Positions 1 to 43,121 of a stretch of DNA of 43,121 bases are shown piece after piece (positions within the stretch are counted from its first letter, which is position 1; each line of letters starts with the position of its first letter). The translations under genes and the position numbers were made by a program. The notes beneath the pieces were generated by a model. That model saw nothing but the letters and a program-made list of their open reading frames with translations. It was not told the DNA's origin and ran no database searches. The DNA comes from Nitrososphaerales archaeon (GTDB taxonomy: Archaea; Thermoproteota; Nitrososphaeria; Nitrososphaerales; JANXEG01): positions 1-43,121 of the forward strand of contig JANXEG010000004.1 in NCBI GenBank assembly GCA_025058425.1, read 5' to 3'.

Positions 1-1872
1 GAGGATCGTTATAAAGAGCGCGCCCTTCCAACCGAATTCTTTAACCAAAACAGCGATCGTCGATATACATGGTATGTAAAACATCGCTACCAGAGTAAAT
101 ACGATCATCTGAATGGGGTTCAGTATCTGTGCAAAATCTGTAGTTTCTAAGAGTGTTGCAAGCATTATAATCATCAACTCCTTTCTCAACACACCGAATA
201 TGAGCAGTACGCCTGTAACGTACGGTAATCCTAACCATGTAACGGTTATTGGAGCAAGCGTATTATTGATCGGTTCCAATAAACCTAGAACTTCTATAAG
301 CTTTATTACAAAGCTTCCTACGATTATTAGAGGAAAGGCTATCTTTATAAACTCGAACAATCTGAACCACGTCTGCTTCAAAACAGTCCCCAAATGGGGC
401 AATTTGTAATCATGCATCTCCATGATCAGAGCGGTCGGCTCTCCGGGTAAGGTTTTGAATGCAAACCTTCCTATGGCGAAGACGATCGATAGATTAAATA
501 GATAGATCGCCAAAGCCCATCGAATGCCCAGGTATTGACCGACCAACCCAAGTATAATGACACTCCTTGCAGCACAGGGTATCAGAGTAGATACGAAGGC
601 TGCAAGAAACCTCTCCCTATGTGTCTCCATAATTCTACATGCTAAGCAGGCGGGAACGTTACAACCGTAACTGAGTATCATTGGGATTATCGCTTTTCCA
701 TGCAGCCCCATCTTATGCATGATGTTATCCATTAAGAATGAGATGCGACTTAGGTAACCAGAGTCCTCTAGGAGGTATAACATTATGTAGAAAGGTAGAA
801 TGTAGGGTAAAGCGATCGTTACACCAGCAATAATCCCTTCGATGGCCCCTCCCCAAATCAAATCTCCTAAAACTCCTGCTCCGAATAAACCTCTGAAGAT
901 AGGCTCCCATACATAGAAAAAGTCGGTCAAGATCGATGAAGTGTAATTCCCAAAAGTAAAGATCGTATAAAAGATCGATAGTAAGGAGATCGCCATAATT
1001 GCGTATCCCATAATTTTATGAGTCGTTAATGCATGGATCTTCTCTTCCAGCGTGGACTTTATTGGAGGTATTAACCTCTGAACTTCCCTTACTATACGAC
1101 CAGCGACTTCATACCGCTCAGAAGTGATTACAGTTGAGCAAGGATGGCCATGGAGATCTTCAATCTCTTTCCTAAGTATCTTCGCAAGAGAAAGTATATC
1201 GGGATTTATTTCATTGATCTCTCTTTCGATCTCTTCATCACCTTCTAACAACTTGATCGCTGTATACCTTGGTGGGTAATGAAATTTGATATCTTTAATC
1301 ATCTTCACGAGCTTGTTGATTCTCTCCTCAACCTCATCCCCATACCTTATTTCGCGCTTCTCAATAGATCCTTTCTCGATTACTTCGATCGCTCTTTCCA
1401 AGAGTTGAAAGATACCGATACCTTTTATCGCTACGGTCGGTACGACTGGAACCCCCAAAATCTTCTCCAACTTCCTTACATCGATCTCAATACCCTTCTT
1501 TTTAGCTACGTCCATCTGGTTCAATGCGATGATCATCGGAGTTTCGAGCTCCATCAGTTGCAGAGTGAAGAATAGGTTTCTCTCCAAGATGGATGCATCT
1601 ACAACATTTATCACCAGATCTGGCCTTTCAAGAGCTATGTACCTTCGAGAGATCGATTCTTCTATAGAGTATGTGGAGAGTGAATATATCCCCGGTAGAT
1701 CGATTATATCTATCGTGTAGCCTTTAAAGTGTAGCGTCCCTTCAGCCTTTTCGACGGTCTTCCCGGGCCAATTGCCTATATGCTGATGCAACCCAGTCAT
1801 ATAGTTGAAGATGACGGATTTTCCAACATTCGCATTCCCGGCTAGGGCTATCAGCAACCTCTTTTTACCCAT
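1..1872 (-). CDS. feoB: Ferrous iron transporter B, C-terminus cut by window edge
   Basis: FeoB is a cytoplasmic-membrane Fe(II) importer with an N-terminal GTPase domain. I translated the minus strand from ATG at 1872 and the frame stays open to the window edge (624 codons; the family is usually 650-750). Visible motifs are G1 GNANVGKS at residues 12-19, G3 DLPG at 58-61 and G4 NQMD at 118-121. Membrane segments follow, with the Cys-containing gate SYGCNVPAC near residue 400 and a YIPCIST-type motif close to the left edge. The gate region has extra Cys (PACLAC), which may be relevant to metal handling. Its start overlaps the feoA stop by 8 nt, so the two are almost certainly one transcript, probably controlled by the DtxR-like sites upstream of feoA. 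The last transmembrane part is outside the window. Confidence 0.96.
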   Translation of the reverse strand, partial: MGKKRLLIALAGNANVGKSVIFNYMTGLHQHIGNWPGKTVEKAEGTLHFKGYTIDIIDLPGIYSLSTYSIEESISRRYIALERPDLVINVVDASILERNLFFTLQLMELETPMIIALNQMDVAKKKGIEIDVRKLEKILGVPVVPTVAIKGIGIFQLLERAIEVIEKGSIEKREIRYGDEVEERINKLVKMIKDIKFHYPPRYTAIKLLEGDEEIEREINEINPDILSLAKILRKEIEDLHGHPCSTVITSERYEVAGRIVREVQRLIPPIKSTLEEKIHALTTHKIMGYAIMAISLLSIFYTIFTFGNYTSSILTDFFYVWEPIFRGLFGAGVLGDLIWGGAIEGIIAGVTIALPYILPFYIMLYLLEDSGYLSRISFLMDNIMHKMGLHGKAIIPMILSYGCNVPACLACRIMETHRERFLAAFVSTLIPCAARSVIILGLVGQYLGIRWALAIYLFNLSIVFAIGRFAFKTLPGEPTALIMEMHDYKLPHLGTVLKQTWFRLFEFIKIAFPLIIVGSFVIKLIEVLGLLEPINNTLAPITVTWLGLPYVTGVLLIFGVLRKELMIIMLATLLETTDFAQILNPIQMIVFTLVAMFYIPCISTIAVLVKEFGWKGALFITIL

Positions 1873-2146
1873 TTTCTACCACTTCTACAAAGACTCTCTC
1901 TGCAACATCTCTACCAAGGATGATTCGAGAACTTCTTACAAGAACCTCTAAAGGGCCATGGAAAGGTGCCGACTTTACAACGGTTACTTTTGTACCAGGG
2001 ATGAAGCCCATATCCATGAGCCTCTTTCTATACCCTTGACCCTTCGCCCTACCATACCCTACCTTTATAGAAGTTACGATCCCGACTTGACCATCCTTCA
2101 ACGCAGTCAAAGGTACTTCATTCTTCTTCGCAGCACTCCCTTCCAT
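1865..2146 (-). CDS. feoA: FeoA-domain protein
   Basis: This is a small SH3-like cytosolic FeoA protein of about 93 residues that supports FeoB in Fe(II) uptake. The sequence runs from PLTALKDGQ through GYRKRLMDMGFIPGTKV to the LVRSSRIILGRDVAERV segment, which is the full FeoA pattern. I chose ATG at 2146 because GGTGAT lies 6 nt upstream of it and because family members start just before the PL-x-x-L motif. A TTG at 2170 would add eight residues with no such support. It lies directly upstream of feoB with an 8-nt overlap. The leader between the presumed promoter and this start is unusually long (about 240 nt). Confidence 0.93.
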   Translation of the reverse strand: MEGSAAKKNEVPLTALKDGQVGIVTSIKVGYGRAKGQGYRKRLMDMGFIPGTKVTVVKSAPFHGPLEVLVRSSRIILGRDVAERVFVEVVENG

Positions 2147-2215
2147 GTGAATCACCGATCTATCTGGCAAACTCTGATTTTAGTACAAATTTCGATATGA
2201 TCGGCAAGGATGAAT

Positions 2216-2317
2216 TTACAGGTAACGAATATTGAGAGGGTCTTTTAAGATCGATCGGTACAAACCCCTCACATTCACATCGAAGGTTATACAATCTTGA
2301 TCTTCACCTATATCCAT
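2216..2317 (-). CDS. Possible 33-residue small ORF in the feo leader
   Basis: An ATG-to-TAA frame of 33 codons (begins MDIGEDQDC, ends LNIRYL) sits between the presumed feo promoter and feoA. Its ATG follows the stop of the 19-codon ORF by one nucleotide, which is a translational-coupling arrangement. No good Shine-Dalgarno sequence is visible and I recognise no family. It could be a leader peptide, a remnant or chance; an ORF this short is not statistically compelling. Confidence 0.2.
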   Translation of the reverse strand: MDIGEDQDCITFDVNVRGLYRSILKDPLNIRYL

Positions 2318-2318
2318 C

Positions 2319-2378
2319 TTATTCGATCATAATATCGCTAGAAGTATCCTCTAATGCAATTTTAGGTATTCGATACAT
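2319..2378 (-). CDS. Possible 19-residue leader ORF downstream of the feo promoter
   Basis: The first ATG after the predicted feo transcription start (about 8 nt leader) opens a 19-codon frame (MYRIPKIALEDTSSDIMIE) ending in TAA. The position would suit a leaderless or short-leader start in archaea. There is no homology that I recognise and the length is within chance expectation. It is listed because it and the following 33-codon ORF account for the long untranslated stretch before feoA. Confidence 0.2.
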   Translation of the reverse strand: MYRIPKIALEDTSSDIMIE

Positions 2379-2379
2379 T

Positions 2380-2422
2380 TATAGGTTATCCTAAATAAAT
2401 TAGGAATTTTTTAAAATCCTAA
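2380..2422 (-). promoter_or_regulatory. Presumed feoAB promoter with overlapping DtxR/IdeR-like operators
   Basis: On the minus strand a TATA element TTTTAAAAAAT (2406-2416) is flanked exactly by inverted arms TTAGGA and TCCTAA (2400-2405 and 2417-2422). About 25 bp downstream, where transcription should start, lies a second palindrome TAGG-TTAT-CCTA (2382-2393), which matches most of the bacterial DtxR/IdeR box core (TTAGGTTAGCCTAA type). CCTAA (2390-2394) also pairs with TTAGG (2400-2404). The dtxR-family gene ends 13 bp away. The inference is that metal-bound DtxR occludes TATA and start site to repress feoAB. Alternatively the T-rich arms serve as the dtxR terminator. Confidence 0.6.
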
Positions 2423-2434
2423 TTTATTCATCGA

Positions 2435-2875
2435 TTACTTCATCGCGCTCTTTGAATAAATCGTCCACTTCTCCATAATCTCTAAACCGCTCTGCTCCGA
2501 TAAAAATTCCACAAATTTGGTAAATTGTTCGATGGTCTTTGGATGTAATCTATGCTCTAATTCATGTGCATCCTTCTCGGCAATTCCCTTTGGAATGAAT
2601 AACATTTCTAAGAGTTTGATGAATGTATCGTGCCTCGTTTTAACAGATTTTGCAATTCTTTTACCCTCGTCGGTCAAGGTTAGTGCACCATACCTTTCAT
2701 AATTGACGAGCCCCATTCTATTCAATCTATTGACCATTTCTGTTGCAGAGGATGGCTTGACGTTGAGCCGGTTGGATAGGTCTTTAATCCTTGCATAACC
2801 CTTCTCCTCTACAACATCGTAGATAGCCTTCAGATAATCCTCCATCCTCCTACTGATTCTATCTAGAGAAGACAT
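2435..2875 (-). CDS. DtxR/MntR-family metal-dependent transcriptional repressor
   Basis: A 146-residue protein with an N-terminal winged helix (residues about 1-65; recognition-helix region PSSATEMVNRL) and a metal-binding dimerisation domain. There is no SH3/FeoA-like third domain, so the size is MntR-like. Metal ligands visible are Asp in MEDYLKAIY, His in KTRHD and the HELEH motif, which corresponds to the C/E-x-x-E-H site of DtxR/MntR. The DtxR Cys position is His here. The ATG is preceded by AAGG and a TATA-like TTATATAC about 33 nt upstream. Given the adjacent feo genes and the TTAGG/CCTAA palindromes at its 3' end, an iron (or manganese) sensor controlling feoAB is the natural reading; the metal cannot be decided from sequence. 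Confidence 0.92.
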   Translation of the reverse strand: MSSLDRISRRMEDYLKAIYDVVEEKGYARIKDLSNRLNVKPSSATEMVNRLNRMGLVNYERYGALTLTDEGKRIAKSVKTRHDTFIKLLEMLFIPKGIAEKDAHELEHRLHPKTIEQFTKFVEFLSEQSGLEIMEKWTIYSKSAMK

Positions 2876-2969
2876 CCTTCAATCTGAGTATATCTATAGG
2901 GTGTATATAACGGTAATCCAAACCTTATGGAGAGTGTTCAAGGATGTATAATGTTAGAAACTTCAAAGG

Positions 2970-3803
2970 TTAATGAATATTAACCCTTCTACCCGAATAA
3001 TCTCTCGAATACACACCCAATTCATCCTGCATAATTCTCAATTGGTGTGTGTTAAATACTGGCCCATCTTTACAGACCAAGTATCTATCTATACAACAGC
3101 TACCACATATCCCGAAACCACACCTCATGACCCTTTCGAGGCTCGCTTGTATAGCTACTCCACGCTCTTCTGATGCTTTAAATATTGCTTTCATCATCAA
3201 TTCGGGCCCACATGTGTACACCATATCGAAATCCTCCGTTTTGATGAGCTTTTCTGCAACCTCCGATGCAAACCCTCTATACCCTTTACTACCATCATCG
3301 GTCGTAACTATGATCCTTCCTTTACCCTTCAAAATATCTTGAAATTTATCGATGAAGAGAAGTTGATTGGAGGTCCTTGCCCCTACGATAACTGTGATAT
3401 GTGTATAGTAACTTATGTATTTATAACAGAGTAGTGAGAGGGGCGCAAGGCCTGTGCCTCCACCGACGATCAATACTTTACCATTTGTAGGTTGAAAGGG
3501 TGTACCATAGGGCCCCCTTACGCCTATCTTATCTCCAGGCTTAACGTTGTAGAGCGCATTTGTGCCGGGGCCTATGGGCTTTACAGTTATGGCTGAATTC
3601 CCCTTTTTACTTGGTAAAGATAGACTTATTGGGAGCTCTTTTACACCCGGGATCCAGACCATGATGAATTGACCTGGTAACGCTTCACTACATTTCTCAT
3701 CATCGAAGTAGATAGTCCTAACTATTGGTGATTCATCCTCTACAGCCTTTACCGAGACGATTCTAGGTCTATCGATAGGTTTATCAGCCTGGTATCTGAA
3801 CAT
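2970..3803 (-). CDS. pyrK: Dihydroorotate dehydrogenase electron-transfer subunit (PyrK-like)
   Basis: A 277-residue ferredoxin-reductase-type flavoprotein. It has an FAD-binding beta-barrel (residues about 10-105), an NAD-binding domain with GGGTGLAP (about 115-122) and CGPELMM (about 202-208), and a C-terminal 2Fe-2S cysteine cluster with CGFGICGSCC followed by C-x-DGPVF, which is the PyrK signature. PyrK passes electrons from PyrD to NAD+ in pyrimidine synthesis. The usual RP-x-S FAD motif reads LPISLS, so its Arg is missing. It lies 170 bp downstream of pyrD on the same strand and has its own TATA-like CTTTTAAGAGG about 30 bp before the ATG, so it may be transcribed both with and without pyrD. 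Confidence 0.93.
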   Translation of the reverse strand: MFRYQADKPIDRPRIVSVKAVEDESPIVRTIYFDDEKCSEALPGQFIMVWIPGVKELPISLSLPSKKGNSAITVKPIGPGTNALYNVKPGDKIGVRGPYGTPFQPTNGKVLIVGGGTGLAPLSLLCYKYISYYTHITVIVGARTSNQLLFIDKFQDILKGKGRIIVTTDDGSKGYRGFASEVAEKLIKTEDFDMVYTCGPELMMKAIFKASEERGVAIQASLERVMRCGFGICGSCCIDRYLVCKDGPVFNTHQLRIMQDELGVYSRDYSGRRVNIH

Positions 3804-3974
3804 CTATATCTAATGCGTTAAGTTACAAACCTCTTAAAAGTTTTTACCAAAAGTATTATCTACGCTTTCTAAAATTCTCTCCTTATCACAGACCTCTAAT
3901 TTTTTCTTTACTCCATAACACTATTAAAAATTGAATTTTAAATTATGAAAAAGCTGGTATAATTAGCTAAGAAT

Positions 3975-4895
3975 CTAAAATTTGTGAGATAAACCTACGA
4001 TTTCTTTTACACTGTGATGGCCTTTCCTTTTCAAATACTCAGAGATCCCATACAAAATCTCATTGAACACATTCAACCCTTTATACGCTATAGCGGTACC
4101 GATCTGTACGGCGGAAGCACCCGCCAACATAAATTCTATAGCATCTTCCCAATGGTTGATTCCACCACAACCGATCACAGGGATCTTTACATTACGTGAG
4201 ATATCATATACATACCGTACTGCTACAGGTTTTATCGCGGGGCCAGATAGGCCGCCCACTCTATTCGATAGTATCGGCCTACCTGTCTCTATATCGATCA
4301 CCATGGCCCTTAACGTATTGATCGCTACGATACCATCTGCACCACCATCTTCAGCAGCACGGGCGATCTCTATATGATCGGTAACATTCGGTGAAATCTT
4401 CACGAATATGGGTTTTTTACTGCACCTCTTTACTTCTTTCGTAATCTTATATACCATATTGGGATCCGATCCAATCTCTGCACCTACACCACTAACATGA
4501 GGGCACGATAAGTTGAGTTCGAAGCCCTTTACATCGGTCTTATCCAATTTTGATACGAGCTCGAAGAACTCCATCTCAGATTTACCGAATATGCTTACGA
4601 TGATCGGCATATCACTTATATCGGACTTTTGAAGCTCCTCCAAAAACTCATCGATACCGGGGTTTGATAATCCGACCGCATTCACATAGCCACATGAAAC
4701 CTCTACGATATTTGGAGTCTCATAACCTTTCCTCTGCCCGACACCGATCGATTTTGTTACAACACCTCCCGCACCCGCTTCCAAGACCCTTCTCAATAGA
4801 GGTATACTAACCCCCAAGATCCCTGCTGCCAACATCGTGGGGTTCTTCATCTTAAATCCAGAGATCTCTACAGATAGATCGGGTATGCTCGACAT
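3975..4895 (-). CDS. pyrD: Dihydroorotate dehydrogenase, catalytic subunit (class 1B type)
   Basis: A TIM-barrel FMN enzyme of about 306 residues that oxidises dihydroorotate to orotate. It shows NPTMLAAGILG at the N-terminus, ELNLSCPHV with the class 1 catalytic Cys, KISPNVTD with the FMN-contacting Lys, AINTLRA, GGLSGPAIKP and IPVIGCGGI near the C-terminus. The partner pyrK is immediately downstream, which fits the NAD-linked class 1B heteromer. I used ATG 4895; a TTG at 4901 would add two residues. The start lies very close to a TATA element shared with the divergent nop5 gene, so the mRNA has almost no leader. Confidence 0.95.
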   Translation of the reverse strand: MSSIPDLSVEISGFKMKNPTMLAAGILGVSIPLLRRVLEAGAGGVVTKSIGVGQRKGYETPNIVEVSCGYVNAVGLSNPGIDEFLEELQKSDISDMPIIVSIFGKSEMEFFELVSKLDKTDVKGFELNLSCPHVSGVGAEIGSDPNMVYKITKEVKRCSKKPIFVKISPNVTDHIEIARAAEDGGADGIVAINTLRAMVIDIETGRPILSNRVGGLSGPAIKPVAVRYVYDISRNVKIPVIGCGGINHWEDAIEFMLAGASAVQIGTAIAYKGLNVFNEILYGISEYLKRKGHHSVKEIVGLSHKF

Positions 4896-4904
4896 GATCA
4901 ATAG

Positions 4905-4933
4905 ACATTTTAATACGAACCGTTTAAAATTTT
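4905..4933. promoter_or_regulatory. Shared divergent promoter of pyrD and nop5
   Basis: Only 51 bp separate the pyrD ATG (4895) from the nop5 TTG (4947). A near-palindromic AT element TTTAAAATTTTT (4923-4934) can be read as TATA on both strands and lies about 25 bp from both start codons. A second minus-strand TATA-like TATTAAAAT is at 4907-4915. Both mRNAs would be leaderless or nearly so. Confidence 0.5.
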
Positions 4934-4946
4934 TGGGTATAGTGAT

Positions 4947-6134
4947 TTGAAAGCCTTTTTAATTTTATGTGAAGGAGGGATCATCGTAACGGATGATGAT
5001 CTTAATATCGTGTTTGCAAAAAGGTATGCAGATGAACCATTCAAAACCTTTAATCGGATTCAGAATGGAGAATTTACACCAGAGATCGATGAGGTATTAT
5101 CGAAGGCGGTAGAGAAAGGGTTCGATGAGTTCGTTGTGATGGGAGAGCGATTAAGAGATAGTTTGGTTGAGAAGGGCTTTAAAGCAGAAACATTTACCGC
5201 AAATGAATTGGGCCGAATATGGTTAAATAGGGTTGAACTTATGGTCCGGTCTGGTCTAGCCTCACAAGAGGAATCTCTAAGTATAATTAGAGATTTTGCG
5301 ATAGAGCGTTCTGAGGCAAAGTTAAGAGAGTTATCATCGAAGCTCGATCTTCAACTCGTCGAGTCTATTCAGGCCCTTGATGAAGTAGATAAATCGATCA
5401 ATCTTTTAGCTACAAGGGTGAAGGAATGGTACGGACTTCACTTTCCAGAGTTGGCTTCTATTATTAGCGATCTTAAAACCTACTGCAGATTTGTAGTTAA
5501 GTATGGAAGGAGGGATCGATTGAATAGAGAGGGATTGATCGAAGACGATCTTCCGGAGAAGAAGGTAAATGCCATATTGAATGCAGCCCTACGTTCGAAA
5601 GGTGGAGAATTGCGTGATGAGGATTTAAAAGGGTTGATGAAGTTGAGCGAGGAGATACTTCATCTCTTCGACCTTAAAGAGTATTTGATGAAGCATGTAA
5701 TCGAAACGATCGAGCAGGTGGCACCGAATGTTGCGATGGTCGCTGGACCAACGGTCGGTGCAAGGTTGATCGCTAAAGCGGGCAGTTTGGAAAAGTTGGC
5801 ACAGCTACCGTCGAGCACTATACAGATCTTAGGCGCAGAGAAGGCCCTATTCAGGGCTTTAAGGACAAAATCGAAACCTCCAAAGCATGGTATAATCTTT
5901 CAACATCCAGCAGTCCATTCAGCACCGAAATGGCAGAGGGGTAAGATTGCGCGTTCTATTGCGAATAAAATCGCGATAGCGGCAAGGATCGATCTGTATA
6001 GAGGAGGGAAGGAGAAGTGGTTGGAGGATGATCTAAAGAAGAGGTTGGAAGAGATTAAAGTAAAATATAGTGAACCTCCGACCATCGATAGGAAGAAGCT
6101 AAAAGAGGTGAAGAAGCGTGGTAAAGGAAGTTAA
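4947..6134 (+). CDS. nop5: Nop5/Nop56-58 family C/D-box RNP scaffold
   Basis: A core protein of archaeal C/D-box sRNPs, which direct 2'-O-methylation of rRNA and tRNA. The 395-residue protein has an N-terminal fibrillarin-binding domain (about 1-110), a coiled-coil NOSIC region (about 120-240) and a C-terminal Nop domain with [19 protein letters not shown] and the RNA/L7Ae-binding stretch [20 protein letters not shown] (about 310-330), followed by a Lys-rich tail. The start is TTG, in line with a leaderless transcript from the shared TATA. It overlaps fibrillarin by 17 nt, the classical archaeal nop5-fibrillarin operon. Confidence 0.97.
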
Positions 6135-6792
6135 TAGATTAAGAAAAGTGAAGGTCGATGGAGAAGAACGTTTGGCAACTTTAAACCTGGCTGAAGGTAT
6201 TCAAGTGTACAATGAGCGATTGATAAAATTGAATGGTCTAGAGTATAGAGTTTGGGATCCATTTCGAAGCAAATTGGCTGCAGCACTGTTGAAAGGTTTG
6301 AAAGAAAACCCGATCGATGAAGGTATCAAGCTCTTATATTTAGGAGTATCTACGGGGACTACGGCGAGCCACATTTCGGATATCATAGGGGAGAAAGGGA
6401 TTTTATTCGGTGTAGAATTCGCTCCAAGAGTAGCTAGAGAGTTCATCGATAGAGTTGTAAAGTATAGAAGGAATGTTATCCCGATCATCGAGGATGCAAG
6501 GAGGCCAGATAGATACTTCTCGATATTCGGGAAGGTCGATGTGGTCTACTGTGACCTTGCACAACCAGATCAGACCGATATAGCGATTTTAAACTGTAAA
6601 AGGTATTTGAAGAATGGTGGCCATCTGTTATTGGTTGTAAAGTCGAGGAGTATCGATGTAACAAAGCAACCAAAGGAAATCTTCAAGGGTGAGGCTGAGA
6701 AGCTTGAGAATGAAGGTTTCAGAGTGAACCAGATAATCAATCTTGATCCCTTCGATAAAGATCATGCCTTAATAGATGCGATCATGGAGTGA
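6118..6792 (+). CDS. flpA: Fibrillarin-like rRNA/tRNA 2'-O-methyltransferase
   Basis: The SAM-dependent methyltransferase of the C/D-box sRNP, 224 residues. Visible are the N-terminal [16 protein letters not shown] segment, the SAM motif [15 protein letters not shown] (about 78-92), [20 protein letters not shown] carrying the catalytic/SAM Asp, and [13 protein letters not shown]. It starts with GTG inside the nop5 3' end, a 17-nt overlap that couples their translation. All catalytic elements expected for fibrillarin are present. Confidence 0.97.
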
Positions 6793-6857
6793 TCAAATGA
6801 TATGTGTTGTAAATAAATTCCATAATCTAACCTATTAGAATTGAAGAATTTAATCAA

Positions 6858-6892
6858 AATATATATAAATGAAAATCCATAATTTTGGTGGT
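6858..6892 (+). promoter_or_regulatory. TATA box and Shine-Dalgarno of glutamate dehydrogenase
   Basis: AATATATATAA (6858-6868) is a strong archaeal TATA element. GGTGGT (6887-6892) lies 5 nt before the TTG start at 6898 and supports that start over any later Met. Confidence 0.6.
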
Positions 6893-6897
6893 AAAAA

Positions 6898-8094
6898 TTG
6901 ATAATCGATTCGAATATCGCGACTCTCGCATCCTTGGAACCTACAGCCCTTGAGCTTTTAAAGGAACCTGAGGTTGTGATCAAGGTCAAGTTCCATGTAA
7001 ACCTACCGAGTAAAGGTCCGATGGGTATCGATGCCTACCTCGTCTACCATTGTACTGTAAGAGGGCCGCCATCGAAGGGTGGGTTAAGGTTCAGTGCCAA
7101 CGTCGACCTTGAAGATGTAATTCAACTCGCAGAGATCATGAGTTACAAATGTGCCCTCATGGAATTACCCTTTGGTGGTGCTAAAGCGGGGATCAGGGCG
7201 GATTACAATCTCCCTCAACTGGAGAAGAATATGATCGTGCGTGAATTTGTCCATAAAGTTAGAAATGAATTTATTTCTGGTGCCTACGTTGCAGGCCCAG
7301 ATCTGGGTACATCCCCTAAAGAAATGGCGACGATATTTGGCGAAACTCATATTAGGGAGTCTGTGACCGGTAAGCCGATCGGTATAGGTGGGATACCGGG
7401 CCGTTTACAGGCGACTGGTTATGGTGTGGCGAAGATCGCTGGAAGGGCGGCAGAGGAGATTTTGAATAAAGATATAAATGATGTGACTGTTGCGATACAA
7501 GGCTTTGGTAACGTCGGCTTTTGGACCTTTAAGAACCTTTACGAAATGGGTGCAAAGATCGTAGCCGTTTCAGATGTTCAAGGCGGTACATACGATCCTA
7601 ATGGGTTGAATTTAGACCCACTCGTAGAGTACAATTCCCAGAAAAAGACGGTTCGAGGGTTCAATGGTTCATCGATAAGTAATGAGGAGCTCCTCTCTCT
7701 AGATGTAGATATTCTAATCCCCGCCGCAGTTGAGAATGTTATAACGGAGCGTAACGTATCTTCGGTAAGGGCCAGGTTGATCATCGAAGGTGCCAACGCT
7801 CCACTCTCCAAGGAGGCCCATAACATCCTTTACAATAGGAAAGTACCCGTTATTCCAGATATACTTGCGAACGCGGGCGGTGTCGTTGCGAGTTATGAGG
7901 AATGGAGGACGAGCAAAGCCGGTCTATTGATCTCGGAGAAGGAAACGCTCGATGATGTCGAAAGGACATTGATAAAAGCCTTTGAGGATGTTTTATCATT
8001 CGCAGATACTCATAAAACCTCTCTCAGGAATGCCGCTTACGCTTTGGCTGCGAGGAGAATCGCTGATACGATGATCGCCCGTGGATGGATATAA
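6898..8094 (+). CDS. gdhA: Glutamate dehydrogenase (Glu/Leu/Phe/Val dehydrogenase family)
   Basis: Interconverts glutamate and 2-oxoglutarate plus ammonia, linking carbon and nitrogen metabolism. The 398-residue protein shows the N-terminal fold with GPPSKGGLRFS, MSYKCALMELPFGGAKAGI (catalytic Lys region), GAYVAGPDLGTSPKEMA (catalytic Asp), GIPGRLQATGYGVA, and the Rossmann segment AIQGFGNVGFWT at about 200. The C-terminal VIPDILANAGGVVASYEEW is diagnostic. The start is TTG with a GGTGGT site just upstream. It is monocistronic. Cofactor choice cannot be read safely, although SDVQG after the Rossmann strand hints at neither a strict NAD nor a strict NADP preference. Confidence 0.95.
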   Translation: MIIDSNIATLASLEPTALELLKEPEVVIKVKFHVNLPSKGPMGIDAYLVYHCTVRGPPSKGGLRFSANVDLEDVIQLAEIMSYKCALMELPFGGAKAGIRADYNLPQLEKNMIVREFVHKVRNEFISGAYVAGPDLGTSPKEMATIFGETHIRESVTGKPIGIGGIPGRLQATGYGVAKIAGRAAEEILNKDINDVTVAIQGFGNVGFWTFKNLYEMGAKIVAVSDVQGGTYDPNGLNLDPLVEYNSQKKTVRGFNGSSISNEELLSLDVDILIPAAVENVITERNVSSVRARLIIEGANAPLSKEAHNILYNRKVPVIPDILANAGGVVASYEEWRTSKAGLLISEKETLDDVERTLIKAFEDVLSFADTHKTSLRNAAYALAARRIADTMIARGWI

Positions 8095-8265
8095 TCAGAG
8101 AATTCAGAGAATAGAGATCGACATTTTATTTTTTATTCTTAAATTCTTCATTATTAATCATTCTTAAGAAGGCATATCGAAAGGTGGTGTGCTCTCAACC
8201 TCGCTCTCAACCTTCCTATTCATGGAGCTCCATCATACTTCATTCCAGAAAGTTATGTTGCGAAT

Positions 8266-8964
8266 TTAAGAGGTATCCTTTGATGAGTATTGAATGAAGT
8301 TCTTTTTAAAATCTGTATATAGGTCGAGCGTCTTATTTGTAAGCTTCTTCCATACCTTCCAAGACTTTCGACTATCGTCTGGGAATGCATTATACTTTTC
8401 CACCCATTTTATAAGGAATTCTCGTGTGCGTGGATCAGAAGGATAACCACTACCAAAATCTCCATACTTCAATTTTAACTTCTCAATCTCTAGATCTCTC
8501 TCTACCTTGGCGATGATGGATGCAGCCGATACGATCGGATAGATTCTATCTGCATGGTGTAATGAAAAGATCTTCAAATCCTTCTTCAGCATCGATGATA
8601 TCTGCTCTTTAAATCGATTCACATCGACATCTGAAGCATCAACGTAGACTACATCACAACCTAACTCATCGATAACCTTTGCCATAGAAATAGCTTCCAA
8701 ATAATTGAGTTTTTTAAACTTCCTTCCTAAAATGACGTATCTATCTATTTCATTCGGTGGGATCTTTAAATAAGAGATTTTATGGGCTATGTTACGAATA
8801 AGTTGATATAATTTCATTCTTTTACTCGGAGATAGGAGTTTTGAATCCTTAACACCCAGATCGATAAGTCCATTCAATCGGCTCTCTTCGATACTTACAC
8901 CAGCTATGACCAATGGCCCCATCACCGAACCTCTACCCGCATCATCCACTCCTGCTACGATCAT
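8266..8964 (-). CDS. rnhB: Ribonuclease HII
   Basis: Cleaves the RNA strand of RNA/DNA hybrids and acts at misincorporated ribonucleotides. The 232-residue protein carries the N-terminal active-site motif as VDDAGRGSVMGPLVIAG (residues 6-22), then KDSKLLSPSKR, VYVDASDVD (third acidic residue) and ADRIYPIVSAASIIAKVERD (fourth). The canonical Asp-Glu pair of DEAGRG is Asp7-Asp8 here. The ATG overlaps the stop of the upstream THEP1 gene by 4 nt (ATGA), so the two are cotranslated. Confidence 0.96.
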   Translation of the reverse strand: MIVAGVDDAGRGSVMGPLVIAGVSIEESRLNGLIDLGVKDSKLLSPSKRMKLYQLIRNIAHKISYLKIPPNEIDRYVILGRKFKKLNYLEAISMAKVIDELGCDVVYVDASDVDVNRFKEQISSMLKKDLKIFSLHHADRIYPIVSAASIIAKVERDLEIEKLKLKYGDFGSGYPSDPRTREFLIKWVEKYNAFPDDSRKSWKVWKKLTNKTLDLYTDFKKNFIQYSSKDTS

Positions 8965-9521
8965 TTAACCTCACTCTTTAATCGAGCGAGGACTTTATCT
9001 GCAATTATATCCGGTAATTTATCTCTATTTTCATACGTGACTTCGATCAACTCACAGTAGGGTGCAGACCTTAATTCATTGAGTAATGGATCTCTCATTC
9101 GTTTGTGTATGATGCCGATCACAGGTTTGCCACATTTCAATACCTCAATTACCGCCCTTCTAAATTCGGGGCTAAATAGCTCCATAGGACCGATTTCATC
9201 ACACACGATTATATCGGAATTTTCGATAGCCCATTTAAGAGCGTTAGCACCTACTTCGGCCAGATCTTTTAAGTTTATGCGATAACGTCCAAAGCGAGGA
9301 CCTACATCTTGTGAGATAGATGCTAAAACCCCTCTCTGACCCGAATTTATATCTATCAATTCGAATCCAACCCTTGCCCCACCACTCCTTAACTCCCTGG
9401 ATACAACACCACCCACTATAAAGCCTTGAGATTTGATCATATTCACTACCTTCAGTAAGGTTGTAGTCTTACCTACTCCCGGCTCACCAGTGATTAACCA
9501 GACCCTTATCGAATTATTCAG
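8961..9521 (-). CDS. THEP1-type P-loop NTPase, probable CTG start
   Basis: A nucleoside triphosphatase of the THEP1 family, 186 residues if started at CTG 9521. The first ATG/GTG lies at 9446, but the frame stays open upstream to a TAA at 9525-9527 and this stretch encodes WLITGEPGVGKTT, a perfect Walker A. A start at 9446 would delete the ATP site. Between the stop and the P-loop there is no ATG, GTG or TTG. A CTG at 9519-9521 has AGGTG 6 nt upstream and a TATA-like TTTATA about 37 nt upstream, so I chose it. Further motifs are SGGARVGFELID and the Walker B stretch IIVCDEIGPMEL. It overlaps rnhB by 4 nt. The cellular role of THEP1 is not established. Confidence 0.88.
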   Translation of the reverse strand: MNNSIRVWLITGEPGVGKTTTLLKVVNMIKSQGFIVGGVVSRELRSGGARVGFELIDINSGQRGVLASISQDVGPRFGRYRINLKDLAEVGANALKWAIENSDIIVCDEIGPMELFSPEFRRAVIEVLKCGKPVIGIIHKRMRDPLLNELRSAPYCELIEVTYENRDKLPDIIADKVLARLKSEVK

Positions 9522-9586
9522 AAGTTACACCTAATTACAGAATTTGATAACATATCTATAAATGTGTAGTTTAAATTTGAATATAG

Positions 9587-9604
9587 GATAAAGCGCGCTT
9601 TATC
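9587..9604. repeat. 18-bp perfect palindrome GATAAAGCGCGCTTTATC
   Basis: A perfect dyad with a GC-rich centre sits between the divergent THEP1-rnhB and coiled-coil genes. It lies about 25 bp downstream of a TATA-like GTTTAAATTTG (9569-9579), that is at the expected transcription start of the coiled-coil gene. Candidate operator; function unknown. Confidence 0.55.
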
Positions 9605-9649
9605 ATCGTAAAACGAAAGACTTTTCTGTCCCGATTCGATCGATACCAA

Positions 9650-10555
9650 TTGAAGTCCTTGAATGTGGATATCGAATCTATCGAGCAAGAATGTGCGTCT
9701 AAATTTGCATATCGAACAGAACTCATCAACAAACTCAAGCAGTTAAAGGCGAAGCGGCGTGAACTTTTAGCGAATGTAAAGGAAACTTCAGAGAAGATTA
9801 AGAAGATAAAGGAAGAGCTTAGGCTCTACCAAGATCAACTTTCCACGATCTCATCACCGCGTAAGGAGTTGATCGAGAGGATAAAGGAGATGAGGCAGAG
9901 GATCAAAATCATCAAACAGACCTTACCCAAAGATTCATCACACATCATCGAGCAAGGTAAAGCTTTGAATAGTAGATTAAATGAGTTGGAGTGGAAGATT
10001 CAAACACAGAGTCTCTCAAGAGACGAAGAAAAGAAGGTAATCGAACAGATCAGGGAATTGGAATTAAAATTACAAGCATGGAAGAGGTTGGATAGAGCGA
10101 AGCGAGAGATCGTCGAGCTGATCGGTGATGTGAAGACACTTTCGAATCAGGTAAAAGAGATCGACGATAAAAGATCGAGTATACATGAGGTGATTCTCAG
10201 TGTGAAAGAAAGGTTGAGAGAAGCGTACAAGACCAAAGAGAGGTTTTTAAATGAAGTGAAATCGGTCGATGAGAAGATCGTCGAATTAAGTGTTACTATA
10301 AGCAATATCGATAAGAGTTTAAAAGAGCTTCTACAGAAGAGAAGGGATTTGATCAAAGGGATGAAGGATGGGCAGATCAAAATGGTCAAGGCGAAGGAGC
10401 GACAATTATTAGAAAAGGCTCAAAGTATCGCGAAAGAGAGGCTTCTTCAAGGAAAGAAATTAACATTTCATGAATTGAAATTGATTCTGGATGAAGATTT
10501 TAAGGGTAATGGTAACTCTGGTAACTCTGTTAGCTATGGTAACTCTATATCTTGA
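9650..10555 (+). CDS. Archaeal coiled-coil protein (COG1340-like)
   Basis: A 301-residue protein that is almost entirely heptad-repeat, highly charged coiled coil (residues about 5-275), ending in QGKKLTFHELKLILDED. That ending resembles the C-terminus of a family of uncharacterised archaeal coiled-coil proteins with distant similarity to SMC-type arms. There is no ATPase head, signal peptide or membrane segment. It ends with a low-complexity tail rich in Gly-Asn-Ser, encoded by repeated GGTAACTCT units. The start is TTG, with no clear Shine-Dalgarno; a nearby downstream GTG is possible. The family assignment is from general pattern only. Confidence 0.8.
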   Translation: MKSLNVDIESIEQECASKFAYRTELINKLKQLKAKRRELLANVKETSEKIKKIKEELRLYQDQLSTISSPRKELIERIKEMRQRIKIIKQTLPKDSSHIIEQGKALNSRLNELEWKIQTQSLSRDEEKKVIEQIRELELKLQAWKRLDRAKREIVELIGDVKTLSNQVKEIDDKRSSIHEVILSVKERLREAYKTKERFLNEVKSVDEKIVELSVTISNIDKSLKELLQKRRDLIKGMKDGQIKMVKAKERQLLEKAQSIAKERLLQGKKLTFHELKLILDEDFKGNGNSGNSVSYGNSIS

Positions 10556-10656
10556 TCTATACGACAAATTTATCTAAAACTTCACCGAACTATGTAAGTG
10601 TCGAGTAATCGCTATTTATCACTAAGATACTGAGGTGTGTTTGAAGGGGGAGTTGC

Positions 10657-11790
10657 ATGGTATCTGATACTAGTGATACAGCTCTCACAAAGAGTATCAT
10701 TGTATTATGTGTAGATCGAGATAACGATTTGGAGCATAAAGCGGGTGTGAAGACCCCTGTAATTGGAAGAAAGAACTGTCTTGATGCTGCAGTAAAGTTA
10801 GCTATCGCCGACCCTGAAGAGGCCGATGCCAATACGATCTTCGCGGCGATCAAACTCTACGATGAACTTATCAAGAAGGAGTATAAAGCTGAAGTGGCGA
10901 TCGTATCTGGCAAATTCGAAAGGGGTGTCGAGGCTGATGAAAAGATCGGTCGCGAAACTCGAAAGGTGGTGAAGACCTTTCCTGCAGATGGCATCGCTCT
11001 GGTTTCTGATGGGTTCGAAGATGAAGCAGTAGTGCCCATTCTACAGGGGATTCTTCCTATCGTCTCAGTAAAAAGGGTAGCGGTCAAGCACAGTAGAGGT
11101 ATTGAAGAATCTTACATGGTATTAGGGCGTTATCTGCGTATGGCGGTATTCGATCCGAGGTATTCGAAGTACTTTCTCGGTGTACCCGGTCTGCTCCTTT
11201 TAATTACTGGCCTGATGACGTACCTTGGCCTGATCGAAGAAGCGATGACCGTGATGCTAAGTATTATAGGTGCAGCACTGATTGCGAGGGGGTTTAGCAT
11301 AGATAGGGCCCTTTCTCATTTAACGAAGCTCAAGCCATCGGGGTATATTAAATTATTCTCAACGTTGGCGAGCCTTTTAGTAGGAGGGGCCGCCTTTCAG
11401 CAAGGTTTTGCGAAGATCGGCCAAATCCCCGAATATTCGATGATACTGGCAGAGCCCCATCTTATACTCAAGTACGGTCCAGCCCTCATAGGATTCTTCA
11501 TTCAAGAATCTCTCTTCTACCTGTGGATAGCTTTGGGGATCTTCTTCAGCGGTATGCTCCTCTCACATGCTCTAATAAAAAGTATTAAGGTATTTAGAGA
11601 TATCCTTACTCTGGTGATCTTAAGCTTACTCTACTTCCCCATCTATCAATTTTCTTTAATCCTCATCGGCCAAACGACACCCGTCACATTAGTAACCTTT
11701 TTACTGCTTGGATTGGCTGGCACATTCTTTATAGTGATTGTAATCTACGAATATATTCGGAGTCGAAAGCTTTCGGAGGGATCATCTTAA
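10657..11790 (+). CDS. DUF373 family membrane protein
   Basis: A 377-residue archaeal protein of unknown function. The N-terminal soluble half (residues about 12-165) has IIVLCVDRDNDLEHKAG, GRKNCLDAA, a Glu/Asp-rich DPEEADANTIFAAIKLYDEL stretch and VSDGFEDEAVVPIL, all typical of DUF373. The C-terminal half has about six to seven hydrophobic helices from around residue 170 to 370, ending in a short basic tail. The preceding GGGG-type Shine-Dalgarno supports the ATG. It is followed after 2 bp by the cis-prenyltransferase, suggesting one operon and possibly a role near the membrane or in lipid metabolism, but that is guilt by association. Confidence 0.9.
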   Translation: MVSDTSDTALTKSIIVLCVDRDNDLEHKAGVKTPVIGRKNCLDAAVKLAIADPEEADANTIFAAIKLYDELIKKEYKAEVAIVSGKFERGVEADEKIGRETRKVVKTFPADGIALVSDGFEDEAVVPILQGILPIVSVKRVAVKHSRGIEESYMVLGRYLRMAVFDPRYSKYFLGVPGLLLLITGLMTYLGLIEEAMTVMLSIIGAALIARGFSIDRALSHLTKLKPSGYIKLFSTLASLLVGGAAFQQGFAKIGQIPEYSMILAEPHLILKYGPALIGFFIQESLFYLWIALGIFFSGMLLSHALIKSIKVFRDILTLVILSLLYFPIYQFSLILIGQTTPVTLVTFLLLGLAGTFFIVIVIYEYIRSRKLSEGSS

Positions 11791-11792
11791 CC

Positions 11793-12575
11793 TTGTTAAA
11801 TAAAATTCTGCGCTATATTGGTATGTACAAAATATATGAAAAGTACCTTCAAACTCAAATCGAGAATGGAGAAACTCCAAAGCACGTGGGCCTCATCTTA
11901 AATGGTAATAGACGTTGGGCAGAGAACCATTCCTATCCGAAGCATATCGGCCATAGAGTTGGTGCTGAAGTCGCTGAAAAATTGTTAGAGTGGTGCCGTG
12001 ATCTTAAGATCAAAACACTCACACTTTACGTTTTATCGACGGAAAATTTAGAGAGAGATAAGGAGGAGCTCAACGAGTTGTATAAAATCATCGAGGAAAA
12101 GTTACAGAAGTTGATGAATGACGAACGAATCCATAAGTATAAGATAAGGGTAAAGACCTTGGGCAAGAAGGAGCTTTTACCCGAGAGGATCAGAAGGATC
12201 TTAGATAAGGTTGAAAAGGATACGGAGAACTATTCAGATTATTTCCTCAATATCGCTATAGCTTACGGTGGAAGGCTCGAAATCCTTGAAGTTGTAAGGA
12301 AGATTGCAGAGAAAGTGAAGAAAGGTGAGATAGAACCTAGCCAGATCACCCAAAAGATCATTGAGGAAAATCTCTATACAGCCCATCTACCAAATCCTGA
12401 ACCGGATCTTGTTATAAGAACGTCTGGTGAAGAACGGTTGAGTGGCTTTTTACTATGGCAGAGTGCCTATAGTGAGCTCGTCTTCCTCGATGTGTACTGG
12501 CCGGACTTCCGTAAGATCGATCTGATGAGGGCGATAAGGACCTACCAAAAGAGGGTAAGGAGGTTCGGCAAATAA
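11793..12575 (+). CDS. uppS: cis-Prenyltransferase (UppS family) with Asp-to-Asn change in the catalytic motif
   Basis: This family condenses isopentenyl diphosphate units into long cis-polyprenyl diphosphates, used in archaea for the dolichol-type glycan carrier. The 260-residue protein has HVGLILNGNRRWA (residues 31-43), GHRVGAE, TLYVLSTENLERDKEEL, and the C-terminal RTSGEERLSGFLLWQSAYSE followed by WPDF. The signature is normally DGN with a catalytic, Mg-binding Asp, whereas residue 37 is Asn here (codon AAT). All other motifs are intact. The start is TTG, with GGAGG 11 nt upstream and inside the DUF373 3' end. Either activity is altered, or the protein works with a partner subunit; sequencing error is the trivial alternative. 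Confidence 0.93.
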   Translation: MLNKILRYIGMYKIYEKYLQTQIENGETPKHVGLILNGNRRWAENHSYPKHIGHRVGAEVAEKLLEWCRDLKIKTLTLYVLSTENLERDKEELNELYKIIEEKLQKLMNDERIHKYKIRVKTLGKKELLPERIRRILDKVEKDTENYSDYFLNIAIAYGGRLEILEVVRKIAEKVKKGEIEPSQITQKIIEENLYTAHLPNPEPDLVIRTSGEERLSGFLLWQSAYSELVFLDVYWPDFRKIDLMRAIRTYQKRVRRFGK

Positions 12576-12616
12576 ACCTTAATAAAGTTAAATGATTTTG
12601 TAAAGGTTGTGGTAGT

Positions 12617-13630
12617 ATGCCATCGATAGTCATTGTAGGAGGGATGTTTGGCGACGAGGGTAAAGGAAAGATCGTATCATACTTGGCTTTGAAGGATAAT
12701 CCCGAAGCTGCGGTAAGGGGTGGCGTAGGGCCCAACGCTGGACATACCGTGGTCTACCAAGGCTCAACCTATAGGCTCCGATTACTTCCCAGCGCGGTCG
12801 TGAATGAAAAGGTAAAGTTGATGATCGGTCCAGGGGTCTTCATCGACCCATCGGTCTTGATGAATGAAATCGAAACTTTTCGTGCAGGCTCTCGATTGGT
12901 CGTGGATAGGCAGTGTGGAATTATAGAACCTGAGCATATAATGCGTGATAAGGGGGGCCATTTAAAGGAGAAGATATCGACGACTGGTACAGGTACAGGA
13001 CCTGCGAATGCAGATCGTGTGATGCGTATAGGTAAGTTGGCAAAAGATATTGAGATTTTACAACCATACTTGGGCGATGTCGCCCTCGAACTCAATAGAA
13101 TCTTGGATAAAGGTGGATTGGTGATCGTTGAAGGGACTCAAGGAACATTTCTCTCACTCATCCATGGAACTTATCCATACGTTACATCAAAGGATGTCTG
13201 TGCATCTGGCATATGCTCGGATGTGGGTCTGGGGCCTAAGAGGGTAGATGAGGTGATCGTGGTCTTCAAATCTTATGTGACGAGGGTTGGAGCTGGCCCT
13301 CTAGATAATGAACTTAGTATGGAAGAGATCGAACGGAGAGGTTGGAAGGAAGTGGGCACAGTTACAGGCAGGGTGAGAAGGGCTGCTCCCTTTAACATGG
13401 AGTTGGCAAAGAGGGCTATCATGCTTAACAGTGCGACACAGATCGCATTGACGAAGATCGATGCAGTCTACCCTGAATGTAGGGGTATTAGGGATTACGA
13501 TAAATTGTCTGTAGAAGCGAAGAATTTCATAGAGAGTATAGAGGCTGAATGTGGTGTAAGAGTGAGTTTGATAGGGACTGGGCCTGATGTTTTAGATATC
13601 ATCGATAGACGTCTTAATCGCTATCGCTGA
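12617..13630 (+). CDS. purA: Adenylosuccinate synthetase
   Basis: Joins IMP and aspartate with GTP hydrolysis, the first committed step to AMP. The 337-residue length is the short form common in archaea (bacterial enzymes are about 430). Motifs: the N-terminal GGMFGDEGKGK with catalytic Asp and P-loop, GPNAGHTV with the catalytic His, a TTGTGTGPA stretch, VEGTQGTFLS, and TRVGAGPLDNE, then ALTKIDAVYPE with the guanine-binding TKxD. The ATG is preceded by GTTGTGGT. It follows uppS by about 40 bp on the same strand and converges on the inositol-phosphate synthase gene. Confidence 0.96.
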   Translation: MPSIVIVGGMFGDEGKGKIVSYLALKDNPEAAVRGGVGPNAGHTVVYQGSTYRLRLLPSAVVNEKVKLMIGPGVFIDPSVLMNEIETFRAGSRLVVDRQCGIIEPEHIMRDKGGHLKEKISTTGTGTGPANADRVMRIGKLAKDIEILQPYLGDVALELNRILDKGGLVIVEGTQGTFLSLIHGTYPYVTSKDVCASGICSDVGLGPKRVDEVIVVFKSYVTRVGAGPLDNELSMEEIERRGWKEVGTVTGRVRRAAPFNMELAKRAIMLNSATQIALTKIDAVYPECRGIRDYDKLSVEAKNFIESIEAECGVRVSLIGTGPDVLDIIDRRLNRYR

Positions 13631-13645
13631 TACTTTTCGATCGAT

Positions 13646-14722
13646 CTACCTTTCTCTTTTCCCTTCCACAAATTCTAAAAAGGCTCTCTTCGCCTCCTCA
13701 TAAGGCATCTGGATCGGCGGATGCTTAAAGCAGTAGGCAGAAACGCTGATCAGAGGTCCTGCTACACCCCTCATTAAAGCTATCTTCACCCCTCTTATAG
13801 CATCGATGACGATTCCAGCACTATTGTATGCATCGATGACGTGCAACTTCACTTCTATTGTGAGAGGCGCACCTCCAAAATACCTGCCCTTTATCCATAT
13901 ATAACATACCTTCTCATTATTTAGGAATTCCACATAATCGCTCGGACCTATACGTGTTGGAATCGGGTAGGGTGACATGGCACGGACTGCGCTAGTCTTA
14001 CTCTCCCTTTTATCCATCAGACGTGCTTCTTCGAGCATATTCAAGAAATCGGTATCACCACCGATGTTCAATTGATAAGTTTCATCTACCTTCACCCCTC
14101 TATCTACACAAAGTTTTATCAAGGTCTTGTGAAGGACTGTAGCACCGAGTTGGCTCATTACATCATCACCGGCCACGGGTAGGCCTGCTTCCGTAAATCT
14201 GGCCTGCCAATCTTTATTCGAAGCGATGAATACCGGTATTGCATTGATGAACGCTGCACCTGCCTTTAGAGATGCTTCCGCATAAAAATTCGTAGCTCTT
14301 GTGCTACCTACAGGAAGGTAATTGATTAAGACCTCTGCACCAGAATCCTTAATCTCTTTAACCACATCTACAGGCTCATTCGGAGAAACCTTTATTACAC
14401 CTTTTAGATACTTGCCCAAACCATCCATTACAGGCCCCTTCATCACCTTCACGCCCAGATTCGGTACATCACAAACCTTTATAGTATTGTTGGGCTCTTC
14501 AAATATCGCCTGTGACAGATCCTTCCCCACCTTTCTCTCATCAATATCAAATGCCGCAACGAACTCTATATCATCGGGACTTATTCCACCCAAACTGTAT
14601 TGAGTTAGACCTATCACTTCGTTGACTTCATCGACCTTTCGATCTTTATAGAGATAAACGCCTTGTAAAAGGGCCGATGCACAATTCCCAACACCTGCGA
14701 TTGCGACTCTTACCTTTGCCAA
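13646..14722 (-). CDS. ino1: myo-Inositol-1-phosphate synthase
   Basis: An NAD-dependent isomerase converting glucose 6-phosphate to inositol 1-phosphate. The 358-residue length matches the compact archaeal/actinobacterial class. Features: N-terminal IAGVGNCASALLQG NAD motif, FVAAFDIDERKVGKDL, LINYLPVGSTRATNFYAEA, FINAIPVFIA, AGDDVMSQLGAT, NIGGDTDFLNM and a YNSAGIVIDAIRG segment. In archaea the product feeds archaetidylinositol lipids and, in many thermophiles, the solute di-myo-inositol phosphate. It is transcribed divergently from an inositol-monophosphatase-family gene, completing a two-step route to free inositol. Confidence 0.96.
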   Translation of the reverse strand: MAKVRVAIAGVGNCASALLQGVYLYKDRKVDEVNEVIGLTQYSLGGISPDDIEFVAAFDIDERKVGKDLSQAIFEEPNNTIKVCDVPNLGVKVMKGPVMDGLGKYLKGVIKVSPNEPVDVVKEIKDSGAEVLINYLPVGSTRATNFYAEASLKAGAAFINAIPVFIASNKDWQARFTEAGLPVAGDDVMSQLGATVLHKTLIKLCVDRGVKVDETYQLNIGGDTDFLNMLEEARLMDKRESKTSAVRAMSPYPIPTRIGPSDYVEFLNNEKVCYIWIKGRYFGGAPLTIEVKLHVIDAYNSAGIVIDAIRGVKIALMRGVAGPLISVSAYCFKHPPIQMPYEEAKRAFLEFVEGKRER

Positions 14723-14816
14723 AGTACACCACTTGAATTACGAAAAAGTTTTGCTCTTTATATTTACTTTTTCATATAAAAATTTAAAGAATCATTGTTA
14801 AGAATAAAGAGTAAAA

Positions 14817-15626
14817 TTGAACGACCATTTCGCTATACTGGTGGAAGCTCTAGAGGTAGCGAAGAGGACCTTTCAATCAATAAAGGATAGGGAAGATAGG
14901 GTCTTGAAGAAGGGTATAGGTGCTTACGGTGATGTAACTTACAAAATCGATTCTACAACAGAAGAAGCCATCTTAAAGACCCTCAGGAAAAGGTATCCGA
15001 ATGCGTTGATCATCAGTGAAGAATCTGGTATCATTGGAAAGGGAGATGGACGGCCTATAATACTATTAGACCCTGTGGATGGGAGTACCAATGCCCTACG
15101 TGGAGTACAATTTTCTAGCACGGCTTTGGCGATTGCTGAAGGAAGAATGTTCGATGATATAATCGTTGCAGGTGTCATAGACTTATATCATGGAGATATC
15201 ATTACTGGAACCAGGGATGGGCCAGTCTTACTAAATGGTAAGGCTGTTCAACCTTCGACTGTAACCGATCTGGCACAGGCGTACATATCTATGGATTTAA
15301 AGATTAGAGAAAGGATAAAATACCATAGATGTGACTTTGAGAGGCTCTTCCATTACGTTAAGCATGTGAGGGCCTTTGGAACGGCCGCATTAGAAACTGC
15401 CCATGTAGCGACGGGTAGAGTAGATGCATTTATAGAACCTCAACCCACCTTAAGATCCTTCGATTGTATCCCTTCGCTCTTTTTGGTAAAGAGAGCGGGA
15501 GGTTTTATCAAATTTCTATCGACGGAGCCCATCGATTTGTTGAGTGAAGAAAGGATTTCTTATGTAGCCGCTTGTAATGAAGCTTTAGGTAACGCTATCC
15601 TTAAAACTTTATGGGGTGCTGATTGA
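14817..15626 (+). CDS. Inositol monophosphatase / fructose-1,6-bisphosphatase family phosphatase
   Basis: A Mg-dependent, Li-sensitive-type phosphatase fold, 269 residues. Metal-binding motifs are seen: ISEESG (about residue 64-69), LLDPVDGSTNAL (about 83-94), and a C-terminal RSFDCIPSLFLVKRAGG in place of the usual WDxAAG. Archaeal members often hydrolyse both inositol phosphates and fructose 1,6-bisphosphate, so the substrate is open. The divergent neighbour makes inositol 1-phosphate, which favours the inositol role. The start is TTG, with a TATA-like CATATAAAAATTT about 35 bp upstream and no Shine-Dalgarno. Confidence 0.93.
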   Translation: MNDHFAILVEALEVAKRTFQSIKDREDRVLKKGIGAYGDVTYKIDSTTEEAILKTLRKRYPNALIISEESGIIGKGDGRPIILLDPVDGSTNALRGVQFSSTALAIAEGRMFDDIIVAGVIDLYHGDIITGTRDGPVLLNGKAVQPSTVTDLAQAYISMDLKIRERIKYHRCDFERLFHYVKHVRAFGTAALETAHVATGRVDAFIEPQPTLRSFDCIPSLFLVKRAGGFIKFLSTEPIDLLSEERISYVAACNEALGNAILKTLWGAD

Positions 15627-15716
15627 TTTTAGAGACAATCTCTTAATATTATGTTGGGTTCCAGATAAGAATTTTATATCAAAGGAGTATTTAATTGAAT
15701 AGATCGAGGTGATGTC

Positions 15717-16181
15717 ATGATTGAGGAAAGATCTGCGGGTGCAGTAGTATTTTACGATGGTGAAAAAGGTTTTGAATACCTTTTATTAAATTATGCGGCC
15801 GGCCATTGGGACTTTCCGAAAGGGAATATTGAAAAAGATGAAAGTGATGTATCGACGGTGAGAAGAGAGATCAATGAAGAGACGGGAATAGATGATATAT
15901 CATTTATCCCTGGCTTCAAGAGGAAGGTCGAGTATTACTATAAAAGAGATGGTAAACTTGTCCATAAAGTCGTCATATTTTACCTCGTTCAAGCCCACCG
16001 TAAAGATGTGAAACTCTCCCATGAACATTTAGATTATTCTTGGCTCAGTTATGATGAAGCGATAAAGAGGGCGACATTTGAAAATACGAAGAGAATATTG
16101 AAAGAAGCGGATGAATTTCTTAAAGACTCCAGGGCGAAAAGGTCGCTCGACACATTTCTTCAGCAACCTTCCGAGGGTTAG
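15717..16181 (+). CDS. Nudix hydrolase, Ap4A-hydrolase (NUDT2) type
   Basis: A 154-residue single-domain Nudix protein. The Nudix box is intact: G-x5-E-x7-REINEETGI (residues about 41-62), preceded by HWDFPKGNIE, which is typical of asymmetrical diadenosine tetraphosphate hydrolases. Likely a cytosolic clean-up enzyme for Ap4A or capped/phosphorylated nucleotides. The ATG is preceded by GAGGTGAT, a near-perfect anti-16S site. Its last 62 bp overlap the 3' end of pyrF on the other strand, so the C-terminal 20 residues are encoded antisense to pyrF. Confidence 0.92.
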   Translation: MIEERSAGAVVFYDGEKGFEYLLLNYAAGHWDFPKGNIEKDESDVSTVRREINEETGIDDISFIPGFKRKVEYYYKRDGKLVHKVVIFYLVQAHRKDVKLSHEHLDYSWLSYDEAIKRATFENTKRILKEADEFLKDSRAKRSLDTFLQQPSEG

Positions 16182-16896
16182 GTGCATTTATAATCGATCT
16201 ACCTACGATGATAAAATCTGCACCCGCCTTTACCGTTTCATAAATATCCCCGCCTTGTACACCAACCCCCGGACAGAAGATCAAGAGCTTCTTCTGTACC
16301 TTCATCGCTACTTCATTTATCAATTTGGGGACCGTTGCACCTACGATAATACCATCGACACCCCAATTTAAAGCCCGATCAAGGAATAACTCATAGATGT
16401 ACAATCTTTTAGATTGAATAGGGTCTATCACGGTCAATCCATAACCTTCTCGAGCACCTGGATGGCTCATATATACAAGGAGAATGATGCCACGTTCATT
16501 TCTATGCGCTTCATCGATGACTTGTTTCAAACCCCCTTCATAACCTACAAACGGGTTTACGATGGCTGCATCGAATCCTACACTCCATAGATAATTCGTC
16601 GCGACAAGGTTTGTAGATTCGATATCGTTTAATTTGAGATCGGCGATCACTTGAAGACCTTCATTATGTGCTCTATCCACAATCATCTTCACATCTTCAA
16701 ATAGACTTAATGGGAGTAATACGTGATAATTCAATTTTATCGCTGCTATATACGGTGAGACCTCATCCAATATGTTCAATGCTCCTTTCAAGATCGTCGA
16801 GCGATCGTTAGATACGATATCTAGAGCGATCACCAATCTACTCGAATGCTTCTTCGATGAATCGATGATCCTCCTTTGAAAACCTTCATACTTCAT
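16120..16896 (-). CDS. pyrF: Orotidine-5'-phosphate decarboxylase
   Basis: The last step of UMP synthesis. The 258-residue TIM barrel shows ALDIVS near the N-terminus, IAAIKLNYH, the catalytic Lys/Asp array DLKLNDIES (about residue 93-101), VNPFVGYEG, and the phosphate-binding CPGVGVQGGD and ADFIIVGRSI. It is longer than short archaeal OMPDCs (about 210-230) and includes a region EGYGLTVIDPIQSKRLYIYEL typical of the longer subfamily. Its ATG overlaps the stop of the unknown upstream gene by 4 nt. pyrD/pyrK lie 12 kb away and no other pyr genes are here. Confidence 0.95.
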   Translation of the reverse strand: MKYEGFQRRIIDSSKKHSSRLVIALDIVSNDRSTILKGALNILDEVSPYIAAIKLNYHVLLPLSLFEDVKMIVDRAHNEGLQVIADLKLNDIESTNLVATNYLWSVGFDAAIVNPFVGYEGGLKQVIDEAHRNERGIILLVYMSHPGAREGYGLTVIDPIQSKRLYIYELFLDRALNWGVDGIIVGATVPKLINEVAMKVQKKLLIFCPGVGVQGGDIYETVKAGADFIIVGRSIINAPNPRKVAEEMCRATFSPWSL

Positions 16897-17591
16897 CTAA
16901 ATTTCACCAATGGATGTGGATTTGTGAGTTGAATGATCTTAATATAGATATATCCATGCTCATCCACGTGGTTGGTAAAGCTGGTATCTGAAGCCCTTAA
17001 TGGTGAATATTTAAGAAAGTTACCAATCGGCTTATTCTCTTGATTTACATAAAAATAGAATGAACACTCATCGTATTCATCTATACGTGTGAAAGCACCA
17101 AGGTTCCAGCCCTTTTTACTCCCAAATAGAAATAGAGGTATGGGTGGTTCATCGTACAACACTTTGTATGAACATACCTTTGCTAAGCTAACGAGATCTG
17201 AGACTTGTATGGGGATGAATTTACTGATCCTCCCCTTCTTTCTTCGCCAACCCTCCTTAAAGACCGAAGGTACTTCCTTTACCATTATAATGGGCGCATA
17301 CATATAGGTAGGATTGTTTGTAGAGTCTACAAGCAACACTTCTTCTAAGCCCTCCGAGTTTTTATATCCGATGAAGTGGTTAAAAGTATTCGTTTGAGTG
17401 TAGTAGAATATAGGTGCACTCATAAATACATCTACTTGTGTCGCTAAAATCTGTTCACCTTCTATATTCATAAAAAAGATCGGTAGAGGGACCTTCTCAA
17501 AGGCACACGCCAACCTTCCCAAATCCTTCAACCCTGCCAACTCGATAAAGTAAGGTGGCGCTATCTTTAATCCTCTTTCATGCTTGGGCAT
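16893..17591 (-). CDS. Hypothetical protein coupled to pyrF
   Basis: A 232-residue protein that I do not recognise. It has mixed alpha/beta composition, no signal peptide, no membrane helices, no clear nucleotide-binding motif and only a few scattered Cys. It is rich in aromatic residues (FYYTQTNTFNHF, CSFYFYVNQ). The ATG start and the ATGA overlap with pyrF, plus codon use like its neighbours, indicate a genuine expressed gene cotranslated with pyrF. The upstream gene DUF72 is divergent, only 41 bp away. No function is proposed. Confidence 0.85.
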   Translation of the reverse strand: MPKHERGLKIAPPYFIELAGLKDLGRLACAFEKVPLPIFFMNIEGEQILATQVDVFMSAPIFYYTQTNTFNHFIGYKNSEGLEEVLLVDSTNNPTYMYAPIIMVKEVPSVFKEGWRRKKGRISKFIPIQVSDLVSLAKVCSYKVLYDEPPIPLFLFGSKKGWNLGAFTRIDEYDECSFYFYVNQENKPIGNFLKYSPLRASDTSFTNHVDEHGYIYIKIIQLTNPHPLVKFR

Positions 17592-17632
17592 ATCTAATAT
17601 TAACTTAAAATAGAAAATAAACTCTATGGTTT

Positions 17633-18412
17633 ATGGTGATGCATCTAATGGCCGTTACGAAGGTCCTTGTAGGGTGTTGTGGTCTATCGGGCTTATCGTT
17701 AAAGAAGTATGCCCAAAATTTTAATGTGATCGAACTTCAATCAACCTTTTATCAGCTACCCCAAATCGAGACTGCACAAAGGTGGAGAGAAGAGGTTGGG
17801 GATGATTTCGAATTTTCTATCAAAGCTTTTCAAGGTATAACCCATCCTATAACCAGCCCCACATGGAGAAGGGCTGGTAGCCAAAGACCGACCGAGGATG
17901 TAGATAAATACGGCCATTTAAACCCTACACCTCAAAACTTTCGTTGTTGGGAAGAGACTATGGCAATCTGTAAAGTATTAAGGTCTCGAGTATGTGTAGT
18001 CCAGCTTCCCTCTTCATTTACATGCACCGATGATAATGTAAATCGCATGATTCGATTCTTTAAATCGGTCGAAAAGCCCGAAGTCTTGGCTATAGAGGTG
18101 AGAGGGGAATCTTGGTTCGAAAGGCCTTCCATTTTAAAGAGAGCGTTAGAAGAGATAAATGGGATTCATATCGTCGATCCATTGGTAAGAAGATCGGTCT
18201 TAGAGAGTAAAGTGGCATACTTTCGACTTCATGGTTTAGGTAAAAGGCTTTATGATTACCGGTACACCGATGATGATCTTGAACGCTTAATAGAAGTGCT
18301 TCAAAGTATGGAGAGTTTAGAATGTTATGTGATGTTTAACAATCTGTATGCGAAGGACGATGCGACTCGTTTCAAAAGGCTCTTAAAGGACCAAAAGTTC
18401 TCATTTAAGTAG
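17633..18412 (+). CDS. DUF72 (YecE-like) protein
   Basis: A 259-residue TIM-barrel-like DUF72 protein. It shows VLVGCCGLSG at the N-terminus, VIELQSTFYQLP (the conserved N-S-TFY region), FEFSIKAFQGITHP, CVVQLPSSF, LAIEVRGESWF and YFRLHGLGKRLYDYRYTDDDL followed by YVMFNN near the C-terminus. Members are widespread but biochemically uncharacterised. The start could be ATG 17633 or internal Mets at residues 3 or 6; a TATA-like ACTTAAAATAG about 25 bp upstream fits a leaderless start at the first one. Confidence 0.92.
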   Translation: MVMHLMAVTKVLVGCCGLSGLSLKKYAQNFNVIELQSTFYQLPQIETAQRWREEVGDDFEFSIKAFQGITHPITSPTWRRAGSQRPTEDVDKYGHLNPTPQNFRCWEETMAICKVLRSRVCVVQLPSSFTCTDDNVNRMIRFFKSVEKPEVLAIEVRGESWFERPSILKRALEEINGIHIVDPLVRRSVLESKVAYFRLHGLGKRLYDYRYTDDDLERLIEVLQSMESLECYVMFNNLYAKDDATRFKRLLKDQKFSFK

Positions 18413-18487
18413 CAAAGTAGCAGAATTTGTTTTTATCACATTTACAGCAACAGCCCGATCAAAACACACCGTCTTTCACTCTTTCAC

Positions 18488-19768
18488 TCAACTCTCTGTG
18501 TAGCCACACCACTCTATAATGGTTAATGCGAGGATTTTCGTAAGAAGTATATAGTCATCTATCGACACACATTCATCCACTCCATGTGGCCTTGAACCAC
18601 CTGGTCCATATAGAATGGTATTGGGCATATTTCCATAAAGTATAAAGTGCCTCAGATCGTTAGCGACTGTAGTCCCGGCCGCTTCGGGTTCTCTCCCAAC
18701 GATCTCCTTTGCGATCTTCGCCACCGTTTTAAATATCGGTTCATCGGGAGAAGTGGTCGCTGCTTCAGCACTATATCCGAACCATTCGACGAGTGGTGGA
18801 TGCTCTCTCATCCAAGGATCCAATTCGGCAGCTCTTCTTACCTGATCTTCCACTTGGCGTTTCACCTCAGAGATTCTCTCTGGGTATTGAAATGAAATTC
18901 TACATTCTAGATCGGCCCAACCGGCGACCGTAGATGGCCAATCTCCACCTCTTATAGTACCGACATTCAAATGGACCGATCGGCCTGGACTTCTCTTTTC
19001 GACAAAAGGATTGTGGATCTTTTTGGCACGATATTCATCGAGGGCGATCAAAGCTTCGTAAATCTTCAAAGCCTTCCCTATCGCATTTACACCCAAATGT
19101 GCATAACCCGCATGTGCAGACTTGCCTATTACCCTTACTCTGAACCAAAGTACACCCGCACTATTGATCCATATCGAATCGAGCCCCGTCGGCTCAGTTA
19201 TTATCGCTGCATCAGCCCTATACCCTCGAAGGATCGATGATAAGGTTCCGCCCGGACCTCCACACTCCTCCTCTATAACACTTTCAATGATTACGTCACC
19301 CTTCAATCTAATTTCAAGGTCTACGATACATTTTAGAGCGGATATCATAGCCGCAAGGCCACCCTTCATATCGAGGCTACCTCTCCCGAATAGCATACCA
19401 TTCTCTATCTCCGCCCCCCAAGGATCGTGCTTCCATAGTGAAAGCGGCTCAGGGCTTACTACATCTATATGCCCATTAAGGATCAGACTCTTACCACCCC
19501 CTCTACCCTTTAACACCCCTACTACATTCGGCCTCCCTTTGTAACTCCATGGTGTCTCTATGTAGGCAGGATGCTTCTCTAACTCCATTCTGTTAGGCTC
19601 CCACACATCGACGTAAAGCCCAATACTCTTCAACATTTCAGCAACGAAGGCCTGAGCATCCCCCTCTTGACCCTGTAAACTTGGAATCCTTACCAATCGT
19701 TGCAAAATACCGATACTCTTATCTTTATACTCATCGATCCTCTTTATGATTTTATCCCTAATCGCCAA
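18488..19768 (-). CDS. M20-family zinc deacylase/aminopeptidase (ArgE/DapE-like)
   Basis: A 426-residue metallohydrolase. The di-zinc site is fully visible: NGHIDVVSP, GRGSLDMKGG, the catalytic IEEECGG, ITEPTG, and the C-terminal RPHGVDE. The dimerisation/lid insertion begins near WFRVRVIGKSAHAGYAH. The group includes acetylornithine deacetylase, succinyl-diaminopimelate desuccinylase, and deformylases of pyrimidine and amino-acid salvage; sequence reading does not separate them. It lies 57 bp downstream of livF on the same strand, so it may be co-transcribed with the amino-acid transporter and act on an imported N-acyl amino acid or peptide. That link is inference. Confidence 0.93.
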   Translation of the reverse strand: MAIRDKIIKRIDEYKDKSIGILQRLVRIPSLQGQEGDAQAFVAEMLKSIGLYVDVWEPNRMELEKHPAYIETPWSYKGRPNVVGVLKGRGGGKSLILNGHIDVVSPEPLSLWKHDPWGAEIENGMLFGRGSLDMKGGLAAMISALKCIVDLEIRLKGDVIIESVIEEECGGPGGTLSSILRGYRADAAIITEPTGLDSIWINSAGVLWFRVRVIGKSAHAGYAHLGVNAIGKALKIYEALIALDEYRAKKIHNPFVEKRSPGRSVHLNVGTIRGGDWPSTVAGWADLECRISFQYPERISEVKRQVEDQVRRAAELDPWMREHPPLVEWFGYSAEAATTSPDEPIFKTVAKIAKEIVGREPEAAGTTVANDLRHFILYGNMPNTILYGPGGSRPHGVDECVSIDDYILLTKILALTIIEWCGYTES

Positions 19769-19825
19769 TTTAATTAGTAAAAGGTGGCTCGTTTTTTAAA
19801 TACTTATGTTAATCTGCTAAATAAA

Positions 19826-20536
19826 CTAAAGGCCCAAATATGCTCTAATGATACCGTCCGAGAGGACTTCTCTACCTTTACCTTCTTGAACGATCTTACC
19901 CATTTCGAGCAGGTACAAATAATCTGAAAATTCGAAGGCCAAATGAATATTCTGCTCGACCAAGAGTATCGAAAGCCCTTCATCCTTAAGCTTATTCAAT
20001 GTCGATATCACTTCTCTAGCTATCTTCGGTGCTAGACCTTGGCTCGGCTCGTCAAGAAGTAGGATCTTGGGTCTATTCATGAGCGCTCTACCTATCGCCA
20101 ACATCTGTTGCTCACCACCACTCAACGTAGAGGCTATCTGCTTACTGCGCTCCTTAAGTATTGGGAATAGATTGAAGACGAATTCGATCGAGTCTTTCAT
20201 ATTCTCTCGCGCTTCTTTTCTATAAGCACCCATCATCAAATTCTCAATCACTGTCATCTCTGGAAATAAAGCCCGACCTTCAGGAACTAGAGTAATACCC
20301 ATCTCTACTCTCTTGTTAGAACGTAAATTTGTAATATCTCTACCTTCCAGAAAGATCTTACCATCCCATGGTTTTATGATCCCCATCAACGTCCTTAAGA
20401 GTGTGGTCTTTCCTGCACCATTCGGTCCGATTATCACCTCTAAACTCTTCTCAAAGACGTCGATATTGACCCCCCAGAGGACCTGCATTTCACCATAGCC
20501 CGATTGTAAATCTCTAACTTCGAGTACCTTTCTCAT
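19826..20536 (-). CDS. livF: Branched-chain/polar amino-acid ABC transporter ATPase LivF
   Basis: A cytoplasmic ATP-binding subunit of a HAAT-type importer. Walker A GPNGAGKTT, signature LSGGEQQ, Walker B ILLLDEPSQGLAP and the switch His in LLVEQNIHLA are all present. I chose ATG 20536 because GGTGAT lies 5 nt upstream; a TTG at 20548 has no such site. The gene overlaps livG by 23 nt. It is the last transporter gene of livK-H-M-G-F. Confidence 0.96.
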   Translation of the reverse strand: MRKVLEVRDLQSGYGEMQVLWGVNIDVFEKSLEVIIGPNGAGKTTLLRTLMGIIKPWDGKIFLEGRDITNLRSNKRVEMGITLVPEGRALFPEMTVIENLMMGAYRKEARENMKDSIEFVFNLFPILKERSKQIASTLSGGEQQMLAIGRALMNRPKILLLDEPSQGLAPKIAREVISTLNKLKDEGLSILLVEQNIHLAFEFSDYLYLLEMGKIVQEGKGREVLSDGIIRAYLGL

Positions 20537-21281
20537 AGGTATCACCAATAGCCTTACCCAGATATATCTCTATAAGTTTAGCATCACGTAAAACTTCGCT
20601 CGGCGGGCCCTCTAAAATCTTCTCACCAAAATGCAATACTATCACTCTCTCAGCGAATCTTACTACGGCCCTCATTACATGCTCGACCAGAGTTACGACG
20701 GCTATATTCTCTTCTTTAGTCACCTTCAATACCAGATCCATAAACTCATCGACTGAATTGGGCGGCATCCCCGCTACAATTTCATCGAGAAGTAAAAGTT
20801 TTGGTTTCATCGCCAATGCTCTAGCCACCTCAAGAGTCTTTTTCTCTCGCACAGTAAGTTTAGATGCGAGTAGAGATCGTTTATCATATAGGCCCACGAT
20901 CTTTAGCACATCATCCGCAATCTCTAGGGCCTCTTTTAAACTCACTCTATTCATTAAAGATCCGAAGAGGGCGCCGATGGCAACATTCTCTCTTACCGTG
21001 ATGTTGTGAAAAGGTCGGGGTATTTGAAAGGCCCTTGCGATACCCTTCTGTGCCCTCTTGTAGGGAGGTAGATCTGTTAAATCTTCTCCTTCGAAGATCA
21101 CCTTACCGGCTTCAGGCTTATAGACACCATTTATGACGTTGAGGAGTGTAGATTTACCACTACCATTCGGTCCAATTATAGCAACCCTCTCACCTTTATC
21201 CACCTCTAAAGATACCCCTCTTAATGCGTAAAGCCCTCCAAACCTCTTGACCACATTCTTTACCTCTAAAAACTTGACCAT
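20514..21281 (-). CDS. livG: Amino-acid ABC transporter ATPase LivG
   Basis: The second ATPase of the Liv importer, 255 residues. Walker A is GPNGSGKST; the conserved LivG segment PRPFHNITVRENVAIGA is present. The signature is KLTVREKKTLEVARALA rather than LSGGQ, a variant known in LivG-type subunits, and the Walker B region is LLLDEIVAGMPP. A perfect GAGGTGATC Shine-Dalgarno precedes the ATG. It sits 9 bp downstream of livM. Confidence 0.96.
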   Translation of the reverse strand: MVKFLEVKNVVKRFGGLYALRGVSLEVDKGERVAIIGPNGSGKSTLLNVINGVYKPEAGKVIFEGEDLTDLPPYKRAQKGIARAFQIPRPFHNITVRENVAIGALFGSLMNRVSLKEALEIADDVLKIVGLYDKRSLLASKLTVREKKTLEVARALAMKPKLLLLDEIVAGMPPNSVDEFMDLVLKVTKEENIAVVTLVEHVMRAVVRFAERVIVLHFGEKILEGPPSEVLRDAKLIEIYLGKAIGDTYEKGTRS

Positions 21282-21290
21282 CGGATCACC

Positions 21291-22283
21291 TCATAGTAAG
21301 TAGCCTTCAAACCTTGTCCCCCTCGCCTTATACTTAAGCCATGATACAGCCCCTTCTGGGAAGAAGAGGATTATGGAAAGGAGTAGAGGGGCGAGTATCA
21401 ACAATTGTAGTCCCGGAAAGGTCGTCATGAGTAGATACTTGAGCGATGCGTAAATAAGACCGCCGAAGATCGGGCCCAACAATGTTCCAGCACCACCTAT
21501 CACCACTATCGTTATCGCTTCGACCACATAAGTTACAAGGAATGCTTGAGGTGGGAATATGGCGACTATCTTTAAGGATAGCATAGACCCGATCAGGCCC
21601 GCGATTATCGCACTGATCAAAAAGGCCAATATTTTATACTTTGTTGTGTTCACACCTAAAACCTTTGCAGCATCTTCATCCTCCTTTATCGCTTTAAGTG
21701 CGTAGCCCATCCTACTCGTGATTATGTAATGAGTTATAAAGGCTGTTGCGAGGGATATGGTGAATAGAGCGTAATCGGCGAACTCGATCTGTACGACTGT
21801 GACCAACGATTCTCCAAAGATGTCGCGGAGAGGTTTGGCCATTATCAGACCTTCACTCCCTCCCCAGATCCCCGCACCTTCGATCAAGAATCTTAAACCT
21901 TCGTTGACCCCTATCGTCGCGATGGCAAAGTACGCCCCTCTCAATCTTAAAGCAATGCCACCTATTGTGAGCGCTAATAATGAGACCAAAACTATCCCAA
22001 GTATAACTCCTATGGCCAGAATCAATGTGCCTGCTAAGGCTGATTTTGACAAACTTATCACTGAAATGGCCATACCGTACATACCGAGGGCCAGGAATGC
22101 AGAGTAACCAAAGTCTACATAACCCGTCATACCAAGAAAGATATTAAAAGCCTGGCCGAGTGTAATATAGAACCATATAAGGGTTATAAATTGTTCGAAG
22201 CCAGTCAAAGTAAACCTAAGTATCAACAGTATAAAGTAAAGCCCTAACATCGGTATGTAGACTGGTGGTATTTTAAAACTCAT
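21291..22283 (-). CDS. livM: Amino-acid ABC transporter permease LivM
   Basis: A 330-residue permease with about eight to ten hydrophobic segments. The LivM signatures are QAFNIFLGMTGYVDFGYSAF near the N-terminus, LRLRGAYFAIATIGVNEGLR, the cytoplasmic loop contact with the ATPases around ALKAIKEDEDAAKVLGVN, and VIGGAGTLLGPIFGG. Its ATG overlaps the livH stop by 4 nt, so both permeases are translationally coupled. Confidence 0.96.
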   Translation of the reverse strand: MSFKIPPVYIPMLGLYFILLILRFTLTGFEQFITLIWFYITLGQAFNIFLGMTGYVDFGYSAFLALGMYGMAISVISLSKSALAGTLILAIGVILGIVLVSLLALTIGGIALRLRGAYFAIATIGVNEGLRFLIEGAGIWGGSEGLIMAKPLRDIFGESLVTVVQIEFADYALFTISLATAFITHYIITSRMGYALKAIKEDEDAAKVLGVNTTKYKILAFLISAIIAGLIGSMLSLKIVAIFPPQAFLVTYVVEAITIVVIGGAGTLLGPIFGGLIYASLKYLLMTTFPGLQLLILAPLLLSIILFFPEGAVSWLKYKARGTRFEGYLL

Positions 22284-23164
22284 CTCCCGAATAAACCTCG
22301 AGGCCTGACCAGAAGGATCAGTAGAAGGAGGAAGAATGCGAGGAAGAATGTCATGGAGAATGGGCTATGGAAGCCTAAGTAGCTAAATATTTGGTACGAT
22401 GAATTCTCAACGATACCGAATATTACACCTCCAAAGAAGGCCCCCCACGTAGACCCTAAACCTCCTAGAACCGCTATCACGAATGCTTTAAGTGTGTATT
22501 CGTGGCCCATGTATGGATTTATCCCTACGGGGATGAAGAGTGTTAATAATACCCCGCCCATGAGCGTTACACTGATGCCAATGGCAAATCCTAAAGCCCG
22601 TATCTTCTCAACATCAACACCACACACCAAAGCCCCTTCTGGATTCTGAATCGTCGCTCTAAGTGCGGTACCGATCGTGGTCTTTTGAAGAAAGATATGA
22701 AGAAATACAGCGAGTACGATGCTTAATAGAGCTGAATATACTTTAGTAAAGGGCAGAAGAAACTCGAATATTCTCATCTCTCCCGCATGCCAGCTATAAG
22801 CCCTATAATCTGGGCCCCACACAAACTTTGCAGCCTCTTCGAGCAGAATCCCTATGGCAAATGTAGCCACGAGGGTCAGCATCTCCGGTGCTTCGATGAG
22901 CCTACGAATAGTCGTATAAAATATGACGAATCCGAGCGCTATACCGATGATTATGCTGGGTGGAATCGTTATAAAGGGTATGAGGCCGAAGATTACGAAG
23001 AACCAAAATGCTAGATACGCGCCCAGCATCATCAACTGTCCATGGGCTACGTTGATGATCTTAAGGACTCCGAAGATTATATTGAGCCCCATCGTAGATA
23101 GACCGTATACTGAACCTAAGATAAGGCCTGAGATTATATTAAATAATGTTACTTCGATCAACAC
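22280..23164 (-). CDS. livH: Amino-acid ABC transporter permease LivH
   Basis: A 294-residue permease with about eight membrane helices. The LivH motifs are GLILGSVYGLSTMGLNIIFG, INVAHGQLMMLGAY, the coupling loop TALRATIQNPEGALVCGVD, and AVLGGLGSTWGAFFGG, ending with LVRPRGLFG. It lies 36 bp downstream of livK and overlaps livM by 4 nt. Confidence 0.96.
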   Translation of the reverse strand: MLIEVTLFNIISGLILGSVYGLSTMGLNIIFGVLKIINVAHGQLMMLGAYLAFWFFVIFGLIPFITIPPSIIIGIALGFVIFYTTIRRLIEAPEMLTLVATFAIGILLEEAAKFVWGPDYRAYSWHAGEMRIFEFLLPFTKVYSALLSIVLAVFLHIFLQKTTIGTALRATIQNPEGALVCGVDVEKIRALGFAIGISVTLMGGVLLTLFIPVGINPYMGHEYTLKAFVIAVLGGLGSTWGAFFGGVIFGIVENSSYQIFSYLGFHSPFSMTFFLAFFLLLLILLVRPRGLFGR

Positions 23165-23200
23165 AACTCAAAAATAAAATTGTTGTATTTTAAGCTATTG

Positions 23201-24688
23201 TCAAGGGATCGCTAATTTTCCAGATTTCTTCTCACTCCACGTCGGTATCGGATAGTATGGTTTACCAGTAGCGACATCTGGAGGCCAAACTACGACCCTC
23301 TTCCCTCCTTGTATCTGTACCGCTGGCATCTTTAACCCTATCTGGAGACCTGTTGCTGGATCTATCTTAAAGATTCCGAACGGTGTCATTATATGCATAT
23401 CGTTAAGGACCCTTCTAATAGCATCAGAATCTAAACTTTGAGCTTTTTCAATGGCCCTCGCAAGGACCAATAGGGGTTGGGCACCTATTGCCTGTAAGTA
23501 ATTCATCTCCCTTCCCGGGGCGAGCTCACTAAAGATTTTGAATACTTGATCCTGTGTAGGTCCGAACCATTCGATACCCAGTTTCTTCGCCGCATCAGGG
23601 CTATAGCCCATCCCAGGCTCCCATTGGGATGGATACACCAAACCTTCCGCGTACGTTCCAAAGGCCTTTAAGAAGGCGTCTGTGAATGGCCCTACCATCG
23701 CCAGTAACTTTGGATTTATTCCGAAGTCCATTATCTGCTTAGCTACAAACTCTACTTCGCCAGTATGTTGGCCAGTGATTATTACATCAGGCTTCAAGGG
23801 GGCGACTTCGGTAAGTAGAGGGGTCAGATCTTTAGCACCGGGTGGGAAGGATTTGTCAGATACGATCGTAAGGCCTAGCGCTTTCGCCCTCTCTCTCACA
23901 CCACTCGCTACCAGCCTTAAGAATTCATCATCCTTATAGATTAATGAAATCTTGGCATTGGGGTCTAAACTCTTGACCATTTCCATAACGGAGTGATGGT
24001 ACCTTGATGCTGGGCATAGGGTCTGAACCAGGTATCTATAGCCGTGTTGTGTATAAATGATATCGCTAGCCGCCCCTCCTGCCAACGCTATTACTTTGTA
24101 TCTCTCGATGATCGGTGCAGCAGCGAATGTAAGTGTCGAACCGTACGGTGCCATCAACACATGCACCTTATCTACTGTTATTAACCTTTCATATAGACTT
24201 ACGACAAGCTCCTTCTTCGTCTCATCATCGTAGTATTTGAGCTCGATCTTTAACCTCTTCCCTCTAAGTTGTACTCCACCGTATATCTCATTTATCCACT
24301 TCTCTGCTATTCTATGTCCGAGGAAGAACTCTCTACCATCGTAGGCCAAAGCCCCCGAGAGAGGATCTGTGAATCCGACGACTATCTTATCGGGTAATGG
24401 TGTAGGTGAGGGTGGAGTAGGTGGTGGAGTAGGCGTTGGTGTAGGTGTTGGTGAAGGTGTTGGTGTAGGAGTAGGTGGAGGTGTTGCTGTTACTGTTACC
24501 GTTCGTGTAACGGTAGTTGCTGGGCCCGTTACGGTAGTTGTAACAGTCCTCGTTATGACTTCTTTTGCAGGACCAGTAGATGCGTAATATGCAGCTACAC
24601 TACCACCCGCGAGGACTGCACCGATAACGAATGAAGCGATATACTTTAAATATCTACGTCTATCGATCTTTTCAGTTTGCATAATCAT
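23201..24688 (-). CDS. livK: Amino-acid ABC transporter substrate-binding protein LivK, membrane-anchored
   Basis: A 495-residue extracytoplasmic binding protein. The N-terminus reads RRRYLKYIAS followed by one hydrophobic helix (residues about 10-32), resembling a Tat signal (RR-x-F/Y-LK). Next come a Thr/Val-rich stretch and a Pro-Thr repeat spacer (about 68-96), then the ligand domain starting at VVGFTDPLSG. The Leu/Ile/Val-type fold continues with the GREFFLGHRIAEKWINE segment and a C-terminal domain ending in the GKPYYPIPTW region. The anchor-plus-spacer design is common for archaeal binding proteins that hold the lobe away from the membrane. It is the first gene of livK-H-M-G-F and diverges from the carbamoyltransferase gene. 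The substrate is unknown. Confidence 0.94.
   Translation of the reverse strand: MIMQTEKIDRRRYLKYIASFVIGAVLAGGSVAAYYASTGPAKEVITRTVTTTVTGPATTVTRTVTVTATPPPTPTPTPSPTPTPTPTPPPTPPSPTPLPDKIVVGFTDPLSGALAYDGREFFLGHRIAEKWINEIYGGVQLRGKRLKIELKYYDDETKKELVVSLYERLITVDKVHVLMAPYGSTLTFAAAPIIERYKVIALAGGAASDIIYTQHGYRYLVQTLCPASRYHHSVMEMVKSLDPNAKISLIYKDDEFLRLVASGVRERAKALGLTIVSDKSFPPGAKDLTPLLTEVAPLKPDVIITGQHTGEVEFVAKQIMDFGINPKLLAMVGPFTDAFLKAFGTYAEGLVYPSQWEPGMGYSPDAAKKLGIEWFGPTQDQVFKIFSELAPGREMNYLQAIGAQPLLVLARAIEKAQSLDSDAIRRVLNDMHIMTPFGIFKIDPATGLQIGLKMPAVQIQGGKRVVVWPPDVATGKPYYPIPTWSEKKSGKLAIP
24399..24484. repeat. Degenerate GGTGTAGGTG-type repeat encoding the LivK Pro-Thr spacer
   Basis: Repeated GGTGTAGGTG/GGTGTTGGTG hexamer-based units on the + strand encode about 28 residues of alternating Pro-Thr/Pro-Pro on the minus strand. 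It is coding low complexity that probably varies in length by slippage, not a CRISPR or intergenic tandem repeat. Confidence 0.7.
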
Positions 24689-24787
24689 TATTATGAGTTT
24701 ACAATATTTAATCTTTATCTTATACAGACGTTTGTGTTGAAATTGAGGAAGGTTGAGTAGAAGCTTAATCTAGTAAAAGATTGATCA

Positions 24788-24818
24788 AAATAGAGTGATT
24801 TACTCTCCTTTACTATTT
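24788..24818. promoter_or_regulatory. Candidate operator with nested inverted repeats between livK and the carbamoyltransferase gene
   Basis: AGAGT-GATTT-ACTCT (24792-24806) is nested in an outer pair AAATAG (24788-24793) and CTATTT (24813-24818). It sits just upstream of the TATA TTTTTTTATAC (24833-24843) of the carbamoyltransferase gene, whose ATG (24865) is about 25 bp after TATA, so the mRNA should be leaderless. The livK promoter (TTAAATATTG near 24705-24714 on the minus strand) is 75 bp away. Arms are short, so chance is possible. Confidence 0.35.
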
Positions 24819-24864
24819 GCAACTCTCGTAAATTTTTTTATACACGTCTTTACTACTTATCGGT

Positions 24865-25815
24865 ATGCCTCCATTTAACATGAAAGGTAGGGATTTTATA
24901 ACTACGCGTGATTACACTAAAGAAGAATTAGAATACTTGTTAGATCTATCCGCAGACCTCAAAAGGATGTTTTATGGGGGTGCGAGGCGTACTCTAAATG
25001 AAATGCTGTACGGTCGCAACATCGCACTACTATTCAAGAAACCGTCTACACGAACAAGAAACTCTTTTCAAGTGGCAGCGAGCCGGTTGGGTGCATTCTC
25101 TGTATATATGAGGCCAGATGAGCTTCAACTCGCGCGGGGTGAACCGGTACGTGACACAGCCCTTGTACTCGATAGGTATTACGATGCACTCGTCATAAGA
25201 ACGTTCGAACAGAGTGAAGTTGAGGAGTATGCAAGATACATGCGCAACCCCGTCATCAACGCCTTGACGGATGAGGAGCACCCTTGCCAGGCTTTGGCCG
25301 ATTTACTTACTATAAGAGAGAAGAAAGGAGAGACCGCTGGGCTTAAAATGGTTTATACCGGGGATGTATGGAATGTATGCCATTCATTAATCGCTACTTG
25401 TCCTTTATTCGGTATCGATCTTACTTTAGCAATTCCCATGGGCTACAACCCCAATCCCGAAATCTGGAAGTTTGGTAAGGATGCGGCATCAAAGAATGGG
25501 ACCAAACTCGAAATATCTCATGATATTAAGGAGGCCGTTAAGGATGCAGATATAGTCTATGCGAATACTTGGTGGAGCATGGGAAAGCCGGAGCAGGAAA
25601 AGGATAAGCGAAAGGTAGATTTCAAGCCCTTTACCGTCACGAGAGAAGTTATGGAGAATGCGAAGCATGATGCGATCTTTATGCATTGCTTACCTGCATA
25701 CAGAGGTAATGAGATGACAGAGGAAGTGATCGATGGAAGGTGGTCCGTCGTTTACGATCAGGCTGAAAACAGGCTTTGGACAGAGGCAGCGATTATGGTG
25801 GCGATAATTCAATAA
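24865..25815 (+). CDS. argF: Ornithine-carbamoyltransferase-like enzyme
   Basis: A 316-residue aspartate/ornithine carbamoyltransferase fold. Carbamoyl-phosphate residues are intact: KKPSTRTRNSFQ (61-65 STRTR), HPCQALADL (139-142) and MHCLPAYRG (274-278). The C-terminus EVIDGRWSVVYDQAENRLWTE is OTC-like. Two pocket motifs differ from the textbook enzyme: the GDGNN motif reads GDVWN (166-170), and D-x-W-x-SMG reads NTWWSMG (234-240), so the Asp that binds the ornithine alpha-amino group is Asn. The enzyme may still be an OTC of arginine synthesis or use a related amine. It is divergent from the liv operon; no other arg gene is present in the window. Confidence 0.85.
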   Translation: MPPFNMKGRDFITTRDYTKEELEYLLDLSADLKRMFYGGARRTLNEMLYGRNIALLFKKPSTRTRNSFQVAASRLGAFSVYMRPDELQLARGEPVRDTALVLDRYYDALVIRTFEQSEVEEYARYMRNPVINALTDEEHPCQALADLLTIREKKGETAGLKMVYTGDVWNVCHSLIATCPLFGIDLTLAIPMGYNPNPEIWKFGKDAASKNGTKLEISHDIKEAVKDADIVYANTWWSMGKPEQEKDKRKVDFKPFTVTREVMENAKHDAIFMHCLPAYRGNEMTEEVIDGRWSVVYDQAENRLWTEAAIMVAIIQ

Positions 25816-25995
25816 ATCTGATGCGAGTTAATGTAACCAACTCATTTACTATTTATTTACATCGTAAATTCTTCATTCATCGAAAGTTCAAATCTTCATC
25901 GAACCCATAACACAGATAGAGAAGATTCTTTCATATTAAATCAATACAGTTTTATTTAACATCCTTACCAATCTGTTGTAATAATGGTGTAATGA

Positions 25996-27387
25996 TTGTT
26001 GGAAGATAGACATCCCTATCTGCCGAACCTTGATAAAAGAATTACTCAACAGATGCTCAACCGACTCAAAATCGATTCGATCGATGATCTATTCAGAGAT
26101 ATTCCTGAATCTTTGGTTTTGAAGAAGCGTTTGAATTTACCTGAAGGCAAGAGTGAGTTAGAGGTTAAGAAGCATATCGAAGAAACTTTGGCCAAGAATA
26201 AGGTCTATCCCGAGTATCTATGCTTCCTAGGTGGTGGTGTATGGCCACATTATGTACCCGCGGTGGTCGATGAGATCGTCTCCCGATCAGAATTCTACAC
26301 TTCCTACACACCTTACCAACCGGAGATCAGTCAAGGTGTATTGCAGGCTTTATTCGAATATCAGAGCCTCATCTGTGATCTAACGGCTATGGATGTGGCA
26401 AATAGCTCGATGTACGATTGGGCTACAGCCGTTGGAGAGGCGTGTAGAATGGCCGTTAGATTCAAGAAGAGGAGTAGGATCGTCACATCGAGGAATATCG
26501 GCCCCGAGCGGTTCGAGGTGATGAAGAATCTTTGTGAGCCTGCGGGTATAGATGTAGATGTTGTGGGCTTCGATTTAGAGACGGGCGAAACCGATCTTTC
26601 TCAATTATTGGCAGCTATAAACGATGATGTAGCAGCGATCTATTTAGAGAATCCGAACTTCTTTGGTGTTATAGAGAGCAAAGTTTTCGAGATTGCAGAT
26701 GCCATTCACTCAAAAGGAGGATTATTCATTGTGGGTGTCGATCCTCTATCTCTCGGTCTGTTAAAACCGCCTGGTGAGTATGGTGCCGATATCGTTGTGG
26801 GAGAAGGACAACCTCTTGGATTACATATGAACTACGGCGGACCTTTACTTGGCATATTCGCGTGTAAAGGTGACCAGAATCTGATCAGACAGATGCCGGG
26901 GAGGATCATCGGTATGACTACATCGAAGGATGGTACAAGGAGAGGTTACTGCATGGTTCTTCAGACTAGAGAGCAGCACATTAGAAGAGAGAATGCTACA
27001 TCCAACATCTGTACCAATGAAGCCCTCTGTGCCATCGCAGCGGCTGTATATCTATCGCTCTTAGGATCGGAAGGGTTGAGAGAGCTTTCTAAACTCATTA
27101 TGTATAATTCTCACTACGCATCGAAACTCCTCTCAGAAATTCGTGGGATTAAGAGCCCCTACTTTACATCGACATTCTTCAAAGACTTCACATTAGGCAT
27201 TACTAAGGATGGGGTGAGTGCAGAGGAGCTACATAAAAGGTTGGTTGAATATAGAATCCTCGGCGGACTTCCATTAAGTCGTTATTATGAGGAGCTCTCA
27301 AACGTAGCACTCTTTTCAGTAACAGAGATCCATACCAAAGAGGATATTCAACGCCTTGTCGATGCTGTGGGTAAGGTGGTGAGTTAG
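25996..27387 (+). CDS. gcvPA: Glycine dehydrogenase (decarboxylating) subunit 1
   Basis: The N-terminal half subunit of the two-subunit P-protein, 463 residues. The start is TTG with GGTG 6 nt upstream, and the protein begins at RHPYLPN as in the family. Recognisable are FLGGGVWPHYVPAVVDEI, TSYTPYQPEISQG, CDLTAMDVANSSMYD and GRIIGMTTSKDGTRRGYCMVLQTREQHIRRE. The P-protein decarboxylates glycine and transfers aminomethyl to lipoyl-H protein. gcvPB follows immediately (ATG right after TAG). gcvH and gcvT are not in this window. Confidence 0.96.
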   Translation: MLEDRHPYLPNLDKRITQQMLNRLKIDSIDDLFRDIPESLVLKKRLNLPEGKSELEVKKHIEETLAKNKVYPEYLCFLGGGVWPHYVPAVVDEIVSRSEFYTSYTPYQPEISQGVLQALFEYQSLICDLTAMDVANSSMYDWATAVGEACRMAVRFKKRSRIVTSRNIGPERFEVMKNLCEPAGIDVDVVGFDLETGETDLSQLLAAINDDVAAIYLENPNFFGVIESKVFEIADAIHSKGGLFIVGVDPLSLGLLKPPGEYGADIVVGEGQPLGLHMNYGGPLLGIFACKGDQNLIRQMPGRIIGMTTSKDGTRRGYCMVLQTREQHIRRENATSNICTNEALCAIAAAVYLSLLGSEGLRELSKLIMYNSHYASKLLSEIRGIKSPYFTSTFFKDFTLGITKDGVSAEELHKRLVEYRILGGLPLSRYYEELSNVALFSVTEIHTKEDIQRLVDAVGKVVS

Positions 27388-28881
27388 ATGGGGTTTAAGC
27401 AAGCGACATGGGATGAACCACTACTCATAGAATTGGGAAAGGAAGGTAGGTGTGGCTATTCTTTACCAAAGGTCGATGGGGATTTAGAGAGTGTAGTGAA
27501 ACTTATACCAGAGAGGCTCCTTAGGAAGGATATACCCCTACCCTCACTATCGGAGCCTCAAGTGGTAAGGCACTTTGTCCGTCTATCGCAGATGAATTAT
27601 TGTGTAGATTTAGGAATGTATCCGTTGGGTAGTTGCACGATGAAATACAATCCGAAGATCGCGGAGCGTATCGCTTCAGATCCACACCTAACTAGGCTCC
27701 ATCCCTACCAACCTGTAGAGACGGTCCAAGGCATTCTAGAGATCATGTACAATCTCTCAAAGATGTTGGCAGAGATAACTGGTACCGCGAAGGTAACTTT
27801 AGCTCCAGCTGCCGGTGCCCATGGAGAGTTTGTTGGTTGTTTGATTATAAGGGCCTACATCAAGGATAAAGGTGAGTTAAAAGTTAGAAATGAAATGCTT
27901 ATACCAGAGTCTGCGCATGGAACGAACCCCGCCAGTGCTGTAATGGCTGGATTTAAGGTTGTGAAGATACCGACGGATGAGGAGGGGTTGGTGGATATAG
28001 AAGCTCTAAAGGCCGCGATTTCACAACGTACTGCGGGCATGATGCTGACCGTTCCAAATACACTCGGTCTATTCGAACGTAGGGTTGAAGAGATCTCAAA
28101 GATTATACATGAAGCTGGAGGGTTGATGTATTACGATGGTGCGAATATGAACGCTTTACTCGGTAGAGTTCGGCCGGGGGATATGGGCTTCGATATCGTG
28201 CATATGAACCTTCACAAAACCTTCGCCACACCACATGGTGGTGGCGGCCCCGGTTCAGGACCTTTGGGTGTTAGTAAAGAATTGGTGGACTTTCTCCCAG
28301 TACCATTGGTCGATTACGATGGTGAAAAGTACTTTTTGAATTACAATATTCCAAAGACCATTGGGAGGATAAAGGGTTTCTATGGTAATATTAGTGTGTT
28401 GATAAAAGCTTATACTTACATCTTAATGGTCGGTTCAGACAAATTAAAAGAGATTTCGAACCAATCGGTCCTCGCATCAAACTATCTCTTAAGTAATCTA
28501 AATTCTTCAATGTATCTTCTACCCTATAGTAAGGGTATTCCGAGAAAGCATGAATTCGTCGTCAGTGCCAAACCTATTCAAATGAAGAGTGGTGTACGTG
28601 CTATGGATATCGCTAAATCCCTTCTCGATCTATCTCTCCATGCGCCTACGATATACTTCCCATTGATAGTAGATGAAGCGTTGATGATCGAACCTACCGA
28701 GACAGAACCGATGGAAAACCTGGATGAATACGCAAAGGCTTTAAATACGATAGCCCATCAGGCGGAAGAGGATCCTCAAAGGATCATCGACGCGCCCATC
28801 AACACATCGATCAAGAGGCTCGATGAAGTAAAAGCTTCTCATCCATTGACTATGAAGTTAAATTGGAGAGGATTAAAATGA
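27388..28881 (+). CDS. gcvPB: Glycine dehydrogenase (decarboxylating) subunit 2
   Basis: The PLP-bearing half of the P-protein, 497 residues. Key motifs are LGSCTMKYNPK, LHPYQPVETVQG, LAPAAGAHGE, PESAHGTNPASA and the PLP Lys in HMNLHKTFATPHGGGGPGSGP. It begins directly after the gcvPA stop with no gap, so the two subunits are made together. The natural split into PA and PB is normal in archaea and many bacteria and is not a frameshift. Confidence 0.97.
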   Translation: MGFKQATWDEPLLIELGKEGRCGYSLPKVDGDLESVVKLIPERLLRKDIPLPSLSEPQVVRHFVRLSQMNYCVDLGMYPLGSCTMKYNPKIAERIASDPHLTRLHPYQPVETVQGILEIMYNLSKMLAEITGTAKVTLAPAAGAHGEFVGCLIIRAYIKDKGELKVRNEMLIPESAHGTNPASAVMAGFKVVKIPTDEEGLVDIEALKAAISQRTAGMMLTVPNTLGLFERRVEEISKIIHEAGGLMYYDGANMNALLGRVRPGDMGFDIVHMNLHKTFATPHGGGGPGSGPLGVSKELVDFLPVPLVDYDGEKYFLNYNIPKTIGRIKGFYGNISVLIKAYTYILMVGSDKLKEISNQSVLASNYLLSNLNSSMYLLPYSKGIPRKHEFVVSAKPIQMKSGVRAMDIAKSLLDLSLHAPTIYFPLIVDEALMIEPTETEPMENLDEYAKALNTIAHQAEEDPQRIIDAPINTSIKRLDEVKASHPLTMKLNWRGLK

Positions 28882-29076
28882 ACCTTAAAACACCTCTCAC
28901 AATCTGTAATGCATTATAACGATGATGCTTGCCTTAAGTATAAGTAAGTATAGAATAACGATTAATATTTAATTACGCTAAATCCATCCAAATGACACTT
29001 TTCAATTAAAGTTTACCAAAACCTTTTTAACCCGTTCGTTTAACTCATAATCAATCGTGATGATGGGTGAATATTT

Positions 29077-30414
29077 ATGATACCACAATCTGTGGAGAAG
29101 TATCAAAAGCGGACACCGACATCTAAAATGCTCTTCGAAAGGGCGGTTGAGATCTCCCCTGGTGGTGTACATCACAACATTCGATACTATCCTCCTTATC
29201 CGTTATTCTTCGAGAGGGCCAAAGGGAGCCGTATGTGGGATGTGGATGGGAATGAATATATCGATTTTTGGATGGGGCATGGCTCACTATTCCTTGGACA
29301 TGCACCGGATGCTGTAGTGGAAGCACTTAAAGAGCAGTGTGCAAAATCGACACACTATGGAATGCCATCTAAAATCCAGATAGAACTGGGTGAATTGGTC
29401 AAAAAGATGGCACCTTGGGTCGAGAGGATTCGATTTGCAAATACGGGAACTGAAGCAACGATGTACGCCGTTAGATTTGCAAGGGCATATACGAAGAAGC
29501 GAAAGATAGTGAAGTTCATCGGCCATTGGCATGGCGGGCACGATATTCTGAACGTAGCTGTTAGAGCACCATTCGATAAACCATCGACCGATGGCTCTTT
29601 GAGAGAAACGGCGATGTTTACCATTACATGCCGCTTTAATGATATTGAAGGGACCTTGCGTACAATTAAAGAAAATGCTGATGATCTGGCCTGTGTAATT
29701 GTGGAGCCGGTAACGATGGCGGGAGGGGCTTTACCGGCCGATCGCGAATTCCTCAAGTCACTCAGAGAAGTATGTGATAAACTGGGGATCGTACTGATCT
29801 TCGATGAGGTTGTGACCGGGTTCAGATTGGCGAAGGGAGGCGCTACAGAAGTTTATGGTATCATACCAGACCTATTAACGTATGGGAAGATCATCGGTGG
29901 TGGCTGTCCAGCTGGCGCGATCGCTGGTAAGAAGGAGATAATGGAAGTATGCGATCCAAGTAAGGGTCGACCGCCCTATGAAGTTGCACAACAGGGTGGT
30001 ACATTCTGCGGCAACCCTATGACGATGGTCGCAGGTTACGTAACATTGAAGATCTTGAATGAGCATCCAGAAATCTACACCTATGTGAATAGGCTAGGGG
30101 ATAAAGTGAGGAGAGATGTTGATCGAGTATTCAACGATGAGGGCATACCGACGTGCACAACCGGCCTCGGCTCGATGTTCATGACACACTTCTTAAAGAG
30201 CCCTGGTAAATGTGAATTAAAGAGTGCGGAGGATCTGGCTGAGAAGACCGATCCCAATAGGCTATTCGATTATCACTTTGAACTGATGAATCACGGCATA
30301 TTCTTCTTACCCAAACATCTAGGATTGATAAGCTCGGCGCACACAGAAGATGATATTAATCGACTTATAAGTGCATCACAAAAGACTGCGGAGCTGCTTA
30401 AAACTTCACAATAA
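29077..30414 (+). CDS. Class III aminotransferase, glutamate-1-semialdehyde-aminomutase-like
   Basis: A 445-residue PLP enzyme of fold type I. It starts ISPGGVHHNIRYYPPYP as in HemL proteins, then FANTGTEATMYAVRFARAYT, FDEVVTGFRLAKGG and the PLP Lys in TYGKIIGGG. The HemL catalytic loop GCYHGH is GHWHGGHD here, lacking the Tyr typical of true GSA aminomutase. I therefore call it a HemL-like aminotransferase or mutase with unknown substrate rather than HemL. A GGTG about 7 nt upstream supports the ATG. It sits 195 bp after gcvPB on the same strand, in an amino-acid metabolism region. Confidence 0.9.
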   Translation: MIPQSVEKYQKRTPTSKMLFERAVEISPGGVHHNIRYYPPYPLFFERAKGSRMWDVDGNEYIDFWMGHGSLFLGHAPDAVVEALKEQCAKSTHYGMPSKIQIELGELVKKMAPWVERIRFANTGTEATMYAVRFARAYTKKRKIVKFIGHWHGGHDILNVAVRAPFDKPSTDGSLRETAMFTITCRFNDIEGTLRTIKENADDLACVIVEPVTMAGGALPADREFLKSLREVCDKLGIVLIFDEVVTGFRLAKGGATEVYGIIPDLLTYGKIIGGGCPAGAIAGKKEIMEVCDPSKGRPPYEVAQQGGTFCGNPMTMVAGYVTLKILNEHPEIYTYVNRLGDKVRRDVDRVFNDEGIPTCTTGLGSMFMTHFLKSPGKCELKSAEDLAEKTDPNRLFDYHFELMNHGIFFLPKHLGLISSAHTEDDINRLISASQKTAELLKTSQ

Positions 30415-30485
30415 AAACAAATATTCCTAAAGAATAGCGTAGCTTTAACCAAATTTTTATTTTATATTTTAACTTATAAAAATAT

Positions 30486-30914
30486 TCATGTTACCCAGCT
30501 AAAGGTCCCATCCACATATATCTCCTTCTTCCATAAAGTAGCTTCTCTTTTGTACCTTTCTATCGCTTCTTTTAACGCTTGCATAGCCTCCTTCCTGCTA
30601 CGTGATGCTACAATAACGTAGACAAGGGGCTCGCCTACGTTGAAACTGCCTATAAGATGATAGATCTTCACAAAGCTTACGTTATACTTATCTCTAACTT
30701 CCTCACAAATTTTCCTTATAACTACATTTGCATGCTCCTCATAAGACTCTATCTCTAATCTTGATACCCGTTTATCATTCTTTCCTACAGCCTTGGCCAC
30801 ACCGATAAATACCATTACAGCGCCTACATCTTCTGGAAGATTCTCAGAGATCAGCTTCGTCATAATTAATGGTATGTTTACCTCTTCTTTGTTATAAACA
30901 CCAGATTCCAACAT
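30486..30914 (-). CDS. moaE: Molybdopterin synthase catalytic subunit
   Basis: MoaE inserts two sulfurs (from MoaD) into precursor Z to make molybdopterin. About 142 residues; GAVMVFIGVAKAVGKN (FxG motif region with Arg replaced by Lys), LEIESYEEHA, VKIYHLIGSFNVGEPLVYV and the catalytic C-terminal RYKREATLWKKE with both Lys, then DGTFSW. I used ATG 30914; GTG at 30917 would add one residue. No other molybdopterin gene lies in the window. Its presence implies Mo/W enzymes in this organism. Confidence 0.94.
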   Translation of the reverse strand: MLESGVYNKEEVNIPLIMTKLISENLPEDVGAVMVFIGVAKAVGKNDKRVSRLEIESYEEHANVVIRKICEEVRDKYNVSFVKIYHLIGSFNVGEPLVYVIVASRSRKEAMQALKEAIERYKREATLWKKEIYVDGTFSWVT

Positions 30915-31040
30915 CACTAGATGGTAAATAACATAGAATTAAACTTCGCGCCCTTAAACCGAGCTACCAATAATATAACGATAATGATCTTATTTTCGAT
31001 AAACCTTTAAAATTTACTGGTTTGTAACAAAGATAGGTTA

Positions 31041-31730
31041 ATGGTCATGAAGATAGCGGTTTTGGGTGGGACTGGTGATCTAGGTAGGGGTTTGGTAACA
31101 CGTTGGGCTAAATTTCATGAAGTGATCGTAGGCTCGAGGAGCGAAGAAAAAGGAAGATCCTTGGCTGATGAATATAGAGCGATCGCGGAGAAGCACTTTG
31201 GTGCTGAGTTAAAGGGCTCTATTCAAGGTACCGAAAATACTAAAGCGGCGAAGGCTTCGGATGTTGTAGTCTTCACAATACCACAAGAATATCTGTTAGA
31301 GTTTTTACCTACGGTGAAACCTTTTATCGATCGACAGAAGATCTTAATCTCTCCAGTCGTACCGATGCGAAGGGTCGATAAGTACTTCATATATACTCCA
31401 TACCTTATTGGCGAACCTCCTCGACCCCTCTCGGCAGGTGAAGCGATCTCATCGATCTTAGAGACGGATCGTGTAGTATCGGCTTTTCACTCGATCCCCG
31501 CCCGCAAATTGGCCCAGCTAGAGTTAACGTTAGATTATGATGTACCTCTAGCTGGGGATGACAAAGATGCGGTACAGGTAGTATCAGATCTGATAAAACA
31601 GATCCCTAACCTAAAACCTCTCTACGCTGGCCCTCTATCGACCTCCAGTCTACTTGAATCTATAACACCATTCCTACTCAATTTATCCATATATAATAAG
31701 ATCAAAGATCCATCGATCAGGGTAGGTTAG
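31041..31730 (+). CDS. fno: F420:NADP oxidoreductase (NADPH-dependent F420 reductase)
   Basis: Transfers hydride between F420H2 and NADP+. The 229-residue protein has the Rossmann motif AVLGGTGDLGRGL (residues 5-17), and GSRSEEKGRSLADEY with the SR-S NADP-phosphate contacts, then DVVVFTIPQEY, VSPVVPM-like strand and PLAGDDKDAVQVVSDLI at the hinge. This shows the organism makes coenzyme F420. The ATG (MVMKIAV) follows GATAGGTTA, and the second Met is also plausible. It stands alone between moaE (divergent) and nob1 (convergent). Confidence 0.94.
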   Translation: MVMKIAVLGGTGDLGRGLVTRWAKFHEVIVGSRSEEKGRSLADEYRAIAEKHFGAELKGSIQGTENTKAAKASDVVVFTIPQEYLLEFLPTVKPFIDRQKILISPVVPMRRVDKYFIYTPYLIGEPPRPLSAGEAISSILETDRVVSAFHSIPARKLAQLELTLDYDVPLAGDDKDAVQVVSDLIKQIPNLKPLYAGPLSTSSLLESITPFLLNLSIYNKIKDPSIRVG

Positions 31731-31794
31731 GAGTTCATCATAGATTTGCTGATCGCTCGATGGAATGTTGAAATAGTATGATTATTCTCGAATA

Positions 31795-32346
31795 TCATCT
31801 CTCTATACACTCACTCTTACCGAACCTCCTCCTCAACTTCGTTCCACATACATCACAAATCACCGCTTTCTTATCTTCAAAAACTTTTCCACAACCGCTA
31901 CAATAGACCAACCATTTAACGACATTCGAAATCCCTTTAGTGATGATCGGTATCGAATCGATATGGAGGATCCTTGCCAGGTTCTCTATAGAATAATCGT
32001 CAGAGACTATTATGGCATCAAAGTCCTTGCCTTTTAGCTCATAGGCTAACGCGATGACTTCTAAATCTGTTTGAGAAAGTTTCCCAATATCACCACTTAT
32101 ATTAGCTAAATCTTTTACCCTCTCTATACTCTCTGCAGAAGGATCCTTCACGATCAAACGGCCAGCCTCGATCAGACTTTCAATCGCTGTCTTAGAAGTC
32201 CTTGTGTGTTTTACTTCTTGAATGACCGATGATGTTGTATAATAAGTAGATGTACTCGTAAAAGGTATCCCTGCATAGAATGCTGTAGAATCTAAAATCA
32301 AAACCCTCTTCGATCTATTCAATTTAATCTTCTCTCTACCTAACAT
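31795..32346 (-). CDS. nob1: Endonuclease Nob1 (16S rRNA 3'-end maturation)
   Basis: A 183-residue PIN-domain plus zinc-ribbon protein. The PIN acidic residues are seen at LILDSTAFYAG (about 17-27), EVKHT, SQTDLEVIALAYEL and VSDDYSIENLARIL. The C-terminal ribbon has C-SGC and C-DVC pairs (about 153-170). This is the Nob1 arrangement, which trims the 3' end of small-subunit rRNA. The ATG start is divergent from eIF5A, 86 bp away, consistent with a ribosome/translation neighbourhood. Confidence 0.95.
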   Translation of the reverse strand: MLGREKIKLNRSKRVLILDSTAFYAGIPFTSTSTYYTTSSVIQEVKHTRTSKTAIESLIEAGRLIVKDPSAESIERVKDLANISGDIGKLSQTDLEVIALAYELKGKDFDAIIVSDDYSIENLARILHIDSIPIITKGISNVVKWLVYCSGCGKVFEDKKAVICDVCGTKLRRRFGKSECIER

Positions 32347-32401
32347 TAATTGTTAATTATCAATAAAAAGTTAAATTATAGAAGCCTATTTTTACCCCCT
32401 C

Positions 32402-32424
32402 ATTTTTATATAATGGTGTGGAGG
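32402..32424 (+). promoter_or_regulatory. TATA box and Shine-Dalgarno of eIF5A
   Basis: TTTTTATATA (32403-32412) lies about 25 bp before the ATG, and GGAGG (32420-32424) lies 7 nt before the ATG at 32432. Both a short leader and strong initiation are expected for this abundant factor. Confidence 0.55.
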
Positions 32425-32431
32425 AGTTGGT

Positions 32432-32827
32432 ATGAGCAAACCCGTCGAATTGGGGAGTCTTAGAGTAGGTTCATACATCGTTTTAGATGGCGAACCGTGC
32501 AGGATTGTAGAGTTTGAAAAGAGTAAGCCGGGTAAGCATGGTTCAGCCAAAGTAAGAGTCGTTGGAATAGGTCTATTTAGTGATTCGAAGAAGAGCTATG
32601 TATCACCTGCCGAGTCTCAGGTGGAAGTCCCGATAATCGAGAAGAGAAGTGGTCAAGTGATCGCTCTCATGCAGAATAGTGTGCAGCTTATGGATTTAGA
32701 GACATTCGAAGTCTTCGAAACCGATATGCCTAAAGAAGAGGAGTTGAAGAAGAACTTAACACAAGGTGTAGAAGTAGAATATTGGAGAGTTCTTGGAAGG
32801 ACTAAGATCATGAGAATCAAAGGCTAA
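32432..32827 (+). CDS. eif5A: Translation initiation factor 5A (aIF5A)
   Basis: A 131-residue elongation-promoting factor. The hypusination loop is SKPGKHGSAK with Lys35 the expected modification site. The N-terminal SH3-like domain (about 1-70) is followed by an OB domain with VQLMDLETFEVFE. Archaeal eIF5A carries hypusine or deoxyhypusine; deoxyhypusine synthase is not in this window. A 321-bp non-coding stretch follows the gene. Confidence 0.97.
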   Translation: MSKPVELGSLRVGSYIVLDGEPCRIVEFEKSKPGKHGSAKVRVVGIGLFSDSKKSYVSPAESQVEVPIIEKRSGQVIALMQNSVQLMDLETFEVFETDMPKEEELKKNLTQGVEVEYWRVLGRTKIMRIKG

Positions 32828-33036
32828 TATGATCGATGATCGAATCTCGAAATTCCGAAATATTAAACCTTTTTAGAAGGTGACATATCGCAGCAAAAAT
32901 TTTCTTTTTGAAAATTCTGACACCAAACCTCCATACTAAAGTGTCAAAGTGTCAACAATTTCTCAAAATTTTGTAGGATTTATTCCTCTCCATTACTCTC
33001 CCTTACATCGATGATCTTGATCCTTGAAGAGGATAA

Positions 33037-33048
33037 ATTAAAATATAA
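33037..33048 (+). promoter_or_regulatory. TATA element 25-30 bp before the candidate sRNA
   Basis: ATTAAAATATAA (33038-33049) is a good archaeal TATA box with its expected start site at about 33066-33070, which coincides with the start of the predicted sRNA stem. It could equally be the promoter of dph6, giving a leader of about 80 nt. Confidence 0.4.
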
Positions 33049-33068
33049 CTTTGAAAGAATCTTATAAT

Positions 33069-33138
33069 GCCTCGATGATGTATCGGAAGAGCCGTCTGAG
33101 CTACACGCAATGAAGTAGATTATGAGTGCAGATGAGGC
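33069..33138 (+). ncRNA. Candidate C/D-box sRNA upstream of dph6
   Basis: In the 321-bp gap between eIF5A and dph6, a 70-nt segment has C/D-box architecture. A terminal stem GCCTCG (33069-33074) pairs with TGAGGC (33133-33138, one G-T pair). Box C-like ATGATGT (33075-33081) follows. Box D' CTGA is at 33096-33099, a weak C'-like ATGAAGT at 33110-33116, and a D-like CAGA (33129-33132) just before the closing stem. The spacings (14 nt to D', 12 nt guide before D) suit archaeal sRNAs. C and D each differ from consensus at one base. An overlapping hairpin GCAGA/TCTGC (33128-33145) is an alternative fold. The rest of the gap (32828-33030) shows nothing but AT-rich sequence. Confidence 0.35.
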
Positions 33139-33147
33139 AGTCTGCTT

Positions 33148-33834
33148 ATGATCAAGGGAGAAAAGTTGAGAATGCTCGCCCTTTCTTCTGGTGGTAAGGA
33201 TTCTATCTTAGCACTCCACCTCGCACATGAAAGAGGTTGGAAGTTGGATGGTATCGTAACTATTATACCTGAAGATCCAGAGAGCATGCTCTACCATACC
33301 TATAATTTAAACTTTGTGGGAAAGATTGCAGAGAGTATCGGTACTCAATGGTTCTACACCTATGCCAAGAAGGGTGAGGAGGAGAAGGCTTTAGAGTCTA
33401 CATTAAAGAGGATTGATACAGATATCGTTGTTAGTGGTAGCGTTTCATCTATGTACCAAAAAAGGCACTTCGATGATATATGTAACAAAATCGGTATCAG
33501 ACATTTTACTCCACTCTGGGGTTTAGATGCTCATGATATAATGTATAAAATTCTTAACTTAAAGATGGATGTGATGATAGTGGCTGTAGCTGCGTATGGT
33601 TTAGGAGAGGAGTGGTTAGGTGTTCATCTTGATGATGAAAGTGTAAAGAGGCTTTTACGATTGTCTGAAAAGTACCATTTCAACCCTGTTGGAGAGGGAG
33701 GAGATCTCGATACATTCGTACTCGATGCGCCCCTTTACAAAAAGAGGTTGGTAGTATCGAAGGCTGTAAAGAACTGGTATCTGGACCATGGTAATTTAAA
33801 GATTGAGGAGCTTTTATTAATAGAAAAGGATTAG
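33148..33834 (+). CDS. dph6: Diphthine-ammonia ligase (Dph6 family)
   Basis: Catalyses the ATP-dependent last step of diphthamide formation on elongation factor 2. The 228-residue adenine-nucleotide alpha-hydrolase-like protein has the P-loop-type LSSGGKDSILAL (residues about 12-23), VVSGSVSSMYQKRH, TPLWGLD, and GEGGDLDTFVLDAPLY near the C-terminus, diagnostic for this ATP-binding family. dph2 is present 8 kb downstream. It is 6 bp upstream of the SRP54 reading frame. Start at ATG 33148; an internal Met at residue 9 is a possible alternative. Confidence 0.93.
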   Translation: MIKGEKLRMLALSSGGKDSILALHLAHERGWKLDGIVTIIPEDPESMLYHTYNLNFVGKIAESIGTQWFYTYAKKGEEEKALESTLKRIDTDIVVSGSVSSMYQKRHFDDICNKIGIRHFTPLWGLDAHDIMYKILNLKMDVMIVAVAAYGLGEEWLGVHLDDESVKRLLRLSEKYHFNPVGEGGDLDTFVLDAPLYKKRLVVSKAVKNWYLDHGNLKIEELLLIEKD

Positions 33835-33885
33835 TTAATATTGGTTAATCGATGGATTTATCCCGATCGCTTGGGGTCGATTAAG

Positions 33886-35229
33886 ATGCTGGAGAAACTT
33901 AAAGAGGGTTTGCAGAGCGCCATAAGGAGGATTTTAGGGGCATCGAGCATAGATGAGCAGGTCGTAAAGGAATTCATAAAGGATTTGCAAAGAGCCCTTC
34001 TACAGGCCGATGTAAATGTAAAGCTCGTATTCGATTTGACATCAAGGATAGAGAAGAGGGCCATTAACGAGACTCCACCACCCGGTCTACCGAGGAAGGA
34101 TCACGTGATAAAGATCCTCTACGAAGAATTATCAAATATCATGGGTATTGAGAGGAAGGTCGAGTTGCCAGCGGATCGGTTGAATACAATCCTCATGGTC
34201 GGTATCCAAGGTTCGGGAAAGACCAGTGCCGCAGCCAAATTGGCAAGGTTTATGCAGAAGAAGGGGTATAAAGTTGGGGTTGTATGTGCAGATACCTTTA
34301 GACCCGGGGCTTTAACCCAATTGAGAATGCTTTGTAGTAGTGTTGGTATAGAGGTCTTTGGTGATGAAAATATCAAAGACCCAGTCAGACTCGCTATGGA
34401 TGGTGTAGAGTACTTTAAGAAACGTGAGCGAAATCTGGTGATCATAGATACAGCTGGTAGACATAAAGAGGAGAAAGGCTTATTGGAGGAGATGAAGGCG
34501 ATATCGGATAAGATTCGGCCAACACTCACTCTACTCGTTGTAGATGCTACTATAGGGCAGCAGTGCTACAACCAATCAAAAGCCTTTCACGAAACTACAC
34601 CCGTAGGTGGGATCATCGTTACGAAGTTAGATGGTGCGGCGAAGGGTGGAGGTGCGTTGGCTGCGGCTGCGGCTACGGGCGCTCAGATACTATTTATCAG
34701 TACGGGTGAGAGGATCGACGATCTGGAAGCATTTTCACCGACAAGGTTCGTGGGTAGATTACTCGGTCTAGGGGATCTGAAGGCCCTCTTAGAGAGGGCT
34801 AGAGAACTTGAAGCTGAAGCTGATAAGGAGAAGCTTAAAAGAATCGTATCGGGGAAGATGACGATCAACGATCTTTACTATCAATTGGAGCAGGTAAAGA
34901 AGATGGGTTCGTTAAGGAAGATTTTAGATCTGATACCCGGATTCTCTTCGATCGTGGGTGATAAAGATCTAGATCTGGATGAAGTTGAGAAGAAGATGGA
35001 TCGTTGGAAGGCGATCATACAGTCTATGACAAAAGAAGAAAGGGAGAATCCGGAGATCATCACCGGTTCTCGAATAAAGAGGATCGCTAGAGGTTCAGGG
35101 ACTCAAGAGAAAGATGTGAAAGAGTTACTGATAAAATATAAACAGACCAAAGCATTGATAAAGGCGAGTAAAGGTCACGCACTTAGACAACTTATGAAAA
35201 GGTTTTCCTCACATGAACTCGGAGAGTAA
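33886..35229 (+). CDS. srp54: Signal recognition particle protein SRP54
   Basis: The GTPase subunit that binds signal sequences and 7S RNA. The family N-terminus is MLEKLKEGLQSAIRRI, so ATG 33886 is preferred over TTG 33841, which would add 15 unrelated residues. N domain about 1-85, G domain with GIQGSGKTSAAAKL, DTAGRHKEE, TKLDGAAKGGGAL and STGERIDDLEAF. The M domain has SRIKRIARGSGTQEKDVKELL. 447 residues. Its 3' end overlaps pus10 by 17 nt, and dph6 lies directly upstream. Confidence 0.97.
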   Translation: MLEKLKEGLQSAIRRILGASSIDEQVVKEFIKDLQRALLQADVNVKLVFDLTSRIEKRAINETPPPGLPRKDHVIKILYEELSNIMGIERKVELPADRLNTILMVGIQGSGKTSAAAKLARFMQKKGYKVGVVCADTFRPGALTQLRMLCSSVGIEVFGDENIKDPVRLAMDGVEYFKKRERNLVIIDTAGRHKEEKGLLEEMKAISDKIRPTLTLLVVDATIGQQCYNQSKAFHETTPVGGIIVTKLDGAAKGGGALAAAAATGAQILFISTGERIDDLEAFSPTRFVGRLLGLGDLKALLERARELEAEADKEKLKRIVSGKMTINDLYYQLEQVKKMGSLRKILDLIPGFSSIVGDKDLDLDEVEKKMDRWKAIIQSMTKEERENPEIITGSRIKRIARGSGTQEKDVKELLIKYKQTKALIKASKGHALRQLMKRFSSHELGE

Positions 35230-36439
35230 AGAGATAGATTATTCCATAATTAAAAAACTTCTGAGTGAATATCCATTATGCGATAAATGTCTCGGTAGAC
35301 AATTCCCTCACATAATGAGAGAATTGGATAATGAACAGAGAGGCATCGCCCTTAGAAAGCTGGTAAAAATTCCTTTACGAGGGAAGTGTTTTATCTGCCA
35401 TAGTTTGATGTCTTCATTACAAGAATTGATGGAAGAAGTTCTGAAGACTATTAGTGAATATGAATTTGATAACTTTATGATCGGAACGACACTCCCGCCT
35501 GATGTTATAGAGAGAGAAGATACGATTAGAGCCCGTTTCAAACTAAAGGGTGGTGAAACTCTAAAGAGCGAATTAAATCGTGAAGTAGGATCGTTCATCA
35601 TCTCAAAGACTGGTAAACAGATAAAGACTCGAGGGGCGGATCTTACCATTCTTATAGCACCATTCTCCAAACCACTCGTTACTATACAATCGAGACCGAT
35701 CTATCTATTCGGTCATTACCTGAAGAAGGAGCGTGGGATAAGGCAGAAGAGGGTTAGATGTAAAAAGTGCAGAGGAGCTGGATGTGTGGAGTGTGATCAT
35801 TCAGGAATTTCAAGGCAAGAGAGTGTGGAAGAATATTTGAATAAAATTCTCCTTAATCATTTTAAAGGGAGTGGTGTAAGGTATACTTGGGTGGGTGGTG
35901 AAGACTCCAACAGTCTAGTCCTCGGCAACGGAAGGCCCTTCTTTGGAGAAATACTCAATTCGAAGGTAAGAAGCCTGGTAGGCATGAACTTACCGATCAA
36001 CATCGATAACAAAATTATTTTGAAAGATCTCCAAATAGTGGATAAGCCCAAGGTTATACCTAGGTTCACCGTAGATCTCTTTCTTCACATCAAGTTTAAA
36101 GAACCGATCGATTATAATAGATTGAAGGGTTTAGAAGAAACTCTAAAGGATGCTGTAATTCACCAAATTTCTTTAAGGAAGCGAAAGGTCTTGGATAAAA
36201 AAGTATATAATTTCAAGATTATGTCGATAGATGAAGATGAAGTAAAGGTGGAGATGAGTTGTGATGGTGGTTTGAATATAAAGAAGTTCGTTAAAAGCTC
36301 TTTAGTGAGGTTCAACGGGAAAGAAACTCCAGAGGTCTATCCAAATCTATCTTCCCTTCTAGGTGTTGATGTTGAGTGTATAAATTTCGATGTTTTAAAC
36401 GTCCATGAATTACAAATCGATTCAATACAGAAGAGGTAG
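35213..36439 (+). CDS. pus10: tRNA pseudouridine synthase Pus10 with divergent active-site loop
   Basis: Archaeal Pus10 makes pseudouridine 54/55 in tRNA. The 408-residue protein has the N-terminal zinc Cys pairs (C23/C26, C59/C62), a THUMP-like region, then a further CKKC...CVEC cluster (C183-C194). The catalytic motif is normally GRED-x-D-x-R-x-L; here it reads GGEDSNSLVLGNGRPF (228-243), so catalytic Asp231 is kept but the preceding Arg and the following D-x-R are lost. GNGRPF is conserved. The C-terminal domain, ending near FDVLNVHELQID, is typical. It overlaps SRP54 by 17 nt. Confidence 0.88.
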   Translation: MNSESKEIDYSIIKKLLSEYPLCDKCLGRQFPHIMRELDNEQRGIALRKLVKIPLRGKCFICHSLMSSLQELMEEVLKTISEYEFDNFMIGTTLPPDVIEREDTIRARFKLKGGETLKSELNREVGSFIISKTGKQIKTRGADLTILIAPFSKPLVTIQSRPIYLFGHYLKKERGIRQKRVRCKKCRGAGCVECDHSGISRQESVEEYLNKILLNHFKGSGVRYTWVGGEDSNSLVLGNGRPFFGEILNSKVRSLVGMNLPINIDNKIILKDLQIVDKPKVIPRFTVDLFLHIKFKEPIDYNRLKGLEETLKDAVIHQISLRKRKVLDKKVYNFKIMSIDEDEVKVEMSCDGGLNIKKFVKSSLVRFNGKETPEVYPNLSSLLGVDVECINFDVLNVHELQIDSIQKR

Positions 36440-36527
36440 CAGAGAATAGAATGTAAAAGATTTATAAACTTAATCACAATTCAATAAAAAATGTATTGGT
36501 GTTGATGTAGATTTATGGTGATAAGTT

Positions 36528-36827
36528 ATGGCACATAGTAGAGGTTTCAGAAGGAAGACAAGACATCTACTCAGTAGCGAAGGTTTGAGGAATCCAGCTT
36601 CACCATTCCTCATAGACTATAAAGTGGGCGATAAAGTAGTGATCGATATTAACCCTTCTCAGGTCAAGGGCATGCCGCACAGAAGGTTCCAGGGTTTTAT
36701 AGGTGATGTAGAGGAAGTGAGGAAGAGGTCGGTTGTGGTTAAAGTTCGCGTCGGAGGGAAGATTAAGAAGCTCATCGCAAGATTGGAACATGTGAAGCCA
36801 CACTTAAAGGGTGTAGTAAATGTCTGA
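36528..36827 (+). CDS. rpl21e: Ribosomal protein L21e
   Basis: A 99-residue basic ribosomal protein of the large subunit (eL21). AHSRGFRRKTRHLL at the N-terminus, the DKVVIDINPSQVKGMPHRRFQG core and RLEHVKPHLKG at the end are complete. A GGTGAT Shine-Dalgarno precedes the ATG, and a TATA ATTTATAAA lies about 60 bp upstream. It overlaps rpoF by 8 nt; the order L21e-rpoF-DUF655-KsgA is a known conserved archaeal cluster. Confidence 0.97.
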   Translation: MAHSRGFRRKTRHLLSSEGLRNPASPFLIDYKVGDKVVIDINPSQVKGMPHRRFQGFIGDVEEVRKRSVVVKVRVGGKIKKLIARLEHVKPHLKGVVNV

Positions 36828-37149
36828 AATAAAGGGGAGAAAGGTCCTTACAATTCCCGAGGTCAAAGAAATCCTCGATAGTATAAATCTTGAGACGGCC
36901 GATCAGATTCAAAAGAGGACCGTTGAGTACGTTAGAAAGTTCTCCAAAATTACAGGAGATGAGGCTAGAAGAATTCGCGAATCTCTTATAAAAGAGTGCC
37001 AATTGACGGATGAAGAAGCCGTTGAATTGATAAATATTATGCCTAGTACTATAGAAGAGGTTAGAGTATTCGCAGCTGGATGGAAGAAACTCTTGCCTAC
37101 GGAAACCGTAGAAAAGATCTTAAAGATACTACATGAGCGTCGATCATGA
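36820..37149 (+). CDS. rpoF: DNA-directed RNA polymerase subunit F (Rpb4)
   Basis: A 109-residue helical subunit that forms the stalk with RpoE (Rpb7). The sequence has KVLTIPEVKEIL, a Rpb4-type TADQIQKRTVEYVRKFSKI stretch and the C-terminal HRDC-like bundle ELINIMPSTIEEVRVFAAGWKKLL. Start ATG lies inside the L21e end (8-nt overlap). It belongs to the conserved L21e-rpoF-DUF655-KsgA cluster. Confidence 0.96.
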   Translation: MSEIKGRKVLTIPEVKEILDSINLETADQIQKRTVEYVRKFSKITGDEARRIRESLIKECQLTDEEAVELINIMPSTIEEVRVFAAGWKKLLPTETVEKILKILHERRS

Positions 37150-37192
37150 CCTTATGGTTGAATAGATCAAAAGTTTTAAAAAGCTGAATGGT

Positions 37193-37252
37193 GATATTAA
37201 GCTAAAGTAGAAGATCTTTATGACATCGATAACCATGGAGCAGCTTAATATC
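37193..37252. repeat. 11-bp perfect inverted repeat between rpoF and DUF655
   Basis: GATATTAAGCT (37193-37203) and AGCTTAATATC (37242-37252) are perfect complements separated by 38 nt. The loop contains three short palindromes in a row (AAGATCTT, ATCGAT, CCATGG). A TATA-like TTTTAAAAA (37174-37182) lies just upstream. It could be a small structured RNA, a terminator for the L21e-rpoF transcript or a DNA element; nothing in it allows a choice. Confidence 0.4.
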
Positions 37253-37324
37253 CTATTCTCTACTCACACACTTAATATTCTCCATATATTCAAATCATTC
37301 TGATAATCTTGCGAGGAAGGTTTT

Positions 37325-37903
37325 TTGAGTGGTACATTACCTCAAAAGAAGTATGAAGAATATGCGTATGTGCTCGACTTCATTCCAAGGGGAAAATCTA
37401 TCGTGATTAAAGGTAGAGAGGGGCCATTGGTTCAAGCTATAGGTAGTGAGTGGTTGACTTTACTAGAGATCCTCGCTATGAGGAATGTGAATTTTGAAGT
37501 GGGTGAGCGATTGTGTATAGGTAGAGAGGGTAGGACCAAAGTAATCAGTGTATTGGGCAAACTTACTTATAATGATTTGACCATAGAAGCTAAACAGGAA
37601 CTTCCAAACGTTGTAGAGAAGATCGTCAGAGAGAATGAGGCTAGGTTCGTTAAATACTTTAATGAATTACAACCTATCACCCCTCGATTACACGCATTAG
37701 AGTTAATCCCCGGTATAGGTAAGACCATTATGAGAGCGATTCTTGATGAAAGGGAGAAGAAGCCATTTCAAAGTTTCGAAGATATAGAGAAGAGGGTCGG
37801 TCTAAAAGATCCGGCAAAACTTTTAGCTAAAAGAATCGTAGAGGAGATCAGTGGCTCTCCACGAGTGATAATCTTCGTAGGTAGCCGAAAGACCTTTAGA
37901 TAA
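37325..37903 (+). CDS. DUF655 protein with OB fold and helix-hairpin-helix
   Basis: A 192-residue archaeal-specific protein. The N-terminal OB-like part (about 10-95) is followed by a helix-hairpin-helix with LELIPGIGKTIMRAIL (about 127-142) and an FQSFEDIEKRV segment of the type used in DNA/RNA binding. It is always near rpoF and KsgA in archaea, suggesting a nucleic-acid role, but no activity is known to me. TTG start with GGAAGG about 7 nt upstream. It lies 69 bp before the KsgA-HemK fusion. Confidence 0.93.
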   Translation: MSGTLPQKKYEEYAYVLDFIPRGKSIVIKGREGPLVQAIGSEWLTLLEILAMRNVNFEVGERLCIGREGRTKVISVLGKLTYNDLTIEAKQELPNVVEKIVRENEARFVKYFNELQPITPRLHALELIPGIGKTIMRAILDEREKKPFQSFEDIEKRVGLKDPAKLLAKRIVEEISGSPRVIIFVGSRKTFR

Positions 37904-37972
37904 TTTTTTAAAGTGCGAAATAGATACAAACGAATTGAGTTAACTATATGAGATTTGATTTGTGATGATTTG

Positions 37973-39280
37973 ATGGATCGGAAAAGGAGAAGGTTAGGGC
38001 AACATTACGTGATCGATGAGGGTGTTATTGAGAAGATAATAAAATTTGCCAATATTTCTAATGATGAAATTGTATTTGAGATTGGTAGTGGTGAAGGACA
38101 GTTGACCGAAAGGCTCTGTAGATTAGGTAAAAAGGTAATCTCTTGCGAAATCGATCGAAATCTCTATGAAAGGGCCAAGGTCAAATTAGAGCATTTTAAG
38201 AACCTCGAGCTTATCTGTGCAGATGGATTCACATTAAAGCACCGATTCGATGTATTGGTGGCGAACCTTCCTTATTCACAGTCGAAGAGGTTTATCCTAT
38301 GGCTCTCTGATAAAACATTCAAAAGGGCTGTAGTAACCGTTCAAAAAGAATTTGCTGAAAAGCTTTTAGCAAGGCCTCGATCGAAGAATTATCGTGCGAT
38401 CAGTGTATTCGCACAGGCTTTATTCTCCATAACACCTCTAGAGGATGTAAGCCCTGATGCCTTTTATCCGAGGCCCAAAGTCACTTCAACGATCATTCTT
38501 ATAGAGCCTAAAGAGCATGTAAGGAGAGTCGATATCAACATACTTGAGAAGATCTTTTCATTTCGAGGGAGAAGGTTATCTACCATGTTCAAGATCGTTG
38601 CAAAGAGGGTTGGGATCGATGTAGATGAACTTTTATCGAGTTTCCCCTTTTCTCAAAAGAGAGTAGAAGATCTGAGCATCGATGAAATCATCCAAGTAGC
38701 AGATAGATTATCGAAATATTATCGATATGATGAAGTATATCGACCGAGCGAAGATACCCTATTCCTTTGTGATAAAGTGAGAAGTTCAAGCACATCCTTA
38801 GTGCTAGAAATAGGGGTCGGTTCAGGACTCGTTACCGAAGAATTGGCAAGATTCTGTGATAAGGTTGTAGGCTCAGAGATTAATAGAGAAGCCTTGATTC
38901 AAGGGCGTAAGCATTTGATAGAAAAGGGGTTGTGGGAAAAAGTTGATCTTATCTGTTGTGATGGTGCTTCGGCTTTTAGACCATCATCCTTCCCATTGAT
39001 CGTTTTCAATCCTCCTTATCTACCATCGAAGGCCATTGAAGATTTGGCGGTAGATGGAGGTAGGGGTGGTATCGAAGTGGCCAATCATATCTTACTACAA
39101 GCTACCAATGTGCTTCAAAGAGGTGGAAAGATACTATTCGTGTTATCGAGCCTTTCATCTTACAAACGTTTGTTGAATGAATGGAAGCGAAAAGGCTTTA
39201 AAGTCAGGATCATCGATAAGAAGAGGTTATTCTTTGAGGAATTACTCTTAATTGAATTTGAAAAGCCTTTAGATAGTTAA
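37973..39280 (+). CDS. ksgA: KsgA/Dim1-HemK/Mtq2 fusion: rRNA adenine dimethyltransferase fused to a glutamine methyltransferase-like domain
   Basis: One 435-residue reading frame contains two SAM methyltransferases. Residues about 1-240 are KsgA: LGQHYVID, EIGSGEG (36-42), CEID, NLPY (98-101), and the C-terminal helical domain with YPRPKVTSTIILIEP. Residues about 250-435 are a HemK/Mtq2-like domain: YRPSEDTLFLCD, EIGVGSGLVTEEL, FNPPYLP (NPPY 346-349) and VDGGRGGIEVANHIL. KsgA dimethylates the two adjacent A residues at the 16S 3' end; NPPY enzymes of the Mtq2 type methylate the GGQ Gln of release factor aRF1. These are usually two adjacent genes in archaea. ATG 37973 is preferred to TTG 37955 because KsgA proteins begin near RRLGQ. 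Confidence 0.94.
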   Translation: MDRKRRRLGQHYVIDEGVIEKIIKFANISNDEIVFEIGSGEGQLTERLCRLGKKVISCEIDRNLYERAKVKLEHFKNLELICADGFTLKHRFDVLVANLPYSQSKRFILWLSDKTFKRAVVTVQKEFAEKLLARPRSKNYRAISVFAQALFSITPLEDVSPDAFYPRPKVTSTIILIEPKEHVRRVDINILEKIFSFRGRRLSTMFKIVAKRVGIDVDELLSSFPFSQKRVEDLSIDEIIQVADRLSKYYRYDEVYRPSEDTLFLCDKVRSSSTSLVLEIGVGSGLVTEELARFCDKVVGSEINREALIQGRKHLIEKGLWEKVDLICCDGASAFRPSSFPLIVFNPPYLPSKAIEDLAVDGGRGGIEVANHILLQATNVLQRGGKILFVLSSLSSYKRLLNEWKRKGFKVRIIDKKRLFFEELLLIEFEKPLDS

Positions 39281-39298
39281 GGAGTTAAAAGTAAATAG

Positions 39299-40396
39299 TC
39301 ATGAACTATGAATTTCGACTATATCTTTATCTTCTAATAAGAAATTTTCTCCAACTCTAACCCCTTGCAGAGAACCTTCTCTCCAGACCTTTGCGTATTT
39401 GAAAAACTTCACTAAGTCTTTATGGACCTTTTCTGCAACATCGATGACACGTGCACCTTTCTTCATCAACAACGGCTTCTCAGCTACAGCATCTCCCAAG
39501 CTCTTCGTGTATACTCGAATATAACCGGACTTTTGAAGTATAGAATTGGCGAGCGAAGCCCGATCTGCAACAGATGTGATAATACGTTCTTCATCTATGA
39601 GACTCAATAACTCAGTTCTTATCCGTTCATCTAATGGAATGAATAAAGCCTTCTTTACAACCCTGCCGAATAACGCCGATTCTACATCTTCTAACGTCGC
39701 CTCACCATAGATCTTGACGATCGCGTTTCTAATTTTGTAACTGGAGAGAAACTTAATAACCTCCCAATCACTAAGCGCTTTTGCGTAATTTACGACTCTC
39801 AACCCCCCACTCGATGTATGGATTATTTCAACGAATGTATTAGATGGACGTATGTCGATATTATGCTCCTCAAGCCATGTGAACACCCTTTGAAGATACA
39901 TAGTACCTTCAGATCCTAAAACTACGATGATGATATCTACATTGCGTATTAAGTTCATAATGCGTTCCTGCTTCTCTACACCGATCGATTCATCAAATGG
40001 GGTGAGGATTACTTGGAACTGGATACCTTCGCCTTCGAGTACTCCAACTACAGGTGCATGTAATACTTCATAAATATTTATATCTCGATTCGTAACGAAT
40101 TTAAAGAATCGTATCGATGTATGAAGAGAGCCCAAAATAGCCAATTGAACCATACCCTCCTTCTTTACTACCCACTCTAGCCTTGTAGACCCTCTACGCC
40201 TCGATCTACTACGTTCTATCTCCTCTTCTAACGACTTGATCTGCTTCTTGATCGATACCTCTAACTTTTCAGTCCCCTTATGTTTGGGGAAGCTCGAGTA
40301 AAATTCTTTGAGTAATTTTAACTTGGTAACGGGATCTCTAGCCGCTATTGCCTCAGCCCACTTCGCCTTCGCCCTTTCAGGTAGATTGATAACCAT
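39299..40396 (-). CDS. DRG-like TGS-domain protein with degenerate GTPase domain
   Basis: A 365-residue protein colinear with archaeal/eukaryotic DRG (Obg-related) GTPases. The N-terminal basic helical region (about 1-75) matches the DRG arm, and the C-terminal TGS domain (about 290-363) has GYIRVYTKSLG, DVAEKVHKDLVKFFKYAKVW and RVGENFLLEDKDIVEIH. The intervening G domain has lost its motifs: the P-loop GFPSVGKS position is GSLHTSIR (89-96) with no Lys/Ser, DxPG is absent (VILTPFDES), and no NKxD is seen. The fold is probably kept, but GTP binding is unlikely. ATG start, divergent from the TrmJ-like gene. The role may be scaffold-like in translation, which is inference. Confidence 0.85.
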   Translation of the reverse strand: MVINLPERAKAKWAEAIAARDPVTKLKLLKEFYSSFPKHKGTEKLEVSIKKQIKSLEEEIERSRSRRRGSTRLEWVVKKEGMVQLAILGSLHTSIRFFKFVTNRDINIYEVLHAPVVGVLEGEGIQFQVILTPFDESIGVEKQERIMNLIRNVDIIIVVLGSEGTMYLQRVFTWLEEHNIDIRPSNTFVEIIHTSSGGLRVVNYAKALSDWEVIKFLSSYKIRNAIVKIYGEATLEDVESALFGRVVKKALFIPLDERIRTELLSLIDEERIITSVADRASLANSILQKSGYIRVYTKSLGDAVAEKPLLMKKGARVIDVAEKVHKDLVKFFKYAKVWREGSLQGVRVGENFLLEDKDIVEIHSS

Positions 40397-40444
40397 TACT
40401 ACTATAGATAATTTTATGAAGTCGTAAAAATTTTAAGATTACTG

Positions 40445-41146
40445 ATGGAGAATTTAGCTGTAGCGATCGTCGAGCCACTCTATGAAGTGAATCTGGGTCA
40501 TATAGCAAGAGTGATGAAGAACTTCGGTGTAAACGATCTAATACTGATCGATCCAAAGGTCGGGATAAATGAAGCGATGAAGTTCGCCTCCCATGGTTCA
40601 GAGATTCTCAAGAATGCTCGAATAAAGAGCTTAAATGAGTTGAGAAAAGAGTTTACTCTATTGGTCGGTACGACCGCTGTAACTGGTAAGAGCCCTTTGA
40701 ATATCTTAAGGATTACAATATCTCCTGAAGAGTTGGCTGAACGGTTAAGGAGTTACGGTGATAAGGTCTGTATCTTATTGGGCCGTGAGACAACGGGTTT
40801 AAGAAATGATGAATTATCACTATGTGATGTAGTGGTAAGTATAACGACCGGAACCGATTACAACACACTGAACGTGGGGCATGCATTGGCTATAATCTTA
40901 TACGAACTTTCCAAGGTGAAGATAGGTGAGATAAAGAGAGAGGTCGCTTCTCAAGAAGATAGAATGAGATTGGTAGAGTATGCATTAAAGTTGGCCGAAT
41001 CCTCGGGTTACGCTTCCCATAAATTACACCTATTAAGGGAGAGTCTAGTTCGTATATTGGGCATCGCCCAGCCTACACCGAAAGAAGTTTACCTCATTAT
41101 GGGTTTACTACGCAAAGCACTTCTAGCGATCGAATCTACCCGATAA
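40445..41146 (+). CDS. trmJ: TrmJ/SpoU-type tRNA 2'-O-methyltransferase
   Basis: A 233-residue SPOUT (trefoil-knot) methyltransferase. Motif 1 VNLGHIARVMKNFGV (about 15-29), motif 2 ILLGRETTGLRNDELSLCD (about 117-135), motif 3 TTGTDYNTLNVGHALAIILYEL (about 139-160) are present in order. The group methylates nucleotide 32 of tRNA. A C-terminal helical extension of about 60 residues is present. ATG start is close to the divergent TATA elements, and no Shine-Dalgarno is seen. Confidence 0.92.
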   Translation: MENLAVAIVEPLYEVNLGHIARVMKNFGVNDLILIDPKVGINEAMKFASHGSEILKNARIKSLNELRKEFTLLVGTTAVTGKSPLNILRITISPEELAERLRSYGDKVCILLGRETTGLRNDELSLCDVVVSITTGTDYNTLNVGHALAIILYELSKVKIGEIKREVASQEDRMRLVEYALKLAESSGYASHKLHLLRESLVRILGIAQPTPKEVYLIMGLLRKALLAIESTR

Positions 41147-41266
41147 ACACTTCTCCAAAGGTGAATCTTAAAGTTTATAGTGCGTGTGGCTTCATTTTAA
41201 AAGATTTTTAAGAAACGTCAGACTTAATTAATAGTGCTGTTATAGATGGTTGGTAAGGGATAAGGT

Positions 41267-41788
41267 GTGAAAGGAAGGAATTATCGTATACCTAGTGGTA
41301 TGCCTTACACTAGAAGAGAGTTTATTCCAGGTGCTCCACAATGCAAAATAGCAAAATTCTCTGCAGGTTCTCCCCATGAAGATTACGATGTGAAACTTCA
41401 ATTGATATCGGATGGTAGGGTTCAGATAAGGCACAACGCTTTAGAAGCAGCAAGAATCGCGATCAACAAGAAGTTGAGCGATATAGGGGATAAAAATTAC
41501 TACTTACAAGTAAAGGTTTATCCTCACATAGTACTTCGAGAGAATAAGATGATCGCAACAGCGGGTGCAGATCGATTACAAGAGGGGATGAGAAGAGCGT
41601 TCGGTAAACCCGTCGGCTTAGCTGCGCGAGTATCGAGAGGCAGTGTACTCTTTGAGATAAGCGTGAAGAAAGAGTACTTGGATCGAGCAAAAGAAGCTCT
41701 AAAAGCGGCTTCAACGAAACTCCCCGTAATTACTAAGATAAAAGAAATCCCTTTGAAAACTACACCACCTGTTAAAGCAGCCTCCTAA
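41267..41788 (+). CDS. rpl10e: Ribosomal protein L10e (uL16)
   Basis: A 173-residue large-subunit protein near the peptidyl-transferase centre. The archaeal L10e pattern GRNYRIPSGMPYTRREFIPG, KFSAGSPHEDYDVKLQLISDGRVQIRHNALEAARIA and the basic loop AGADRLQEGMRRAFGKPVG are complete. The start is GTG; the nearest in-frame upstream ATG is followed by a stop. It is followed after 19 bp by dph2. Confidence 0.97.
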   Translation: MKGRNYRIPSGMPYTRREFIPGAPQCKIAKFSAGSPHEDYDVKLQLISDGRVQIRHNALEAARIAINKKLSDIGDKNYYLQVKVYPHIVLRENKMIATAGADRLQEGMRRAFGKPVGLAARVSRGSVLFEISVKKEYLDRAKEALKAASTKLPVITKIKEIPLKTTPPVKAAS

Positions 41789-41807
41789 TTTTGTTAAAGG
41801 AGTTTTT

Positions 41808-42809
41808 ATGTTAAAGATCGATGAAGAGAAGATATTTTTGGAGATCGAAAGGAGAAGGCCTCGTAGTATAGTCTTTAATGCGCCCAGTGGATTGTTATCG
41901 AGGGTTCAGGATATTGCAATAAAGGTTCAAGAGAAGTTTAACGTAATAACATACATTATAGCCGATCCTTGCTATGGTATTTGTGATACCTTTAATTATG
42001 ATGCCCAAAGGTTGGATGCGGATATAATCTTCCACATAGGTCACACTATATCGATGGATAAGATCGGTGATAGAACGATCATCATCGACGCTTATGATGA
42101 CACACCCTTTGATGAAGTGTTACGCAAAGCCATCTTACACTTAAAGAATTATTCTGTTGTAGGATTATGCACCATCAGCCAACATTTACATAAACTTAAC
42201 GAAGCGAAGTCCTTTCTAGAAAGGTTTGGATTCAAAGTTTTGATAGGTAGGGGAAAGGGTAGGTTGATGGATGGCCAGGTCTTAGGTTGTGAATTTCATA
42301 CGGTCTATGAGATTAAGGATCTGGTAGATGTATTTGTGTTTCTGGGGCAGAGCATCTTTCATGCCATAGGGGTGGGACTCTCTACGAACAAACCAGTATT
42401 TATGCTCGACCCCTACCTCCAAGAAGTTACCGACCTTCGACAGACGATCTCAGATAGGATGAAGAGATCGATACTTGCTATATACAGAGCGCGTGATGCA
42501 GAGCTTTTAGGTATAGTGATAGGGTTGAAGGAAGGTCAGATGGCATTAGATAAAGCTCTTGATTTAAAGATTAGGTTAGAAAGGTTGGGCAAGAAGGTTC
42601 AACTGATCGCCCTACGTGAGGTAACGAGTGAGAGATTGGCTGAGTTATCGAAGATCGATGCATTCATCCAAACGGCCTGCCCCCGCATCTCCATCGATGG
42701 TTATACATTTAACAAACCTGTACTTTCTATACCACAGGCTGAATCGTTGATCCATCTTCTTACCACTGGTGAATTCCAAGACTTCTTCCAAAGGCCGTTA
42801 TGGCTCTAA
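41808..42809 (+). CDS. dph2: Diphthamide synthase radical-SAM-like subunit Dph2
   Basis: A [4Fe-4S] enzyme that transfers the aminocarboxypropyl group of SAM to the EF2 histidine, the first step of diphthamide formation. The 333-residue protein has the three cluster-cysteine regions: ADPCYGICD (C55/C59), QVLGCEFH (C161), and TACPRISIDGY near residue 288. A homodimer is expected in archaea. ATG start, 19 bp after L10e, with AAAGGAG upstream. The last enzyme Dph6 is in this same window. Confidence 0.95.
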   Translation: MLKIDEEKIFLEIERRRPRSIVFNAPSGLLSRVQDIAIKVQEKFNVITYIIADPCYGICDTFNYDAQRLDADIIFHIGHTISMDKIGDRTIIIDAYDDTPFDEVLRKAILHLKNYSVVGLCTISQHLHKLNEAKSFLERFGFKVLIGRGKGRLMDGQVLGCEFHTVYEIKDLVDVFVFLGQSIFHAIGVGLSTNKPVFMLDPYLQEVTDLRQTISDRMKRSILAIYRARDAELLGIVIGLKEGQMALDKALDLKIRLERLGKKVQLIALREVTSERLAELSKIDAFIQTACPRISIDGYTFNKPVLSIPQAESLIHLLTTGEFQDFFQRPLWL

Positions 42810-42839
42810 CAAAATCGATGATAGTTGAGGTGGTTTAAT

Positions 42840-43121
42840 TTGCAATCCGATAAAAGATTCATCGAATTCGCACTGCCCGGTGAAAAGTTAGCAGTTATAG
42901 AAGAGTTTGAAAGTGGTGAGGGGACTTATATTCACGAGGGTGATATTCGAGCCACCATCATCGGTACTCCGATTTATGACCTTCAGAATAGGAAAGTTGA
43001 AGTAAAGTCTAAACAGCGAATAAAGAAGATCCCTAAGTCGGGAGATACGGTAATAGGCCAGGTGGAGTCCATTCAGAATAATATAATCAATGTAAAGCTC
43101 TACTACGTGAATGATGAGATC
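42840..43121 (+). CDS. csl4: Exosome RNA-binding protein Csl4, C-terminus cut by window edge
   Basis: A cap subunit of the archaeal RNA exosome, with N-terminal domain, S1 domain and zinc ribbon. Visible are LPGEKLAVIEEFESGEGTYIHEGDIRATI (about residues 13-41) and the start of the S1 domain near GDTVIGQVESIQNN. TTG start with GAGGTGG 6 nt upstream. 94 codons remain in the window; the zinc ribbon is outside. Confidence 0.92.
   Translation, partial: MQSDKRFIEFALPGEKLAVIEEFESGEGTYIHEGDIRATIIGTPIYDLQNRKVEVKSKQRIKKIPKSGDTVIGQVESIQNNIINVKLYYVNDEI

Follow-up and report, generated by a model that had tools for sequence, protein, structure and literature searches.

The window, by which we mean the whole 43,121-nucleotide stretch of contig JANXEG010000004.1 from a Nitrososphaerales archaeon, carries on its reverse strand an open reading frame (39299-40396) that begins with ATG and encodes 365 amino acids followed by a stop codon. 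We refer to its product as pseudo-DRG. The gene belongs to a conserved block with the order SRP54-Pus10-L21e-Rpb4-DUF655-KsgA-HemK-DRG-SpoU-L10e-Dph2, in which DRG lies on the opposite strand. In the window, a DUF655 protein (37325-37903) provides the conserved upstream context and is followed by KsgA (RrnaAD) fused to a HemK-like methyltransferase (37955-39280), which is convergent with pseudo-DRG; a SpoU/TrmJ-type RNA methyltransferase (40445-41146) is divergent from it and precedes two further members of the conserved context, ribosomal protein L10e (41267-41788) and a Dph2-like diphthamide synthesis protein (41808-42809), all of these on the forward strand. KsgA and the HemK-like methyltransferase share a single 441-residue frame in the window, and occupy adjoining separate frames in a sister genome (L005) and others. 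The block, whole or partial, was found with DRG in families f1, f3, f14 and f16 and, outside Nitrososphaeria, in f24 and f49. In f5 g27 (G163; L196, L184) the block is intact without DRG and pseudo-DRG lies on another contig; the f5 g18 relatives of G163 carry canonical DRG, unlike G163 itself.

Pseudo-DRG has a DRG-type layout of HTH, Rossmann core, S5D2L and TGS, all encoded on the reverse strand. The N-terminal arm and HTH (residues 1-68, MVINLPERAKAKWAEAIAARDP...FPKHKGTEKL...; 40193-40396) contain the arm pattern MxxNLPxxAKAxW...PKHKGTE and are modelled as helices 7-18, 22-35 and 43-68. Within them, Lys40 (40277-40279) aligns with the NKATE lysine at the HTH apex of DRGs, a position that we take to be Lys22 of human DRG1. 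The first part of a degenerate GTPase core (residues 82-187; 39836-40153), whose beta/alpha core is present in the structure model, precedes an S5D2L-like insert (residues 188-246; 39659-39835), assigned from the model, its conservation and a weak Pfam match that falls under the curated cut-off (MMR_HSR1_Xtn, PF16897, E 0.0011). The TGS domain (residues 292-364; 39305-39523) was detected by Pfam as PF02824 (1.7e-12, residues 293-363), and Pfam reported no GTPase-domain family in the protein. When compared with solved structures, pseudo-DRG matched yeast Rbg2 throughout from residue 24 onwards (phmmer, 9e-12), and a profile built from 16 relatives matched Rbg2 (6.7e-41) and Rbg1 (1.1e-37) over nearly the full length, S5D2L included. 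An AlphaFold model, for which the input comprised 11 window and related-locus sequences, had a mean pLDDT of 82.5 and a pTM of 0.65; its four best PDB matches in Foldseek were Rbg1 and Rbg2 chains (4a9a, 7rr5, 7nrc), the best being Rbg1 4a9a (E 5.7e-22) with a TM-score of 0.60, a moderate score. Thus, Rbg2 and Rbg1 are the closest solved relatives by sequence profile and Rbg1 by fold, which bears out the DRG ancestry proposed in an earlier note made from the letters alone.

That note had also claimed that Walker A, DxPG and NKxD are missing, and their positions are indeed occupied by GSLHTSIR (G1, the former P-loop; residues 89-96; 40109-40132; alignment and model), LTPF (G3; residues 131-134; 39995-40006; alignment) and LDER (G4; residues 255-258; 39623-39634; alignment), all on the reverse strand. 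In the model, strand 83-88 passes into helix 91-102 via a 2-residue connection which, on our reading of the secondary structure, would leave no room for a P-loop. We found close relatives sharing its N-terminal arm in 39 of the 250 Nitrososphaeria genomes searched, including records under the names Nitrosocaldus and Nitrosothermus, and every one of these proteins lacks the G motifs. Not one of the 40 aligned orthologue rows from Nitrososphaeria has G1, G3 or G4 (a few of these rows are near-duplicates because the same genome is included in two collections), and in many orthologues a deletion has removed the G4 segment. Loss of the P-loop, which the earlier note had wished to see followed across orthologues, therefore runs throughout the clade. 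With the fold retained in the model and the motifs gone clade-wide in the alignment, classification as a pseudoGTPase is supported, which would mark out an archaeal group of proteins not to be annotated as GTP-binding.

The protein is nevertheless not decaying. The clade evolves under purifying selection: for pairs within it dN/dS was 0.04-0.29, with dS saturated in some pairs. Reading frames are intact. Mean identity within the clade was highest in the arm and HTH (0.58), followed by TGS (0.43) and S5D2L (0.41), and reached only 0.25 in the first and 0.20 in the second half of the G core, compared to 0.76 and 0.57 for the same halves in canonical DRG. Selective conservation of the arm and TGS, as the earlier note had put it, thus holds, and the G core persists in the model as a fold but has diverged. 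The nucleotide site was thus freed of constraint while other regions stayed under it. The HTH apex lysine (K40) was K in 40/40 pseudo-DRG rows, 8/8 f24/f35 rows, 2/2 f37 rows and 63/63 rows of the armed DRGs described below, as well as in all 8 canonical rows that align at this position. Separately, members of f13 and f17 (L024-L027, L043-L048) contain a GxxxxGKS string in the GGIRIVGKS stretch of S5D2L, at residues about 183-205, which looks like a chance Walker-A look-alike.

DRGs with the same N-terminal arm (M-x-x-N-L-P...P-K-H-K-G-T-E) occur in other classes of the phylum. The arm as a novelty of the pseudo-DRG clade was accordingly rejected, as it is common to P-loop-bearing DRGs across Thermoproteota; the conservation that the earlier note ascribed to it is real, but the arm is diagnostic of a DRG subfamily found in Thermoproteota and not of DRGs generally. 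Among the armed DRG rows (L064-L093 and L124-L158), GxxxxGK[ST] was present in 58/63 and [NT]KxD in 48/63, and DxPG in 0/63, with DTPP, EAPA and similar at its place. In the tree, armed rows including the pseudo-DRG clade were split from canonical DRG with a support of 100. The pseudo forms of Nitrososphaeria formed a single clade, supported at 91 (at 99 when a smaller tree was computed), and this clade lay within the armed group, whose branch order was partly weak. Pseudo-DRG thus derives from a Thermoproteota-specific armed DRG, and loss of G3 predates that of the P-loop, because the whole armed subfamily already lacks DxPG.

The neighbours of the pseudo-DRG clade in the tree were f44 and f49 members with a P-loop and f24/f35 members without one. 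P-loop loss had separate occurrences in f37 and in one f45 member, and the tree requires at least 4 changes. The P-loop positions read GRQDLKNS and GRQELKNR in the f37 rows (L124, L146) and GYPGPGREA in the f45 row (L144); f37 is a family in which large complete genomes are present. A single P-loop loss shared by Nitrososphaeria and f24/f35 was not rejected by the AU test (p 0.056), and two losses, with Nitrososphaeria apart from f24/f35, are favoured but not proven. Loss was thus selective, as first proposed, but it was not one event: G3 went earlier and P-loop loss recurred. Only one Nitrososphaeria genome, G047, has a P-loop-bearing armed DRG (L042; L140, G047:C84); this protein clusters among DRGs of other classes, its locus context is absent, and it may come from a contaminant contig or a transfer.

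We also searched for canonical DRG, using a query from G003 and tallying the search rows by hand. Out of the 250 Nitrososphaeria genomes, 39 carried pseudo-DRG, 1 the armed DRG with a P-loop, 186 canonical DRG and 24, mostly drafts, neither form, and in 0 were both present. Canonical DRG was found in none of the 39 pseudo-DRG carriers, where the best match was no better than about 1e-18. The genome of the window itself, which the earlier note had suggested be searched for an active DRG paralogue, yielded none: its best match to canonical DRG reached only 2.5e-18, and its other two TGS proteins are YchF-type with intact P-loops (L002:1480-2688, L004:475-1692). Four canonical carriers have the block without DRG (L192-L195), and in the three whose DRG region was read (L180-L182) canonical DRG lies away from the block. 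Furthermore, 60 genomes belonging to other families within the phylum were searched, and none had a separate canonical DRG. These data fit an acquisition of canonical DRG inside Nitrososphaeria with displacement of the pseudo form, from which it would follow that the two share a job; likewise, their mutual exclusion suggests a single DRG slot in which a canonical GTPase DRG can replace pseudo-DRG. The exclusion is in part phylogenetic inertia, and kinship cuts the number of independent cases.

The role of pseudo-DRG can be approached through yeast Rbg1, in which the HTH and GTPase domains contact the 60S subunit at the GTPase-associated centre with a contribution from TGS, and S5D2L contacts the A-site tRNA (PMC8629797). 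Deletion of the HTH or TGS abolishes Rbg1 function and deletion of S5D2L is milder, and the HTH apex lysine is hydroxylated in the DRGs of higher eukaryotes (PMC8629797). The role as a ribosome scaffold that the earlier note proposed for pseudo-DRG is plausible on sequence grounds because this lysine is invariant, and we favour a factor that stays on the ribosome constitutively and has no GTP cycle because the parts expected to contact the ribosome are the conserved ones. We therefore prefer a reading, with a probability of roughly 0.6, in which pseudo-DRG descends vertically from the armed DRG of Thermoproteota, its GTPase domain, which has lost its motifs at sequence level, has become a presumably nucleotide-free structural core, and the protein still docks on the ribosome without a GTP cycle. 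It would bind the large ribosomal subunit in the vicinity of its GTPase-associated centre via its N-terminal HTH/arm and TGS, direct S5D2L toward the A-site tRNA as Rbg1 does, and stabilise or unblock stalled ribosomes constitutively, with binding and release probably set by the state of the ribosome or by protein abundance. It would fill the genome's single DRG slot, which a canonical GTPase DRG can take over. Because DxPG was lost earlier in the whole armed group, the route would have run through loss of hydrolysis first and of nucleotide binding later. In yeast, however, growth is not restored by an Rbg1 variant that has no GTPase activity, and mutation of the GTPase domain weakens ribosome binding (PMC8629797); the archaeal protein would therefore have had to escape this requirement, and independence from GTP would amount to a genuine shift in mechanism. 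More tentatively, the entire armed branch might act on the ribosome without GTP hydrolysis, the P-loop being a dispensable remnant discarded by several lineages; if so, the conserved core task of DRG would not be a GTPase cycle, and the GTP-free form could be displaced by a canonical GTPase DRG in one step.

A less likely explanation is that pseudo-DRG has abandoned the DRG job and been repurposed as an accessory factor, an RNA-binding chaperone for ribosome assembly or rRNA/tRNA modification working with KsgA, HemK, SpoU/TrmJ and L10e. Its conserved place between rRNA/tRNA methyltransferase and ribosomal-protein genes, and the strong conservation of its N-terminal arm, are what such a factor would lead one to expect. 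However, pseudo-DRG lies on the opposite strand and is thus not co-transcribed with its neighbours, in f5 g27 it is found elsewhere while the KsgA-SpoU block is intact, and canonical DRG, which sits elsewhere too, apparently substitutes for it.

It is also improbable that a nucleotide is still bound through migrated or unusual residues. Pseudoenzymes are able in general to relocate motifs (PMC10211241), and the GxxxxGKS string of the f13 and f17 members could be read as such a case, but the string falls within the GGIRIVG stretch of S5D2L, and neither the protein of the window nor the majority of its orthologues has it. Moreover, the model joins beta-1 and alpha-1 by just 2 residues, and many members have the G4 segment deleted. 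The loss of all G motifs and the high divergence of the G core might suggest a decaying GTPase relic, yet open frames intact in dozens of genomes, the low dN/dS, the conserved locus and an arm that is the most strongly constrained region make this very improbable, and gene decay was rejected. An error of sequencing or assembly, conceivable for one draft metagenome-assembled genome of 101 contigs, was rejected with near certainty, as the motifs are absent from all 40 clade rows and the same loss is seen across many families in assemblies made independently of one another, the named Nitrosocaldus and Nitrosothermus records among them.

Our preferred reading, a DRG descendant docking on ribosomes without GTP, bears on a question of wider interest, since the role of the DRG GTPase cycle is unsettled though DRGs occur in eukaryotes and archaea. 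Canonical GTPase, P-loop without DxPG, and no motif form a natural series in one single-copy slot, in which the need of DRG functions for GTP becomes testable. That the motifs are lost, the ribosome-contacting parts kept and the protein, though widely conserved in archaea, never found beside a normal DRG suggests a translation factor able to work without GTP. The G motifs have been called highly conserved between DRG homologues (PMC8629797), and in the open-licence literature we found no description of an archaeal DRG without them or of a pseudoGTPase in the DRG/OBG family, nor any characterisation of the armed DRGs of other Thermoproteota.

Compared with Rbg1/DRG1 and Rbg2/DRG2 (4a9a, 7rr5, 7nrc), pseudo-DRG has the same domain order (HTH, then a G core with S5D2L, then TGS), apex lysine and fold, but it lacks G1, G3 and G4, has an added N-terminal arm (MxxNLPxxAKAxW) and is about 20% identical in structural alignment. 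It resembles the armed DRGs of other Thermoproteota in arm, domains, absence of DxPG and, for f49 and f24 members, locus, whereas most armed rows keep the P-loop and [NT]KxD. With the canonical Nitrososphaeria DRG (L055-L063) it shares the family and the single-copy slot; the canonical protein, however, has intact G motifs, no arm and another locus, and never shares a genome with pseudo-DRG. YchF/OLA1-type OBG GTPases (1wxq) also have TGS, to which the sequence match is confined, but they differ in domain layout and their P-loop is intact. Finally, the p190RhoGAP domains (PMC5593906) and septins (PMC10731463) are likewise conserved proteins that keep the GTPase fold and have lost G motifs, although they are eukaryotic and belong to families other than DRG. 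Conserved pseudoGTPases as such are thus already known; what would be new here is one within the OBG/DRG family.
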